This document shows positions 1-64,000 of a stretch of DNA of 64,000 nucleotides, piece after piece. Every line of letters starts with the position of its first letter. The first letter of the stretch is position 1. The stretch covers positions 1 to 64,000 of the forward strand of contig JAUICM010000009.1 in the NCBI GenBank assembly GCA_030427885.1, in the 5' to 3' direction. The notes below the pieces were generated by a model. The model had not been told where the DNA came from and did no database searches. It saw only the letters and a list, made by a program, of their open reading frames with translations. The position numbers were made by a program, and so were the translations under genes. Source of the stretch: Rhodothermia bacterium. GTDB lineage: Bacteria > Bacteroidota > Rhodothermia > Balneolales > Balneolaceae.

Positions 1-12
1 ACGAATATATTG

Positions 13-119
13 TGAGGTGGCCATTGCGCAAGGGTCCCACCCGTTCCCATCCCGAACACGGTCGTTAAGCCTTGCAGCGCCGATGGTACTGCAATGTGGT
101 AGAGTAGGTCGCCGCCTCC
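13..119 (+). rRNA. rrf: 5S ribosomal RNA
   Basis: The terminal helix is visible as GAGGTGG at the 5' end pairing with CCGCCTC at the 3' end. Between them are the conserved 5S blocks CCCATCCCGAACACGG and GGTAGAGTAGGTCGCC. Length is about 107 nt, normal for bacterial 5S. No 16S, 23S or tRNA is present in the window, so this is probably the distal end of an rRNA operon lying to the left. The exact ends are uncertain by a few bases. Confidence 0.95.
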
Positions 120-133
120 AATTTTTTCCCCAT

Positions 134-167
134 AAACCCTCTTCGGTCTCCCGTAGAGGGTTTTTTT
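134..167 (+). terminator. Intrinsic terminator of the rRNA operon
   Basis: AAACCCTCT at 134-142 pairs with AGAGGGTTT at 155-163, and the right arm runs into a T tract. It sits directly behind the 5S rRNA and ends that transcription unit. Confidence 0.9.
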
Positions 168-289
168 ATTCCCTTTATTCAGCCTTTCTTAGTATACTTA
201 GTCATCTTAATCGGCTAATAATACACTCCAGTATATTTTATGATCTAAAGCGCTACAATCTTCGTAACTATCAATAATTAGCGTTATAT

Positions 290-2623
290 ATGATTTTTCT
301 TCGAAAGCCGATCTTATTCCTCCTGCTTTTGCTGTTGTCATACTCCTCGTATGCACAGGATCTTGGTTCATGGGATATTCATACCTCAACAAGAACCGTT
401 TCTGATATTATATTGGATAACGAAAGTGATGTATGGGTCATTACATCCGGGGGAATAGATGAAATTACAGAATCAAGGGATAGAATTACTCTCACAACAC
501 TAGATGGCTTGATCAGATTGGATGGGCAGACTGGTGCTTTCGATCCGGTAACTTCAAAATTATTCGTGGGATATATTGATGGAAATATAGATGTAATTGA
601 TACAGAGAACGAAAGCATCAATAATATAGGTGATATCGCAAGGTTCGAGAATTTTACAGTCAAAGGCATTAATGATATTCTGGTAAAAGAAGAATTGATC
701 TATGTTGCTACAGATTTTGGTGTTGTCAGCTTTGATATAACCGGAGAATTTGTGAAAGAGAGCTTTACAAAATTAGGCACCTTTGAAAGGGGGATCAGAG
801 TACTGGATATCGACATTGAAAATGATACTCTTTATTGTGCGACGGAATTCGGGATCGCATTTGGAAACCTGGGAGATGAACTATCAATTGATTCGAACTG
901 GAGCAATCATAATGCAGATAATGGTTTTGTAACTGAACAGGTTCGGGCTCTGGGAGTTTTCAATGGTAAACTATATGCATCAACTGAGTCGGGTAATTTT
1001 GTGTTTGAAGCAGGAGAATGGACTAGTGATGCAACTTTTGGAAACGGAGTGATCTCAGAGTATGAGTTTTCTGATGATCTTCTATTGGCCGCCCGATCCA
1101 GAACGATTTACTATGGAAATACTTTGTCCTCCCTGAATCATATTAATGCATTATCTGAAGTGGCAGGACTTCATTTTGATGAAACTTCACAGCGGGTATA
1201 TTTTGGTACATTTTCTTTAGGAGCTGGTTATTTGGATGTTACAAATGGCTCGATAGAATATTTAACTCCAGAAGGGCCATTTCAGAATTTTTTTAAAGGA
1301 ATGCAATTTGACGGTGAGGTACTTATCTCGTCTTCCACAAATGAAACCGCCAGAAATGGTACTATTGACAGGGCTAAAGGCTATTACATTTATTCTGAGA
1401 ATGAATGGCAAAATTTTAATGCTCAAAATAACAATACACTCGGTTCTGCCGGTTTCCAACAAACATTCACAACTACCATAACTGACGAATATTATTATTT
1501 TGGATCCTGGGGCCGGGGTGTTGTACGTCATAATAAGAAAACCGGAGAGATAGCAGTATTCGATGAGACTAATTCAACCCTGAGGGGGTGGAGTGACGAC
1601 AGTGATCAATTTCCCGTAATTTCAGGCCTCGAAACAGATTCGAACGACGATGTTTGGATCACAAGTCGATATGCTGATGAACCTCTGTATTACCAAACTC
1701 CGGGTGATGATGACTGGCTTTCTTTCAACAAGCACAATGCTACTTCTTCCATAGATGACTACGTAGGATTATTTATTGACTCGTATGATCAAAAATGGAT
1801 TACCCTTGAAAATAGCAGTTCAACCGCTGGAACAGGATTGCTTGTAATTGATACAGGAGACTCAAGCGATCCGGATGATGATGAAGCTGTAAAATTAAAC
1901 AGCAATGAAAGTTCAGGAAACCTTCCTGACGATAATATTAATGCGATCGTACAGGATAGAAATGGGGAGGTCTGGATTGGAACCGGACGTGGGATAGCCA
2001 GATTTATCTTTCCCGAATTTATAGTGAGAAGTAACAGTGCCGAAGAAAGAAGGGCTCAGTGGCTCATTAATGAGGATACGAGTGCGATTTCAAGGTTCCT
2101 CCTCAGAGATGTAAATGTATCAGCGATGGCTGTGAATGGTGCAAATCAAAAATGGATCGGGAGTGTAAATCAGGGGATCTGGGTACTGAACCCCGAGGGA
2201 AGCAGGATCGAAAAGAGATTTACCAAAGAAAATAGCCCTTTGCTTTCGGATAATATTCTGTCTATTGCTATCAACGACATCACAGGTGAAGTGTTTATCT
2301 CAACCGATCTCGGGTTGGTAAGTTATTTCGACACTCCAAAAGCTGCGGTCAATGATATGGCTAGGTTGAAGGTCTATCCAAATCCCTATGTGTACTCAAA
2401 GCATACACGGATCACTATTGAAGGACTAAGTAATGATACGTTCGTGAAAATAATTGGAGCAGATGGATCAGTAGTAAATGAATTGACTACTTTAGGCGGT
2501 CGTGTAAATTGGGATGGGTTAGATTATAATGGGCAGAAATTAGGAAGCGGGGTTTACTTTGTGGTTGCGATGGAGAATGATGGAAAGGGAAAAGGAGTCG
2601 GAAAAGTAGTGATCATAAACTGA
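290..2623 (+). CDS. PorZ-like secreted two-propeller protein with C-terminal CTD
   Basis: Probable T9SS surface component. Residues 1-22 form a signal peptide ending YAQ. The body contains beta-propeller repeats with the two-component-regulator-propeller signature (VWITSGG, VWIGTGRGIA, KWIGSVNQGIW). The last ~85 residues, from LKVYPNPY, form a CTD-like Ig domain with LGSGVYFV and a terminal KVVIIN strand. The length of 777 aa is very close to PorZ of Porphyromonas (about 776), which binds anionic LPS for the PorU sortase; that role is family knowledge, not shown here. The stop codon overlaps the ATG of the next gene (TGATG), so it is probably translationally coupled to a glycosyltransferase. 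Alternative: a generic propeller-CTD cargo protein. Confidence 0.72.
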   Translation: MIFLRKPILFLLLLLLSYSSYAQDLGSWDIHTSTRTVSDIILDNESDVWVITSGGIDEITESRDRITLTTLDGLIRLDGQTGAFDPVTSKLFVGYIDGNIDVIDTENESINNIGDIARFENFTVKGINDILVKEELIYVATDFGVVSFDITGEFVKESFTKLGTFERGIRVLDIDIENDTLYCATEFGIAFGNLGDELSIDSNWSNHNADNGFVTEQVRALGVFNGKLYASTESGNFVFEAGEWTSDATFGNGVISEYEFSDDLLLAARSRTIYYGNTLSSLNHINALSEVAGLHFDETSQRVYFGTFSLGAGYLDVTNGSIEYLTPEGPFQNFFKGMQFDGEVLISSSTNETARNGTIDRAKGYYIYSENEWQNFNAQNNNTLGSAGFQQTFTTTITDEYYYFGSWGRGVVRHNKKTGEIAVFDETNSTLRGWSDDSDQFPVISGLETDSNDDVWITSRYADEPLYYQTPGDDDWLSFNKHNATSSIDDYVGLFIDSYDQKWITLENSSSTAGTGLLVIDTGDSSDPDDDEAVKLNSNESSGNLPDDNINAIVQDRNGEVWIGTGRGIARFIFPEFIVRSNSAEERRAQWLINEDTSAISRFLLRDVNVSAMAVNGANQKWIGSVNQGIWVLNPEGSRIEKRFTKENSPLLSDNILSIAINDITGEVFISTDLGLVSYFDTPKAAVNDMARLKVYPNPYVYSKHTRITIEGLSNDTFVKIIGADGSVVNELTTLGGRVNWDGLDYNGQKLGSGVYFVVAMENDGKGKGVGKVVIIN

Positions 2624-3264
2624 TGGATATAACAACAGTAATCATAAATTTTCAAACACCAGATCTGCTGAAAACTGCTGTTAGCTCATTCAAAACCCAA
2701 TATCCAGAAGCAAAACTGCTTATACTTGATAATGGCTCTAAGGATGATTCTGTTGAAGTTATCCATGGTCTTGCAGAACGGTTTTCAAATATCACGATCA
2801 TCTCTTTAGAAGAGAATATCTATCATGGGCCGGCAATGGACCTTGTATGCAAAAAGCATATAAAATCTGAATACACCTTCTTTCTGGATAGTGATACAGA
2901 AACCAAAAAAGGAGGGTTTCTAGAAAAGATGTTGTCTTTATTTGAGCATGAGAAAGTGTACGGAGTTGGTGAATTTAATGTGGTGAACAAGCGTGGCTTT
3001 AAAGCCAGTTCGGGATTAACAATCCTACAAACACCGTATATGCTACTAAAAACAGAGGTCTATAATCATCTTCCTCCATTTATTCATCATGGTCAGCCAA
3101 CATTGAATAATTTTACTGCAGCGCGGGAAGAAGGTTTTGAACTTGTGGAATTTAAGATCTCAGAATGTATCGATCACAAGTGGCGAGGAACAGCTGATAA
3201 ATTTGGGTACGGACTGGGATGGCGTGGTAAACTTGATTACGTTCTGAACAAACTTGGGATTTGA
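2623..3264 (+). CDS. Small family 2 glycosyltransferase
   Basis: Single GT-A domain of 213 aa. The N-terminal strand TTVIINFQ is followed by LILDNGSKDDS around residues 34-43 and the metal-binding DSD at 89-91 (FFLDSDTE). No membrane segment is evident, so it is probably a cytoplasmic, membrane-associated enzyme adding a sugar to a glycan precursor. It starts inside the stop codon of the PorZ-like gene and its 3' end overlaps the next gene, so the three genes read as one operon. Donor and acceptor sugars cannot be told from sequence. Confidence 0.85.
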   Translation: MDITTVIINFQTPDLLKTAVSSFKTQYPEAKLLILDNGSKDDSVEVIHGLAERFSNITIISLEENIYHGPAMDLVCKKHIKSEYTFFLDSDTETKKGGFLEKMLSLFEHEKVYGVGEFNVVNKRGFKASSGLTILQTPYMLLKTEVYNHLPPFIHHGQPTLNNFTAAREEGFELVEFKISECIDHKWRGTADKFGYGLGWRGKLDYVLNKLGI

Positions 3265-5338
3265 GTTGGAACACTCTTCAGCTGACATATCGATCATCAT
3301 TGTGAACTATAAAGTGAAGGAGTATATAGCTAATCTGCTTAACTCCATTGCAAAGGCACGGCACAATAAGTCTCTGCAGATCATTGTGGTAGACAATGAT
3401 TCCGGTGATAATTCAATTGAATTTCTGAGAAACAGGTTTCCTGATGTTGAATACATCGGGAACAAAGAGAATCTTGGTTTTGGTAAAGCCAATAATCAGG
3501 CGATCAAAAAAGCTGTAGGAAAGTATACTCTAATCATAAATCCTGACACCCTGGTTAGTGAGGACACCTTCGAGGTATTGACCGATCATATGAACAGAAA
3601 CCCTGAGTGTGGGGCATGTGGGTGTAAGATATTAAACCCGGACGGAACATTTGCTCCCGAGTCGAGGAGATCTGTGCCTACAATTTGGACATCCATCACA
3701 AAAGTACTTGGGTTAAACTCTCTGTTTCCAAAAAGTAAGTTGTTCGGAAGATATTATCTTGGTTGGCTGCATGAAGATGAAGCCTCTCAAATCCCGGTAC
3801 TCTCAGGTTCATTTATGTTCTGGAGGACAAAACTCCTGAAAGAACTTGAAGGTTTTGATGAACGTTTTTTTATGTATGGAGAGGATATTGATCTTTGTTA
3901 TCGGATAGAGGAGACTGGATTTTACATCGATTATGTGCCGGAGACTTCGATCATTCATTATAAAGGAGAGAGTACAAGGAAAAGTGATCTAAGATATATC
4001 AGGATCTTCAACAAAGCCTTGTATCAGTTTTTTGAGAAGCATTATAGCAGTAATTACAGCTTTCTGTTCAAGATATTTATATATGCTTCCATATGGATAA
4101 AAGCCATTACTTCGGTTTTTACCAATAATATCAGAATGATTGGTTTCATCGCTTCTGATCTCATTTTGCTTAATATTTCAGTAGTGCTAGGTTTTTTGAT
4201 CCGGTTCAAATTCCACTACGAAGTATTTACCAATCTTCAGAATCTTGAGTTTCTCTGGATCAATGTACTGGCATCCCTGATCTATGTGTTTGTCGGTGGT
4301 TTCCTGGATTTATTCAGAAGCCAGAAAGATTCGATCTCAAACCAGCTTAAAGCTATTACGGCTTCTTATGTTGGCGTGGCCTTTATTACGTTTTTTGTGA
4401 GAGATTATGCGTTTTCAAGATTAGCACTGATCATTGGATTTGGAATAGCGCTTGTTATGATGATCGTTTTTCGTTTTATCCAGATCAACACATCACGCAA
4501 TGAGACGAAAGTTACCGGAAAGATCAAAACTTCAAGGGTCATCCTGGTAGGAAGCAGCACCGATACCGAAGAAATAAAATCGAAGATTCATTCCCGCCCC
4601 GACTGGAACTATGAAGTAATTGGTAAGGTCACTATTGATCACGATGAAGATAATGTGCTTGGAACTTTACCTCAGTTAAAAGATCTGGTGAAAGCTTACC
4701 GGGCAGATCAGGTTTTCTTTGCCTTGAAATCTATCTCATATAAAGATATGCTCCTTCAGATATCCACTCTTCAGGGACAAGGGATATTATTCAAGCTCAT
4801 TCCGGACTCAATGGATTTCATTCTGGGAAAATCTAATGTTGAATATCTGGAGTCGATCCCATTGGTTGAAGTAGGTTTTGCATATTCAAAGGGTATGAAT
4901 CAACTCATGAAAAGATTGGTCGATCTCTTCATATCTCTTCCTGTGACATTTATCCTGTTCCTGTTCACATTTCCAGCACTGATTTTGAGCAGGAAGAAGA
5001 AGTTTGTGATCAGTGACCTGAGTTTCTATCAGGATCCCGCTTCAAATAAATGGAAGAACAGATTTCTGATGTTCTGGTATGTTGTTACGGGTAGAATGAG
5101 CCTGGCTGGTTCACCCATTAGCTCAGAAAGATCCATTCAATATGATTATAAAATGGGTTTAACAGGTTCAGTTCAGCTCAATAAAAGCCGCATCAATAGT
5201 TTGGAGGATCGCGAAAACTACGAGCTCTATTACCTGCAGAATTATTCGGTTTGGATGGATATCGATATACTCATAAAAACTATTTTCAATGGGTCCTCTG
5301 CAACAGGTGAATTAGAAAGATCCTTCAAAAGGGATTAG
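3254..5338 (+). CDS. GT2 glycosyltransferase fused to a degenerate polyprenyl-phosphate sugar phosphotransferase
   Basis: A 694-aa fusion. Residues 10-250 are a rhamnosyltransferase-like GT2 domain with NPDTL at 96-100 and GEDIDLCYR at 209-217. Residues ~272-410 carry several membrane helices, ~428-535 a Rossmann/CoA-binding-3-like domain (RVILVGSS), and ~545-694 a bacterial sugar transferase fold. The last part keeps family landmarks (MSLAGSP, GLTGSVQL, ELYYLQNYSVWMDIDIL) but lacks the KFRTM and LDELPQL motifs carrying the catalytic Asp-Glu pair of true phosphoglycosyltransferases. The end domain is therefore probably inactive or a scaffold. Start is TTG at 3254, overlapping the preceding gene; a second TTG lies at 3266 and no ATG is available. 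Confidence 0.83.
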   Translation: MGFELEHSSADISIIIVNYKVKEYIANLLNSIAKARHNKSLQIIVVDNDSGDNSIEFLRNRFPDVEYIGNKENLGFGKANNQAIKKAVGKYTLIINPDTLVSEDTFEVLTDHMNRNPECGACGCKILNPDGTFAPESRRSVPTIWTSITKVLGLNSLFPKSKLFGRYYLGWLHEDEASQIPVLSGSFMFWRTKLLKELEGFDERFFMYGEDIDLCYRIEETGFYIDYVPETSIIHYKGESTRKSDLRYIRIFNKALYQFFEKHYSSNYSFLFKIFIYASIWIKAITSVFTNNIRMIGFIASDLILLNISVVLGFLIRFKFHYEVFTNLQNLEFLWINVLASLIYVFVGGFLDLFRSQKDSISNQLKAITASYVGVAFITFFVRDYAFSRLALIIGFGIALVMMIVFRFIQINTSRNETKVTGKIKTSRVILVGSSTDTEEIKSKIHSRPDWNYEVIGKVTIDHDEDNVLGTLPQLKDLVKAYRADQVFFALKSISYKDMLLQISTLQGQGILFKLIPDSMDFILGKSNVEYLESIPLVEVGFAYSKGMNQLMKRLVDLFISLPVTFILFLFTFPALILSRKKKFVISDLSFYQDPASNKWKNRFLMFWYVVTGRMSLAGSPISSERSIQYDYKMGLTGSVQLNKSRINSLEDRENYELYYLQNYSVWMDIDILIKTIFNGSSATGELERSFKRD

Positions 5339-6462
5339 AGCTTTTTATCCAGCTGTTTCGACATTTCCGGATACCATTCTCCAAAAGTATCATTCTTGAT
5401 ACGTTCTCTGATCTCCTCCATCAACCACAGATAGAAGGTAAGGTTATGAACCGAAGCCATTGCCAGGCCAAATATCTCATTAGCTTTAATAAGGTGATGG
5501 ATGTATGCCATCGAGTATTTATTGCAAAGATCTGACGGAAAATCAGGATCCAGAAGATCATGATGTTCCTTCCATTTTGAATTCCTGAGGTTTACTTTGC
5601 CATACCGGGTAAAGATCATGCCGTTTCGGGCATTTCGTGTAGGCATCACACAGTCGAACATATCAATACCCCGCGCCACACATTCAATCAGATTGGAAGG
5701 GGTGCCTACTCCCATCAGGTAGCGCGCCTTTTCGTTAGGAAGATGATCGGTATTGAGATCGGCCATTTCGTACATCAACGGAATAGGCTCACCAACACTT
5801 AGTCCGCCGATTGCAATTCCTTCAAAATCCTGATCGGCCATGAATTTAGAAGACTCAATACGCAGGTCTTTATATGTACCACCCTGTACAATGCCAAATT
5901 GGAACTGCTTATGATCATAATGGTGAGTGGTCTCAAGAAATTGTTTTCTGCCACGTTTTGCCCAGCGGTGAGTGAGTTCCATAGAGTTTTTGGCATATTC
6001 ATAAGTACTGGGATATGGAGGGCATTCATCAAGGATCATCATGATATCAGAGCCAAGTATTCGTTGTATATCCACAACATTTTCAGGGGTAAAAAGGTGT
6101 TTAGAGCCATCAATATGACTTTTAAAATGTGCACCTTCTTCTTCCAGTTTTCTGTTTTCGGATAGTGAAAAGATCTGGTATCCACCAGAATCGGTAAGCA
6201 TTGGGCGATCCCAATTAATGAATTTATGCAATCCTCCGGCTTCAGAAATGATATCACAGCCCGGACGAAGGTATAAGTGATAGGTGTTTCCGAGGATGAT
6301 CTGTGCTTTTATCTGCTCAACAAGCTGATCCTGGGAAACAGCTTTTACCGTTCCAAGCGTGCCCACCGGCATAAATATTGGGGTTTCAATTACTCCGTGA
6401 TCTGTATTTAGTTGCCCTAAACGCGCTTTCGTGGTAGAACAGGTACTTTTTAAGGTATACAA
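5335..6462 (-). CDS. tgt: Queuine/preQ1 tRNA-guanine transglycosylase
   Basis: Exchanges guanine-34 for a queuosine precursor in GUN-anticodon tRNAs. Motifs: DSGGYQIFSL at 91-100 (general base Asp), GIVQGG at 190-195, GLSVGEP at 220-226 and MFDCVMPTRNARNG at 268-281 with the nucleophile Asp270. Length 375 aa is normal. The usual zinc-binding CxCxxC stretch is replaced by DPDFPSDLCNKY (about 305-316), leaving only Cys313 plus His339. Loss of zinc ligands is, as I recall, common in Bacteroidota TGTs. Start is TTG at 6462. It overlaps the end of the convergent GT2 fusion gene by 4 nt and is divergent from the sugar transferase at 6557, so it interrupts the polysaccharide block on the other strand. 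Confidence 0.95.
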   Translation of the reverse strand: MYTLKSTCSTTKARLGQLNTDHGVIETPIFMPVGTLGTVKAVSQDQLVEQIKAQIILGNTYHLYLRPGCDIISEAGGLHKFINWDRPMLTDSGGYQIFSLSENRKLEEEGAHFKSHIDGSKHLFTPENVVDIQRILGSDIMMILDECPPYPSTYEYAKNSMELTHRWAKRGRKQFLETTHHYDHKQFQFGIVQGGTYKDLRIESSKFMADQDFEGIAIGGLSVGEPIPLMYEMADLNTDHLPNEKARYLMGVGTPSNLIECVARGIDMFDCVMPTRNARNGMIFTRYGKVNLRNSKWKEHHDLLDPDFPSDLCNKYSMAYIHHLIKANEIFGLAMASVHNLTFYLWLMEEIRERIKNDTFGEWYPEMSKQLDKKL

Positions 6463-6556
6463 AGTAAAATTTTAGTTATTAGGTTTGTTATGCAGCCTTT
6501 ATAAAATTGCTTATTTTCTCGTCCTTCAAAGTTAACTAATCAGGCGGATACTTTTA

Positions 6557-7966
6557 TTGAGCAAGTTGAAGAGATATCGTGAGGTGATATTTACCAGCAT
6601 TATGGACTTTCTTATCGTCCTGGCAAGCTGGTTTGTATTCCATATGTTCTTTACTGAGACGATCAATATGCATCTTCGGTATTTCGAAGTGAATTTTGTG
6701 ACCGCCGGTACTGCACTAGGTTTTTACTGGGTTGGTATCTTTATTGTAACGGGGTTATATAAAAAACTTTATCTGGTTTCCCGTTTGGATGAGTTTTTTA
6801 AGGTGTTGAAGGCTACAATTCTTGGCGCACTTGTTCTTTACTTCTTGTGGGATTTTGGTGAGTCGGCCTCAATAACTGCCGACAGAACCATAATTTTGTA
6901 TTACTGGGTTTTTGTATTTGCAATAACTTCCACAAACAGGTTTATCATTCGAACGGTACAAAGAGTTTATGCTCAGCATGGTAAAGGGCTACACCGTACG
7001 ATCATTATTGGGACAGGCTATAATGCAAAAGTAGCATATGATGATCTGGTTCGGAATAAAACCCTGGGAATGGAAGTTCTAGGATATATCCAGGTAAATG
7101 GAAAAATGGTAGATCCTGAGTCTGGTATCGATGAATCTGAGGTGATCGGACATCTGGATAATATCACAGAGATCATAGAAAGCAGACAAATACAGGATGT
7201 GTTGGTAGCAGTAGAGCCTGAGCGCAGAAAAGATCTGATAGATGTGATCTCTAAGGTGGATCATCCGGATATTACTCTGAAACTATTGCCGGATTTCTAC
7301 CAGCTAGTGAGTGGGCTGAATAAAACCAATCAGATCTTTGGTATGCCGCTTATAGAGATATCACCGGAGCCCATGCCGTTATGGGAAAAAGGAGTAAAAA
7401 GACTGATGGATATTATTGTCTCCCTGGTGGTACTGATCTTAACATTACCGTTCACAGCAGTGATCGCTATGATCATTAAATTTAATTCAAAAGGACCGGT
7501 GATCTATAAGCAGAAGAGGGTAGGACGGAATGGTAAAACCTTCACTATGTTTAAATTCAGGACGATGTATGAAAATGCTGAGTCTAAAACCGGACCGACA
7601 TGGGCACAGGAGAACGACCCCCGGGTGACCAAAGTAGGATACTGGCTTAGAAAACTAAGATTGGATGAATTACCACAACTACTGAATGTGCTTCACGGTA
7701 CTATGAGTTTAGTGGGGCCACGTCCTGAACGCCCCCATTTTGTAGATCAATTCAAAGTTCAGATCCCATTATATACGCGTCGTTTGAGAGTGCGTCCCGG
7801 AATTACTGGCTGGGCGCAGGTTAAATGGAAGTACGATTCATCTTTGGATGATGTAAAAGAAAAAACCAAGTATGATCTCTTTTATGTAGAGAATACTTCA
7901 CTGAGGATGGATCTCAAGATCCTGATCATTACTCTGTTAACCATGATGAAAGGGAAGGGGCAGTAA
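6557..7966 (+). CDS. Undecaprenyl-phosphate sugar phosphotransferase (exopolysaccharide initiating enzyme)
   Basis: Full-length polyprenyl glycosylphosphotransferase of the WbaP/WcaJ type, which moves a sugar-1-phosphate onto undecaprenyl phosphate to start a glycan. Residues 10-130 hold several membrane helices, ~147-250 a CoA-binding-3 domain (IIIGTGYNAKVAYDD), and 280-469 the catalytic domain with KFRTMYENAE (333-342), KLRLDELPQLLNVL (Asp370-Glu371 dyad), MSLVGPRPERP and RPGITGWAQVKW. All catalytic motifs are intact, unlike the related C-terminal domain of the 3254-5338 protein. Start is TTG at 6557. The stop overlaps the ATG of the next gene, so the two are coupled. Confidence 0.93.
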   Translation: MSKLKRYREVIFTSIMDFLIVLASWFVFHMFFTETINMHLRYFEVNFVTAGTALGFYWVGIFIVTGLYKKLYLVSRLDEFFKVLKATILGALVLYFLWDFGESASITADRTIILYYWVFVFAITSTNRFIIRTVQRVYAQHGKGLHRTIIIGTGYNAKVAYDDLVRNKTLGMEVLGYIQVNGKMVDPESGIDESEVIGHLDNITEIIESRQIQDVLVAVEPERRKDLIDVISKVDHPDITLKLLPDFYQLVSGLNKTNQIFGMPLIEISPEPMPLWEKGVKRLMDIIVSLVVLILTLPFTAVIAMIIKFNSKGPVIYKQKRVGRNGKTFTMFKFRTMYENAESKTGPTWAQENDPRVTKVGYWLRKLRLDELPQLLNVLHGTMSLVGPRPERPHFVDQFKVQIPLYTRRLRVRPGITGWAQVKWKYDSSLDDVKEKTKYDLFYVENTSLRMDLKILIITLLTMMKGKGQ

Positions 7967-8694
7967 TGGAAGATAAGTCCCTTGTTATCATTCCCACATA
8001 TAATGAGTCCGGTAATATCCGGAAGATAATAGACCGGTTAATGGCGTTAAAAGAACAAGTCGATATTCTTATTGTTGATGACGGATCTCCGGATGGCACA
8101 GCAGGTCTTATTAAGACGATCCAGAAAGAGATTCCAGGACGAATTCATCTTATTGAAAGATCCGGAAAACAAGGGCTTGGAACTGCATATGTTACGGGGT
8201 TCAAATACGCGATCGAACATGGGTATACCTATTTATGTGAAATGGATGCCGATTTTTCGCATGATCCGGACGATATACCAAAGCTCATATCCGAAGTAAG
8301 AAAAGGGGAAGCAGAGATCGCAATAGGTTCCAGGTATGCCAACGGGATCAGTATCATAAACTGGCCACTTTCACGCCTGATACTTTCATACTCAGCAAAT
8401 ATTTATGCGCGAACAATTACAGGACTTCCAATTTTTGACTGTACCGCAGGATTTAAATGTATTCATAGAAATGTAGTAGAAAACATCGCACTTGATCGTA
8501 TAAAATCGAACGGATACGCTTTCCAGATCGAATTACATTTTCGAGCCTGGAAAGCTGGTTTTAAATTAAAAGAAGTGTCTATTATTTTCAGAGAGCGAGA
8601 AGAAGGCGTCTCAAAAATGTCAAAGAAAATAGTTCGAGAAGCAATGTGGAGAGTTTGGGCTATTAAAGTCAGAAGCCTGTTTGGTGTCTTATAA
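7966..8694 (+). CDS. Polyprenol/dolichol-phosphate mannosyltransferase-like GT2
   Basis: 242-aa Dpm1-type GT2 that probably makes a polyprenyl-phosphate sugar (classically mannose) at the cytoplasmic membrane face. Motifs: IIPTYNESGNI near the N-terminus, ILIVDDGSPDGT around 34-45 and EMDADFSHDP around 91-100 with the metal-binding D-x-D. AGFKCIH and the late REREEGVSKMS are typical of this subfamily. It has no C-terminal membrane domain, so it is the single-domain form. It overlaps the stop of the sugar transferase gene by one base. Confidence 0.9.
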   Translation: MEDKSLVIIPTYNESGNIRKIIDRLMALKEQVDILIVDDGSPDGTAGLIKTIQKEIPGRIHLIERSGKQGLGTAYVTGFKYAIEHGYTYLCEMDADFSHDPDDIPKLISEVRKGEAEIAIGSRYANGISIINWPLSRLILSYSANIYARTITGLPIFDCTAGFKCIHRNVVENIALDRIKSNGYAFQIELHFRAWKAGFKLKEVSIIFREREEGVSKMSKKIVREAMWRVWAIKVRSLFGVL

Positions 8695-8758
8695 TAATTT
8701 GACCGACAATCACTTGTTGTTTCCTTATATTCTCTGAAATAAAAAAAAGAACATATTT

Positions 8759-9712
8759 ATGCAGTATTTGGATTTTGAACAACCAATAGCAGATCTGGAA
8801 AAGAAAATCGAAGAGCTTGAAAACCTGTCTTCAGTAAGTGATGGTGTTCTCAATAAGGAGATCGCAGGACTTAAGAAAAAGGCAGATAGCCTGAGAGAAA
8901 ATATCTTCACCAATCTCACACGTTGGCAAAGGGTTCAGATGGCTCGTCATCCCGACCGGCCTTACACACTGGATTATATTGAGCTGATCACAACTGATTT
9001 TGTGGAACTCCATGGGGATCGTTTTCACGCCGATGACAAAGCAATTGTAGGTGGCTTTGCCCGTATTGATGGGGATCCGGTTATGATAATCGGTCACCAG
9101 AAAGGCCGCGACACTGCCAGCCGAAAGTACCGTAATTTTGGTATGGCTAATCCTGAGGGATACCGCAAGGCGTACCGTTTAATGAAGCTGGCTGAAAAAT
9201 TTAATGTACCCATTATCACACTGCTGGATACCCCCGGTGCATATCCAGGATTAGAAGCAGAGGAAAGAGGACAAGCTGAAGCAATTGCCCGGAATCTGAA
9301 AATGATGGCCATGTTAAAAGTTCCGTTTGTAACTGTGGTTATTGGGGAAGGTGCCAGTGGCGGCGCTATTGGTATAGGAATGGGTAACGAGGTATACATG
9401 CTCGAGAATACCTGGTACTCAGTGATATCACCAGAATCATGTTCATCCATTTTATGGAAAACCTGGGATTACAAAGAACAGGCAGCTTCCGTTTTGAAAC
9501 TCACCGCAAAAGATCTGGAAGAATTAAAAGTGATCGATGGAGTGATACCGGAACCTTTAGGTGGTGCACACAGAGATCCAAAAGCGACAGCTCTGGCTTT
9601 GAAAAAGCAGCTGCAGGAAAGTATTAAACGCCTGAAGAAGCTTAAGCCGGAAAAACTGATCGATCAACGTATTCAAAAATATTCTTCAATAGGTGCCTAC
9701 AAAAAAGGGTAG
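8759..9712 (+). CDS. accA: Acetyl-CoA carboxylase carboxyltransferase subunit alpha
   Basis: Carboxyltransferase alpha chain that moves CO2 from carboxybiotin to acetyl-CoA for fatty acid synthesis, together with AccD, which is not in this window. Length 317 aa matches E. coli (319). Motifs: the N-terminal helical segment [27 protein letters not shown] at 155-164 and [12 protein letters not shown] at about 203-214. It heads a tight run of genes, the next starting 5 nt after its stop. Confidence 0.97.
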
Positions 9713-9717
9713 GTGCA

Positions 9718-10140
9718 ATGGTAATTCCTGATAAAAAGCCCATTGTCCGGTACGATCACTTTTTACGAAGCAGATACGGAGAAACGGACAAAATGGGCTA
9801 TGTATATTATGGGCGGTATCTCGAATATTTTGAGGAAGCCCGAACGGAAATGATCAGAAGTTATGGAGTATCCTATCGTCAAATGGAAGATGATGGAATC
9901 ATGCTTCCCGTTATTCATGCAGAGCTTCAATACAAACTCCCTTTATTTTATGATGAACAGATAAAAATCAGGGTATCTGTTTTTGATGTGCCGAATGTTC
10001 GACTTCAAACTTATTATGAAGTGATTGCTGTTGAACGCGACAAGCTTTGTGCTTTGGGGGAGGTTAGTTTATGTTTCATGGACTCTGAAAGCAGGAAACC
10101 ATGCAGAGCACCTGAGTATTTTACAGAGCACTTTAATTGA
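9718..10140 (+). CDS. YbgC-like acyl-CoA thioesterase (hot-dog fold)
   Basis: 140-aa 4HBT/hot-dog protein. The active-site region GETDKMGYVYYGRYLEYFEE, with the catalytic Asp before KMG, matches YbgC/4-hydroxybenzoyl-CoA thioesterases that hydrolyse acyl-CoA. A single hot-dog domain fills the protein. It follows accA by 5 nt, so a lipid-metabolism role fits the context. The substrate is unknown. Confidence 0.88.
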   Translation: MVIPDKKPIVRYDHFLRSRYGETDKMGYVYYGRYLEYFEEARTEMIRSYGVSYRQMEDDGIMLPVIHAELQYKLPLFYDEQIKIRVSVFDVPNVRLQTYYEVIAVERDKLCALGEVSLCFMDSESRKPCRAPEYFTEHFN

Positions 10141-10146
10141 TCGAAG

Positions 10147-10623
10147 ATGATCAGGTCTCAGGAAAAAGGATTATACCTGGCCTTACTTTCGGTAAGCACG
10201 ACTCTTTTTATCATTGCTTTGGGTCCGGGATTTTTCGGAGGTAGCAGCACTTTTTCTTTACACTGGGAGTATGATGTTTTCAGAATACTTTGTCACCAGG
10301 ATCCGGCTCGCTCATATAGTCTTGACGGAGTTACCATGGCGGTCTGCTCCAGGTGCATCGGAATCTATGGAGCATTTGCTTTGGGAGTCTTGCTGATGCC
10401 CGTTTCAGCCCGCTTTTTTAGTATAAGAAATAGCATAACAAAAAAGATTCTACTAAGTATATTACTCCTGAATTTTGCTGATGTCCTGATAAATGCAATT
10501 GGCATTTGGACGAATACCCTGCATTCACGATTATTACTTGGTATTCTATTGGGATACTCAGCAGCACTATTACTAACCAGCGGATTTTTTAAAAAACAAG
10601 AACAGGAGATAAGTTATGGATGA
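10147..10623 (+). CDS. DUF2085 membrane protein
   Basis: 158-aa integral membrane protein with about four hydrophobic segments. The diagnostic motif is HQDPARSY...VCSRCIGIYGAFALG, the conserved His and CxxCxGxY of DUF2085. Function unknown; the conserved Cys/His could bind metal or take part in redox chemistry, which is inference. It overlaps the next gene by 8 nt, consistent with translational coupling inside the accA operon. Confidence 0.85.
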   Translation: MIRSQEKGLYLALLSVSTTLFIIALGPGFFGGSSTFSLHWEYDVFRILCHQDPARSYSLDGVTMAVCSRCIGIYGAFALGVLLMPVSARFFSIRNSITKKILLSILLLNFADVLINAIGIWTNTLHSRLLLGILLGYSAALLLTSGFFKKQEQEISYG

Positions 10624-11182
10624 TCAATTACAGGAAACCCCAAATTATTGGAATTCAGTTTTTATAGGAGCGTTTATTGTAGCAATTGCGACAACAATAG
10701 TTGGATTAATCATGCTTTACTATCTGGCCGGAGCGGAACCATCCATGAGTATGATGATAATGTCAGGATTACTAGTACCTGTTACATGTCTGGTTGGAAT
10801 GTTCGGAGGTATAATTGCAGTACGGCATTATGCAAAAACATTTGATATTACCTTTAAAATGGGTACCGGAGCACTTATCGGATTGTTTACCGGTATAGCC
10901 GCTGCTTTGATCTCCGGAATTCTGGGACAACTGTGGAATATGATAGATCCTGCTTTGATGGATAATTTCTCCAATAACATGATCTCAGCATTCGAGAATA
11001 TGGATATGCCTGCAGCCCAGCGCGAGGAAACGATTAGCAGGATGATGGAAAATATGGAAGCTCAAAAAGCAATCGGAGGCATCATAAAAGGGGTGCTTAT
11101 TAATGCTGTAGTTTTGGGAGTTGTAAATGCAATATCAGGTATGATCGGAGCTAAAATTTTTGCTGCTCCTGATGAAGAATAA
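10616..11182 (+). CDS. DUF4199 family membrane protein
   Basis: 188-aa protein with four predicted membrane helices (around 15-37, 45-68, 83-105 and 155-180) and a methionine-rich soluble loop between helices 3 and 4. The pattern and length fit DUF4199, a family common in Bacteroidota and of unknown function. It starts within the end of the DUF2085 gene and is followed after 3 nt by the CPBP protease. Confidence 0.75.
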   Translation: MDDQLQETPNYWNSVFIGAFIVAIATTIVGLIMLYYLAGAEPSMSMMIMSGLLVPVTCLVGMFGGIIAVRHYAKTFDITFKMGTGALIGLFTGIAAALISGILGQLWNMIDPALMDNFSNNMISAFENMDMPAAQREETISRMMENMEAQKAIGGIIKGVLINAVVLGVVNAISGMIGAKIFAAPDEE

Positions 11183-11185
11183 TTA

Positions 11186-12181
11186 TTGAGAATGACCGAG
11201 AACTTATCCTCTGCTGACTCAGAGAACACATCAACTGAACCAATAGAACTACCACGGAAACTGCCATGGGTAGAAAAGAATGGTTTTCCTCATTGGGTGA
11301 TGGCATCCATATGGCTCATTTTTGGGTTACTGGCTTTTCATATAGTCACAAGTATAATACTCTTTGTATTTGTGATTATTCCCAATGTTACGGACCTGAC
11401 AGATCAGGCTGAGATACTGAGGGTTGCATCAGAGCATATTACCGGTACTTTTGTTGTAAATACCATAGGACAAGTGTTTATCATTGGTATCGCGTCTTAT
11501 CTGATGTCAATGCTTCATACCACCAGGGAAAACAGGAATGAGTTTCTTCGTTTTAAGGTAAATTCAAAAGTACTTCTGTTTTCTGGTTTGTCTGTTGTTC
11601 TATTATTCAGTTCCATAGGCGCTATAAACTTTCTGGGCTGGCTAAACTACATAGCTTTTGAACGGCTGGTCGAGATCTTTCCGGGACTTTCCTTATTCAA
11701 GGATCTGCAGACTCAGATGTCAGATATGATCGTTGATTTCATTGATTCTGATAACTCAGTAATTCTTGGGGTTCTGTTCATAGGCCTTGTGCCAGCTATT
11801 TTTGAGGAGGTAATGTTTCGGGGATATATCATGAGAGCTTATGAGAAAAGCTGGGGGATTTTACCGGCAATTCTAATCTCTGGTCTGCTTTTTGGGATGT
11901 ATCATATTCAACCGTCCAATATACTTGCATTATCATCTCTGGGGATACTCTTTGCATTCGTAACTTATGTTTCCGACAGCCTTATCCCGGCAATGATACT
12001 TCATTTGGTTAATAATGGAGGTCAGGTTATCTATGGGTCTATGAATACTGAATTTCTAGAATCAAAAATGTCAGCTGATCTCGAGATTCCCTGGTTATGG
12101 ATAATACTCAGCGTGATTATTAGTTCAGGTTTGCTTTACTTGATGTATCAAATGAGAATTAGACCTGAGCAAGAAGTATGA
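11186..12181 (+). CDS. CPBP family intramembrane glutamic protease
   Basis: 331-aa membrane protease of the CPBP/CAAX (Rce1-like) family. The catalytic EExxxR motif is EEVMFRGY (Glu207, Glu208, Arg212), followed by GLLFGMYHIQP with the active-site His and HLVNNG with the last His. About eight hydrophobic segments surround these. Such proteases cleave membrane peptides or modify membrane proteins; the substrate is unknown. Start is TTG at 11186, with an in-frame ATG two codons on at 11192. The last codon overlaps the next gene start (ATGA). Confidence 0.9.
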   Translation: MRMTENLSSADSENTSTEPIELPRKLPWVEKNGFPHWVMASIWLIFGLLAFHIVTSIILFVFVIIPNVTDLTDQAEILRVASEHITGTFVVNTIGQVFIIGIASYLMSMLHTTRENRNEFLRFKVNSKVLLFSGLSVVLLFSSIGAINFLGWLNYIAFERLVEIFPGLSLFKDLQTQMSDMIVDFIDSDNSVILGVLFIGLVPAIFEEVMFRGYIMRAYEKSWGILPAILISGLLFGMYHIQPSNILALSSLGILFAFVTYVSDSLIPAMILHLVNNGGQVIYGSMNTEFLESKMSADLEIPWLWIILSVIISSGLLYLMYQMRIRPEQEV

Positions 12182-12468
12182 GTTTATTTGATCATCCAAG
12201 GCCCAATGATATTGAGAATTGGGTATGTGTAAAAGAAAGTGGAACTGATTATGAAATTGAGTTAGCTAAAAACTACTTGTCTAATCTCAAGATTCCATCC
12301 AATATTCTTTCTAAAAGGGATACAGCTTATAGCCTCGTGGTGGGAGATATGGCACTTGTATATTTATATGTCCCGGTGGAATTTGAAAAAAAAGCCAGAA
12401 AAGCATTGGATGAACTTGACCAGTCTGATGCAGATTTATTGACAGAGGAAGGAGACGATCTTGAGTGA
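12178..12468 (+). CDS. DUF2007-type putative signal-transducing protein
   Basis: 96-aa soluble acidic protein. The pattern of alpha/beta DUF2007 domains is visible: WVCVKESGTDYEIELAKNYL (extract, helix), then a variable ligand loop, then VYLYVPVEFEKKARKALDEL. DUF2007 resembles PII-like small proteins but its function is unknown. It overlaps the protease upstream by 4 nt and cdsA downstream by 8 nt. Confidence 0.78.
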   Translation: MSLFDHPRPNDIENWVCVKESGTDYEIELAKNYLSNLKIPSNILSKRDTAYSLVVGDMALVYLYVPVEFEKKARKALDELDQSDADLLTEEGDDLE

Positions 12469-13270
12469 ATTAACTAAAAGGATTGCCTTTGCTGTTCCCG
12501 CTGCTGTTTTCTTTATCTGGATGACCTGGCTGGGAGGCTGGTACTTCAAAGGAATGATGCTGGTGATCGGGTTTTTTATTATTCAGGAAATGATAAGACT
12601 ACTAGATTCAGCAGGCTCCCCAACAGATATTCTGTTTCCATACACGATAGGTTTGTGGGTGATGTTATCCCAACAAATTCCTTACCCATTTGAGATAGGG
12701 ATCGGAATACTGGTGTTATTTGCGGCTATTCAGACCTTCAATAAATCTGAGTATAGTGTTTCTCAGTTAAGTTCAACCTTCTTCGCTGGATTATATGCAC
12801 CGGTTGGGATGCTCAGTCTGATGATGATAAATGATAAAGGAAGCACCCAGGATGGGTTTATGCTTGCTATCATGTTAATGGCCATGGTATGGGGTAGTGA
12901 TATTTTTGCATACTTCGGAGGCAAAACATTTGGAAAACATGCTTTGGCACCGGCAATAAGTCCTAAAAAAACCTGGGAGGGATTTTTCTCAGGATATATT
13001 GGAAGCCTTGCAGGAGCTAGTATTGTAATGTTTGCACTGCCATATTCATTGCCGCTCAGCTTTTTCGAATCCATTCCGTTAGTGATTTTGGTAGCCACCT
13101 TCGGCCCGATTGGTGACCTGCTGGAAAGTAAGATCAAGCGGAAGGCTAATGTGAAAGATTCTTCAAATATGCTGCCGGGACATGGTGGATTTTTCGACCG
13201 TTTTGATGCACTAATACTGGCAGCTCCTGTGATGCTTATCTATCTGAGGATATTAGAAACTTTGAACTAG
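12461..13270 (+). CDS. cdsA: Phosphatidate cytidylyltransferase
   Basis: Makes CDP-diacylglycerol from CTP and phosphatidic acid at the inner membrane. 269 aa with about seven membrane helices. Conserved segments are SDIFAYFGGK, SPKKTWEGFFSG and the CDS signature region GPIGDLLESKIKRKANVKD followed by LPGHGGFFDRFDAL. Start is TTG at 12461, overlapping the DUF2007 gene. Together with accA and the thioesterase this makes the operon mostly one of lipid and membrane synthesis. Confidence 0.96.
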   Translation: MSELTKRIAFAVPAAVFFIWMTWLGGWYFKGMMLVIGFFIIQEMIRLLDSAGSPTDILFPYTIGLWVMLSQQIPYPFEIGIGILVLFAAIQTFNKSEYSVSQLSSTFFAGLYAPVGMLSLMMINDKGSTQDGFMLAIMLMAMVWGSDIFAYFGGKTFGKHALAPAISPKKTWEGFFSGYIGSLAGASIVMFALPYSLPLSFFESIPLVILVATFGPIGDLLESKIKRKANVKDSSNMLPGHGGFFDRFDALILAAPVMLIYLRILETLN

Positions 13271-13340
13271 CTAAAGTTCATAGGAATGAACAAACCCTGT
13301 CTTTAGTTTATCTGTGAGTGAATCAAAAGAAAATAAAGCA

Positions 13341-14240
13341 ATGAAAAACATCCTTATCACAGGCGGAACCGGGTTTATTGGTCAGGAGCTCAGAACCATT
13401 TTATTGCAGGAGGGGCATTACCTTACGGTAATCACCCGCAACCCGAAAAAGTATGAAGATGAATCGGCTAAAAATCAGCGGTTCATAAGCTGGGAAGATG
13501 ATCTGGTGGCTGCGATGGAGGGTGCCGATGCCGTGATCAACTTAGTTGGCGAGAATCTGTTTAGTTCCAGATGGACAGAAGAACTAAAACAAAGGATCTT
13601 AGACAGCAGGATAAATACCACACGCTCATTGGTTGATGCTATGGAACAAGCGGAAGATAAACCAGAGGTATTTATTTCAGCTTCGGCTTCCGGGTATTAC
13701 GGGAGCAGAGGGGATGATCTTCTGGATGAGAACGAGCCTGTTGCGGATGATTTTCTGGCAAGTGTGTGTGAAGCCTGGGAGGCTGAATCTCAGAGGGCAA
13801 CAAGACTGGGTGTTAGAGTGGCAAACCCAAGGATCGGGATCGTTCTGGAAAAAGGGGGAGGCGCTCTCGAGAAAATGTTACCGGCATTCAAATTTTTTGT
13901 TGGCGGACCGGTAGGAAATGGTAAACAATATATGAGTTGGATACATCTGGAAGATGTTTGCCGTGCACTCATCTACCCTATTATTAATGAGAAAGTAAAA
14001 GGAGCTTACAATGTATGTGCTCCAAATCCCGTGAGCATGAATGAGTTTGCTGAAACACTTGGAGCAGTGTTGAACCGTCCGGTTATTTTCAGAGTGCCTG
14101 GGTTCGCACTCGAGCTTGTTTTCGGGGAAGGGGCAAAGCCAATCATGGATAGCATCAGAATGCAGCCGAAAGTGTTGCAGCTACAGGATTTTGAATTCAG
14201 ATACGAAGAACTGGAAGAGGCATTGGCGGATATAGTGTGA
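13341..14240 (+). CDS. TIGR01777 family NAD(P)-dependent epimerase/oxidoreductase
   Basis: Extended SDR protein of the SulA/YfcH type. GGTGFIGQEL near the N-terminus binds NAD(P), followed by INLVGEN, SASASGYYG with the Tyr of the SDR active site, and WIHLEDVCRAL. The ATG at 13341 gives the usual start MKNILITGG; a GTG at 13314 would add nine residues not expected in the family. It lies 70 nt after cdsA, possibly in the same transcript. The physiological substrate is unknown. Confidence 0.9.
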   Translation: MKNILITGGTGFIGQELRTILLQEGHYLTVITRNPKKYEDESAKNQRFISWEDDLVAAMEGADAVINLVGENLFSSRWTEELKQRILDSRINTTRSLVDAMEQAEDKPEVFISASASGYYGSRGDDLLDENEPVADDFLASVCEAWEAESQRATRLGVRVANPRIGIVLEKGGGALEKMLPAFKFFVGGPVGNGKQYMSWIHLEDVCRALIYPIINEKVKGAYNVCAPNPVSMNEFAETLGAVLNRPVIFRVPGFALELVFGEGAKPIMDSIRMQPKVLQLQDFEFRYEELEEALADIV

Positions 14241-14255
14241 TCCCCAACCTGCTTC

Positions 14256-16895
14256 CTAATTATCCTCTTCTTTATTGATCGTCCATCCCCGAAGTCCTTC
14301 CCGGGTAAGTGCTATCAGTTCTTTTCTTCCATCCCTGTTCAGATCAGTTACGATCGCATAACGCATACCTGATGTGGGAATGCTGAAGATTCGTTGTCCG
14401 GTAAGGACTTCCCAGGCATACAGGCGGCCAAATTCAGCAAGTCCTATTACATCCGAGTTGTTATCAGCATTGATGTCGGTTATCAAAGGATCAGTGTTAG
14501 TTGAAGAAGGCTGGCCCATACTAAATGTAAGCTTCAGCTCTCCGGTGGGATCAAACATAAACAATGAACCATTCGAGCTTTGGCTCAACAGAAGGTCAGA
14601 CCGGTAGAAGCCGGTGCTGTCTTTAAGAAGTACATTATTAAAGCTGGAGATGCTGTTAACAGAACTATTCGTAACGTACAGAGAGTGAACTGCAATAGAA
14701 TCATCTTGTGTTACGGAAGCCAGAGAATCATTGAATATTGGTTTGATACCAATGGAATACAATTGTCCATCTGCTCCTGCACCAAGGATCTGATTTTTAT
14801 AGATAAAAGGTGAGCCCGTGAATGCAGAATTAAAGAAAACTGGATATCCCGGTCTTGGGTTTCCGTTTCGTAACCAGCTATGTAGTATGTTTTCCGAAAA
14901 TGCCCAAACAGACCAAGTATCATCTATCATGCTGAATACCGGTTGTCTGGTAACTACCGAATTGGTGTACTGAGGCCAGCCACGAACATTTTGACCACGT
15001 CCATCAATTATATGGATCTTGCGGTTTTCTGTGGCAACAATGATCTCCGGTATTCCATTTCTGAGTACATCCGTTACAGTGATAGGCGCACTAACACGTT
15101 CACCGATCTCGATTGGAAATTGAGGTAAGAGGTTTCCGGATTGATTCCAGGCGAATACTTTTGTTCCTGCTGCGATCATCACAACCGGCTGGCCATTTCC
15201 ATACCAATCATAAATTACCGGACTTCCAACAGGTACTTCACCATCAGTAGTAGCCTGCATCACAATAGTTCCGTCAAAGGCGAGTCCAAGAACCCGGCCG
15301 CTTTGAGTGGCTATAATTACTTCATCCGTCGAACTTCCCACAATATCTGCGGTAACAGGTTTGCCACTTAGTTCTTCATTATTTAGCGGCAGCACCCACA
15401 ATTCGTTATAAGGCTGGGTTGAGCCTTCTTCAGAAACAGAATTAATACTGAAATTAACTGAGTTCGAATTAGGTACTTTGGTAAATACCATATTGATGAT
15501 ATCATACTGACCGATCAGAGCGGCCATATTGCTTTTGGGCATCACAAAAGGAGCAATGAATTTCATGAAGTCGTCGGAGCGGACCCAAACGATACTACTG
15601 ACATTATCAGGAGTATTATCCTGGGCATTGGAATAAGTTTCTTCATAGTAGATAACTCTGCGGCGATTTCTGTCAGCTTCTACACTCTCAGCCAATCCAC
15701 GTCGTTTGGCAATTACAGCAACATCTCTGGAAAAAGTAAGATAAAAATCAGTAAATGGATTGAGTTCAGAACCGATGAGATTTCCAACAATAGAACTCTG
15801 AACGTAATAAGAATTCCCGGATTCGGTAACCAGTCCCTGAGCGGCAAATTCCTGCATCATATTTCTCAGTGAATTTACACTTTGAAGTTTCCTCAGATAT
15901 AGAAATTCACCAGATGACAACAACCCGGATTCGGGATATGCCACAAAAGCGAATTCATTATCTATTGTCAAAGCCATATCGCGATAGGCATCAGGACTGG
16001 AGATCAATAGAGAATCCAGGCGGCTGATACGTCCTTCAATCTGTGGAGTAGTTAAACTTGGGGGTTTTCTGAAAATCGCAAAAGCAGCAGCATTACTGGC
16101 AATAAAACGATCCAGAGCTACAGGCGCATTCTCAAACGAAACAGCATCAACTAATACAGAATGAGCTGAATCGGTAAGCTGAATGGTTCCCTTAAAACCA
16201 AAAGAGGGGCCGTCACTTCCTGTATCCTGATACCGGAGTGTGATAGGGGCTGATCCCATAAAAGAATTTACAACAGATGGCCGGTATCCTACATTTACAA
16301 ACTGTTCCACCCAGTTGTCCAGATGAGCGGAATTTACCAGCAGTTTTCCAGGTGCAGGTTCGTTTTTAATATCAATTGCTTTACCGAGGCCGAGGTATGC
16401 TCGCAGAGAATTTTCAACAGCAATACTGGATTGCGAAAGGACCAGCCAGTTATTAACCTGAAAAGCAAATACAGTAAATTGATTCAGCTTAAGCTTATGA
16501 ATGATGTTCCCTTTAAATTGGTAGTTGTTCTGAGTAAGAGGTTCATAAAAGCGTGGCGCCCAAGTATTCAGGTCCTGGTTTGTCTGTGTGATCCAGATAA
16601 ATTGCGATTCTGATGATCGGGAAGGGTATAAAACCAATGCTTTAAGGTCGAATTGATCTGTAGCAATGGAATCGATGGACATCACATGCTGAAGTGCTGT
16701 TGGTGTGAGATCATCAAGAATGCTGGCGTAGTCAGTTCCCGAAATATTGCTAATGGTAACATCCTTTCCCGGGATGATCATAATTGGTGATTCCTCAGGA
16801 ATGAGCTTAGTCCAGCTCTGTTCCTGAACTGAAGAACACCCCGATAAGATCACAATGCAAAAAAAGGTAATGAATAAACTAAGAGTACGTTGCAT
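14256..16895 (-). CDS. Large lipoprotein with C-terminal propeller/FG-GAP-like repeats
   Basis: About 879 aa. I chose the ATG at 16895 because it gives a clean lipoprotein signal (MQRTLSLFITFFC... ILSGC, lipobox LSGC); the longer frame to 17054 would run over the divergent gene and has no signal peptide. The first ~470 residues match no fold I recognise (DUF3352-like at most). From about residue 490 on there are WD/PQQ or FG-GAP-like repeats such as DIVGSSTDEVIIATQSGRV, NGIPEIIVATENRKIHIIDG and LNRDGRKELIALTREG. Probably anchored to the outer membrane. It is divergent from the BatA-like gene with about 104 bp between them. Function unknown. Confidence 0.8.
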   Translation of the reverse strand: MQRTLSLFITFFCIVILSGCSSVQEQSWTKLIPEESPIMIIPGKDVTISNISGTDYASILDDLTPTALQHVMSIDSIATDQFDLKALVLYPSRSSESQFIWITQTNQDLNTWAPRFYEPLTQNNYQFKGNIIHKLKLNQFTVFAFQVNNWLVLSQSSIAVENSLRAYLGLGKAIDIKNEPAPGKLLVNSAHLDNWVEQFVNVGYRPSVVNSFMGSAPITLRYQDTGSDGPSFGFKGTIQLTDSAHSVLVDAVSFENAPVALDRFIASNAAAFAIFRKPPSLTTPQIEGRISRLDSLLISSPDAYRDMALTIDNEFAFVAYPESGLLSSGEFLYLRKLQSVNSLRNMMQEFAAQGLVTESGNSYYVQSSIVGNLIGSELNPFTDFYLTFSRDVAVIAKRRGLAESVEADRNRRRVIYYEETYSNAQDNTPDNVSSIVWVRSDDFMKFIAPFVMPKSNMAALIGQYDIINMVFTKVPNSNSVNFSINSVSEEGSTQPYNELWVLPLNNEELSGKPVTADIVGSSTDEVIIATQSGRVLGLAFDGTIVMQATTDGEVPVGSPVIYDWYGNGQPVVMIAAGTKVFAWNQSGNLLPQFPIEIGERVSAPITVTDVLRNGIPEIIVATENRKIHIIDGRGQNVRGWPQYTNSVVTRQPVFSMIDDTWSVWAFSENILHSWLRNGNPRPGYPVFFNSAFTGSPFIYKNQILGAGADGQLYSIGIKPIFNDSLASVTQDDSIAVHSLYVTNSSVNSISSFNNVLLKDSTGFYRSDLLLSQSSNGSLFMFDPTGELKLTFSMGQPSSTNTDPLITDINADNNSDVIGLAEFGRLYAWEVLTGQRIFSIPTSGMRYAIVTDLNRDGRKELIALTREGLRGWTINKEEDN

Positions 16896-16999
16896 GAATG
16901 GAATAAGACCGTCCTTTTTTGAATATTGGTGTATCAGGGTAATTCCTGAAAAGGTAAAAAGTTCCAGACGTCCGCTAAAATAACATTTTTTCAGAGTTA

Positions 17000-19102
17000 A
17001 TGAGTTTTTTAAGTCCCATTTTTTTGTTCGCAATGGCAGCCGTAGGGCTCCCACTCATTATACATTTGCTTAATCTGAAGCGTCCGCAGAAGATCCTGTT
17101 CTCTACACTTACTTTTTTTAAAGAACTACAGAAGACTACGATCCGAAAGATCCGTGTCAAAAGATACCTTTTACTGTTGTTGAGACTACTGGCCATTGCA
17201 TGCCTGGCAATAGTTCTGGCAAGACCATTTTTACCACCAGGATCTGGTAGTAGCATGGAAAGTCAGGCGCCTTCACTGAATGCAATCCTGATTGACAACA
17301 GTATAAGTATGAGCCGGATAGGTGAGAAGGGGCCATTGTTTGAACAAGCACGGGATATCATAAAATCCATTGAAGAGTCTTCAAAAGACAGTGACCGCTT
17401 CATTTTTCAGGTCACAAACGGAGCTGGGGAATACAATACCATTATCGGGCACAGTCAGCTTCTACGCAGAGTTCAGGAAGCAGACCTGGTATCTTCAGGT
17501 AATTATGCCGGTAACCGGATCAACGGAATTCTGGATGTATTGGAAGAGGCACCCTACGAAAATAAGAGACTGTTTATTGTCAGTGACGGGCAGCAAAGTC
17601 AGTTTTCGGAGGCCCTCACTTCCGATCGGGAAACCAGGACGATTTCAACCACTTTCATTAATTTGGGGGATGTAGAAGTACAAAATACCCGGATAGCAAG
17701 TTTGGAATCATCCACAAATATGATAGGATCCGGTCTTCCAGTTAAATTGGAAGTAAATATATATAATGATGGTAAGGTTCCTGTGTCGAATCAATATGTT
17801 TCCCTTGAGTTTGAAGGCGAGCTGGTAGGCCAGTATTCAGTTTCACTCGATCCTGAATCCGGGAAATTGTATCCCTTTGAGGTGATCCCGTCAGGCACAG
17901 GTTCCTCAAAAGGGAAAATTTTTATTGAAGGGGATGAGTTTACCTTAGATAATGAGTATTTCTTTTCTATTCAGGTTCCGGAAACAAGGAAAATACTTTG
18001 GGTGCGTAGTAAAACAAAAAACCGAAATCAGATCAATTACACTGAAGTGATGCTCCAGGCTTCGGGAGATAACGATGCCCAGCTTTCGTATACAGAGTCC
18101 GGAATAGACATACTAAGTACCAGCGATATGTCTGGATACGATGCTATTATTCTGGACGGCCTGCCAACCATTCCTGAGTTTGCTTTTGCAAGACTTTTTG
18201 AATTTGTACAGGGTGGAAAGGGCCTGGTATTTTTTCCGTCTGAGACAGGCAATATTCAAAACTATAACGAATTTCTTAAGCAGTTCAACGCAGGGTCGTT
18301 CACCAATATTTCCGGAGATTATGCATCGTTCAAGTCAGTTGCTAAAGCGAGCAGGCTTCAGGAAGATCATCCTGTATTTGCGGGATTATTTGATCTCAAC
18401 GAAGAGGAGGAGTTAAGGGTGGCGAATCCTGATGTCTACTATTACCTGAGATTAAAACCATCAACATCACCAGGCGGATTTAATATTCTGGAATTGAATA
18501 ACAATGATCCACTGGTACGGGAAAAGAGATTCGGGGAAGGCAGGTTGATCATCTCGGCGATCGGAAATGATCCGGGTTGGTCAAATTTTGCAGTTAAACC
18601 ACTATTTGCCCCACTCTACTACCGTACATTATTATATGCTGCCTCTTCGGATGAAGGAGGTTTCGATGAACATATATTGGGTACACAGTTCGGGTGGACA
18701 GGGAATCTTACACTATCATCTTCGGTTATTAAAGCTGGGGAAGAGGAGATCATTCCCGAAACAGAAGTGACTCCGGCTGGAACCAGGCTTGAGTACCCGG
18801 CGGAGGATTGGAGCCCAGGTTGGGTTTCTGTATCCGATGGAACCCGGTCTTACAGCGTAGCGGTGAATCTGGACAGGACAGAATCAGAATTTATTCAGCT
18901 TGATGAAAATGAGGATGAAACAAGATTAGGGGGACTTGCGTTTGTAGATGCATATGAGCTTGGTGGAGAATCACTACAGAACGAAATCAGAGCTTCCGGC
19001 TTTGGCCGTGAAATTTGGAGTTGGTTTATGATGGCAGGATTGTTTTTTTTAGTACTGGAATCCCTTGTATCGGTGTTTTATAAAGCAGAAACTATTAACT
19101 AA
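17000..19102 (+). CDS. BatA-domain protein with VWA-like region
   Basis: 700-aa membrane protein. The N-terminus (FLSPIFLFAMAAVGLPLIIH... LKRPQKI) is the BatA/aerotolerance N-terminal double-helix domain, with a second helix at ~55-76. A von Willebrand A-like domain follows with the MIDAS motif DNSISMS at about residues 97-103. The middle and C-terminal parts resemble CARDB/glutamine-amidotransferase-like regions found in such proteins, and a final helix lies near 670-690. The stop overlaps the ATG of the next gene. BatA-type proteins are linked to envelope stress or chaperone-like systems; the precise role here is inferred only. Confidence 0.8.
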   Translation: MSFLSPIFLFAMAAVGLPLIIHLLNLKRPQKILFSTLTFFKELQKTTIRKIRVKRYLLLLLRLLAIACLAIVLARPFLPPGSGSSMESQAPSLNAILIDNSISMSRIGEKGPLFEQARDIIKSIEESSKDSDRFIFQVTNGAGEYNTIIGHSQLLRRVQEADLVSSGNYAGNRINGILDVLEEAPYENKRLFIVSDGQQSQFSEALTSDRETRTISTTFINLGDVEVQNTRIASLESSTNMIGSGLPVKLEVNIYNDGKVPVSNQYVSLEFEGELVGQYSVSLDPESGKLYPFEVIPSGTGSSKGKIFIEGDEFTLDNEYFFSIQVPETRKILWVRSKTKNRNQINYTEVMLQASGDNDAQLSYTESGIDILSTSDMSGYDAIILDGLPTIPEFAFARLFEFVQGGKGLVFFPSETGNIQNYNEFLKQFNAGSFTNISGDYASFKSVAKASRLQEDHPVFAGLFDLNEEEELRVANPDVYYYLRLKPSTSPGGFNILELNNNDPLVREKRFGEGRLIISAIGNDPGWSNFAVKPLFAPLYYRTLLYAASSDEGGFDEHILGTQFGWTGNLTLSSSVIKAGEEEIIPETEVTPAGTRLEYPAEDWSPGWVSVSDGTRSYSVAVNLDRTESEFIQLDENEDETRLGGLAFVDAYELGGESLQNEIRASGFGREIWSWFMMAGLFFLVLESLVSVFYKAETIN

Positions 19103-19686
19103 TGAAAGAGATACTTCTCATATTTTTTCAAGGGGTGATCGTGTTGTTCACGATTGCTTCAACATTGCTCGCTGGTTATTCTTTGCAGAATAAATTTCGG
19201 TTGAGAAATGTACGCCTGAATTGGCGCGGTGGAAAAATGAAAGGATATCCGCTTTTCGCTACCGTATTTCTTGGGTTGATCTCAACACTGGGTATTGTAG
19301 TGTATCTGATCGGTGATACGGTGAATTACGGAATTTTTGCTGCATACTTCTGGATAGGAGGCATGTGGTTCATATCAAGCTATCTGGCATCGAAGCATTA
19401 TATCACAGATCATGGGATAGTGAAAAACCTGAATGAACCATCACAAACGATTCCCTGGTTTCAGGTTATGGATTTTGTTGAGAAGGAATATCTGAATGGT
19501 TCAGAATACATTTTTACATATTCAGAAATGAACAAATCACTTACACAGGGATATAAACAAGTGAAGTTGTTTGTACCTGTCCAAAAGCGCAAAGCATTTC
19601 AAAAAATTGTATCTTTGAAGCTGAAATCGCGATTTGAGGGAGAAGAGGTCCCCGAAATAGACCTCAGAAGAATTCAAGAAGATTAA
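19102..19686 (+). CDS. Uncharacterised membrane protein with PH-like C-terminal domain
   Basis: 194 aa. Three hydrophobic segments lie at about 5-25, 50-72 and 78-95. The C-terminal half (YITDHGIVKNL... TIPWFQVMDFVEKEYL... KLFVP) looks like a bacterial PH-like domain, as in DUF5673/bPH proteins. The ATG overlaps the stop of the BatA-like gene by one base and HflX starts 12 nt after it, so it sits between two genes of one operon. Function unknown. Confidence 0.7.
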   Translation: MKEILLIFFQGVIVLFTIASTLLAGYSLQNKFRLRNVRLNWRGGKMKGYPLFATVFLGLISTLGIVVYLIGDTVNYGIFAAYFWIGGMWFISSYLASKHYITDHGIVKNLNEPSQTIPWFQVMDFVEKEYLNGSEYIFTYSEMNKSLTQGYKQVKLFVPVQKRKAFQKIVSLKLKSRFEGEEVPEIDLRRIQED

Positions 19687-19698
19687 AGGTTACTCTAT

Positions 19699-20988
19699 TT
19701 GCTAGACGACGTTAAAAATTCAGATATCGAAAAAGAGCGGGTGTTGCTTGTGGGACTTTACGGTCCGGAGACATCCCGAAATCAGGCAGAAGAATATCTG
19801 GAGGAATTAGAAATGCTTACCGACACTGCAGGTGGTATTACAATCGAAAAAGTTCTCCAGAACAGGACACACCCTGATGTGTCAACCTATGTTGGAAAGG
19901 GGAAATTACAGGAATTGAAAGGGCAAATGAAGGCTCTGAATATTAACACCATCATATTTGATGACGACCTTTCCCCAACCCAGATTCGGAATATTGAAGC
20001 AGGTACAGATACAAAAGTACTCGACCGAAGTGCTCTTATCCTGGATATTTTTGCATCCAGAGCTAAGACAGCTGCCGCGAAAACACAGGTTGAGCTGGCA
20101 CAATTACAGTATTTGCTACCAAGACTAACCCGCTACTGGACTCACTTATCCCGCCAAAGCGGTGGTATTGGTACCAAAGGTCCTGGTGAAACCCAGATCG
20201 AGACTGACAGAAGAATCATCGGGCAGCGTATTGGTGTGCTCAAAAACAAACTTGAGAAACTGGACCGGCAGCGGACAACGCAAAGAAAAGGCAGAGAAGG
20301 AATGAATCGCGTTTCACTGGTAGGGTATACCAATGCAGGGAAATCAACCCTGATGAATGCACTAACCGAAACAAATGTACTTGCCGAGAACAGATTGTTT
20401 GCAACGCTCGATTCTACCGTTCGAAGGCATGAACTTACCAATCACGAAGTACTTCTTTCAGATACGGTTGGATTTATCAGAAAGCTGCCTCACAATCTGA
20501 TTGAGAGTTTTAAATCAACGCTGGATGAGGTACGGGAAGCAGATATTTTATTGCATGTAGTGGATGGGGCCTCTTCAATGGCACATGAGTATATCGAAGT
20601 AGTTGATACCACTCTCGAAGAACTTAATGCTACAAATACCCGAACACTATTGGTACTGAATAAAGTGGACAAAATGGATTCAGAGCAGATCTCGATGATG
20701 AGGAATGCCTATCCTGATGCGGTATTTATTTCTGCTGAGCGGGGAATTGGCTTGTCTGAATTGGAGGTAAAGATAGAGGAGTTGATCGAAGACGGCTATG
20801 TGAGAGAGACTTTGACGATACCTGTGGCGAAATATAAAGCAGTGGCATTTATCCATGAAAATGCGAATGTGGAGTCTGAAAAGTATGAGGGAAGTGATGT
20901 AATATTGACATTCAGCATTGCTAAAAAAGATTTTAAGCAATTATCGCATTTGTTAGATACTATTGGGACAGAGAAAGAGGTTATCTAA
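19699..20988 (+). CDS. hflX: Ribosome-associated GTPase HflX
   Basis: Splits or rescues stalled 70S ribosomes under stress in characterised homologues. 429 aa: an N-terminal HflX domain (VLLVGLYGPETSRNQAEEYL, TYVGKGKL), a coiled-coil linker and a G domain with G1 GYTNAGKST starting at residue 209, G3 DTVGFIRKLP and G4 NKVD. Glycine-rich IGTKGPGETQIETDRR, typical of HflX, precedes the coiled coil. Start is TTG at 19699. The CBS gene begins 2 nt after its stop. Confidence 0.96.
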   Translation: MLDDVKNSDIEKERVLLVGLYGPETSRNQAEEYLEELEMLTDTAGGITIEKVLQNRTHPDVSTYVGKGKLQELKGQMKALNINTIIFDDDLSPTQIRNIEAGTDTKVLDRSALILDIFASRAKTAAAKTQVELAQLQYLLPRLTRYWTHLSRQSGGIGTKGPGETQIETDRRIIGQRIGVLKNKLEKLDRQRTTQRKGREGMNRVSLVGYTNAGKSTLMNALTETNVLAENRLFATLDSTVRRHELTNHEVLLSDTVGFIRKLPHNLIESFKSTLDEVREADILLHVVDGASSMAHEYIEVVDTTLEELNATNTRTLLVLNKVDKMDSEQISMMRNAYPDAVFISAERGIGLSELEVKIEELIEDGYVRETLTIPVAKYKAVAFIHENANVESEKYEGSDVILTFSIAKKDFKQLSHLLDTIGTEKEVI

Positions 20989-20990
20989 AT

Positions 20991-21653
20991 ATGCTGGTAC
21001 ACGAGATATTAAATACAGACATTGCCCCGCTTAAAACCACGGATACTGTGGCATTGGCACTTACAAAGCTGGATCTTCTGCATACTTCAAAATTTCCGGT
21101 TGTTCACGAAGGAACCTTAATAGGTATGGTCTCTTTGGAAACACTCATCGAGGTAGCTGATGAGAACACTTTGGTAAGCGAGATTCCTCTGGATGATGCG
21201 GTATATATCCCCGAAGAACAGCACTTGTTCGAAGCTGCCCGCAAAATGCTTTCCTACGAACTTTTTATTCTTCCTGTGGTTGGAGACAGTATGGCTTTTT
21301 CTGGTGTGATCAAGAAAAGAGCGGTACTTGAAGCACTTGGTAATGTATTTAACCTTGAATCATTTGGTTCTGTGCTTAGTATTGAAATGATGCCGTACGA
21401 TTTTACCCTTACAGAGGTAATAAGACTTATTGAGACAGAAGGAGCTAAGATCCTTGGAGTTGCAGTTCAGCAGCCATCAGAGGAAAATGAAATGTACCGG
21501 GTATCTGTTAAACTTAATATTGAAGACAGTTCAGCTGTGAGTGCTTCATTGAAGAGATTTGGATATGTGATCACCTCACAGGTAAGCAGTGCAACCATAG
21601 AAAAAGATTTTTCTGAACGAGCTGACGAACTTATTCGCTATCTTGACATATAA
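20991..21653 (+). CDS. CBS-domain protein
   Basis: 220-aa soluble protein. Two CBS motifs fill residues 1-120 (FPVVHEGTLIGMVSLETLIE and LFILPVVGDSMAFSGVIKKR), a Bateman module likely to bind adenine nucleotides. The C-terminal ~90 residues have an ACT-like alternation of strands and helices. It directly follows hflX. Partner and output are unknown. Confidence 0.85.
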   Translation: MLVHEILNTDIAPLKTTDTVALALTKLDLLHTSKFPVVHEGTLIGMVSLETLIEVADENTLVSEIPLDDAVYIPEEQHLFEAARKMLSYELFILPVVGDSMAFSGVIKKRAVLEALGNVFNLESFGSVLSIEMMPYDFTLTEVIRLIETEGAKILGVAVQQPSEENEMYRVSVKLNIEDSSAVSASLKRFGYVITSQVSSATIEKDFSERADELIRYLDI

Positions 21654-21688
21654 GAAGTAATTCCTAACCAATATATCTTGCGATTTAA

Positions 21689-24688
21689 ATGCGCTTCGTC
21701 GTTAAAAGCAGCTTCTTAGTAGTACTATTTACAACAATCACAGCTCTGCAGCTCCACGCTCAGGATATCCAAAAACCATCTACAAACAGCTACGAGAAAG
21801 GAATCTCTCTTTATGATGCCGGTTTCTTCGAAGATGCTGTTCATCAGCTTGAAGGCTTCAGGAATACCTATCCAAAGCATGAGCTTGCCATTTCAGCGGA
21901 TTACTACATAGCCCGTGCCAGATCAGGAGCTGACTCTGTTAATATGGAAGCATATTACCAGGAATTCATTCTGGAATACCCGGGCAGTGATCTTTCTGTG
22001 ATCCTGCTCAAAGATCTCGGGCACCGCTTTACAGACCAAGGTGATTATGATGAGGCGATCAAATACTATAATCAGGCGATCGGATCGTGGATGGGTAAAG
22101 ATAAATCGGCTGAAACCATGTATTGGGTGGGAGAAGCGGCCGCGGAGAAAGAAGATTACACAGAATCGAGATATTATTTTCTAAAGTTAGCTGATGAATA
22201 TCCTCAGTCAGAATGGGCTCCAAAAGCATTATATGTGAGGGGACGGCTGTATCTGAATGAAAATGAATATGATTCATCGGCAATTGCTTTTGAACTACTG
22301 AAGTCCCGGTACCCGAATGCACCAGTTTCGAGGAAGGTGGGAACTGCTCTTGGGGAGTCGTATTACCAGCAGGGCAGATATGAAGAAGCAATTGAAGCAC
22401 TTAACGCACAAATGCCATATCTGGATGAGCAATCCAAGATCAAAGCCTTGTTCCTGATGGCAGAGGCATACAACTATCTTGGAAATTATGAAGAAGCCAC
22501 CAAGGATTATCTTCAGTATCTGAATATTACCAAAGGCACAGATCTTGAGGCAGCCGCACATTATGGATTAGGATGGTTGTACCACCGCCAGGGTGTGTAT
22601 CACTGGGCTGCTCAATCATTCAGAAAAGCGATCACCGGGGATGATGAGTTATCACGCAAAGCAACATATTATGAGGCGGTGAATTATAAGCTATCCGGAA
22701 ACTATCAGCGTTCGATGAATACTTTTCGAGAGTTCGGTGATAAGTATAAATCTGGTTTATGGGTAGAGGAAGCCTATTATGAATGGTCGGTTTCGTCTTT
22801 TGAAGGTGGAAACTACGATGAGTCAATTGAAACGCTTCTGACTTTGATCCGGAATCAGGATAACCTGAAAGATCCGGGTAAAGTATATACTATGCTGGGA
22901 GAAGCGTATTTTGCCAATAATGAATTTACACGCGCATCTCAGGCTTTTGAAGAAGCAGAGAAAGTCGCAAATATTGATCCTTCTCTCCGCAGACAAGCAC
23001 GGTTCCAGAAAGCATGGATCATGTACCGGAATCAGGCGTATGAGCCGGCCCAGCCAATCTTTGAATCCATTTATGCAGAAGCACCAAGTACTGAACTGGG
23101 TGCAGAATCTTTATTCTGGAGTGCGGATAGTTATTATAAACTCAATCAATACAGTGAGGCGGCAAAACGCTTTAAACTGTTCATTGATAACTACCCTCAG
23201 AATGAGATGATCGGTGCAGCCAGATATTCATTAGGCTGGAGTTATTTTGAAACCGGTCAGTACGATCTGGCAGTAAAACCACTAGAAGATTTTCTAAATA
23301 ACTACAGTCCTCCTCCGATCGCTCTGTTTCCATACGATATTGATACCGAACTCAGAATAGGAGATGCCTATTACGCTCTGGGCGATTACCGGAATGCGAT
23401 CCGTTTTTATAATAAGGCCATTGGTGCTGAACCAGGTGGTGATTACGCAATGTTTCAAGTTGCAAACAGCTATTATCGTTCAAACCGTACATTTCAGGCC
23501 GTTGATAATTTCAGGAAAATGCTGCGTATTTATCCGTTCAGTAAACTGAGAGAACAGGCACAATATAACATCGCATATATCTATCTGAACAATTCGAATT
23601 ATTCTCAGGCGGTTGAAGAATTTCAGACAGCGATCAATAAATACCCGGGTACGGATTGGGCAGCCAGATCTCAATACAACATTGGGGATGCATACTACAA
23701 CGCCGGTGAGTACAACAGAGCAATAGCAGCCTACAAGAAGGTATTGGATAAATATCCCCGCAGCCGGTATATCATCGATGCGATCAACGGTATTCAATAT
23801 GCACAACTTTCATCAGGTGGTCAGGATAGTAGCTCTGTGATATTGGAAGAATTTCTGGGAGACAATCCCCAAAGCTCAACAGCAGACCGCTTGCGCTATC
23901 GTCAGGCTGAAACCGTATTTCAGACCGGAGACTATGCAGGAGCAATCCGGGAATTCCGCCAGTACCTGAGAGTTACAAATTCGGACGACCTCGCAGCAGA
24001 GGCCTACTCAAACCTGGCTGAATCTTATCGTCAGCTTGGCCAGATCGATAAAGCAAAAGCAGCGTATCAAACTATTATTGATGATTATCCAAGGGATGGA
24101 TTAGTACCCTCCTCTTTAGCCTCTCTCGGGACTCTTTATTATGAGACCGGGGAGTTCGAAACATCACATGATTATTTCTATCGACTTGGAAGGTCGGCCA
24201 GCCGTTTTGCACAGGAAGCATATATAGGAATGGGAAATGCGAGCCTGGCACTTGGTAAATATGAGACCGCAGTAAGTGAATATGAGGACGCTCTGGAGGT
24301 AAATCCAAATAATGCTGCGGCGAAAGCAGGGCTTGGAAAAGTGTTATTTGCAGAAGATAAATATCAGGAAGCCATTGATATATTAGGGCCAATAGCCGAC
24401 AAGAATACCACAGAGATCGGGGCAGAGGCTCAATTCTATCTTGGATTGATTCAGCAGGAACAAAATAATTTTGAAAAAGCCATTGAAGAGTATGCGAAAG
24501 TGAAAGTTCTGTTCGAAGCGTTTGATAGCTGGGTATCAATGGGAATGTATAATTCGGCTGAGTGTAATATTCGATTGGGAAACCGAGGGGATGCAAAAGC
24601 TATGCTGAATCAGATCATTGAGATCTATCAGGGTACAGAAGCAGCAAAAAAAGCACAGGATCTGTTAGACCGAACAGAGGGATCGTGA
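21689..24688 (+). CDS. Large secreted TPR protein
   Basis: 999 aa. The N-terminal signal peptide (MRFVVKSSFLVVLFTT... LHAQ) is followed by almost continuous tetratricopeptide repeats to the end, with repeated patterns such as GDYDEAIKYYNQAI, AQYNIAYIYLNNSNYSQAVEEF and AKAGLGKVLFAEDKYQEAI. More than twenty repeats are plausible. It resembles YbgF/BamD-type outer-membrane scaffold proteins but is much longer. Likely periplasmic and protein-binding. It starts 35 nt after the CBS gene. Confidence 0.9.
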   Translation: MRFVVKSSFLVVLFTTITALQLHAQDIQKPSTNSYEKGISLYDAGFFEDAVHQLEGFRNTYPKHELAISADYYIARARSGADSVNMEAYYQEFILEYPGSDLSVILLKDLGHRFTDQGDYDEAIKYYNQAIGSWMGKDKSAETMYWVGEAAAEKEDYTESRYYFLKLADEYPQSEWAPKALYVRGRLYLNENEYDSSAIAFELLKSRYPNAPVSRKVGTALGESYYQQGRYEEAIEALNAQMPYLDEQSKIKALFLMAEAYNYLGNYEEATKDYLQYLNITKGTDLEAAAHYGLGWLYHRQGVYHWAAQSFRKAITGDDELSRKATYYEAVNYKLSGNYQRSMNTFREFGDKYKSGLWVEEAYYEWSVSSFEGGNYDESIETLLTLIRNQDNLKDPGKVYTMLGEAYFANNEFTRASQAFEEAEKVANIDPSLRRQARFQKAWIMYRNQAYEPAQPIFESIYAEAPSTELGAESLFWSADSYYKLNQYSEAAKRFKLFIDNYPQNEMIGAARYSLGWSYFETGQYDLAVKPLEDFLNNYSPPPIALFPYDIDTELRIGDAYYALGDYRNAIRFYNKAIGAEPGGDYAMFQVANSYYRSNRTFQAVDNFRKMLRIYPFSKLREQAQYNIAYIYLNNSNYSQAVEEFQTAINKYPGTDWAARSQYNIGDAYYNAGEYNRAIAAYKKVLDKYPRSRYIIDAINGIQYAQLSSGGQDSSSVILEEFLGDNPQSSTADRLRYRQAETVFQTGDYAGAIREFRQYLRVTNSDDLAAEAYSNLAESYRQLGQIDKAKAAYQTIIDDYPRDGLVPSSLASLGTLYYETGEFETSHDYFYRLGRSASRFAQEAYIGMGNASLALGKYETAVSEYEDALEVNPNNAAAKAGLGKVLFAEDKYQEAIDILGPIADKNTTEIGAEAQFYLGLIQQEQNNFEKAIEEYAKVKVLFEAFDSWVSMGMYNSAECNIRLGNRGDAKAMLNQIIEIYQGTEAAKKAQDLLDRTEGS

Positions 24689-24698
24689 TTTTAAATAG

Positions 24699-24731
24699 TT
24701 GGCATTGATTTTATTAATCAGCCAATTTTAA
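24699..24731 (+). terminator. Probable intrinsic terminator after the TPR gene
   Basis: TTGGC at 24699-24703 pairs with GCCAA at 24721-24725, with an inner TGATT/AATCA pair, followed by TTTTA. It lies just after the TPR stop codon at 24688. Confidence 0.5.
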
Positions 24732-24740
24732 TAACCAGGC

Positions 24741-24778
24741 TTCACTAAGGTCGCGTATCAAGCCTGATACGAAGTGAA
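24741..24778. repeat. Nested inverted repeat upstream of aroA
   Basis: TTCACT (24741-24746) pairs with AGTGAA (24773-24778), and inside it CGTATCA (24754-24760) pairs with TGATACG (24765-24771) around AGCC. No T tract follows, so it is not a standard terminator. It could be a leader structure of aroA or an operator. Confidence 0.45.
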
Positions 24779-24869
24779 AATTTGGGAATGTAGTTTTAGT
24801 GAAACATTCATTGCCCGAATTCGCTAAATTCACCCGCCAAATTTAGTATCAAGATCAACGCATCGTTCA

Positions 24870-26156
24870 ATGATAAAAACCGTTTCTCCGGCTACTTCAT
24901 TACAAGGGACAATAACTCCGCCACCAGATAAATCAATCTCGCAAAGAGCAGCGATCTTCTCGTTGCTTCATGATGGCGTATCAGTGATTCGAAATTATTC
25001 GCCGGCAGAAGACCCTCAAAGTGCGCTTGCTTGTGTAGAATTACTTGGAGCAGAAGTTACTCAGCTGGACGATGTTGTATCGATCAAAGGAGCTGGACGG
25101 GAGGGTATACATCCAATGACCGACGAACTTGATTGTGGAAACTCCGGTACTGCAATGAGACTTTTGTCGGGGTTACTGGTGGGTGCAGGGACCCCGGTGA
25201 AACTGTTAGGAGATCCCTCGTTGTCAGCACGTACCATGACCCGGATCATAGAACCACTCGAGAAAATGGGTGGATATATTTTGGCTCGAAATGGGGCATA
25301 TGCTCCTCTGTTCATTACCAGAGAAGACCCACTGGCTCCGATGGATTTCGAACTTCCGATTCCAAGTGCACAGCTAAAATCCTGTATTCTATTAGCGGGA
25401 CTATTTGGCGAAACCCCAACCAGGGTGATAGAAACAATACCAAGCAGAGACCACACGGAACGGCTTTTACAACTGGATGTAAAAGAAGAAGGTACTAAGA
25501 AGATCATTTCGGCTTCAAGGGCAGATAAGATCCCGAATCAAAGCTATACCATTCCAGCAGATTTTTCGGCTGCGGCATTCTGGCTGGTTGCAGGATCCAT
25601 CGTTTCAGAATCTGAGTTAAAGCTCGAAGCCACCGGATTGAATCCAACCCGAAATGCTTTGCTCGGAATTCTCAAAGAAATGGGAGCAGATATTACCATA
25701 GAGAACGAACGTTTTGAAGGAGCAGAACCAGTTGGAGATATCATTGTTCGTAAATCTGATCTTAAAGCTATTGATATTAAAAAGGAATTAATCCCTAATT
25801 GCATTGATGAATTGCCGATCCTGGCGGTTGCTATGGCATTTGCGGAAGGAACATCAGTGATATCCGGTGCCGAAGAATTACGACACAAAGAAACAGACCG
25901 GATTATGGCCATAGCCAAAATGTTAGATGCTGCCGGTGCTAATTACGAGGAAATGAATGATGGACTTGTTATTCGGGGAAATCCTGACTTCTCCTTCAAG
26001 TCCGGAAAATTCCAGAGTTTTCATGATCACCGTATCGCCATGGCTTCGGCAGTTCTTTCCTTAAAAGGATCGGAGGATTCTGAGATCGAAGACGCCGAAT
26101 GCGCCGCAGTGAGTTACCCCGGGTTTTGGGAGGATTTGGAAATACTGGGTAGTTAA
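24870..26156 (+). CDS. aroA: 3-phosphoshikimate 1-carboxyvinyltransferase (EPSP synthase)
   Basis: Sixth step of the shikimate pathway. 428 aa, normal length. Motifs: PPDKSISQRAAIFSLL near the N-terminus, LDCGNSGTAMRLLSG (signature 1), SRDHTERLL, and RHKETDRIMAIAKML (signature 2) with the catalytic Asp/Glu region. It is a single gene with ~180 bp before it and ~218 bp after it. Confidence 0.97.
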   Translation: MIKTVSPATSLQGTITPPPDKSISQRAAIFSLLHDGVSVIRNYSPAEDPQSALACVELLGAEVTQLDDVVSIKGAGREGIHPMTDELDCGNSGTAMRLLSGLLVGAGTPVKLLGDPSLSARTMTRIIEPLEKMGGYILARNGAYAPLFITREDPLAPMDFELPIPSAQLKSCILLAGLFGETPTRVIETIPSRDHTERLLQLDVKEEGTKKIISASRADKIPNQSYTIPADFSAAAFWLVAGSIVSESELKLEATGLNPTRNALLGILKEMGADITIENERFEGAEPVGDIIVRKSDLKAIDIKKELIPNCIDELPILAVAMAFAEGTSVISGAEELRHKETDRIMAIAKMLDAAGANYEEMNDGLVIRGNPDFSFKSGKFQSFHDHRIAMASAVLSLKGSEDSEIEDAECAAVSYPGFWEDLEILGS

Positions 26157-26205
26157 TTTCATTGAATCTGTTACTGCAGGCAGATTAAGAAAGAATCGCT
26201 CCATC

Positions 26206-26252
26206 AAACCTACCACTTAATCCCCTCTCAGGAGGGTAAGTCACTTGTTTTT
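26206..26252 (+). repeat. Palindromic repeat, TAATCCCCTC family, copy A
   Basis: Contains ACCACTTAATCCCCTCTC followed by AGGAGGGTAAG; CCCTC and GAGGG form a short stem. The same word with a different loop occurs at 51944-51990 and begins again at 63982. It is followed by the AT-rich text GGAATTTGAAAATTGG and a second hairpin, CCCGAC/GTCGGG at 26300-26313. The family is intergenic here. Confidence 0.7.
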
Positions 26253-26349
26253 TGGAATTGGTAATTTGTTTGGAATTTGAAAATTGGAGCTTGGAATTTC
26301 CCGACAGGTCGGGTGTCAATACGTCAGATTTAAAAATAGCCTACAAACT

Positions 26350-26366
26350 TGGCATTGTGCTTGCTT
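26350..26366 (+). promoter_or_regulatory. Sigma-54 (RpoN) promoter of hsp20
   Basis: TGGCAT-N5-TTGCTT, with GG at 26351-26352 and GC at 26363-26364 separated by exactly 10 nt, as the -24/-12 consensus TGGCAC-N5-TTGCW requires; one base differs. A start site about 12 nt downstream would fall near 26376, just before the SD sequence of hsp20. No CIRCE element (TTAGCACTC-N9-GAGTGCTAA) is visible. Confidence 0.6.
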
Positions 26367-26401
26367 AACCAACTGTGAATTTAAAACACAAGGTGAGCGC
26401 T

Positions 26402-26836
26402 ATGGCAGACTTCACAGAATTCGGAATCGAAATTGAAAAGCATCTTTCCAAGATCGGAAAGGATGTTCAGCAGTTCATGGAGAAAGTAGTTCCTCTTACA
26501 AATGAGGACAAAGACTTTGCTCCTGACTGTGATATTATCGAGAGTGAAGAAGAATATAAGATCCTGCTGGATCTTCCCGGACTTGCTAAAAAAGAGATCG
26601 GTATTTCCCTCAAGAATAATGTACTCACAATAAAAGGTGAGCGTGAAATTACTGCTGCTGAAGGCGAGGAATTCAAACGTCAGGAGAGAAAGCGCGGCGC
26701 ATTCGCCCGTTCCTTTGCTTTGCCTGAAAATGTGAACACTGCCGAGATCAATGCTCACTTCAGGAATGGAGTATTAACAGTGTCAATGCCTAAATCAGAT
26801 AAGCTGAAAGACACTACCTCCATCCCCGTGAACTAA
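26402..26836 (+). CDS. Hsp20/alpha-crystallin small heat shock protein
   Basis: ATP-independent holdase that binds unfolding proteins. About 144 aa. The alpha-crystallin domain runs from about residue 40 (DIIESEEEYKILLDLPGL) to the end, with the hallmark A-x-x-x-N-G-V-L-T-V (AHFRNGVLTVSMPK). I chose the ATG at 26402 because AAGGTGAG (26390-26397) precedes it and the predicted sigma-54 start site lies at the alternative GTG (26375), leaving that codon no leader. dnaK follows after 51 nt with no terminator, so read-through is likely. Confidence 0.93.
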   Translation: MADFTEFGIEIEKHLSKIGKDVQQFMEKVVPLTNEDKDFAPDCDIIESEEEYKILLDLPGLAKKEIGISLKNNVLTIKGEREITAAEGEEFKRQERKRGAFARSFALPENVNTAEINAHFRNGVLTVSMPKSDKLKDTTSIPVN

Positions 26837-26887
26837 AGAATATCAAACAACGAATACTAAACAGACTTAAATAATAGATTCAGACCA

Positions 26888-28816
26888 ATGGGAAAGATCA
26901 TAGGAATTGACTTAGGAACTACAAACTCATGCGTTGCTGTAATGGAAGGTAACGAACCTGTAGTTATCCAGAACGCAGAAGGTGGACGTACCACTCCATC
27001 CGTAGTTGCTTTTAGCAAAGACGGAGAGCGATTAGTGGGTGCCCCTGCAAAACGTCAGGCCATCACTAACCCCGACAAGACCGTAGCTTCGGTAAAACGT
27101 TTCATGGGACGTATGTTCAATGAGATCGGTGGCGAAGCAAAACAGGTTGCTTACAAAGTGGTAAAAGGCGAAGACAACACAGCTCGTGTTCAGATCGACG
27201 ACCGCAAATATGCCCCACAGGAAATTTCTGCAATGGTGCTGCAAAAAATGAAGCAGACGGCAGAAGAGTATATCGGTGAGAAAGTTACAGAAGCAGTTAT
27301 TACAGTTCCTGCATACTTCAACGATGCTCAGCGTAAAGCCACTCAGGAAGCAGGTAAAATTGCAGGACTGGAAGTAAAACGTATTATCAACGAGCCGACT
27401 GCTGCTGCACTGGCTTATGGATTAGATAAGAAAGATACCGATCAAACTATCGCGGTATATGACCTCGGTGGCGGTACTTTTGATATCTCGATCCTGGAAC
27501 TTGGTGACGGTGTATTTGAAGTGAAATCAACCAATGGTGATACTCACCTTGGTGGAGATGACTTCGATCAGCGCATCATCGACTTCCTGGCAGATGAATT
27601 CAAAAAAGAAGAAGGAATTGACCTTCGCAAGGATCCAATGGCGATGCAGCGACTCAAAGATGCTGCTGAGAAAGCCAAGATCGAACTTTCTAGTTCACAA
27701 AAAACCAATGTGAACCTGCCATTCGTAACTGCAACTCAGGACGGGCCAAAACACCTTAATGTGGATTTGAGCCGTTCAAAATTCGAGCAACTGGTGGATG
27801 ATCTGGTAAAACGATCAATCACTCCATGCGAGAAAGCACTGAAAGATGCAGGTCTGAGCAAAAGTGAGATCGACCAGGTGATTCTTGTGGGTGGTTCAAC
27901 CCGTATCCCAAGAATTCAGGAAGCCGTAAAAGAATTCTTTGGCAAAGACCCAAGCAAAGGCGTGAACCCTGACGAGGTGGTAGCCGTTGGTGCTGCGATC
28001 CAGGGCGGTGTGCTTTCCGGTGATGTGGAAGACGTGGTTCTTCTGGACGTTACCCCGCTTACTCTTGGTATTGAAACACTGGGTGGTGTGATGACTCCAC
28101 TGATCGAGTCTAACAGTACCATCCCAACCAGTAAGTCACAGACTTTTTCTACTGCTGCAGATAACCAAAGCAGTGTTGAAATTCATGTGCTTCAGGGTGA
28201 GCGTGCTCAGGCAGCTGCCAACAGAACACTGGGACGTTTCCACTTAGATGGAATTCCACCAGCGCCACGAGGTATGCCACAGATCGAGGTAACTTTCGAT
28301 ATCGATGCTAACGGTGTGCTTGATATCAAAGCGAAAGACAAAGGAACCGGCAAAGAGCAAAGCATCCGTATCGAGGCTTCTTCAGGATTATCTGATGAAG
28401 AGATCGAAAAAATGAAGCAAGCTGCCAAAGATCATGAAGACGAAGACAAGAAGCTTCGTGAGAAAGTAGAGAAAATGAATCAGGCGGATGGTCTGATCTT
28501 CTCAACCAAGAAGCAGCTGGACGAGTATGGCGACAAGATCTCTGAAGCTAACAAAACAGCGATTGAAGAAGCCGTTTCTAAACTGGAAGAAGCACACAAA
28601 GCCGAAAACCTTGATGAGATCGATTCTGCGATCGAAGGGGTGAATGCTGCCTGGTCTGCTGCTTCTCAGGAGATCTATGCTGCTAGTCAGGCTGAGGCCG
28701 AAGCTGCCGGCGGTGAAACCGGAGGAGATGCATCAGCAGAAGCTGGTGACTCAGAAGGTGATGATGCTGTAGATGCCGACTTCGAAGTAGTAGACGACGA
28801 AGACGAAAAGAAATAA
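26888..28816 (+). CDS. dnaK: Hsp70 chaperone DnaK
   Basis: 642 aa, full length. Starts [19 protein letters not shown]. Family signatures [22 protein letters not shown] and [16 protein letters not shown] are intact. The substrate-binding domain spans about 390-500, followed by the helical lid. The tail is acidic and ends EDEKK instead of the EEVKD-like end of E. coli. grpE and dnaJ are not adjacent, which is unusual; the gene is instead paired with hsp20. Confidence 0.99.
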
Positions 28817-28839
28817 TTAGAAGTACTCTACCAGGTACG

Positions 28840-28872
28840 GCCCCGCGCAAGAATTTGTGCGGGGCTTTTTTT
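28840..28872 (+). terminator. Intrinsic terminator of dnaK
   Basis: GCCCCGCGCA (28840-28849) pairs with TGTGCGGGGC (28856-28865), followed by seven T. It lies 23 nt after the dnaK stop. Confidence 0.93.
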
Positions 28873-29079
28873 GTATTAGAAATCTACTTTCACGCGCAGA
28901 AAACAGCCTTTTTAATACTCCAATCTGGTAAAAAAGCGCTTACAGTGAAAATTTTATTTTCCTTTAAAGAATGCTAATCCTAATAAAATTAAATTTAAGA
29001 GCTTTTTTCTTAATTAATTTAAGGCGGAAATATCACGGGATATTATTCTTTAAAAAGTGCGAAAAACAGTGCTTTATCA

Positions 29080-29108
29080 TTGTTTAAATGGGTTCTGAGC
29101 GATATTCT
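29080..29108 (+). promoter_or_regulatory. Candidate sigma-70-type promoter of the 59-aa gene
   Basis: TTGTTT at 29080-29085 and TATTCT at 29103-29108 with a 17-bp spacer. Each hexamer differs from the E. coli consensus at two positions. This group often uses a different -33/-7 consensus, so it is tentative. Confidence 0.3.
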
Positions 29109-29174
29109 GGTGTTGGAATAAAACATAGATGCTGTTGGAGCACTAATACTGCCGGAAGGCAAGCCTAAAAATTT

Positions 29175-29183
29175 AAAGGAGGG
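29175..29183 (+). promoter_or_regulatory. Very strong Shine-Dalgarno sequence
   Basis: AAAGGAGGG, 7 nt before the ATG at 29191. It nearly matches the anti-SD of 16S rRNA in full, while most genes in this window have weak or no SD. It fixes the start of the small gene and suggests high expression. Confidence 0.85.
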
Positions 29184-29190
29184 CGAAAAA

Positions 29191-29370
29191 ATGACAACAA
29201 CACAAGCCGAACAAGTAATGAGTACTGTTCTTAAGAACAGAGAAAAGATTCTTATTCTCGAAAAAATCGTAGAAGAATTAGTGAATACAGGATATGTAGA
29301 TCAGAACGATTACAGACGCTTCCACAAAGAAGCAGTTGACACTGTAAAAAAAGATTTCGCGCTTAACTAA
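29191..29370 (+). CDS. Small conserved-looking protein of 59 aa, unknown function
   Basis: 180 bp, too short for most gene callers. It has an excellent ribosome binding site and its own terminator 25 nt downstream, and codon use matches neighbours. The protein (begins MTTTQAEQVMST, ends KKDFALN) is charged and helical: a predicted amphipathic helix at 5-32 with KNREKILILEKIVEELV, a short turn NTGYVDQNDY, and a second helix FHKEAVDTVKKDF. No membrane segment or signal peptide. It lies between the dnaK terminator and a further terminator, so it is a separate monocistronic unit. I do not recognise the family. Confidence 0.8.
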   Translation: MTTTQAEQVMSTVLKNREKILILEKIVEELVNTGYVDQNDYRRFHKEAVDTVKKDFALN

Positions 29371-29394
29371 GATTAGTGCGCAATTGAATGATGA

Positions 29395-29427
29395 AGCCCT
29401 GTGCTGTAAAAAGCGCAGGGCTTTTTT
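29395..29427 (+). terminator. Intrinsic terminator after the 59-aa gene
   Basis: AGCCCTGTGCT (29395-29405) pairs with AGCGCAGGGCT (29412-29422) with one G-T pair, followed by a T tract. It shows that the short gene upstream is a real transcription unit. Confidence 0.9.
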
Positions 29428-29429
29428 AT

Positions 29430-29731
29430 ATGTACAAATTTGTTTGTTATTCACTACGTTCAATAAATAACAACAGAATATGTTTGGCAGCAATAGCTTG
29501 GTTATTGCTCAATTGTGACGCGACAACTGAACCCGTACCAAAGGATTGCAAAGAATCACATGCAATTGATTTTAAAACAAAAGATATAAATGAGATTACA
29601 GTTATATCTTCAAAAGCAGAAAGCATTAAAAAAGGTCAGCGTATTTGAACACTGAAATAAAAGATGGTGGAAATTTAGCATTCAATTCATATATCAGTTA
29701 TCAGATTTATATGTCAAAAGAGAATGAATAG
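29430..29731 (+). pseudogene. Frameshifted, truncated copy of the adjacent lipoprotein gene
   Basis: The ATG at 29430 opens a lipoprotein-like start (hydrophobic stretch then LLLNCDATTEPVPKD) and a segment EITVISSKAESIKKG that matches ITVVSSKVEHIKKR of the next gene. The frame ends at a TGA near 29646, but similarity continues in another frame (LNTEIKDGG... ISYQIYMSKENE) up to a stop at 29729-29731 that overlaps the ATG of the intact copy. So one indel near 29640 plus 3' truncation have broken it. The intact paralogue has LSYQIYISKEE at the same place. An initiator upstream at 29388 would lie in the terminator and is rejected. Confidence 0.7.
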
Positions 29732-30626
29732 ACTAAAAAAAATATTAATAGTTATCTTTATTTGGTTTTTTGTTGCGTGTGAATCAGTGAATGAACCCAT
29801 GCCAGAACCTGTTAATGCAATAACAGTAGTATCTTCGAAGGTAGAACATATAAAAAAGAGGTCTGTTCATTTAACGACTGAAGTACAGTTGGACACCACG
29901 CGTTCAATCGGAGGCTCACTGAGTTATCAGATTTATATTTCAAAAGAAGAAAGTCCTAATAGTTCGAATACAGTGGATTTCTTCGACGCCACTGACATGA
30001 AAGGGGGAGTTATTCTGGATCGAAGCACAGGTAAGGGTATAATTGGAAATCCTATAGAAAATCTTGAACCCGGCACAGAGTATTTTTATAGAATAACTAT
30101 AAGAATTAGTCAGTATTCAATTGATACAGATGTGATCAGTTTTACTACAGAAGAAGAATCACTAGTTGAAGGTGGAATAGTTTTTTATTCCAAGGGTGAA
30201 TATTCAGATGGATGGCAGCATTTGGTGATGGCTCCCAAAGGGTGGTCAGATGAAAATAATGGGGATGACCCCTTATATAAATGGGGTTGTGAAGAGGTAA
30301 ACGTTGATAGTACATCTTCGAAAGTTGGAGAGGGGTTAGCCAATACCATACGAATTATCGAGGCAGATTGTGCATATGATGAGGAAGATCCCTATGCAGC
30401 AAAATATATTTATGATCTTGAATTTAATGGGTATGACGATTGGTTTATGCCTTCAGGTGGTGAGCTATATCTAATGATAAAATACGATCGGTATTCTTTC
30501 TCGGGCACTACTTTATCTTCCACACAATATGATTCATTAAGGGTTGATGCTTTTGATGAATGGGGTTATGGAGATCATGCAGATAAAGGAAGCCCTGCAA
30601 GAATACGACCAATAAGAAGGTTTTAA
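29724..30626 (+). CDS. Lipoprotein with Fn3-like and DUF1566/Lcl-like C-terminal domain
   Basis: 300 aa. Lipobox FFVAC near residue 19. Residues ~30-145 look Ig/Fn3-like (GNPIENLEPGTEYFYRITI). The C-terminal part has the Lcl/DUF1566 pattern: GGIVFY at the domain start, FNGYDDWFMPSGGELYLM, then SSTQYDS and the final ARIRPIRRF. Such domains occur in surface adhesins and lipoproteins; function here unknown. Directly preceded by a decayed duplicate. AT-richer than flanking genes, possibly a younger or faster-evolving locus. Confidence 0.78.
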   Translation: MNRLKKILIVIFIWFFVACESVNEPMPEPVNAITVVSSKVEHIKKRSVHLTTEVQLDTTRSIGGSLSYQIYISKEESPNSSNTVDFFDATDMKGGVILDRSTGKGIIGNPIENLEPGTEYFYRITIRISQYSIDTDVISFTTEEESLVEGGIVFYSKGEYSDGWQHLVMAPKGWSDENNGDDPLYKWGCEEVNVDSTSSKVGEGLANTIRIIEADCAYDEEDPYAAKYIYDLEFNGYDDWFMPSGGELYLMIKYDRYSFSGTTLSSTQYDSLRVDAFDEWGYGDHADKGSPARIRPIRRF

Positions 30627-30652
30627 AAAGTGGTACTCCGTATCTTTGACTT

Positions 30653-31636
30653 ATGAATATTCTAGGAATTGAATCATCCTGTGATGATACCTCAGCAGCT
30701 GTACTGACATCGGAAGGAGTGAAGTCTAATGTAATAGCTTCACAATCCATCCACCTGAAATTTGGAGGAGTAGTACCTGAACTTGCATCAAGGGCACATC
30801 AGAAGACCATCTCACAAACGGTAGAGCAGGCTCTGGAAGAAGCTTCTACTTCTTTGGACGAGATAGATGCTATTGCCGTAACACAAGGCCCTGGCTTGAT
30901 GGGATCTCTTCTGGTAGGATTATGCTTTGCGAAAGGACTGGCTCTTTCAAAAGGAATTCCTTTGGTAGGAGTAAATCACATGGATGCCCATATTTATGCA
31001 AACTTTATAGATTATACTCCGGAGTTTCCATTCCTATGTCTTACGGTATCTGGTGGGCATACTCAACTGGTTTATGTGAAAGCACCATTTGAACACGAGA
31101 TCCTGGGCAAGACCCGTGATGATGCAGCAGGGGAAGCATTTGATAAGATCGGTAAGATCCTTGGCTTACCGTATCCAGCCGGACCAGTTATGGATAAGCT
31201 AGCCAAAGAAGGGGATCCGAAGTTCCATAAGTTTCCTCAGGCTCTAGCTAATGAAGGTCTCGACTTCAGTTTCTCAGGATTGAAGACCAGTGCTTTGTAC
31301 TACATTCAGGATAAAGACGAAGAGTGGGTTCAGGATCACATGAATGATATTTGTGCGAGTGTCTCTGAAGCCATTTCAGGAGTATTGATCAAGAAACTAA
31401 AGCGAGCAGTGAAGCAAACTGGTGTTAAAACCATAGCACTGGCAGGAGGGGTTTCAGCAAACTCCATGCTAAGAAGTAAAACTCAAAGTCTTGCAGAGGA
31501 AATGGGGTTGAATCTCTATTCTCCTCAAATGAGCTATTGTACCGACAATGCAGCTATGATCGCTATAACTGGCAGAATGAAAGCTGAGCTCGGAGAATTC
31601 GATGAGCTGGATATCAAACCATTCGCTTCTATTTGA
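30653..31636 (+). CDS. tsaD: tRNA N6-adenosine threonylcarbamoyltransferase
   Basis: Transfers threonylcarbamoyl to A37 of ANN-decoding tRNAs with TsaB and TsaE (not in the window). 327 aa. Starts MNILGIESSCDDTS. Metal ligands His109 and His113 in NHMDAH, the substrate loop SGGHTQLVYV, and DNAAMIA with the last metal Asp are all present. It stands alone, 26 nt after the lipoprotein gene. Confidence 0.97.
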   Translation: MNILGIESSCDDTSAAVLTSEGVKSNVIASQSIHLKFGGVVPELASRAHQKTISQTVEQALEEASTSLDEIDAIAVTQGPGLMGSLLVGLCFAKGLALSKGIPLVGVNHMDAHIYANFIDYTPEFPFLCLTVSGGHTQLVYVKAPFEHEILGKTRDDAAGEAFDKIGKILGLPYPAGPVMDKLAKEGDPKFHKFPQALANEGLDFSFSGLKTSALYYIQDKDEEWVQDHMNDICASVSEAISGVLIKKLKRAVKQTGVKTIALAGGVSANSMLRSKTQSLAEEMGLNLYSPQMSYCTDNAAMIAITGRMKAELGEFDELDIKPFASI

Positions 31637-31647
31637 ATTCAAGATTT

Positions 31648-31694
31648 AAGATTTAAAATGAAAAATGAGAAGACTATTTTTCATTTTAAATCTT
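31648..31694. repeat. Perfect 19-bp AT-rich inverted repeat between tsaD and the SBF gene
   Basis: The arm AAGATTTAAAATGAAAAAT at 31648-31666 has its exact reverse complement at 31676-31694, with a 9-nt loop. It could act as a terminator-like or mRNA 3'-end structure for tsaD. One of six such hairpins in tight spacers of the window. Confidence 0.8.
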
Positions 31695-31753
31695 TCATTT
31701 TTAATTGTGGAGTCGCTGAAGTTAAATAGAGGGCAATTTATTACATTTGCAGT

Positions 31754-32680
31754 ATGGCGGAATCTTTAGATGCTTTACAGTTGAATCTGGGTGGTGGGGG
31801 GCTCATGGTTATGAATGTCTCCCTCTGCTTCATCATGTTTGGGGTGGCTCTGGAGCTAACGGTTCAGGATTTTAAAGATCTTGCCAGAAATCCGAGATCA
31901 ACCATTGCAGGAGTATTTTCTCAGTTTATCTACCTGCCGGCTATCACTTTCGTATTAGTATATTTGCTTCGGCCAGCACCGAGCTTAGCATTAGGGATGA
32001 TGATGGTTGCAGCCTGTCCGGGTGGAAATATTTCCAATTTCTTTTCGCAGTTAGCCCGTGGAAATACCGCATTATCAGTTAGTATGACTGCTATTGCAAC
32101 ACTGCTCGCGGTAATTGCAACACCACTAAACTTTACTTTCTGGGCAAGTATGTATGGCCCAACGAATGCGATCCTAAAAGAAGTAAGTCTTGATATCTGG
32201 GAGGTATTCAAGATCGTGGTACTGATACTGGGTTTGCCTTTGGCCGCAGGAATGACACTAAGGCACTATAGATCAGAATTAGCACTGAAATTAACAAAAT
32301 GGATAAAAGGATTTGGAGTGATCTTTTTCGCAGCCTTTGTGATGGTTGCATTTGGAATGAACCTGGATAATTTTTTAAACTATGTTCATTTCGTGATCGG
32401 CTTTGTGTTCATTCATAATGCGTTTGCTCTAACGGGAGGCTATGTAATAGGTGCTATTTCAAAACTTCCGTATGGAGACCGGAAATCGATATCGATTGAA
32501 ACCGGGATCCAGAATTCAGGATTAGGGCTGTTACTGATATTCAATTTTTTTGATGGTATCGGGGGAATGGCGTTAATAGCAGCCTGGTGGGGTATATGGC
32601 ACATCCTTGCGGGATTTGTGTTAGGGTGGTACTGGTCGATCGGCAAAACAAGTTTGCAAAAAGTATTTAGTAATGCGTAA
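31754..32680 (+). CDS. Bile acid:sodium symporter family (SBF/BASS) transporter
   Basis: 308 aa with about nine to ten hydrophobic helices. Family hallmarks are MMVAACPGGNISNFFSQLARGNTALS (shown as ACPGGNISNFF, cross-over motif 1) and ETGIQNSGLGL, the second cross-over motif with the sodium-site Glu. BASS members carry organic acids in symport with sodium; the substrate here is unknown. The stop overlaps the next gene by 8 nt. Confidence 0.92.
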   Translation: MAESLDALQLNLGGGGLMVMNVSLCFIMFGVALELTVQDFKDLARNPRSTIAGVFSQFIYLPAITFVLVYLLRPAPSLALGMMMVAACPGGNISNFFSQLARGNTALSVSMTAIATLLAVIATPLNFTFWASMYGPTNAILKEVSLDIWEVFKIVVLILGLPLAAGMTLRHYRSELALKLTKWIKGFGVIFFAAFVMVAFGMNLDNFLNYVHFVIGFVFIHNAFALTGGYVIGAISKLPYGDRKSISIETGIQNSGLGLLLIFNFFDGIGGMALIAAWWGIWHILAGFVLGWYWSIGKTSLQKVFSNA

Positions 32681-33944
32681 AAATTGGCTTTGGTACCAGA
32701 CCTTTAGATTTTTGATCGTTAAAACCGGTCTGCGAATTTTTTATAAAAAGATCATCATCACGAATAGTGATAAGCTTCCGAAGAAAAGTCCCATTCTATT
32801 TGTTCCGAATCACCAGAATTCATTTATGGATGCACTGCTGGTGGCAACTCATACAAAACCCTTTATCTATTTCCTGACCAGGGCCAAGGCTTTTGAATCA
32901 AAATTTCAGGCGTTTTTATTGAAAAGCTGGAATATGCTGCCTGTCTATCGTGTCAGGGATGGTTTCAGTTCTGTTCAAAAAAATAATGAGATCTTTGACC
33001 GGTGTGTTCAGTATCTGGATCGAAATGACGCTATTCTGATCTTCCCTGAAGCAAGCCATGACCACAAGCGAAGAGTTCGTCCACTTAGTAAAGGATTTAC
33101 ACGTATTGCATTCGATGCCGAATTACGTAAAGACTGGAATATGGATCTGTATGTGGTTCCGGTGGGAATGAATTATTCAGAGCACCTTAATTCGAGAAAT
33201 AAAGTTCATGTGGCGTTCGGAGAACCCATCAAAATGACAAAATTTCGGGAGTTGTACGAGCAGGATGAACGAGAAGCAGTTACGGCACTGAAAGAAGAAG
33301 TATCTGAACAGCTGACCACGCTCACGATGCATGTCCAGAATCTGGATCATTACCCGCTTTATCATGTAGTATTAGACGACCTTGAGTATAAACAGGAAGA
33401 TCTGATCGATCCGAAAAAGGCAAATGCTAATGTTGCCAGGATCACACAAAAAATGACTACTGAGACCTTAGAAACAGGTAAGCAAGTTTATGATATCTCG
33501 AAAGAATTCGGGATAAAAGTAAAGACGGTACTGGGAAGGAAGAGATCAGTATTATTCTACTTATTGCTCCCTTTTGCATTTTTTAGCTGGGTTAATAACC
33601 TGATCCCGTACCAACCCATTCGAAAGCTAATTGCTGATGTGATCAAAGACCATGTATTCGATGTCTCCATTAAATTCCTGATCGCGCTTTTCTTCTTTCC
33701 TGGGTTCTGGATGCTCATATCATTCATTTTGTGGTTGGCCGGGGTTCCCTCGGAATGGATCTGGGGATATCTGGGAGTTAGTATTCTTACCGTTCCTTTG
33801 TTCAAGCAATTCAATTTGATGATCAGGGAATCAAAAGAGAAGAAACAATTACAAGCTTTTAAAGCATCTAACCCGGAAGAGTACGATACTTTCGTGTCTG
33901 GTATTAAAAAACTGAACGAATTCAGGGCAGAAGCACTTCAATAA
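32673..33944 (+). CDS. PlsC-like 1-acyl-glycerol-phosphate acyltransferase
   Basis: 423 aa. The acyltransferase domain lies at about 35-230 with the catalytic H-x4-D in VPNHQNSFMDALL and the substrate-binding FPEASHDHKR with SKGFTRIA. It is longer than PlsC (about 245 aa) because of a C-terminal extension with two to three hydrophobic segments at roughly 290-375. Probably an inner-membrane phospholipid or glycolipid acyltransferase. Its start lies inside the end of the transporter gene. Confidence 0.88.
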   Translation: MRKNWLWYQTFRFLIVKTGLRIFYKKIIITNSDKLPKKSPILFVPNHQNSFMDALLVATHTKPFIYFLTRAKAFESKFQAFLLKSWNMLPVYRVRDGFSSVQKNNEIFDRCVQYLDRNDAILIFPEASHDHKRRVRPLSKGFTRIAFDAELRKDWNMDLYVVPVGMNYSEHLNSRNKVHVAFGEPIKMTKFRELYEQDEREAVTALKEEVSEQLTTLTMHVQNLDHYPLYHVVLDDLEYKQEDLIDPKKANANVARITQKMTTETLETGKQVYDISKEFGIKVKTVLGRKRSVLFYLLLPFAFFSWVNNLIPYQPIRKLIADVIKDHVFDVSIKFLIALFFFPGFWMLISFILWLAGVPSEWIWGYLGVSILTVPLFKQFNLMIRESKEKKQLQAFKASNPEEYDTFVSGIKKLNEFRAEALQ

Positions 33945-33985
33945 GTGAAGTAATAAGTAACTAAAAATGTTTTAAAGGAAGAATA

Positions 33986-34513
33986 ATGAAAGTATTTAAA
34001 CTGGCCCTCTTGGCAGTTATTTTTTTAGGATGTAATCAAACCAAAGAAATTGAAGAAGTAACATTCAATGTAACTCATGAAAAAGCCGTTGCTGTAGTTG
34101 CTCCTACAGAAGGAAGTACAGTTACAGGAACAGTCCATTTTTCAAAAGTGGCTGATGGTGTATCAGTAAAGGGTGAATTCAGTGGATTATCGGAAGGTAA
34201 ACATGGATTTCATATTCACCAGTATGGCGACTGTACCGCATCAGATGGAACTTCAGCGGGAGGCCATTTCAACCCATTTGATAAGCAGCATAGTAATCCC
34301 GAATCAGATAACCGACATATGGGAGACATGGGTAATATAAGTGCTGACGCCTCAGGAAAAGCCATGGTCAGCTATGTTGATGGGACCATCAATATAGAGC
34401 AGATCATTGGCCGGGGAGTGGTAGTACATGGTGGAGAAGATGATCTAAGTTCTCAACCCTCTGGCGCTGCTGGTCCACGCATGGCCTGTGGAGTGATCGG
34501 TATTACCAAATAA
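33986..34513 (+). CDS. sodC: Cu-Zn superoxide dismutase lipoprotein
   Basis: 175 aa; lipobox VIFLGC near residue 17, so an exported lipid-anchored form. The metal sites are visible in GFHIHQYGDC, GGHFNPF, RHMGDMGNI and GRGVVVHGGEDDL, with the structural disulfide Cys in GDC and ACGVIG. It removes superoxide outside the cytoplasm. It stands 41 nt after the acyltransferase. Confidence 0.95.
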   Translation: MKVFKLALLAVIFLGCNQTKEIEEVTFNVTHEKAVAVVAPTEGSTVTGTVHFSKVADGVSVKGEFSGLSEGKHGFHIHQYGDCTASDGTSAGGHFNPFDKQHSNPESDNRHMGDMGNISADASGKAMVSYVDGTINIEQIIGRGVVVHGGEDDLSSQPSGAAGPRMACGVIGITK

Positions 34514-34544
34514 TTGATTTAGAAAGAATGTAGTATCTTCCGGG

Positions 34545-34934
34545 ATGGATATCACACTAACCACTCCCGGACTACTCTTTTCTGCGATCTCGTTATTGCT
34601 TCTTGCTTATACAAACAGGTTTCTGACACTGGCTAATCTGATCAGAACCCTGCATGACCGATATGATGAAACAGGGGATAAACGCGCAAAAGCACAGATC
34701 ACTACTCTCCGGAAAAGAGTAATGCTTATAAAGAATATGCAGCTGCTTGGAATAGGCTCATTATTTCTTTCTGTGTTTTGTATGGTGGCTCTGTTTGCAG
34801 GTTTCATTTCGGTAGGGAAGGCATTATTTGGTATTAGTCTTGCCATGCTGCTTATTTCACTCGGGCTGTCGATGATTGAGATCCGCATAAGTGTGGATGC
34901 ACTTAATATCCAGCTTCAGGACCTGGAGAAATAG
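34545..34934 (+). CDS. DUF2721 membrane protein
   Basis: 129 aa with three hydrophobic segments: 7-27, 68-90 and 92-112. The segment TPGLLFSAISLLLLAYTNRF followed by LANLIRTLHDRY and the pattern in RISVDAL match DUF2721, whose function is unknown. It follows sodC by 31 nt. Confidence 0.82.
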   Translation: MDITLTTPGLLFSAISLLLLAYTNRFLTLANLIRTLHDRYDETGDKRAKAQITTLRKRVMLIKNMQLLGIGSLFLSVFCMVALFAGFISVGKALFGISLAMLLISLGLSMIEIRISVDALNIQLQDLEK

Positions 34935-34992
34935 ACTATTAGTCATCCTCTGGAAGATTTTTTAGTTGGAAGTCTTAATATTTGTAAGTAAC

Positions 34993-35020
34993 ATTTAGAT
35001 AGTTATCTAAATATCTAAAT
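34993..35020. promoter_or_regulatory. Palindromic operator of the SdpR-like repressor
   Basis: ATTTAGATA-GT-TATCTAAAT is a perfect 20-bp palindrome at 34993-35012. The half-site TATCTAAAT occurs again at 35012-35020 and contains the start codon of the repressor gene. Three half-sites next to an ArsR-family gene point to autoregulation. Confidence 0.75.
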
Positions 35021-35282
35021 GAATAAACTTTTTAAAGCCTTAAATGATCCGACCCGAAGAGAGATCCTTGATCTTTTAAAGGAGAAAGATCTGACCGCTG
35101 GTGAGATCGCTGACTCGTTTGAAATATCAAAACCAAGTATTTCTCATCATCTCGACCAGCTTAAAAAGGCGGGTCTGGTTACAACAGAAAGAGAAGGTCA
35201 GTTCATTAGCTATTCCCTGAATATCACAGCGCTGGAAGAAGCTACTCAATGGTTATTTAATCTTTTGAAAACAGAGAAATGA
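35019..35282 (+). CDS. sdpR: ArsR/SdpR-family autorepressor
   Basis: 87-aa winged-helix protein. Starts MNKLFKALNDPTRREILDLL, then EIADSFEISKPSISHHLDQLKKAGLV as recognition helix region. No metal-binding Cys cluster, so it belongs with SdpR-type rather than metal-sensing ArsR regulators. SdpI follows 1 nt after its stop. The operator overlaps its ATG, and no SD sequence precedes it, so the message may be leaderless. Confidence 0.9.
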   Translation: MNKLFKALNDPTRREILDLLKEKDLTAGEIADSFEISKPSISHHLDQLKKAGLVTTEREGQFISYSLNITALEEATQWLFNLLKTEK

Positions 35283-35283
35283 T

Positions 35284-35946
35284 ATGAGCATTGCAGAAAC
35301 ACTCAAAAAAGAATGGTATGTACTTTTGATCTTATTGGTGCCATTTATAGCATCAGCCGTATTATGGAATCAGTTGCCTGATACCGTACCCACACATTTT
35401 AACATTCAGGGAGAGGCAGACGACTGGGGGCCAAAGTGGATGACAGCTATAATGCTTCCTGCGATTGGAATAGGTGTATATTTTCTGCTGCTCATCACTC
35501 CACTGATCGATCCAAAAAAGAAGATTGAGAATACGCAAAAGCCGATAGCTGCGATCCGGATATTCACAGCAGTATTTTTTGTAGCGATCTATGGTTTTGT
35601 AATGGCTATAACCATGGGCGTTGAATTCGATCTCTCAGCATATGTGCATGTGGGAGTGGGAATACTATTTATCATAATCGGGAACTACCTGAATTCAGTG
35701 AAGCCCAATTATTTTATCGGGATTCGAACCCCATGGACCCTGGAATTCCCCCTGGTTTGGAAAAAGACACATCGCTTTTCCAGTAAGGTCTGGATCCTCG
35801 GCGGACTGGTATTTATTCTTGTCCCGACGATTCCGGTTTTAAATAGCCCCGGGTTTTTGCTCCCTTTCATTTTAATAGTGCTTGCAGGATTGCCGGTGGT
35901 GTATTCATATCTGGTTTACAGGAAATATGAGAAGGAAGAAGAATGA
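35284..35946 (+). CDS. sdpI: SdpI-family immunity-like membrane protein
   Basis: 220 aa, about six hydrophobic helices. The N-terminal DUF1648 part has LWNQLPDTVPTHFNIQGEADD and the C-terminal SdpI domain has NYLNSVKPNYFIGIRTPWTL. In Bacillus, SdpI protects against the SdpC toxin and, with SdpR, senses it; no SdpC-like gene is visible here. Stop overlaps the next ATG (ATGA). Confidence 0.9.
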   Translation: MSIAETLKKEWYVLLILLVPFIASAVLWNQLPDTVPTHFNIQGEADDWGPKWMTAIMLPAIGIGVYFLLLITPLIDPKKKIENTQKPIAAIRIFTAVFFVAIYGFVMAITMGVEFDLSAYVHVGVGILFIIIGNYLNSVKPNYFIGIRTPWTLEFPLVWKKTHRFSSKVWILGGLVFILVPTIPVLNSPGFLLPFILIVLAGLPVVYSYLVYRKYEKEEE

Positions 35947-36998
35947 AATATCGCATTACAATATTAGCATTTCTGATCGTTTCAACAGCGAATATTTCTG
36001 CTCAGGATTTAGATGTTATTATTCCCAATAATGGAACAGAAATTGGAGGAACTTTATCGAAACAGGATAGCAACAGAGAGCTCCCTCTCGTTATACTGAT
36101 CACGGGAAGCGGAGCTCAGGACAGAGATGAGACTATCTTTGGCTTCAGGCCTTTTAAGGTGATCGCGGATAGTTTGAAGCAGGCCGGTATTTCCAGTTTC
36201 AGATATGATGACAGAGGAGTAAGGCGTTCAACCGGTACGTTTACAGAAGCTACACTGGACGATCTTGTATCAGATGTAGATGCGATCACTTCTTTTATGT
36301 CATCTGAATATGGATATGAGAAATTCATCCTGCTGGGACACAGTCAGGGAGGAATAGTTGCACTTAAAGCCCTGGAATCAAACTCAAAAATAAGTGGGCT
36401 GATTTTAATGGCCTCACCCACTATTGTAATGAAAGAAGTAATCAATGACCAAGTGTCATCATTACAGGCATTAGCTGGAAAGACAGAGGAAGAAATAGGC
36501 AGAACGTTGGAATTTCAGGAACAAGTTTATGCGGCCGTCCGCGATGACACAGGATGGGTTGAAGTAAGATCAGCTTATGGAGATTTAGTAAAAGTGGAGC
36601 TTGCAAAATTGCCGGAAGTTCAGCGAGCTTATATCGTAGATGTTGATGCATTTATTGAGGCTCAATATAAACAGCAGGTACTCCCAATGAATAATCCACA
36701 AATACGATCATTGTTATTCTTTGAACCTTTGGGGAAATTTGATGAGGTGAAGATTCCGGTATTAGGAATTTTTGGCGGAAAAGACACTCAGGTTTCACCG
36801 GAGCAGAATAAAGCTCCATTAGATCAGGCCTGTTACAATTTCGGGGTAACATGCAGGATCAGAGTTTTTCCGGAGGCCAATCACTTATTTCAGAAAGCCA
36901 GAACAGGATTAGTAAACGAGTACAGTACTCTCCCGAAAGAATTTGTTTCAGGTTTTACAAGTGAGATGATCAGCTGGATAAAAGATCAAACATTTTAA
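35943..36998 (+). CDS. Secreted alpha/beta hydrolase
   Basis: 351 aa; signal peptide to about residue 20 (NISAQ). Alpha/beta-hydrolase fold with ILITGSGAQDRDE (oxyanion part), SFRYDDRGVRRSTG, the nucleophile elbow GHSQGG, FGGKDTQVSPEQN with the Asp region, and EANHLFQ with the His. Likely an exported esterase or peptidase of the S9-related type. It is third in the sdpR-sdpI operon, overlapping sdpI by 4 nt, so it may be controlled by the same repressor. Confidence 0.85.
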   Translation: MKYRITILAFLIVSTANISAQDLDVIIPNNGTEIGGTLSKQDSNRELPLVILITGSGAQDRDETIFGFRPFKVIADSLKQAGISSFRYDDRGVRRSTGTFTEATLDDLVSDVDAITSFMSSEYGYEKFILLGHSQGGIVALKALESNSKISGLILMASPTIVMKEVINDQVSSLQALAGKTEEEIGRTLEFQEQVYAAVRDDTGWVEVRSAYGDLVKVELAKLPEVQRAYIVDVDAFIEAQYKQQVLPMNNPQIRSLLFFEPLGKFDEVKIPVLGIFGGKDTQVSPEQNKAPLDQACYNFGVTCRIRVFPEANHLFQKARTGLVNEYSTLPKEFVSGFTSEMISWIKDQTF

Positions 36999-37009
36999 AA
37001 AGAATCAGA

Positions 37010-37567
37010 TCAGATCTTAGTCAATCCGGCATGCACTGTTACCTCTGCTTCTTCTGCGATCTTCATCATCACTACCGATGGGCGGTCAATATTGTGATCT
37101 TCGAGACCGATAATGAATTTTGCATCAATAGTTGGATTCCCGGATTTAACATAGATCACAGCATCAATGGTGTATTGCTTCTCTACGTTGTGAACCTTAA
37201 ATGTACCAGAAGCTTTCACAGGATAATCGCCATCTGCTTCCAGATTAAAATCTCCTTCAATTGTTCCTCTGAATTCTGAATTGGGGTATTTCTCAGTTTC
37301 CAGATAATTCTCATTATAGTGCTCCTGCATTAATTCCCGCTTAAATTTGAAGGAATTCATAGCTATTCTGAAGGCAAAGGTCTTTTTCTCAATATCCAAT
37401 ACGCCCACCAGCTTATCAGATTTTGCATCAATATCCTCAAGCGGAGTTCCTGCAAAAAAGCTGACACTGGGATCAACGATCTTATATCGGTTTTGAGCTA
37501 TTGAAACCCGGGTTAACAGAACAATAAAGATGGGAATAAATAATAAAGCTCGAAATGACTTAAACAT
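37010..37567 (-). CDS. YceI family periplasmic protein
   Basis: 185 aa; signal peptide to about residue 25 (RVSIAQ). YceI fold markers: FFAGTPLEDIDAKSDKLVG, MQEHYNENYLETEKYPNSEF and FKVHNVEKQYTID. YceI proteins bind isoprenoid lipids in a beta-barrel. Last gene of a minus-strand operon with cytochromes and a DUF5777-like barrel, 13 nt downstream of the barrel gene. In such neighbourhoods a redox or quinone-related role has been suggested, which is inference. Confidence 0.93.
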   Translation of the reverse strand: MFKSFRALLFIPIFIVLLTRVSIAQNRYKIVDPSVSFFAGTPLEDIDAKSDKLVGVLDIEKKTFAFRIAMNSFKFKRELMQEHYNENYLETEKYPNSEFRGTIEGDFNLEADGDYPVKASGTFKVHNVEKQYTIDAVIYVKSGNPTIDAKFIIGLEDHNIDRPSVVMMKIAEEAEVTVHAGLTKI

Positions 37568-37580
37568 AGCTGGTACCTTT

Positions 37581-38516
37581 TCACTTTTGGTTAGAACGGA
37601 GCGTGAATTCTCTTGTTATGTTGAACCCGAAATGAATATCCCCATCAAACCAATTTCCTGTTGTCTCATTCAGGAACCCCCGTTCCATCATTGGCAGGCT
37701 ATTGGTGAAATGCAGCTGGAATACATGGCCTCCCGTTTCTATGTCGAAGCCAAGGGAAAGGCTGTTGTAATAATCCTGGTAGCTTGATGCAAAATTGTAG
37801 TTCCGGAATGGGATCCGATAAAAATATTCTGCTGTTACAGCGATCCTGTTGGTAAGCTTGAAACGACCGCTTAGTCCGGCGCTTCCTCTTAAATTTGCAT
37901 CCAGATTCGTTTCAACAAAGTTCTCCATGGTGAGAGCTCCGGTAAATTGCAGGGATAAACGTGAATTGAATTTTCGGGCCACCATAAGCATATGATAGTA
38001 GCTGAGTCGGTTAGTGAATTCGCTGTCAAATCTTGGATCTGGCCAGTCTTGCGATCTGATCATGATGCCGCTGGCAAATGCAGAGCTGAAATAGTTTAAT
38101 GTTTTGGACGGAGAGTCGGTTTGTCGGGTTAGCTTGGCTTTTATAAATCCATCATAGGTCTTCTCATACGTACTTCTGGCAACTCCAGTCATAAGCCAGT
38201 CGGTGATTCCAAAATCAAGTTCCAGGCGAATGGTAGACTGATCAAGTCCCCATAAATTATAAGCGCCACCATTTAGCCGCCCAAACCGGTGGGAGATACG
38301 AAATTCCATGGCACCAGGTGCTATCATTTCAATAGACTGACCATTTATGATTCGTGGAGATTTAAAAGTCCCCAAAATATAATTCTCTGTTTCGACTTCC
38401 TCCGAGAGATCATCCAGTAGGTCATCAAGGTCGTCCTGAGAAAAAACAGTCCGTGGGAGGATCAGAATGATCAGACAGATAAAAAGCAGTATTCTAATTT
38501 GTTGAGGCACCATCAT
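37581..38516 (-). CDS. DUF5777-like outer-membrane beta-barrel protein
   Basis: About 312 aa from ATG at 38516 (a second ATG at 38513). This start gives a signal peptide (IRILLFICLIILILP... VFSQ); upstream extension to 38696 would read through the cytochrome gene and lacks one. The mature part begins with acidic DDLDDLLDDLSEE and continues with alternating beta strands such as MEFRISHRFGRLNGG and FNITREFTLRSN. It overlaps the upstream cytochrome gene by 23 nt. Probably accepts or anchors the cytochromes; inferred from the operon. Confidence 0.8.
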   Translation of the reverse strand: MMVPQQIRILLFICLIILILPRTVFSQDDLDDLLDDLSEEVETENYILGTFKSPRIINGQSIEMIAPGAMEFRISHRFGRLNGGAYNLWGLDQSTIRLELDFGITDWLMTGVARSTYEKTYDGFIKAKLTRQTDSPSKTLNYFSSAFASGIMIRSQDWPDPRFDSEFTNRLSYYHMLMVARKFNSRLSLQFTGALTMENFVETNLDANLRGSAGLSGRFKLTNRIAVTAEYFYRIPFRNYNFASSYQDYYNSLSLGFDIETGGHVFQLHFTNSLPMMERGFLNETTGNWFDGDIHFGFNITREFTLRSNQK

Positions 38517-38880
38517 TGATCCAGTTTTTAATGGTTTCAATTTGGCAATCCGTAAGCTTTCCACCACCATCAGGCATTGGTACGTATCCCGGACTATGCT
38601 CAATACTACCCAAAAAAGCACCGCTGTTAACATACTGTCCCAACGTGGTTTTATTCTCCAGATCGATACCGGAGCCAAGAGCAGTTGCGTTTGCACTATT
38701 ATGGCATGTGTAGCAGGTCTGCTGTATGATAGGTTTTATGTTCGTCTGATAAGCAACTTGAGTCGGGTCACAATCTCCGGGAAGATCAGGATATAGATTT
38801 TCGGCATTATCAAAATAGCAGCCTGAATAAAGTAGCATCAGCATACAAGCAAATACCGATATTTTAAGTTCTTTCTTCAT
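38494..38880 (-). CDS. Small lipid-anchored c-type cytochrome
   Basis: 128 aa. Lipobox LLYSGC near residue 21 and a single haem motif CYTCH at 56-60, with the distal Met in VPMPDGGG. Similar in layout to the third haem domain of the neighbouring 320-aa protein. Lies between that gene (4-nt overlap, ATGA) and the barrel gene. A one-haem electron carrier of the periplasm or outer membrane. Confidence 0.85.
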   Translation of the reverse strand: MKKELKISVFACMLMLLYSGCYFDNAENLYPDLPGDCDPTQVAYQTNIKPIIQQTCYTCHNSANATALGSGIDLENKTTLGQYVNSGAFLGSIEHSPGYVPMPDGGGKLTDCQIETIKNWINDGASTN

Positions 38881-39839
38881 TGAGTTAGTGAATTTACCCA
38901 GTTTGTGATCTGTTGCTTTTCACAGGTACTCAGGTTTCCTGAAGGAGGCATTTTAGCATAACCATTTGTGGCATTCAGAGTATTTAATAAGCGTCCATCA
39001 TTTGCAATTGAAACGAGCTGGTTTTCAGTCTCAAGAAGCACATTTCCATTTGAAGCACCAGATTGGTGACAACCCTGACAGTATCGTTGCACGAGAGGGG
39101 CTATATTTGCTGAATAGTTGAATGAATTAGCATCACATTGATTGGCACATTCCTCATTTTTTGCTCCTTCATTGATCCATCGGGCAATATCCTGAACTTC
39201 TTGCGAACTCAGTGCGGCTCGGGGAGAAGGAGGCATGAAATCGTCCTCGTTTTGAGAAGTGGTAATCACTTTGTAGATCTTACTCTGCGAAGCATTATTC
39301 GCAACCACACCCTTATTCATAGTACTTTCATAAGTGGTGAAATTATAACCTTCTTCATGCGTAGCGGCATCGTGGCAACCGGAAGTGGAACAGTTTGATA
39401 CTAAAATAGGATGGACATCTCTTTCAAAACAAAAAAGAGCTCCTGAAGTAGTTGTATCAATTATAATACTTTCGGGATCAATAGTATTAGCAGCACCCTG
39501 ATCTATCCAAAGGCGAATAAGATTTCGTTGTTCGATAGGGAGAGGATTATCGGGCGGCATCAGTTTCGAGCTTCCGATAATGGTCTCGTAAATAGTGCTT
39601 TTCAAAGCGTCGCCGGGTGTGATCCCTTTCGAGGTAATGGTGGCATAATTGCTGAGCTCATATCCTTCCTCACGTGTAGCAGAATTATGGCAGCCACTTA
39701 GTGCACAGGAATTGGTGAAAATTGGCAGAACCTGAGTGTTAAAATAAACTGTTTGCTCTGAATCAGGCTGTAAAGTCGTTTCATGAGTGCAGGACAGAAA
39801 TAATAGCAACAGGAAGGGTAAAGATCTCTTGAATATCAA
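38877..39839 (-). CDS. Triheme-like lipoprotein with two CX4CH and one CXXCH motif
   Basis: 320 aa; lipobox LFLSC at 17. Three repeated haem-domain-like units: CALSGCH (45-51) and CSTSGCH (150-156), both CX4CH, then CQGCH (254-258), a standard CXXCH. Each unit has a later Met-Pro pair (MPPDNP, FMPPSP, KMPPSG) fitting an axial Met ligand. Cytochrome c of the Planctomycete-type/DUF1549-neighbour style is the closest I recognise. Start is TTG at 39839. First gene of the minus operon. Confidence 0.82.
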   Translation of the reverse strand: MIFKRSLPFLLLLFLSCTHETTLQPDSEQTVYFNTQVLPIFTNSCALSGCHNSATREEGYELSNYATITSKGITPGDALKSTIYETIIGSSKLMPPDNPLPIEQRNLIRLWIDQGAANTIDPESIIIDTTTSGALFCFERDVHPILVSNCSTSGCHDAATHEEGYNFTTYESTMNKGVVANNASQSKIYKVITTSQNEDDFMPPSPRAALSSQEVQDIARWINEGAKNEECANQCDANSFNYSANIAPLVQRYCQGCHQSGASNGNVLLETENQLVSIANDGRLLNTLNATNGYAKMPPSGNLSTCEKQQITNWVNSLTQ

Positions 39840-40181
39840 AATACCAACATTAATAGTTTCAGATATGGTATTTCAAATCGGAATGTAAGTCAATTCAAAT
39901 ATTCGTTTAGCCTGAATTTAGACTTAGTCCAAAACTGAATTAGAGAAGGGCAAAAAAAAGTAGTCATCCTGAGGATGACCTCGGAAAGGCTTTCTAGCTT
40001 GGTTTTGTACATTTTAAGCTTCTGCAACGCCCTTCGCTTTTCGCTCAGGATGACTATTCGATATCAAATTAGCTATCCTGTTTATAAATCCTAGCGATTA
40101 GCAAAAAATCTAATATGTGTAAAAGCCATAAGTCTTTAAAAAACTACGGTTTTTACCATTATTAGAATTTAGGTATACCTA
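39840..40181. other. Intergenic region with a palindromic element
   Basis: 342 bp between the triheme gene and glyS with no gene. It holds the 96-bp palindromic element at 39961-40056 and a perfect 12-bp palindrome TAGGTATACCTA at 40170-40181, next to the glyS stop. The promoter of the cytochrome operon should lie within 39840-39950 but I cannot place it. Confidence 0.6.
39961..40056. repeat. MITE-like palindromic element, copy 1
   Basis: 96 bp with terminal inverted repeats TAGTCATCCTGA and TCAGGATGACTA (39961-39972 and 40045-40056). An inner palindrome GTCATCC-TGA-GGATGAC lies at 39963-39979. The same design, with related ends, appears at 63875-63952. No ORF inside. Confidence 0.75.
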
Positions 40182-41630
40182 TTATTCTGGCTTCCAGTCC
40201 TTGATTCCGGCACGAATATAGTCGGCAATTTTATCAACTGGAATTCGTTGCTGGCTCATATCATCACGGTAGCGAATGGTCACTGAATTATCTTCCAAAC
40301 CATCAAAATCAATGGTGATGCAAAACGGAGTTCCGGCTTCATCCAGTCGTCGGTATCGTTTACCAATTGAACCAGATTCGTCGTACAGAACAGAAAAATC
40401 CTCACGAAGATCGGCATCTATTTTATGTGCCAGTTCCTGCAGTTCTGGTTTCTTGATCAGCGGGAAAATGCCAACCTGAACAGGTGCCAGATTTGGATGC
40501 ATCTTCAGCACAGTTCTTGTGTCACCGTCTACCTCTTCCTCTCTGTAAGCGTCGCAAAGAACCATAAGTGTACAGCGGTCGAGGCCAATAGAAGTCTCGA
40601 TCACATATGGAGTATAGCGTTTGTTATTCTTTTGATCATAATAGTCCAGTTTCTTGCCGGAGAACTCCTGATGCTGAGTCAGATCGAAGTCAGAGCGGTT
40701 ATGGATACCTTCAACTTCCTGCCAGCCGATCGGGAATTGATACTGAACATCCACCGCAGCCAATGCATAGTGAGCCAGTTTATCCTGTGGGTGGTCAGCA
40801 AACCTCAGGTTCTCTTCCCGGATTCCAATGCTTTTGTGCCATGCTATACGCTTTTCCTTCCATTCTTTATAAGCATCAGCATCTGTGCCGGGTTCCACAA
40901 AGTATTGCATTTCCATTTGTTCGAACTCACGCATACGGAAAACAAACTGTCGGGCAACTACCTCATTACGAAAAGCTTTACCTGTCTGGGCGATCCCAAA
41001 AGGAACCTGAACCCGGGCCGTGTCCAGAACGTTCTTATAGTTTACGAAGATACCCTGTGCCGTCTCAGGACGCAGATACACTGCATCATCCTCAGAAGCA
41101 GTAGCTCCGAATGCAGTTTTGAACATCAGGTTGAACTGGCGAACCTCGGTCCAGTCGAAGGCTCCTGAATCCGGCGCTTTAATTTCATTTTCGATGATAA
41201 TATCATAGAGGTCTTCGGTCAGGCTTTTACGGGTTCCAGAGGTATCCAACAATTCCTGAAGTTCCGCTGCTTTCTCAGTCTTACCATCTTTTTCGAGCTT
41301 CAGAATGTACTGCTCGATGATCATGTCGGCACGGTAACGTTTTTTAGACTGCTTATCATCGATCATAGGATCGTTGAAGCCAGCTACGTGACCGGAAGCT
41401 TCCCATACTTTAGGGTGCATGAAGATAGCCGCATCAACCCCGACAATGTTATCATGGCGCTGGGTCATTTCTTTCCACCAGGCATTACGGATATTTCTTT
41501 TCAATTCTACTCCAAGGGGGCCGTAATCGTACACGGCACTGAGTCCGCCATAGATCTCAGATGATTGAAAGATGAAGCCACGAGCTTTGGCAAGAGAAAC
41601 AATTTTATCCAGGCTGTCTAAGTTCGACAT
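40182..41630 (-). CDS. glyS: Glycyl-tRNA synthetase, dimeric type
   Basis: Charges tRNA-Gly with glycine. About 482 aa from the ATG at 41630; this start gives MSNLDSLDKIVSLAKARGF, the usual N-terminus, while the frame upstream to 41711 adds 27 unlikely residues. Class II motifs: SEIYGGLSAVYDYGPLG, FRNEVVARQFVFRMREFEQMEMQ (motif 2 region) and ETSIGLDRCTLMVLCDAY (motif 3). The C-terminal anticodon-binding domain begins at APVQVGIFPL. Confidence 0.96.
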   Translation of the reverse strand: MSNLDSLDKIVSLAKARGFIFQSSEIYGGLSAVYDYGPLGVELKRNIRNAWWKEMTQRHDNIVGVDAAIFMHPKVWEASGHVAGFNDPMIDDKQSKKRYRADMIIEQYILKLEKDGKTEKAAELQELLDTSGTRKSLTEDLYDIIIENEIKAPDSGAFDWTEVRQFNLMFKTAFGATASEDDAVYLRPETAQGIFVNYKNVLDTARVQVPFGIAQTGKAFRNEVVARQFVFRMREFEQMEMQYFVEPGTDADAYKEWKEKRIAWHKSIGIREENLRFADHPQDKLAHYALAAVDVQYQFPIGWQEVEGIHNRSDFDLTQHQEFSGKKLDYYDQKNNKRYTPYVIETSIGLDRCTLMVLCDAYREEEVDGDTRTVLKMHPNLAPVQVGIFPLIKKPELQELAHKIDADLREDFSVLYDESGSIGKRYRRLDEAGTPFCITIDFDGLEDNSVTIRYRDDMSQQRIPVDKIADYIRAGIKDWKPE

Positions 41631-41744
41631 GAAAATCAGGTCTTCGGTTAGTGAGTTCTTTAAAAATGAAGGCTGAAGATAACAATTTACCTTAACCTTT
41701 ATCATGCTCAATATTTCAAAGATCTGCTTTTTTTGAGTACGAAT

Positions 41745-41813
41745 AATTAAGAATTAAGAATTAAGAATGTGTATTTTCACCATTCTTAATTCACTCATTT
41801 TTAATTCTTAATT
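41745..41813. repeat. Inverted repeat of AATTAAGAATT words before asd
   Basis: AATTAAG repeats three times on the left arm (41745-41769), and the right part contains CATTCTTAATT and AATTCTTAATT (41781-41813). It ends 5 nt before the asd start, so it occupies the leader of asd and may influence its translation or expression. Confidence 0.75.
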
Positions 41814-41818
41814 GTCAT

Positions 41819-42868
41819 ATGAAAGTTGGTATTCTTGGCGCCACTGGTGCCGTTGGACAAAAATTCATTCGATTACTACAGGGACATCCCTGGTTCGAGA
41901 TAACTGCACTTGGTGCATCAGAACGTTCAGCGGGTAAGAAATACAAACAGGCTGCAAATTGGATCGAAGATGTGGCACAGCCTGAATACATTGCAGAAAT
42001 GACCGTTGCTAATTGTGATCCTTCTGAAATGAGTGGAGTCGATTTTGTGTTTTCAGGCCTGGATGCAACCGTTGCCGGGGACATCGAAAAAGCTTTTGCT
42101 TCAGCGGGAATTCCAGTGATCTCAAATGCCAAAAATTATCGTCAGGATCCAACCGTTCCTCTATTGGTTCCTGAAGTAAATCCGGATCATATCGAACTGA
42201 TTCCTACTCAGACTTTTACTGAAGATGGTTCCGGGTGGATCGTAACCAATCCAAATTGTGTTGCAGTTCCATTATCTATAGCCCTGAAACCCATTCATGA
42301 CGCTTTTGGAATTGAAGCGCTTCAGGTTACTACCATGCAGGCTATTTCCGGAGCTGGCTATCCGGGCGTGGCAAGTTTGGATATCCTGGGTAACGTGGTT
42401 CCTTTTATTGGGGGCGAGGAACCTAAGATCGCTCCTGAAACTCAGAAACTACTGGGAAGTCTTAGTAACGGGACCATAACCAGACCAGATTATCCTGTAG
42501 ATGCTACGTGCACCCGTGTACCTACCCTCAACGGACACATGGCAGCTGTAAATGTGAAACTGGTTAAGAAACCACAAAGCATTGATGAAGTTCGGAGTGC
42601 AGTGTTGAGTTTTAAGAATCCTATCGCTGAACTCGATCTGCCATCCGCTCCGAAAGAAGTGATCAAGCTACATGACGAGGAGAAATATCCTCAACCGCGG
42701 TTACATGCTGATCAGGAAGGTGGAATGCAGCTGCATATGGGAAGACTTCGCTCCGGAGTTATTTTTGATGTTAGCTTTGTCTGTATGGCGCATAACACTA
42801 TTCGAGGCGCAGCCGGTGGAGCGATTTTGAACGCAGAATTGCTGGTAAAGAAAGGATATTTACAGTGA
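41819..42868 (+). CDS. asd: Aspartate-semialdehyde dehydrogenase
   Basis: Second step of the aspartate family pathway (Lys, Met, Thr, DAP). 349 aa, normal. GILGATGAVGQKF binds NADP; the catalytic Cys147 lies in TNPNCVAV; AISGAGYPG and NGHMAAVNVKL carry further conserved residues. It is monocistronic and faces two minus-strand genes of unknown function. Confidence 0.96.
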   Translation: MKVGILGATGAVGQKFIRLLQGHPWFEITALGASERSAGKKYKQAANWIEDVAQPEYIAEMTVANCDPSEMSGVDFVFSGLDATVAGDIEKAFASAGIPVISNAKNYRQDPTVPLLVPEVNPDHIELIPTQTFTEDGSGWIVTNPNCVAVPLSIALKPIHDAFGIEALQVTTMQAISGAGYPGVASLDILGNVVPFIGGEEPKIAPETQKLLGSLSNGTITRPDYPVDATCTRVPTLNGHMAAVNVKLVKKPQSIDEVRSAVLSFKNPIAELDLPSAPKEVIKLHDEEKYPQPRLHADQEGGMQLHMGRLRSGVIFDVSFVCMAHNTIRGAAGGAILNAELLVKKGYLQ

Positions 42869-42876
42869 TCAGTGAA

Positions 42877-42909
42877 CAGTAAGCAATTTACACTGATCAT
42901 TGCTTACTG
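42877..42909. repeat. Inverted repeat at the asd 3' end
   Basis: CAGTAAGCAA at 42877-42886 pairs with TTGCTTACTG at 42900-42909; the loop contains TGATCA, also present before it. Might act as a bidirectional 3' structure between convergent asd and the gene ending at 42925. Confidence 0.65.
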
Positions 42910-42924
42910 ATAACTGTCTAATGC

Positions 42925-43308
42925 TTACTCATCCATTTCTTTCAATCTTCGTTCTGAAAGAGCCAGATTCAGTTTGCTCGAAAAACTGAGTGCTTCGTTT
43001 TTATCCTGCCGTTTGATATCCAAGGCAATTCGTCCCTGGGAGCTTCCAGGCAGAGGATCAAGGAAGACCATCTTGGTGCTTTGAATAATCAGCTTGGTTT
43101 TGAAGAGGCCTTTTTTGATATGAATGTCTTTCAGGTAGCGGACATCGAAGGAGAACTTATTCAGCGTACTTATCGCGGTTCCCATCATATCATATACTTT
43201 ATACTCGAACATGATCTCTTCTCCCTCAATGCTCAAGACCCCGCGAACTTCCTTCATTACATTAGCATCAGAAGGATTATAAAGTGAATAATGGTATGCG
43301 AGGCTCAT
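42925..43308 (-). CDS. Uncharacterised protein, paralogue of the preceding gene
   Basis: 127 aa, no signal or membrane segment. It shares with the 43305-43691 protein the core IKKGLFKTKLII (FKKGLFSSKLIL in the other) and the C-terminal SSKLNLALSERRLKEMD (SSNLNLALSEEKLKELN), which shows recent-to-moderate duplication. Both appear rich in beta strands with a final helix, compatible with a PH-like fold, though that is inference. Overlaps the upstream paralogue by 4 nt. Confidence 0.75.
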   Translation of the reverse strand: MSLAYHYSLYNPSDANVMKEVRGVLSIEGEEIMFEYKVYDMMGTAISTLNKFSFDVRYLKDIHIKKGLFKTKLIIQSTKMVFLDPLPGSSQGRIALDIKRQDKNEALSFSSKLNLALSERRLKEMDE

Positions 43309-43691
43309 TCTGAATCACTATTTAATTCTTTCAGCTTTTCTTCTGAAAGGGCCAGATTCAGGTTAGAGGAAATATTAGCAGCGATATCCCTGTGCTTTCT
43401 TTTAACCTTAAGTACGCGCTCTGTTAGTGCATCACCAGGTAGTTCAGCAAATACAGCGGGTCTTTTTCCGTGAAGAATGAGTTTGCTTGAGAAGAGTCCT
43501 TTTTTGAATTCCACCAGATCAATTCCGGAAAGATCGATCTCAGTGGACATAAGATCAGACTTATAGGCTTCGAGGATGGCGTCTTTTTTCTGATACTCAA
43601 AGATCAGTTTTCCCTTCTCCACGCGCAGAATTCCTTCCAGTTTCATGAAGCCGCCGTTAAGATCATCGATATAAAATGGTAAGCTGCGCAT
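43305..43691 (-). CDS. Uncharacterised protein, first of a paralogous pair
   Basis: 128 aa, soluble. Begins MRSLPFYIDDLNGGFMKLEG, continues with VEKGKLIFEYQKKDA and the core FKKGLFSSKLIL shared with its neighbour. Cytoplasmic by lack of any signal. Transcribed before the 42925-43308 gene, with a 4-nt ATGA overlap, so both are probably made together and may form a heteromer. I do not recognise the family. Confidence 0.75.
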   Translation of the reverse strand: MRSLPFYIDDLNGGFMKLEGILRVEKGKLIFEYQKKDAILEAYKSDLMSTEIDLSGIDLVEFKKGLFSSKLILHGKRPAVFAELPGDALTERVLKVKRKHRDIAANISSNLNLALSEEKLKELNSDSE

Positions 43692-43759
43692 GTTATGTAT
43701 TGATATTTAGTGATTTATAGACTGAGTGAAATATTTCAAAAAAAGTACAAAAAATCTGT

Positions 43760-43765
43760 AAGGAG
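43760..43765 (+). promoter_or_regulatory. Shine-Dalgarno of the 27-codon ORF
   Basis: AAGGAG, 6 nt before the ATG at 43772. It is the better-than-usual SD that makes the short frame downstream look translated. Confidence 0.6.
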
Positions 43766-43771
43766 TGCCTC

Positions 43772-43855
43772 ATGAAATGGTCTGACTTAACAAGCATAGA
43801 GACGACAATCATTGCCTTGAGAGTAGAGATACTCTCAATGTCCTTCCAGGGGTAA
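43772..43855 (+). CDS. 27-aa ORF, candidate leader peptide or microprotein
   Basis: ATG with SD AAGGAG, 27 codons, TAA at 43853-43855. The peptide begins MKWSDLTSIETT and ends LSMSFQG. Inside the frame is a perfect 9-bp hairpin (TTGAGAGTA/TACTCTCAA, 43817-43838) closed by a GAGA (GNRA) tetraloop. The stop codon lies in the left arm of the terminator at 43850-43887, so a ribosome at the stop would cover that arm. Next gene downstream is the 1935-aa LTD gene (ATG 43955). It may be a leader peptide that couples translation to termination, an independent small protein, or the spacer is an sRNA. No family recognised. Confidence 0.5.
   Translation: MKWSDLTSIETTIIALRVEILSMSFQG
43817..43838 (+). ncRNA. 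GNRA-capped hairpin within the candidate leader RNA
   Basis: TTGAGAGTA-GAGA-TACTCTCAA: nine perfect pairs and a GNRA loop, followed 11 nt on by a terminator hairpin. Such paired structures are typical of small structured RNAs. Whether the RNA acts alone or as an mRNA leader is unknown. Confidence 0.45.
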
Positions 43856-43887
43856 AAGGTGGAAAATCCTTTTACCCTATTTTTTTG
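43850..43887 (+). terminator. Intrinsic terminator or attenuator before the LTD gene
   Basis: GGGTAAAAGG (43850-43859) pairs with CCTTTTACCC (43868-43877), then a run of T. It lies 67 nt before the LTD ATG and on the same strand; no other plus-strand gene lies upstream between asd and here. Confidence 0.85.
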
Positions 43888-43954
43888 CTTTAAGTTATGG
43901 TTAAGCTACACATCTGCTATTGATAAAGTGCGATCTTGAAGCTATCCTCGGTTC

Positions 43955-46900
43955 ATGAGGGTTATGATCATTCTTTTTTTATTGTGTTATCCTGTTTTGG
44001 CTACAGCTCAAAACTTTGAAGATAGTTTTACCGATGGGGATTTTACAGCTGATCCGGTATGGAGTGGCGATACGGGTAATTTCATTGTTTTTGATCTGAA
44101 TGGAAATAATGTACTGCGTTTGGATGCTTCGGCAGCGGGGAGTTCATATCTGTCAACACCGTCGACCGTTGTAACAGGATCATGGGAGTTTTTTGTACGT
44201 ATTGACGGGAGTGCCCCTTCAGGAGGAAATAAAGCCGAGATCTTTCTGATGAGTGATATTGCTGATCTTTCCGGATCTGTAAATGGATATGCTGTAAGGA
44301 TCGGGGAAACCGGGGATGATGAGTTTAAGATCGTCCGGTTTGATGCAGGTTCCGAAGCAGCAGTTGTTCTTTCGGACACCACCATATTTGATGCCGGAGG
44401 ATCCTATCGAATCAAAGTTAGCAGGGATGGAAGTGGTAATTGGTCAATAGAGGTGGGGGAAGGATATAACGGCGAGCTGAAGAATGCCGGTTCAACTGCA
44501 AATGATAATACCTATACCTCAGCTGCATATTTTGGAGTAAAAACCACCTACACAAGTACTCGTGTGGATGATTTTTACTTTGATTTCAAGATAGACGAGC
44601 CCCCTTTATTGATCAGCAGCTTCACTCAAAATAATGATACCGATGTTGATATAAGTTTTTCCAGGGATATTGATGTGGGTACAGTTTCAGGCACTGATTT
44701 TACACTTAATGGCTCGCTGAATCCCCAGTCATTTATCTCACTTGCATCAGATCAGTTGAGGATAAGCTTTGCTTCAGATATCCCTGGTGGTGAGAATTCC
44801 TTAGTGGTTTCAGGAATCGAATCATCTGGTAATGAAGTAACTCTGGAGGATACTACTCTAAATCTCATTGTTTTTAACAACTATGAATCCGGAGACATTA
44901 TCATCAATGAATTTCTGAAAGATCCGGCGACAGGCTCTGATTTAGACGAATATATTGAACTCAGGAATACGACTTCAAAATATCTGAATCTGAAAGACTG
45001 GAAAATTGGGGATAATAGTTCCTTAGTTACAATTTCGAATAGTGATCTGGCACTGTTGCCGGATAGTTTTATAGTAATAACAGATGACGCAGCAGCACTG
45101 ACAGGAGAATTTGGGGCAGGTCAGTATGTGGAGGCAGAAACTGATCTCCCTTCTCTTAATAATGATTCCGATCAGATACGTTTATTCGACTCAACAGGAG
45201 GAATAGCTGATTCTCTGAAATATGACTCAGATTGGGGAGGGGTGGATATCGCAGTGGAAAGGATCTCGAAGAATGTTGCGTCAACCTTACGGGCCAATTG
45301 GGGAGATTCACCAAACAGTTCCGGTGGTACACCGGGAAGGACTAATGAGATACCCAAGGATGAAACCGCTCCATCGATAACAGGGTCATCGGTTGAATCG
45401 AAAACGAAAGTCATAGTAGCTTTCTCAGAAACAGTTACAGATGCCACTGCTTCAAATTCATCAAACTATGAGCTGGTTATCGATCTGGCCGACGGTGGTT
45501 TCAGCAGAAGTTATGACGAGAGCGACTCGCCTGGAATTTCTTCAGTTGAGGTGATATCCGGAGATTCTGTAGGGATCAATCTGGAAGGTGAACTTTTTGA
45601 GTTAATAGAGGAAGATTACTGGAAGATCAGGGTCAGCGGTGCAGAAGATATATTTGGAAATTCAGAGGCAGATTCAGTTTCTTTTCAATATGTGACTCCC
45701 GCAAGATCTGATTCTGGTGAGGTGTTGATCACAGAATTCATGTACGATCCGGCTACTGAATTTACTGAGTTCATTGAATTGTATAATACTACGGACAGTA
45801 CATTCAACCTCAGGAACTGGACCGTAAATGATAATTCTGCCAGTCCAAGAACGATCATATATTCTGACTTCTATTTAAGATCGGGTGATTACGTGGTATT
45901 GGCACCCGACAGCACTATAGTTACCAGTTTCCCGGGTACGCCACTGATCCGGGTTTCCGGATTTCAGTCGTTAAATAATAGTTCCGACAATATTGTGATC
46001 CGTAATGAGAACGGAACACTTATAGATTCGTTGAGCTATTCTTCTGACTGGGGTGGTGATGAGGTATCACTGGAACGGAAAAGTTTGGCCATTTCATCGG
46101 TTTACCAGGCGAACTGGGGAGATTCACCAAACATATCGGGTGGAACCCCGGGAAAAGCGAATGAGATTGAAACAGATAGCAGCGCTCCGGAATTGAGTTC
46201 ATTTAGTATAGTAAATGACAGCACCCTTCAATTGATCTTTTCGGAAACACTGGACCGGACAACAGCTGAAGACGAAGGTAATTATCAGGTTAATACCTTT
46301 ATGGATATGCCGGTAGCTATTTCTGTGGATGAAGCTCTTTTCCACGAACCGGATACAGTATTACTTAGCTTGCCTGCGAAACTCAATTCCGGTGATTTTA
46401 CTCTTATCGTTGAAGATCTGGAGGATATTTTTGGCAATGCCATCGATCGGATCGATTACGAGTTTGAATACGTGGTGGTTTCTCAGGCAGTATCCGGTGA
46501 TGTGGCCGTGAATGAATTTATGTACGACCCTGCCGAAAACTTCAGTGAATTTATTGAACTCTACAATCACACAGATAAAAACTTCGATCTTCAGGGCTGG
46601 TCGATCAATGATAATTCAGGAACCAGGAAAACCATCAGCAACCAAACCCTGTATCTGAAAGCAGGCGAGTATTTAGTACTTGGTCCGGATAGCACTTTGG
46701 TGAATAGCTTTCCGGGAATAGCATTAAAAAGAGTTTCCGGATTCCCTTCGTTAAATAACAGCACTGATGAGATCGTGCTTAAAGATAAAAATGGTGTACG
46801 TATTGATTCACTGAGCTATTCCAATGAGTGGGGAGGCGACCAGGTCTCACTTGAACGAAGATCAGTGGAATTCTCAGCTGCACTGCAACCCAACTGGGGA

Positions 46901-49762
46901 GATAGTCCTTCTGAGAATTTAGCTACCCCGGGATCCGAAAACCTGATTGGGGCCGATACCACAGCGCCCGATCTCGAAAGTTTTAGTTTCAAAAATGACA
47001 GTACCATAATTCTGGAGTTTAACGAACGGATCAAAGATGGGCCGGCCTCCGATCCTGACAACTTTTTTATATCCGTACCATTGTCCGCGAATATAGCAGG
47101 TGCTGAATCACAGGAAAATGAAAAATTGAGAGTTACTTATTCGGCTCCAAAAACCATAGAATTAGTGTTTAAAGAGTCAATATATACAGGACACCTGCCA
47201 AACAGGCTGGTTATACAGAATCAGGAGGATGTATTCGGAAATGTGGCCGAAGATATTTCCAGAGAGTATGAGTTAATTGCTTCTGAAACAGCCGAACCCG
47301 GAGATGTTTTTATTAATGAATTCATGTATGACCCGGCTGACGGATATTCTGAGTTTGTGGAGATCTACAACAGTTCCAATAAAGTGATTAACCTGAATGG
47401 CTGGACCATTAATGACAATAGCGGGACCAGAAGAGTGATCACCAATCAGAACTTCTATGTAAAGGGAAGTGGAACAAACGATGCGATGGCCAATAGCTAT
47501 GTGATCCTGGTTCCGGATAGCACTATGATCGATCGGGTGGGATTGGGCAAGACAGTTGTGGTAGGTAGCTTATTTCCGTCACTTACAAATACTACAGATG
47601 CAATTGTGATCAGGAATGCCGACGGGGTATTGATGGATTCACTTACTTATACAAACAGCTGGGGCGGGGATGAGATCTCCCTGGAAAGACGAACGATTGA
47701 AATACCGGCAAGTTTTCAGGCGAATTGGGGAGATAGTCCTTCGGAAGACCTGGCAACTCCCGGCGAGCGAAATGAGATCGGTAAAGATACAGAGCCTCCT
47801 ATTGCGTTAAATGCATACTTCTCTGACGATCAGACGGTGATACTGCAGTTCAATGAAGAACTGAATGAGGAAGACGCAACGGATCCGGAGAATTATTCAC
47901 TCACACCTGATCTGCCTGTGTCTGATGTTTTTTACGCCGACAATGTGGTGACAATTCAAACATCGGAGGCTTTTACTGATGGCCAGGAGTATGAGCTTTG
48001 GGTAGGAGGAATGAGAGATGTGTTTGGTAATATCGCTGAGCCAGATACACTTATATTTACATACTACTCCATCTCCGAAGTGGAAAAAATGAATGTGGTG
48101 ATCAATGAGATCATGTATCGCCCCAAAGATGCTCAATCCGCTGAATTTGTTGAGTTGTTCAATCGTTCTGATAAGAATTTCGATCTGTCCGGCTGGGTAT
48201 TTCAGGATGCAGGAAATAACGATGTTGAACTACCGGCAGGCACTTTTCTGCCAAAAGGAGGATATCTGGTGTTAGCTGATCGCGAAGATTTTGCAGCCGG
48301 ACTGGATAATGCGGTGTATCTCCCGGGATTCCCTGGCTTAAATGATAGTGGAGACGGAGTCATAATTAAAGATGCAGAAGGGGTGATCATCGATAAGCTA
48401 TTTTATGAGAACAGCTGGGGAGGAAGTACACCCGGGATCTCACTTGAAAGAAAAGACCCGGCATCTGCCTCAAATGATCCTTCAAACTGGAGGTCCAGTA
48501 CAGCTTCAGGGGGATCTAGTGTTGGTACTCAAAGCTCGGTATATGAAGTGGATACCACACCGCCTTCAATACTCTTCGCCAGCCGCGGAGATTCTACAGT
48601 ATTCGTGGCATTTTCAGAATTTATCAGCATTTCATCGAATACAAAGTTTTTTGTGTTGGGTGAAGAGGTAGATATTGTCGAATTCGATTCAACGAAACCC
48701 AATACCATACTTCTGGAAAACCCAGACATCGAGGTAGTTACACAGCCAGTTGAAAAAAATATGGGTGGGGCTGAAGACGGACTAAGGGTTACCAATATCA
48801 AAGATATAAAGGGGAACAGCCTTACCGAAGCAACGAACTCGCTGGCGTATAAGGTCCGTGATGGATTTGTGGTGATCAATGAGATCATGTATGATCCGCT
48901 TTCCAACAGCGATGATAACCTGCCCGACCAGGCTGAATACATTGAGCTGTACAACCCGACTGAATATGCGGTTTCACTGGAAGGGATTGTGCTCCATGAT
49001 GCGCCGGATGAAGAAGGCGAAGTGCGGACACTTGAGCCATTTTCGTCTCAGTTTAAATGGATCCCCCCAGGAAGTTATTTCCTGATCTATTCCGAGGATC
49101 AAACCGATGTATTCGCCGAAAGTAAGGTTGCTGTTTATTTTGAAATGACAGAAGCTTCAGATCAATTTACAATGCGGGTGGATCGGTCCAGTCTGAGTCT
49201 GGCTTCTTCCGGGGATGCTGTGTACCTGGCTGACAGCACCGGCGCAGTGGTCGATTCGGTGTATTATGATGAGAGCTGGCAGAATCCAAATGTATACGAT
49301 ACCGACGGGATCGCTCTGGAGCGGATCAATCCATTGGGCCCGGGAAATGAATCCTCAAACTGGAGTTCCAGTACCCATTCAAGTGGTGGAACCCCGAACA
49401 TGGAAAATACCATCTACCAGGCTCCGGGAGCATTACCGGATGGTGTGGGCATTAGTTTCTCCCCTAATCCTTTCTCTCCGGATGATGACGGCTTCGAGGA
49501 TAACCTGTTCATCAACTATACTCTGGATGCTCCTGACTATTTATTGAAAGTGCGCATTTTTGACCGCTATGGCCGGCAGGTACGGGAACTTGCAAATGGC
49601 AAGCAGGCCGGATTCCAGGGTTCACTGATCTGGGACGGACTCACCGACAACAATAACTCCAACCGTGTGGGTATCTATATTGTACTGTTTGAGGCATATA
49701 ACAGCGCCAGCGGAAAAGATGTGACTTTCAAGAAGACCGTTGTTCTGGCGAGGATGTTCTGA
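43955..49762 (+). CDS. Giant secreted lamin-tail-domain (LTD) surface protein
   Basis: 1935 aa. Signal peptide to about residue 19 (VLATAQ). Residues ~20-210 resemble a concanavalin/LamG-like jelly roll. Then six LTD domains start near residues 313, 587, 847, 1115, 1379 and 1637 (for example NEFMYDPAENFSEFIELYN, NEIMYRPKDAQSAEFVELF), separated by SbsA/Big_5-like Ig domains with the pattern STIILEFNE. The last ~105 residues (SFSPNPFSPDDDGFEDNLF ... FKKTVVLARMF) are a FlgD/CHU_C-like C-terminal domain typical of surface-exported proteins of this group. Likely binds DNA, polysaccharide or serves as adhesin; function not determined. Confidence 0.9.
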   Translation: MRVMIILFLLCYPVLATAQNFEDSFTDGDFTADPVWSGDTGNFIVFDLNGNNVLRLDASAAGSSYLSTPSTVVTGSWEFFVRIDGSAPSGGNKAEIFLMSDIADLSGSVNGYAVRIGETGDDEFKIVRFDAGSEAAVVLSDTTIFDAGGSYRIKVSRDGSGNWSIEVGEGYNGELKNAGSTANDNTYTSAAYFGVKTTYTSTRVDDFYFDFKIDEPPLLISSFTQNNDTDVDISFSRDIDVGTVSGTDFTLNGSLNPQSFISLASDQLRISFASDIPGGENSLVVSGIESSGNEVTLEDTTLNLIVFNNYESGDIIINEFLKDPATGSDLDEYIELRNTTSKYLNLKDWKIGDNSSLVTISNSDLALLPDSFIVITDDAAALTGEFGAGQYVEAETDLPSLNNDSDQIRLFDSTGGIADSLKYDSDWGGVDIAVERISKNVASTLRANWGDSPNSSGGTPGRTNEIPKDETAPSITGSSVESKTKVIVAFSETVTDATASNSSNYELVIDLADGGFSRSYDESDSPGISSVEVISGDSVGINLEGELFELIEEDYWKIRVSGAEDIFGNSEADSVSFQYVTPARSDSGEVLITEFMYDPATEFTEFIELYNTTDSTFNLRNWTVNDNSASPRTIIYSDFYLRSGDYVVLAPDSTIVTSFPGTPLIRVSGFQSLNNSSDNIVIRNENGTLIDSLSYSSDWGGDEVSLERKSLAISSVYQANWGDSPNISGGTPGKANEIETDSSAPELSSFSIVNDSTLQLIFSETLDRTTAEDEGNYQVNTFMDMPVAISVDEALFHEPDTVLLSLPAKLNSGDFTLIVEDLEDIFGNAIDRIDYEFEYVVVSQAVSGDVAVNEFMYDPAENFSEFIELYNHTDKNFDLQGWSINDNSGTRKTISNQTLYLKAGEYLVLGPDSTLVNSFPGIALKRVSGFPSLNNSTDEIVLKDKNGVRIDSLSYSNEWGGDQVSLERRSVEFSAALQPNWGDSPSENLATPGSENLIGADTTAPDLESFSFKNDSTIILEFNERIKDGPASDPDNFFISVPLSANIAGAESQENEKLRVTYSAPKTIELVFKESIYTGHLPNRLVIQNQEDVFGNVAEDISREYELIASETAEPGDVFINEFMYDPADGYSEFVEIYNSSNKVINLNGWTINDNSGTRRVITNQNFYVKGSGTNDAMANSYVILVPDSTMIDRVGLGKTVVVGSLFPSLTNTTDAIVIRNADGVLMDSLTYTNSWGGDEISLERRTIEIPASFQANWGDSPSEDLATPGERNEIGKDTEPPIALNAYFSDDQTVILQFNEELNEEDATDPENYSLTPDLPVSDVFYADNVVTIQTSEAFTDGQEYELWVGGMRDVFGNIAEPDTLIFTYYSISEVEKMNVVINEIMYRPKDAQSAEFVELFNRSDKNFDLSGWVFQDAGNNDVELPAGTFLPKGGYLVLADREDFAAGLDNAVYLPGFPGLNDSGDGVIIKDAEGVIIDKLFYENSWGGSTPGISLERKDPASASNDPSNWRSSTASGGSSVGTQSSVYEVDTTPPSILFASRGDSTVFVAFSEFISISSNTKFFVLGEEVDIVEFDSTKPNTILLENPDIEVVTQPVEKNMGGAEDGLRVTNIKDIKGNSLTEATNSLAYKVRDGFVVINEIMYDPLSNSDDNLPDQAEYIELYNPTEYAVSLEGIVLHDAPDEEGEVRTLEPFSSQFKWIPPGSYFLIYSEDQTDVFAESKVAVYFEMTEASDQFTMRVDRSSLSLASSGDAVYLADSTGAVVDSVYYDESWQNPNVYDTDGIALERINPLGPGNESSNWSSSTHSSGGTPNMENTIYQAPGALPDGVGISFSPNPFSPDDDGFEDNLFINYTLDAPDYLLKVRIFDRYGRQVRELANGKQAGFQGSLIWDGLTDNNNSNRVGIYIVLFEAYNSASGKDVTFKKTVVLARMF

Positions 49763-49767
49763 ACAGT

Positions 49768-49843
49768 AATTAGGAATATTTGAATATAGGAATTAGGAAT
49801 AAGCAGAAAGTGTAGCTTATTCCTAATTCTCATATTCCTAATT
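49768..49843. repeat. Inverted repeat of TAGGAAT words between LTD and TonB receptor genes
   Basis: AATTAGGAATAT and GAATTAGGAATAAGC on the left (to 49804), GCTTATTCCTAATTC and ATATTCCTAATT on the right (49815-49843), with a small bulge. It lies between convergent genes. The right end runs into the TonB receptor gene and encodes its last residues KLGI. Confidence 0.75.
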
Positions 49844-52019
49844 TATAGTTCATCCTTATCCCGGCAAACCAATTTCTTCCCGGCGCTGGCTGGTAATAAC
49901 GTCCGCCAAAAGCATTGATATCGTAGCCGCGGCTGTATTGTTCATCAAAAAGATTATCTATTCCGAAATAAAGATCCATCTCAATGTCTGAAAGAATTCG
50001 GGTTTTAAAACCGGTCTTGAATTGCACCAGTTGATAGCTGTCTGAATAAATGGTGTTGTCATCACGGAGCGGGATGGCATCCATAAAATTAAAAGATGCA
50101 TTCAAATACAGCCCGGGTTTCGTATGAAAGCTAAGTCGTGAGAGGAAATTATGAGGTGCAACCCCGGTTAATTCATTACCCGAGAAATCACCTGAGCTGG
50201 TCATATAATCATTGAACACAAAGTTGTTGTAGGTGTAGGAGTTATTCCAGCGGATATCACTGAACAGAAAATCTGTATCATCAAAAAGAATAATATCAGT
50301 ACTCAGTTCAATTCCTCTCTGATCGGTGCTGCCTGCATTCGTGAAGATGATAGTGCCCCTGGGGGTTTGTTGCTGAACAATTGATTCCCTCATCATCATA
50401 TAAAATAAGGTCAGGTCGAATTGAAACCGGCCATTCCAGGTATATCCCCGGACTCCAGCTTCATAATTGATCCCTTTTTCGGGTTCAAGATCTGTGTTAA
50501 TAGATCCTTCGTTGGTCCTTATCTCTTCTACTGTAGGGGGTGAAAATCCAAAGCTGAGACTGGAATGTGCAGTTATAGAAGGGTGGAATTTCCATGCAAG
50601 GCCAACCCGGGGGACAAATTGGGGATTGAACCTCTTTTCAACAAGGCCCTTCATATCTCCGCTAAGGTGAGTTTCCAGCCGGTTTATCTTGTAATTATTG
50701 AGATTTACACTTATTCCTGAAGTCAGGAACCATTTTTCACTCAGGTCGATCTGATAGTTTCCAAAGAGAAGGTTATTCTTTGCTTTTATGATGTCGTGGA
50801 AATTCAGAGTATCGGGCTCACCATAGTTGTTTCCAAAATTCCTTGAGTCATATTTAGAGTATTGAAGCTCATATCCCACCACCAGTTTGGTTGTCTTTCC
50901 TGAGAGGTTTCCTGATCTGGATAAACTGGTTCTGAATCCACCGCTGCCACGGTCATCCTTTTTGTAATCCAGATTGAATGGATTCTCAAATTCACTGAAA
51001 CTGCCAAAGACCACGAACTCAAAGTTCAGCCCTGAATTAAATTCATTTCTGTATCCGGTTCCGAAAATGAGGCTTTCCTGATCGATGCCCGCATCAGCTT
51101 CTACACTACCAAGGGCAAAGGGATTTCCGGGCCGGGCTTGTGTTGGATCGGAATTGAACTGATCAATATTTAGTCCGCCAGGAATTCCATAATTAAGTTT
51201 GCTGACCAGAATACTCCCGAAGAAGGTTCCTCCAATATCCATTTCGGTTTTGCCTGATAATTCCAGTGTGTGCCTTTTCAAAAAAGATTGTTCACGGTAA
51301 CCATCGCTGTTATCATTCGCATATTTTAAGGATAATTCAGAAGTACGGGATGCTTTAAAATATTGGGCATCAAATCCGATCCTGCCATACGATCCTGCTG
51401 TCAATCCACTCGAAAACCGGCTATTCTGAGCCGGAACCGTACTTTCCATGAGGATAACACCACCTGTTCCGGAACCATACATACTCCCGGCAGGCCCTTT
51501 TATTACTTCCAGGCTTTGCATATTCGGCAGTGCCAGTAAATTCAGGAAAGTACTGCCGGATGGTTCCGTAAGAGGAAAGTGATTCCAGTAAACTTTCACA
51601 TTTCTGATACCGAAAGGAGAACGGAGAGAACTTCCCCGAATGGATATCCGATAACTTCCTGTAGAACGTTCTTCCATTTGAACTCCCGGAACAGAATTAA
51701 GGCTGTAAACAAGAGAAGAATGATCAAAGCCGGCGATGACTGCGGGGCGGACATAGGAAATACTGCCCGGGGTTTCCATCAGGCTGCGGTTACCCGAATA
51801 ACCGACCACAACCACACCGTCCATTTCAGCTGTAAGAGTATCGATCTGAGCCTGAGCGAATGATACAGAAGAGAATGGTAGAAGTAGAATTACAGAAAAG
51901 AACAACGGTATTATATTGAACCTGCTGTATTTTCGGATAGGTAAAAACCCACCCCTTAATCCCCTCCGTCGGAGGGGAAGCTCGTTGTTTTCAGTTTCTG
52001 AAATGTTTAAACCACTCAT
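49830..52019 (-). CDS. TonB-dependent outer membrane receptor
   Basis: About 729 aa from the ATG at 52019; a TTG at 52079 would add 20 residues. A signal peptide core FNIIPLFFSVILLLPFSS ends at SFAQ. The plug domain follows (MDGVVVVGYSGNRS, LNSVPGVQMEER, FLNLLALPNMQSLEVIKGPAG) and a 22-strand barrel fills the rest. It resembles FecA-like ferric siderophore or TonB receptors for small complexes. No TonB-box or carboxypeptidase-like domain precedes the plug. Its n-region is encoded by the TAATCCCCTC repeat (51944-51990), giving the residues LPLRRRGLRGGF before the hydrophobic core. The C-terminus KLGI lacks the usual aromatic residue. Confidence 0.9.
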   Translation of the reverse strand: MSGLNISETENNELPLRRRGLRGGFLPIRKYSRFNIIPLFFSVILLLPFSSVSFAQAQIDTLTAEMDGVVVVGYSGNRSLMETPGSISYVRPAVIAGFDHSSLVYSLNSVPGVQMEERSTGSYRISIRGSSLRSPFGIRNVKVYWNHFPLTEPSGSTFLNLLALPNMQSLEVIKGPAGSMYGSGTGGVILMESTVPAQNSRFSSGLTAGSYGRIGFDAQYFKASRTSELSLKYANDNSDGYREQSFLKRHTLELSGKTEMDIGGTFFGSILVSKLNYGIPGGLNIDQFNSDPTQARPGNPFALGSVEADAGIDQESLIFGTGYRNEFNSGLNFEFVVFGSFSEFENPFNLDYKKDDRGSGGFRTSLSRSGNLSGKTTKLVVGYELQYSKYDSRNFGNNYGEPDTLNFHDIIKAKNNLLFGNYQIDLSEKWFLTSGISVNLNNYKINRLETHLSGDMKGLVEKRFNPQFVPRVGLAWKFHPSITAHSSLSFGFSPPTVEEIRTNEGSINTDLEPEKGINYEAGVRGYTWNGRFQFDLTLFYMMMRESIVQQQTPRGTIIFTNAGSTDQRGIELSTDIILFDDTDFLFSDIRWNNSYTYNNFVFNDYMTSSGDFSGNELTGVAPHNFLSRLSFHTKPGLYLNASFNFMDAIPLRDDNTIYSDSYQLVQFKTGFKTRILSDIEMDLYFGIDNLFDEQYSRGYDINAFGGRYYQPAPGRNWFAGIRMNYKLGI
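51944..51990 (-). repeat. Palindromic repeat, TAATCCCCTC family, copy B, inside a coding region
   Basis: ACCCCTTAATCCCCTCC-GTC-GGAGGGGAAG: CCCCTCC pairs with GGAGGGG. On the minus strand it encodes NNELPLRRRGLRGGF in the N-terminal region of the TonB receptor. Copies A (26206) and C (63982) are intergenic. Confidence 0.75.
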
Positions 52020-52146
52020 TTTTTTGTAAGTGATAAGAGGTCGGTAAAATTGGTTTTTTTCTTTCACAATGAGGAACAAACTACAAAGGCTTGAATAAAG
52101 ATTTTAGAATTGGATACATTCCTTTACAAACGATAAACGATCTACA

Positions 52147-52953
52147 TTGAAAAAAAGCAGTACAGCACCCATTGGCATTTTTGACTCCGGAATCGGGGGA
52201 TTAACCGTTGCGAAGGCAGTTATGAAGGCACTTCCCAACGAAGATATCATTTATTTCGGAGACACCGCACGTGTTCCATACGGAATCAAATCCGAAGAAA
52301 CCGTTCGTTCCTACGCACTTCAGATCACGGAGTTTTTGCTCAGTAAAGGAGTGAAAATGATCCTGATCGCATGTAATACGGTTTCAGCTTCCGCAAAAGA
52401 TGAGATCATAAAAGCAGCGGGCGATATTCCGGTACTGGATGTGATCACAGCAGGGACGCTTGCAGCTATTTCAGAACCCAGACATCATCATGTTGGAGTG
52501 ATAGGAACACTGGCTACGGTGAATTCAAAAGCCTATGTAAAAGCGATCACCGATATCGACAAAAGTATTGTGGTTACACAGCAGGCCTGTCCTTTACTGG
52601 TTCCTTTGGCAGAGGAAGGCTGGATCGATAATGAGATAGCCCGCCAAACACTGAAACATTATCTGGAGGTCTTTAAAGGAAAGGGGCTCGATTCCCTGAT
52701 ACTGGGTTGTACTCACTATCCGCTTTTCAAGGAAGTTATTCCTGAATTACTGAATGGAGATGGTGCTTCGATTATCGATTCTGCTGATTCAATTGCTAAA
52801 ACCGCATTTGATAGGCTGGCAGATATGGAACTTCTGAATGGAAGTGGGGGAGAGTTTCAGTGTTTTGTGAGTGATCGTCCACAGCGCTTTCAGGAACTTG
52901 CCGAGCGGTTTCTGGGACGATCGGTGTCAGAAATAACGATCGTTTCTCTCTGA
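52147..52953 (+). CDS. murI: Glutamate racemase
   Basis: Makes D-glutamate for peptidoglycan. 268 aa. GIFDSGIGGLTV (catalytic Asp13/Ser14 region), ACNTVSA with Cys76 and GCTHYPLF with Cys188 form the two-cysteine active site. Start is TTG at 52147. Stands alone between TonB receptor and DPP4 genes. Confidence 0.95.
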   Translation: MKKSSTAPIGIFDSGIGGLTVAKAVMKALPNEDIIYFGDTARVPYGIKSEETVRSYALQITEFLLSKGVKMILIACNTVSASAKDEIIKAAGDIPVLDVITAGTLAAISEPRHHHVGVIGTLATVNSKAYVKAITDIDKSIVVTQQACPLLVPLAEEGWIDNEIARQTLKHYLEVFKGKGLDSLILGCTHYPLFKEVIPELLNGDGASIIDSADSIAKTAFDRLADMELLNGSGGEFQCFVSDRPQRFQELAERFLGRSVSEITIVSL

Positions 52954-53048
52954 GTGCACTTTTTCTATTTACTTTTTTTTATTTCTCCTTTCAGACTAAG
53001 TGGTATATCTTATCAGGCTACCATTAAAAAAATAAATACCTATTTCTC

Positions 53049-55334
53049 ATGAAAAGAGCATTCCAATCAGCGATAATAACCGCTTTCGTTCTTGTTCTTT
53101 CAACGGCATCTTTTGCTCAAAGTACTGGTTTAAAGCTGTACAGCGAGATGGGAGAACGCAGTTTTGTAAGTGTTGAAGGTAATACCCGCATGGCCTGGCT
53201 GCCGGGAAGCATGGGCTACCTTGAGACTGAAAGAAAGGATGACGGAACTACTGAATTTTTTAAGATTGACCCCAAATCGGAGAAGAGAACTCCTCTATTT
53301 GATTCTGGCACCCAAAAAGCTCTGGTTGAGCAGTACAACAAAGCTACCGGAGAAAGTGTGACAGGGATGCCATTTTCTAACTTTGATTTTGTAATGGAGA
53401 ATGACGCCATCTTCTTCACAGTAAAAGACAATGACTTTGTATTCAACCTGAAAGGTAAATCCCTTCGGAAAATGAACGTACCTGAGGTGCCTATCGAACC
53501 ATATACAGATGAATTGATGCGGGGAATGCAATTCAGCCAGCTTTGGAATGGGTCGTATTCTCATGATTACAAGCTTTTCGCATATATCAAAGATTATAAC
53601 ATCATGGTAGTGGATACTGAAACCGGTGAAGAACGCCAGGTAACCCACGATGGAAATCATGAATTAATGAATGGTCGCCCGAGCTGGGTATATCCTGAAG
53701 AATTCGGCCAGCGTGAAGCGTATTGGTTCTCTCCTGACAATTCAAAGATCTCGTACATGCAGTACAACGAGACTGCAGTATATGATTACCCGATCATCCA
53801 TGAAATGGAATTTGAAGCAGGTCTGGAGTTAGAAAAATATCCTAAAGCAGGAGAGCCAAATCCGACGGTGAATCTTTTTGTGGTTGATCTGAATACCGGC
53901 GAGATCGATCAGGTTCCAACCAACAGTGATGCAGATACCTATATCGTTCGCCCGATCTGGAGAAATGATGGTAGTGAGCTGACTTTCAGAAGAATGAACC
54001 GGAAACAGGATCATATTGAGCTCCTTGCATACGATGTGAAATCTAAGAAAGTGAGAACAATACTGGACGAGCGGGAAGATACCTATATCCGTTTACACGA
54101 CAATTTCATCCAGCTTGATGACAACAAATCATTTATCTGGACCTCTGAAGTTAGTGGCTACAACCACATCTACCATTATGGTTTTGATGGAAAACTCATT
54201 GCTCAGGTTACAAAAGGTGATTTCCCGGTGAGCAGCATCGAAAATGTGGATCAGAAGAATAAGAAGATCTATTTCACGGCTTACCAGAATATGGGGCTTG
54301 ATCTCTATTTTTATGTAGTTGATTTCGACGGGAAACGAATGAAGCAACTCAATAAGGAAGATGGCCGTCATTCGATCAGCATGAGTCCGGATGCCAAATA
54401 TTACATCGATAGTTTTTCATCATTCGACCAGCCCTTTGAAGCTAACCTCTACACATCTGACGGAAAAGTGGTTCGTAATCTGATGAAAACAGATGTTTCA
54501 AAAGTGAAGGAAAATAATCTGAGAAAACCTGAGGTCTTTAACTTCAAAGCAGCTGATGGTGAGACCGAACTGGTTGGATTGATCTACAAACCTGTCGATT
54601 TCGATCCGAATAAAAAATATCCGGTTGTACTTCCTCTGTATGGAGGACCGGGTTCTCAGGATGTAAGTAATACATACAAAGATGCTGATTCTTATCAGCG
54701 CCTGGCCCAGCTTGGGTTCATTGTGGTAAGAGCAAATTACCGTGGTTCAGGAAACAGAGGTAAGGAATTTCAGACCCTGAATTACGGAAAACTCGGTACA
54801 GTTGAGATCGATGATTATGCAGAAGCAATTAAGACCGTAACCGCTCGTCCTTATGCTGATGGCAGCCGGGTAGGTGTTTATGGGCATTCCTATGGAGGAT
54901 ACAGCACTTCCATGTTGCTGCTTCGTTATCCGGACCTGTTCCAGGTTGGCGTGGCAGGTGCTCCTGTTACTGATTGGAGAAGTTATGATACAATCTATAC
55001 CGAGCGATACATGAATACTCCACAGGCAAACCCGGAAGGCTATGAAAATGCATCTGCAATGAAGTATGCTGAGAACCTGAAAGGCAAGCTATTACTCGTG
55101 CATGGAACTATTGATAATAACGTGCACAAAGGAAACACGGTTATGCTTCAGTCAGCATTGATCAAAGCTGACAAGCGATTCGACCTTATGACCTATCCAG
55201 AAAACCGACACGGTATTCGTGGGGATTATGGACGTCATTACAGCAAACTACGCCTCAATTACCTGATCGAGAATCTGAAACCAGAGATCGAAAAGAATAC
55301 AGAAGTTGATGCTGATCTAACCTGGTCCAACTGA
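53049..55334 (+). CDS. Dipeptidyl peptidase IV (S9 family), secreted
   Basis: 761 aa. Signal peptide to about residue 24 (ASFAQS). The N-terminal eight-bladed propeller (DPPIV_N) covers about 90-480 and the C-terminal alpha/beta hydrolase has the catalytic triad Ser614 (GHSYGGYS), Asp689 (GTIDNNVH) and His721 (ENRHGI), with YGGPGSQ before it forming the oxyanion part. Removes X-Pro or X-Ala dipeptides from peptides in the periplasm or outside. Full length and intact. Confidence 0.96.
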   Translation: MKRAFQSAIITAFVLVLSTASFAQSTGLKLYSEMGERSFVSVEGNTRMAWLPGSMGYLETERKDDGTTEFFKIDPKSEKRTPLFDSGTQKALVEQYNKATGESVTGMPFSNFDFVMENDAIFFTVKDNDFVFNLKGKSLRKMNVPEVPIEPYTDELMRGMQFSQLWNGSYSHDYKLFAYIKDYNIMVVDTETGEERQVTHDGNHELMNGRPSWVYPEEFGQREAYWFSPDNSKISYMQYNETAVYDYPIIHEMEFEAGLELEKYPKAGEPNPTVNLFVVDLNTGEIDQVPTNSDADTYIVRPIWRNDGSELTFRRMNRKQDHIELLAYDVKSKKVRTILDEREDTYIRLHDNFIQLDDNKSFIWTSEVSGYNHIYHYGFDGKLIAQVTKGDFPVSSIENVDQKNKKIYFTAYQNMGLDLYFYVVDFDGKRMKQLNKEDGRHSISMSPDAKYYIDSFSSFDQPFEANLYTSDGKVVRNLMKTDVSKVKENNLRKPEVFNFKAADGETELVGLIYKPVDFDPNKKYPVVLPLYGGPGSQDVSNTYKDADSYQRLAQLGFIVVRANYRGSGNRGKEFQTLNYGKLGTVEIDDYAEAIKTVTARPYADGSRVGVYGHSYGGYSTSMLLLRYPDLFQVGVAGAPVTDWRSYDTIYTERYMNTPQANPEGYENASAMKYAENLKGKLLLVHGTIDNNVHKGNTVMLQSALIKADKRFDLMTYPENRHGIRGDYGRHYSKLRLNYLIENLKPEIEKNTEVDADLTWSN

Positions 55335-55356
55335 TCAACTAGAGAAATGGATTAAG

Positions 55357-55388
55357 AGCCGGGCATGAATACATGTCCGGCTTTTTTT
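55357..55388 (+). terminator. Intrinsic terminator after DPP4
   Basis: AGCCGGGCAT (55357-55366) pairs with ATGTCCGGCT (55373-55382), one G-T pair, then a T tract. It also lies just before the end of the convergent GH9 gene at 55401. Confidence 0.9.
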
Positions 55389-55400
55389 ATGGAGAAGAGT

Positions 55401-57143
55401 TTAGAGTCGGCGTTCCAGATCTTTCAAACCGCTGAACAGATACACCACCGGGGCATTCCAGTTTATAGTGATCTCGTTGGTGGAATAACTGCACCAGTTA
55501 TCCAGAAAGGCTAAAGCCGGTAGCTTTGAAGGGTATTGATCCTCTCCGCAGTCCTGTGACATATTTCCAGGATTGGGTCCGCCGGAAACAAGTCCCGGAA
55601 CAGGATCTTCAATTCCGTCAGCCTGAGATGGACGGTGATGAATATTCATGATCGGCTTGTCTCCAAAACCAGTGATGTAGCTATATCCCGTAGGGTTTAC
55701 GCCCAACAGGTAATCGGCAATATGCAATGCACCGGTAAGATATTTGGGGTCATTGGTTAGCTGATATGCCTGTAGAACAGCCATACCCATATTCCCTGCA
55801 TGTCCGTTAGATCCCCAGAAGAAATGCCGGTTATCAAAGCCAAAAGGAGCACGGTATGGAGCTGTGGAAGAACGATCAACCAGTTCTTCTGTCATACCGA
55901 TCAGTTTCTCGATCATAGCCTGTTTGTCATTTTTAGAAATTGCGCTAAGCTCATTACGGTGATGGACCAGAGAATACAAACCTAAAGCACGAACATTATT
56001 CCAGCTTGGGATGGTCATATCCTGATCTTTCCACCCGGCTTCATCATAGTAAGACTTATCTTTTGTAGTGATGTATAGCTCTGCTCCCGCCCAGAACTTT
56101 TCGTCGGATACATTCCAGTCTCCATAAGCACCAGTGACCACATCAGGGTCAAACTGGCTATTCATCTGAAATTGTCGGTACAGAATGTTGTCATTTTTTT
56201 GAGCCCATTTCCAGGCATACTTTGCAGCTTCAAGAGCAGAATCCGCAAAAGAAGGGAGAAAAGGCCGGTAAACTCTGGAAGCCTGTGCCATCATCGCGGC
56301 GAAGTCGAGAGTGGCAGGAGTGTTTTTCATTACCGCATATCTCTGATTAGTAGCATCCTGAGGCATAACAGCTGCTTCAAAACTAGCAGTTGTAACTTTG
56401 TGATAGACACCGCCATCAGTGGGATCCTGCATGGTTAGCAGCCATCTCAGATTCCATAGTACTTCATCCAGAATGTCTGGCAGTGAGTTATTGCTTTCTG
56501 GGATATTCAGATTTTGTCGTCTGAAGACCTCTGGGAATTGTTCAAAAGCAAAAAGCAGGGTATAAGTGCTGATCCCGGAATTCACCACATATTTATTGTA
56601 ATCGCCGGCATCATACCAGCCTTTGGGAGATGCAATGATAGTTCCTTCAGGCCGTGCCTCATTGACGGCGGAAGGGTGGATCATAACGTTCAGGTCGGGA
56701 TGGCCTTCCGGGCGAGCCCATTTTCCGGCATATTTTTCTTCTAAAGGGATGGAAGCTCGCATGAAATAATAAGCCTTCAAAACTGCATCGGTCACCCCGT
56801 CATAGACATCTTCACTGATCTTGAAGCCAAAAGAATCTTCTCCACCTTCAATTTCAAGAATATATGACCCCGATTCGTTGAAGCTGCTGAAGTCCGCAAT
56901 CTGAACATCTTCTCCGGAAGGTTCATTGGTTCCTCCATCGGTCAGTAAGCCTGAGAATTTAACTTCACCTGATTCAGCATCTTTGATGACAAAGGAGCCA
57001 GAACCGGTTTTTGGAGTAACGGCGATCTTGGCTTCATTCGGAAGATATCCCAGCTGGTTTACTTTGGGTTGAGTTGTCTGGGCATGAACATCAAAACAGA
57101 TCAGGACAACGAAAAATGCGATGAGAGATAAGGAGTATTTCAT
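55401..57143 (-). CDS. GH9 family glycosidase (endoglucanase-type), no CTD
   Basis: 580 aa. Signal peptide to ~residue 22 (VHAQ). An N-terminal CelD-type Ig-like domain (QPKVNQLGYLPNEAKIAV) precedes the GH9 alpha/alpha barrel from ~115. Catalytic Asp178/Asp181 lie in WYDAGDYNKY, the conserved HHRPS motif in the middle, and general acid Glu557 in STNEITINWNAP. No C-terminal sorting domain, unlike its neighbour. Likely cleaves beta-1,4-glucans in the periplasm or outer membrane. Transcribed after the 878-aa GH9 with an intervening hairpin. Confidence 0.92.
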   Translation of the reverse strand: MKYSLSLIAFFVVLICFDVHAQTTQPKVNQLGYLPNEAKIAVTPKTGSGSFVIKDAESGEVKFSGLLTDGGTNEPSGEDVQIADFSSFNESGSYILEIEGGEDSFGFKISEDVYDGVTDAVLKAYYFMRASIPLEEKYAGKWARPEGHPDLNVMIHPSAVNEARPEGTIIASPKGWYDAGDYNKYVVNSGISTYTLLFAFEQFPEVFRRQNLNIPESNNSLPDILDEVLWNLRWLLTMQDPTDGGVYHKVTTASFEAAVMPQDATNQRYAVMKNTPATLDFAAMMAQASRVYRPFLPSFADSALEAAKYAWKWAQKNDNILYRQFQMNSQFDPDVVTGAYGDWNVSDEKFWAGAELYITTKDKSYYDEAGWKDQDMTIPSWNNVRALGLYSLVHHRNELSAISKNDKQAMIEKLIGMTEELVDRSSTAPYRAPFGFDNRHFFWGSNGHAGNMGMAVLQAYQLTNDPKYLTGALHIADYLLGVNPTGYSYITGFGDKPIMNIHHRPSQADGIEDPVPGLVSGGPNPGNMSQDCGEDQYPSKLPALAFLDNWCSYSTNEITINWNAPVVYLFSGLKDLERRL

Positions 57144-57164
57144 GGTATGAACGTTAAATGCTTA

Positions 57165-57208
57165 ATGCCAAATGTTGAATCAGAATACATTCATTCAACA
57201 TTTGGTAT
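57165..57208. repeat. Inverted repeat between the two GH9 genes
   Basis: ATGCCAAATGTTGAAT (57165-57180) pairs with ATTCAACATTTGGTAT (57193-57208), one G-T pair, 12-nt loop. In the 78-bp spacer of the tandem GH9 genes. It may tune read-through between them. Confidence 0.8.
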
Positions 57209-57221
57209 TTAAAATTCTGAA

Positions 57222-59858
57222 TTATTTAATAAGGAGCATCTTTCTGGTTTGAGTGAAATCAGGAGTTTCCAGAGTGTATAAATAAATACCACTGGAAAGC
57301 CCGGAAGCATTGAATTGAACTTGGTGTGCACCGGCATTTATTTTACCATCAACCAGACTGGCAACTTCACGCCCCAGCATATCAAACACTCTCAGAGTAA
57401 CTCTTCCACTCACAGGCAGCTGGTAGCTGATAACAGTAGAAGGGTTGAATGGGTTAGGGTAGTTTTGAAGCAATTGATAATCATCCACTGTCAATTCATC
57501 TTCAATACCCGTTGCCATGATGATCTCAATAGGATCTGATTCTGTGAATACGCTATCAGAGTCACTGTCTTCAAGCCTGAAAATCAGGGAATCACCAACA
57601 GCATCGGGAACTCTGAGTCTGTTATAGGAGCCTTTTGTAACATCATATCCGGTTTCAAGAATGGTAAATTCAGCCTCACTCGACAGTCGGTACATGATAT
57701 TGATAGAATCCAGGCTTACAAATCTCCAGGAGATCGTGATTCGTCGGTCCGGGGTGAAACCACCCTGAGTTTCAATGGATTCAAATTCTATATGTCTTGA
57801 AGGTTTGATCTTCAGGATGTTAGAGTAAGCAAAAAAATCGGGGTCACTGCTATCCTGAAATTTAAAGACCAGGGAATCACCAGGGAAATTTGGTATCGTA
57901 AATCCACTATACATTTCAGTACTGACATCCACATCAGTTGCAAGTTCTGTAAAATCTTCATCACTGAATCGTTTATAGAATATGTCAATGTTCTCAGTTT
58001 CATCCCCCGCAATCCACTGGATCGAAAACTCCGTTCCGGGAACGAAAAGAGAATCTGGATTGTGTGGAGCAACAAAGGTAACCGGGTAAGACTGCGTCCC
58101 GGAATACTCTTCAGTATAATACTCGAGTCCGGCAGAGAGATAAATAAAAGGAGAATTCCAGTAAGTGGTGATCTCATTTGTGGAATAACTGCAATACAGA
58201 TCACCATAGCCCAGCGCGGGAAGATTTGAATTCGGGCCATACTGACTTACTCCACAATCATCAGATCTGTTATTTGGATTCGCCCCCCCGGCAACCCAAC
58301 CTGGAGCAGGTTCCGTTACTCCATCAGATTCCGACTGCCGGTGATGGATGTGCATAGGAGTTTTATCCCCAAAGCCTGTAACATAACTATAGTCAACAGC
58401 ATTGCGTCCCAGCAGATAATCAAGAATATCCAAAGCACCATTGTAATATTTTTGATTTCCGGTGATGGAATAGGCCATCAGGATTCCCATACCCAGGTTA
58501 CCTGCACCACCGTTAGAGCCCCAGTTAAATTGCCAGTCGGCAATGCCAAATGGAGAACGGTATGCGGAATTATTTCCATCATTCACATACCAGTCAAAGG
58601 CATTGATCAAAGCTGATTTAATTGCAGAAGTATCTGCCAGTCCAACAGCGGTAAGATTTTTTCGGTTATTAACCAGTGAGAAAACTCCAAGAGCCTGAAC
58701 ATTTCCCCATCCTGAATTACCTAGATTAGCCCAGCCATTATCAACATAGAAGTTGTCCTCACCGGTTGTGATGTACAATTCGGAGCCTGCCCAGAATCGT
58801 TCATCACTGAAACTATTGTCACCATATGCTCCCGTGCTGATATCCGGATCATAACTGGAATTCATGGCATTCTGGTCGTAAGCAACATTAGGGTTGGCCT
58901 GATACCAACTCCATGCTGAAAGGGCAGCTGTAAGTGCAGAATCCGCAAAGTCAGGAGCAAAAGGCTCTAAAATTCGTGCAGCCTGCGCCATTACAGCCGC
59001 AAAATCCAATGTGGCTGCCGTTCCTTTCTGAACCACATAGCGGCTGGCAGTTGCAGCAGCTGGCATTACAGTTCCCTGGAAGCCAGCGTGGGTTAGTTTA
59101 TTGTACACTCCACCATCGTCTGGGTCCTGCATGGTAAGCAGCCAGCGCAGTGAGAATAAAGCTTCATCCAGAATATCAGGAATGCTGTTTTCACTTTCGG
59201 GGATATTCAGGTTTCTGGTATCATATTGCTCAGGAAATTGTTCGTAAGCCGTAAGCATATGGCTGATACTGGATGAGATCGGAACCACGTATTTGTTAAA
59301 GTCACCGGCATCGTACCACCCACCCGGAGATGAAATAGTGGATCCTGCGGGCCTGTTATCAGATGCTGCGGAAGGGTGGATGATCACAGCTGTATCAGGG
59401 TGGCCTGCAGCGCGAGCCCATTTCCCGGCATGTTCTGCGAGTAAAGGAACCGAAACTCTGTTAAAGTATAAAGCCTTGATCAACCCGGAAGCCAACGAGT
59501 CGAATACCTGATTTTTAATTTCAAATTCATAGGATCTGGATCCGCCGTCTATATAAAGCACATAACTGCCGGGTTTTTTGAAATCCGTGAAATCGGCTAC
59601 TTTTACATTTTCACCAGAAAGGCTGTACGACCGGGCAAATGATAATGAGCCCTGATAGCTCAATATTCCTGTTTCAGCTTCTCGTATATGAAAGGAAGAT
59701 TTATCGTTTTCCGGTGTAATTGCAATTTTACGGGACTCTGGATAAAAACCGATCTGGTTGAGTTTAACTCTTGAATTTCGGTCCTGGGCGAACAGTGCAG
59801 AAGAGATCAAGCACATTAAAATCAGGGTAAAGATCCCTCTTCTTTGAATAGATACCAT
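57222..59858 (-). CDS. GH9 family glycosidase with C-terminal T9SS sorting domain
   Basis: 878 aa. Signal peptide to about residue 25 (ALFAQD). CelD-like Ig domain then GH9 catalytic domain with Asp183/Asp186 (GWYDAGDFNKY), HHRQS and Glu562 (YSTNEITTYWNSP). Two Ig-like repeats (SFTP-VTFVAPHNPDSLFVPG and FTPDRRITISWRF regions) follow at ~585-785. The last ~85 residues (LLQNYPNPFNPSTVISYQLP ... GIYLYTLETPDFTQTRKMLLIK in parts) are a type A T9SS sorting domain. It is therefore likely exported to the surface, while the shorter tandem copy stays behind. Confidence 0.93.
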   Translation of the reverse strand: MVSIQRRGIFTLILMCLISSALFAQDRNSRVKLNQIGFYPESRKIAITPENDKSSFHIREAETGILSYQGSLSFARSYSLSGENVKVADFTDFKKPGSYVLYIDGGSRSYEFEIKNQVFDSLASGLIKALYFNRVSVPLLAEHAGKWARAAGHPDTAVIIHPSAASDNRPAGSTISSPGGWYDAGDFNKYVVPISSSISHMLTAYEQFPEQYDTRNLNIPESENSIPDILDEALFSLRWLLTMQDPDDGGVYNKLTHAGFQGTVMPAAATASRYVVQKGTAATLDFAAVMAQAARILEPFAPDFADSALTAALSAWSWYQANPNVAYDQNAMNSSYDPDISTGAYGDNSFSDERFWAGSELYITTGEDNFYVDNGWANLGNSGWGNVQALGVFSLVNNRKNLTAVGLADTSAIKSALINAFDWYVNDGNNSAYRSPFGIADWQFNWGSNGGAGNLGMGILMAYSITGNQKYYNGALDILDYLLGRNAVDYSYVTGFGDKTPMHIHHRQSESDGVTEPAPGWVAGGANPNNRSDDCGVSQYGPNSNLPALGYGDLYCSYSTNEITTYWNSPFIYLSAGLEYYTEEYSGTQSYPVTFVAPHNPDSLFVPGTEFSIQWIAGDETENIDIFYKRFSDEDFTELATDVDVSTEMYSGFTIPNFPGDSLVFKFQDSSDPDFFAYSNILKIKPSRHIEFESIETQGGFTPDRRITISWRFVSLDSINIMYRLSSEAEFTILETGYDVTKGSYNRLRVPDAVGDSLIFRLEDSDSDSVFTESDPIEIIMATGIEDELTVDDYQLLQNYPNPFNPSTVISYQLPVSGRVTLRVFDMLGREVASLVDGKINAGAHQVQFNASGLSSGIYLYTLETPDFTQTRKMLLIK

Positions 59859-59957
59859 AGTAATAGTCAGGTTTGGTTAGTACCCTTGAATATTACCCGA
59901 ATGCAAGAAAATTGAAAGTGAGAAGATTTTTCATGGCCTCCTCACTTTCGTTAAAAA

Positions 59958-61295
59958 CTACAACAACTTACTGGCGATATTGGCCAGCTCAGAACGTTCT
60001 CCTTTTTCAAGATTTATGTGCGCATAGATCGGATTATCATGCATACGATCAACGAGGTAGGAAAGCCCATTGCTCTGGGCATCCAGATAAGGAGTATCAA
60101 TCTGAAAGATATCGCCCGTAAAGATAACCTTGGTATTATCTCCGGCACGTGTGATGATAGTTTTGATCTCGTGCGGGGTCAGGTTCTGAGCCTCATCCAC
60201 AATAAAGATCACATTCGATAAACTACGTCCACGGATGTATGCCAGAGGAACGATACGCAGCTTATCGGTTTGAATCATCTCATCAATCTTCTTGTATTGC
60301 TTGCTGGTTTCCTTAAACTGGTTCTTTATGAAACTCAGGTTATCCCAAAGAGGCTGCATGTACGGATCTATCTTTTGGTTTGCATCGCCGGGAAGATATC
60401 CGATATCCCGGTTACTGAGAGGAACGATCGGCCGAGCAAGATAGATCTGCTTGAATTCACTTCGTTGTTCCAGGGCGCTGGCTAAAGCAAGTAGGGTTTT
60501 ACCTGTACCAGCCGAGCCGGTGACGGAGGCCAGCAGAATACTGGGATTCATAAGCGCATGCAGGGCAAAATTCTGTTCAGCATTCCGGGGAGTGATCCCA
60601 TAGGCATTCAGTTTATCAATATTCTCGATATACCCTGAATTCCCATTGTACCAGCCAAGGGCTGAAGAACCATGGCTTTTAATGATGTAATAGTGATTGC
60701 TCGGAGGGGTGGTCTCCATCAGCTCCTTAGGCTTGATCTTACCTTTCTCGTAGAATTTACTGATCAATGAAGGATCCTCGAGTGTAAGCTCGGTTTTGCC
60801 GCGGTAAAGCTGGTCTATGTTCTTGACACGAACGGTTTCATAATCCTCAGCCTCAAGGTTGAGCGCGCGTGCTTTAAGTCGCAGGTTGATGTCTTTAGAT
60901 ACAAGGATCACACGTATATCCGGATTTTCTGATTTCAGGCGCAATGCTGAATTCAGGATCTCGTGATCATTTTTCTTGGAGCCAAACATCTTGTTGGCAT
61001 CAACGTGATCACCCCCGTTGCTGATCACTTTCAATTTTCCGTGAGAGCGCCCGTTCAGCGGAATCCAATCCTGCAGCATATTGGCATCTGAGATCCCGTC
61101 TAAATATCGAATAAACTCACGGGCATGTAGATTGGTAACTGAGTTCCCCTTTTTAAAAGTATCCAGTTCCTCCAGAACTGTTATAGGTATTGCTACGTCA
61201 TTTTTTTCAAAGTTTCTAACTGCTTCATAGTCATATAAAAGAACAGAAGTGTCTAATACGAAAATCTTTTTCGCTTTCTTCTTTGGCATGGGCAA
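59958..61295 (-). CDS. PIN-PhoH protein (PhoH2-like RNase/helicase)
   Basis: 445 aa. An N-terminal PIN domain (FVLDTSVLLYDYEAV with Asp15, Glu43, Asp110 and Asp135 as metal ligands) is followed by a PhoH ATPase domain with Walker A GSAGTGKT at 260-267 and Walker B FIVDEAQNLTP. In mycobacteria this fusion is an RNA helicase/RNase. Fusion and spacing match that PhoH2 type. Transcribed after the SpoU gene on the same strand, with 162 bp between. Confidence 0.93.
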   Translation of the reverse strand: MPMPKKKAKKIFVLDTSVLLYDYEAVRNFEKNDVAIPITVLEELDTFKKGNSVTNLHAREFIRYLDGISDANMLQDWIPLNGRSHGKLKVISNGGDHVDANKMFGSKKNDHEILNSALRLKSENPDIRVILVSKDINLRLKARALNLEAEDYETVRVKNIDQLYRGKTELTLEDPSLISKFYEKGKIKPKELMETTPPSNHYYIIKSHGSSALGWYNGNSGYIENIDKLNAYGITPRNAEQNFALHALMNPSILLASVTGSAGTGKTLLALASALEQRSEFKQIYLARPIVPLSNRDIGYLPGDANQKIDPYMQPLWDNLSFIKNQFKETSKQYKKIDEMIQTDKLRIVPLAYIRGRSLSNVIFIVDEAQNLTPHEIKTIITRAGDNTKVIFTGDIFQIDTPYLDAQSNGLSYLVDRMHDNPIYAHINLEKGERSELANIASKLL

Positions 61296-61457
61296 ATCGG
61301 GTTTAGATTGTACTTAACCGCCGGCCATTTGTAGATGATGTAAAAGAACGGCTCATTGAATTAAAAGAAAGCCAAATCCATTTGCAATGGATGTGGAAAA
61401 CTATTTCAGAAATTTTTGAAAGCCTAAAATGGGTTTGAATTCAGTCTAGTTATCAAC

Positions 61458-62219
61458 TTAGTTATGCACACTCCATAAAGCGATTCCGGCAGCAATGGCC
61501 GCATTCAGGCTCTCAACTTGTTTTTGGTCAGAATAGGAAGGAATCATAACCCTTTTTCGCCCAGCGGTTAAGAGCTTCGGACTGATTCCATTGGCTTCAT
61601 TTCCAATTACAATAATGATCCGCTCGGTTTTGTTAATCTCACTGATCACTTCGGCGCCGGGATTACCATCAAGGAGTAAAACCTGCCACCCTGAATTTTC
61701 GAGTGGTTTTAGCAGGTCAGCCAGATCTCCGGTGCAATATTCAAGTGATCCAGTGGCACCGGCTGTGCTTCTCACTACCTTGGGATTGAAGATGTCCACG
61801 GTACCTTTTCCGGCAAGCAGTGCTTTGCATCCAAACCAGGAAGCCGTGCGAATGATCGTACCCAGATTTCCGGGATCCTGAATGGCATCGGTGGCAATGA
61901 GGACTCCGGTTCTATTTTTAAGGGTTTCGGGATCTGTTTCATCGGGCATTCTGCAAACAGCGATCACCCCCTGAGGGGTTTCGGTGTCGCTTATCTCGTT
62001 GAATATCTGTTTCTTTAACAAAAAGTTGTCAGCTGTGAGTTGATAGCTGTCAGCTTTTGTTTCCTCTATAAAAACGGAGTGAACTTCAATGAGCTTATTC
62101 TCAAGCACTTGCTCCACTGCCCGCTCTCCTTCAACCAGAAACAGCCTCTCGTGTTCACGGTACTTTTTCTGTCCGAGTTTTCTCAGTAGTTTGATCTGAT
62201 TTAGAGATGCTTTTTGCAA
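61458..62219 (-). CDS. SpoU/TrmH-family RNA 2'-O-methyltransferase
   Basis: 253 aa. N-terminal substrate-binding domain, then the SPOUT catalytic domain with ATDAIQDPGNLGTIIRTA (motif 1), VIGNEANGISP (motif 2) and IPSYSDQKQVESLNAAIA (motif 3, trefoil knot). The target (rRNA or tRNA ribose) cannot be told. Residues KADSYQLTADN in the N-terminal domain are encoded by an AGCTGTCAGC repeat (62026-62058) and look like an in-frame insertion in a variable loop. Confidence 0.9.
   Translation of the reverse strand: MQKASLNQIKLLRKLGQKKYREHERLFLVEGERAVEQVLENKLIEVHSVFIEETKADSYQLTADNFLLKKQIFNEISDTETPQGVIAVCRMPDETDPETLKNRTGVLIATDAIQDPGNLGTIIRTASWFGCKALLAGKGTVDIFNPKVVRSTAGATGSLEYCTGDLADLLKPLENSGWQVLLLDGNPGAEVISEINKTERIIIVIGNEANGISPKLLTAGRKRVMIPSYSDQKQVESLNAAIAAGIALWSVHN
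62026..62058 (-). repeat. AGCTGTCAGC word repeat inside the SpoU gene
   Basis: The words TGTCAGCTGT and TAGCTGTCAGC follow each other in this 33-bp stretch. The same kind of word repeats is common in intergenic palindromes of related genomes. Here it is in frame and encodes SYQLTAD. Confidence 0.5.
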
Positions 62220-62234
62220 GGAATGATGGATTAA

Positions 62235-62279
62235 GAATTATGAATTTTGAATTGGAAGGTAATTCAAAATTCATAATTC
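62235..62279. repeat. Perfect 19-bp inverted repeat before the ALDH7 gene
   Basis: GAATTATGAATTTTGAATT at 62235-62253 has its exact reverse complement at 62261-62279 (7-nt loop). It lies between the divergent SpoU and ALDH7 genes, so it may sit near both promoters. Confidence 0.85.
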
Positions 62280-62341
62280 AACATTTCTAATTATGAATTG
62301 GCTATCTTTGAATAAGAATCAGAAATAAAAGAATACGCGGA

Positions 62342-63850
62342 ATGGACTTTTTAAAGAAACTAGGCATCGAAGGAGTTAACGCAGGAACCAGCACCGGACA
62401 GAAACATCTCGAGAGCAAGGAGATGATCAGCAGCTTTACCCCGGTTGATGGAAAGAAAATTGCGAATGTATCTGTGACCACGAAAGAACAGTATGAAGAA
62501 GTGGTAACTAAAGCAGAAGAAGCATTCAAAGTATGGCGTGAAATGCCTGCACCGCAACGAGGTGAGATCGTTCGACAGATAGGGGACAAACTACGGGAAT
62601 ACAAAGAACCTCTGGGTAAACTGGTGACTTATGAGATGGGAAAGATCAATCAGGAGGGACTTGGCGAAGTTCAGGAAATGATCGATATCTGTGATTTTGC
62701 AGTGGGTTTGAGTCGTCAGTTGTATGGACTTACCATGCACAGCGAACGCCCTCAGCACCGCATGTACGAACAATGGCATCCAATGGGGATCGTAGGTATA
62801 ATTTCTGCGTTCAACTTTCCGGTTGCTGTATGGAGCTGGAACGCCATGCTAGCCGCTGTTTGTGGAGATGTAATGATCTGGAAAGGATCTGAAAAAACGC
62901 CCTTGTGTGGAGTAGCTGTTCAAAAGATCGTAGCGAAAGTGCTGAAAGAAAATAAATTACCGGAAGGGATCTTCAATCTGGTTACCGGAGCCCGTGAAGT
63001 GGGAGAATGGATGACCAAGGATGACCGAATCCCGTTGATATCAGCAACAGGTTCTATCCGAATGGGTAAAGAAGTGGCAAAAACTGTGGGTGGTCGTTTA
63101 GGGAGAACCATCCTGGAACTGGGAGGTAACAACGCTATCATCATCAGCGAACATGCAGATATTGAGATGGCTGTTCGTGCTACGGTTTTCGGAGCCGTTG
63201 GAACCTGTGGTCAGCGTTGTACCAGCACCCGTCGTTTGATCATTCATGAATCAGTGTATGATCAGGTGAAAAACAGGCTGATGAGTATCTATGAGAATAT
63301 CACGATTGGTGATCCGCTGGAGCCCGATACCCTGGTTGGGCCGCTGATCGATGAAATGGCGGTCGAGAATATGCAAAAAGCACTGAAACAGATCGCCAAA
63401 GAGGGTGGAAAAGTAATTTATGGCGGTGAAGTTCTTGATGAAGACGGGCACTATGTTCGTCCGGCACTTGCTGAAGTGAAGAACCACTATAAGATTGTAC
63501 AGGAAGAGACCTTTGCACCGATCCTTTATCTTATGAAATATAAAACAGTGGATGAGGCTTTGGCGATTCAGAATGGAGTTAAGCAGGGACTGAGTTCCTC
63601 CATGTTCACGCTGAATATGCGGGAAGCAGAAGGTTTTCTGAGCGCTCATGGTTCTGATTGCGGGATCGCCAACATCAATATTGGTACCAGCGGTGCTGAG
63701 ATCGGTGGTGCTTTTGGTGGTGAAAAAGAAACGGGTGGTGGACGCGAATCAGGTTCCGATGCCTGGAAAGCCTACATGCGCCGCCAAACCAATACCATCA
63801 ACTGGGGTGATACCTTGCCACTCGCGCAGGGTATTTCGTTTGATGTTTGA
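62342..63850 (+). CDS. ALDH7-type aldehyde dehydrogenase (AmaB/antiquitin-like)
   Basis: 502 aa, full length. NAD-dependent oxidation of an aldehyde; the closest group is alpha-aminoadipic semialdehyde/piperideine-6-carboxylate dehydrogenase of lysine breakdown. Active-site Glu259 in LELGGNNAII and nucleophile Cys293 in GTCGQRCTSTRR, preceded by SAFNFPVAVWSWN and the GSEKTPL cofactor region. The N-terminus MDFLKKLGIEGVNAG is typical of ALDH7. Monocistronic; no other lysine catabolism gene in sight. Confidence 0.93.
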   Translation: MDFLKKLGIEGVNAGTSTGQKHLESKEMISSFTPVDGKKIANVSVTTKEQYEEVVTKAEEAFKVWREMPAPQRGEIVRQIGDKLREYKEPLGKLVTYEMGKINQEGLGEVQEMIDICDFAVGLSRQLYGLTMHSERPQHRMYEQWHPMGIVGIISAFNFPVAVWSWNAMLAAVCGDVMIWKGSEKTPLCGVAVQKIVAKVLKENKLPEGIFNLVTGAREVGEWMTKDDRIPLISATGSIRMGKEVAKTVGGRLGRTILELGGNNAIIISEHADIEMAVRATVFGAVGTCGQRCTSTRRLIIHESVYDQVKNRLMSIYENITIGDPLEPDTLVGPLIDEMAVENMQKALKQIAKEGGKVIYGGEVLDEDGHYVRPALAEVKNHYKIVQEETFAPILYLMKYKTVDEALAIQNGVKQGLSSSMFTLNMREAEGFLSAHGSDCGIANINIGTSGAEIGGAFGGEKETGGGRESGSDAWKAYMRRQTNTINWGDTLPLAQGISFDV

Positions 63851-63874
63851 TCTTTTTTAGCATTTCTAATTTTG

Positions 63875-63952
63875 AAAGTCATTCTGAGCGAAAACGAAGA
63901 ACTTCATCGTTTAATCGACTAGATTCTTAGGAAGTATCCTCAGAATGACTTT
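63875..63952. repeat. MITE-like palindromic element, copy 2
   Basis: AAAGTCATTCTGAG (63875-63888) and CTCAGAATGACTTT (63939-63952) form terminal inverted repeats; 78 bp in all. The ends GTCATTCTGAG resemble GTCATCCTGAG of copy 1 at 39961. No ORF. Confidence 0.75.
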
Positions 63953-63981
63953 TATTTTTAAATTTAATGTCAAGCCGTACA

Positions 63982-64000
63982 ACTCAATCCCCTCTTGAGA
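63982..64000 (+). repeat. Palindromic repeat, TAATCCCCTC family, copy C (cut by window end)
   Basis: ACTCAATCCCCTCTTGAGA; it matches the left half of copies A and B (AATCCCCTC) and continues beyond the window. Confidence 0.55.

Follow-up and report, generated by a model that had tools for sequence, protein, structure and literature searches.

MicA, RybB and MicL are SigmaE-dependent small RNAs of enterobacteria, and SigmaX (ComX) is the alternative sigma factor of the streptococcal late-competence regulon. In the Balneolaeota, the published LexA box is TTACACATATTTTWTACATA and the core genes of the SOS regulon are lexA, recA and those for error-prone polymerases (PMC7739468). We found no description, in the open-access literature, of a small RNA or of a competence regulator for the Balneolaceae. 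Here we examine a locus in a 64,000-nucleotide stretch of a Balneolaceae genome (contig JAUICM010000009.1; hereafter the window), and judge it probable that this locus is an independent small-RNA gene, complete with promoter and terminator, driven by an ECF sigma factor as part of a competence-like regulon, and that its RNA acts in trans through the sequence GUCCUU.

Structure and conservation of the predicted RNA

The gap that we analysed has a divergent gene pair (start 43691) on one side and the LTD gene (43955) on the other; the features in and around it are collected in Table 1. On the minus strand, at 42925–43691, two small genes lie side by side (127 and 128 aa, neither with a Pfam match); they look like tandem paralogues, each matching the same place in several relatives. 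When the family genomes were searched with the gap, the DNA from ~43700 to 43890 proved strongly conserved in 26 relatives, where it adjoins an LTD homologue. In the alignment the conserved letters begin with AAAAAAGTACAAAAAATC and TGTAAGG and resume, after a spacer of 17 bases most of which vary, with TCTNACT; a hairpin, GTCCTTCCAG and a terminator follow, and the pattern is not that of an ORF. The initial annotation had seen here a unit composed of an AAGGAG followed by an ATG (43772) and 27 codons (MKWSDLTSIETTIIALRVEILSMSFQG), a 9-bp hairpin (TTGAGAGTA-GAGA-TACTCTCAA), and a terminator, the left arm of which contains the stop codon of the ORF. All of these elements are present in the sequence, the stop codon being TAA at 43853–43855 and the terminator having 11 pairs followed by a T-run. 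The conservation test that the initial annotation had set has a divided outcome: in the relatives the two hairpins are kept, as the real signal, while the frame is not. The unit also begins further upstream than had been proposed, with the conserved A-rich stretch at ~43739–43756, and the GNRA loop, GAGA here, is not conserved among relatives.

Table 1. Features of the locus in the window and related genes, with the basis for each.
Feature	Position	Strand	Basis or remark
A-rich stretch AAAAAAGTACAAAAAATC	43739..43756	+	Conserved just upstream of the -35 box, alignment of 27 sequences
-35 box TGTAAGG of ECF-sigma-type promoter	43757..43763	+	Overlaps the 'Shine-Dalgarno' of the initial annotation; 27 exact genome copies
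-10 box TCTGAC, same promoter as TGTAAGG	43781..43786	+	Variants agree by lineage with the sigma-gene site
Predicted small RNA, ~95 nt	43791..43886	+	5' end estimated from the 4–5 nt -10-to-ATG spacing elsewhere
First hairpin, 9 bp, GAGA loop here	43817..43838	+	7 of 9 pairs changed on both sides
GTCCTTCC, single-stranded between hairpins	43840..43847	+	Alignment of 51 copies, folds
Intrinsic terminator and T-run, loop TGGA here, TTGA in other genera	43850..43886	+	Pairing and alignment
LTD promoter TTGATA-N17-TATCCT, 6 nt before ATG	43920..43948	+	Separate, beyond the terminator
LTD gene, lamin-tail domains, CHU_C type IX secretion signal	43955..49762	+	Constant downstream neighbour, not part of the small-RNA gene
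Scattered small nuclease, four-helix and transposase genes	L159, L162, L165, L170, L173, L176, L177, L179, L183, L185, L241, L245 and others		

A model of the unit, R1, was built with a long-range stem, CTGTAAGGA / TCCTTCCAG, which was first taken for a closing helix. Of 92 genomes in the family, 66 contain the unit according to R1, and in almost every case it immediately precedes the LTD gene; weak matches in two genomes of other families (G100 and G126), which have no LTD neighbour, were left out. Weaker R1 matches were often confined to the 5' part, TGTAAGG-N17-TCTNAC, with no relation in the DNA beyond it, which is how a promoter would behave. The long-range stem was rejected, as seven of its eight pairs never vary and its left strand is the -35 box, common to loci with unrelated downstream sequence; R1 nevertheless detects the unit, since sequence too is part of the model.

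The folded stretch has a z of -2.6. RNAalifold found no pairs in a 51-sequence MAFFT alignment, probably because the hairpins of different genera are misaligned in it, and covariation was therefore judged on a closer set of 23 sequences; in these, both sides had changed in 11 of 19 pairs, whereas shuffles gave 6.5. The stems held more G-U than A-C cells (33 vs 14), a bias in favour of the plus strand. Trimmed at the -10 box, the copies adopt similar folds, consisting of an unpaired 5' end, the hairpin, GUCCUU as a single strand, and a terminator whose loop is U(G/U)GA. GTCCTT is nearly invariant in the 51 copies and mostly unpaired in single-sequence folds, and conservation within the RNA is highest in this linker and in the terminator loop. 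From lineage to lineage the stems differ but GUCCUU is kept, a pattern usual for a trans-acting small RNA with a seed; as a conserved single-stranded stretch between structured parts, GUCCUU is a candidate for that seed. Judged by sequence only, then, the locus has its own promoter and an intrinsic terminator around a short predicted transcript with no conserved ORF, and a small RNA ending at the terminator, put forward by the initial annotation as its second alternative, appears well supported. An Rfam search returned no family match at gathering score, and a seed-target search with GGAAGGACA gave 27 matches in the own genome, mostly inside ORFs and with no start-codon pattern.

Some copies of the RNA are unusual. 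One in G040 (L148:1590-1738; G040:C1:2445789) scores weakly and has a similar hairpin, AATGTCCTTCCAG and a terminator without the TGTAAGG promoter; this copy hints at a trans-acting small RNA with a seed. In the copies of L103 (G063) and L133 (G051) the GTCCTT linker is partly decayed, and both are upstream of small ORFs resembling the N-terminus of a TPR protein, the partner of the sigma factor described below.

Promoter motif, sigma factor and predicted regulon

The motif TGTAAGG-N17-TCTNAC has 27 exact copies in the own genome, compared with one for a reversed control. Most genomes of genera g1–g4, g6, g10 and g21 have 10–30 copies, with controls near 0; as written the motif is rare in the diverged genus g11, and outside the family it occurs at background level, with no enrichment. 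We read 87 sites in four genomes of four genera: 68 are at most 60 nt from a same-strand start codon, and 12 are 4–5 nt before one. The latter suggests leaderless mRNAs with a start site ~5–6 nt after the -10 box, and the spacing at such genes would place the start of the RNA in the window at about 43791, beyond the ORF's ATG. The AAAAAAGTACAAAAAATC stretch ahead of the -35 box is possibly UP-element-like DNA. The spacing of the two boxes and the GTCTNA form of the -10 box resemble those of ECF-sigma promoters such as the one for E. coli sigmaE. With two boxes at fixed spacing, repeated before the genes of a putative regulon and at a sigma gene, the motif is most likely an ECF-sigma-dependent promoter that would be transcribed by the sigma holoenzyme.

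The sigma gene in question is outside the window (G000:C5:521535-522077) and encodes a 181-aa protein; a promoter site comes directly after its stop codon, before a TPR/membrane protein gene. The protein matches the sigma70-ECF profile TIGR02937 with an E-value of 5e-9, which is below the cut-off of that profile, and a search with its predicted fold (mean pLDDT 82, pTM 0.46) had ECF sigma factors, including E. coli sigmaE, as its top matches. The site after the stop codon is exact in 24 of 30 genomes and has one change in three more. The -10 region, moreover, varies by lineage in the same way at the small-RNA and sigma loci, which share GCTCT in g4, TGTCT in most of g2, ACTTAC in g21, and TCATAC in g7 and g11; over the four bases compared the two loci are identical in 22 of 29 genomes and different in seven, a count of agreement that is inflated by kinship among the genomes. 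This lineage-wise agreement is our best evidence that one sigma serves both sites, and from it and the linkage the ECF sigma at G000:C5:521535-522077 is most likely the one that recognizes the small-RNA promoter. The TPR protein is possibly an anti-sigma. A hairpin such as CAGAATGTATT...AATACATTCTG recurs across genera in the 5' UTR of the TPR gene, between that gene and the sigma gene (L189:7582-7663, L195–L220), and may be another regulatory RNA element.

Genes for DNA uptake and processing are found downstream of the sites: radC, ssb and the TPR partner of the sigma in all four genomes, comM/yifB and comEC in three, recQ in two, and comF-like, recF and ComEA-like HHH genes once each (ComEC was assigned by TIGR00361 and ComM/YifB by TIGR00368; the ComF match is below its cut-off). 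Such content would suit a competence regulon, and we predict that the sigma controls DNA-uptake and recombination genes. An integron integrase is also downstream of sites in three of the four genomes, and it has the promoter in three genera (L174 (G000:C5:530077; TIGR02249, 437 bits), L268 and L282), so that integron activity would be linked to this sigma. Small nuclease, four-helix and Y1-transposase genes are also numerous downstream of the sites. Scattered GIY-YIG, four-helix 23S_rRNA_IVP, DUF559, GxxExxY and Y1 transposase genes each have their own promoter copy 4–60 nt upstream (Table 1). SOS control by LexA was considered and rejected, since the box published for the phylum is unlike our motif; the LexA regulon of the Balneolaeota shares a phylum and a DNA-repair theme with the predicted regulon, and differs from it in motif and core genes (PMC7739468).

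In the mechanism that we propose, the ECF sigma would recognize TGTAAGG-N17-TCTGAC in the window and so drive transcription of the small RNA. The transcript of ~95 nt would have a short unpaired 5' end, the hairpin, single-stranded GUCCUU, and the terminator with its conserved loop, and would be made together with the other targets of the sigma, the DNA-uptake and recombination genes. It would most likely act in trans, GUCCUU pairing with other mRNAs. We further speculate that in the Balneolaceae a dedicated ECF sigma controls natural transformation, with the small RNA as the post-transcriptional arm of the regulon, and that the same sigma drives the integron integrase and the scattered small nuclease and transposase genes; about this wider proposal we are close to evenly divided, leaning slightly to doubt.

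Alternative readings of the locus

The motif might be the operator of a repressor or activator instead of a sigma promoter, as GTAAG-N18-CTTAC is partly an inverted repeat and the commonest right box, TCTTAC, does form one with TGTAAG. We regard this as very unlikely: the fourth base of the right box can be T, A, G or C, which breaks the repeat in many copies including that of the window, the 12 of 87 sites that are 4–5 nt before start codons are where the -10 box of a leaderless gene is expected, the motif is linked to an ECF sigma gene, and the published LexA box of the phylum is a different one (PMC7739468). We give almost no credence to two proposals, one in which ribosomes translating the 27-codon ORF obstruct the terminator so that transcription continues into the LTD gene, and one in which the ORF is a microprotein gene. 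Both came from the initial annotation and could draw on the position of the stop codon within the left arm of the terminator and on the AAGGAG before the ATG. However, this 'Shine-Dalgarno' is most likely the -35 box of the ECF-sigma-type promoter, and the ATG is in the spacer before the -10 box, so that the start of the ORF should not be transcribed; both precede the predicted start site. The ATG is absent from the corresponding stretch in 16 of the 26 relatives, and the other ten have frames of 2–39 codons that mostly encode different peptides; a conserved translated short ORF, as in a leader-peptide attenuator, was thus not seen among these 26. Dinucleotide-shuffled versions of the gap contain an ORF of at least 27 codons in 31% of cases, or in 3.6% if a match resembling a Shine-Dalgarno is also required, and the LTD gene has a promoter of its own. 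The microprotein fails for the same reasons as attenuation by a translated ORF. We reject the ORF as a gene or leader peptide and consider it most likely an accident, a case that shows how a promoter can imitate a Shine-Dalgarno and a short ORF.

The strongest rival is a cis-acting leader, in which RNA from the ECF promoter normally stops at the terminator and a signal (a ligand, a protein or plain leaky termination) lets transcription run on into the LTD gene, which would then belong to the regulon. Of 40 loci examined, 35 do have the LTD gene downstream of the RNA, including loci that have lost the divergent genes, and in several genomes it starts only ~4–40 nt past the terminator, which leaves no room for a promoter; in such genomes read-through may contribute. 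Against this, 26 of 52 genomes, where 1.5 would be expected, have a separate LTD promoter of the form TTGnnn-N17-TAnnnT beyond the terminator, no conserved antiterminator pairing was seen by eye, and conservation within the RNA peaks in the linker and the terminator loop. There are also copies of the RNA away from the LTD gene (in G041, in G051, and a second copy in G063), and in G021 and G028 (L034 and L033) another same-strand gene is placed between the two. We consequently hold the cis-acting leader to be improbable, and prefer the independent small-RNA gene. The LTD ATG is 5–6 nt after its own -10 box in many genomes, and leaderless mRNAs may be common in the family.

Comparison with described systems

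If our reading is right, the RNA represents a new RNA family, a named sigma factor can be paired with its promoter and with 27 predicted sites in this genome, and DNA uptake in the Balneolaceae could be induced directly and tested. Under the wider proposal, expression of the integrase and the nuclease and transposase genes would coincide precisely with the entry of foreign DNA into the cell; genes that resemble those of mobile elements would share a promoter with the DNA-uptake machinery, and the timing of element action could be tested. The predicted RNA would be like MicA, RybB and MicL in having an ECF-sigma promoter with a GTCTNA-like -10 box, a transcript in the range of ~70–100 nt, hairpins, an intrinsic terminator and a conserved single-stranded seed, but it has no sequence relation to them, and its sigma, -35 box and gene set are different. 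The likeness of the predicted regulon to that of SigmaX (ComX) is in an alternative sigma with ssb, radC and DNA-uptake genes under its control; the two differ in sigma, promoter and phylum, and the set in the Balneolaceae, where competence is a prediction, includes an integron integrase and small nuclease genes.
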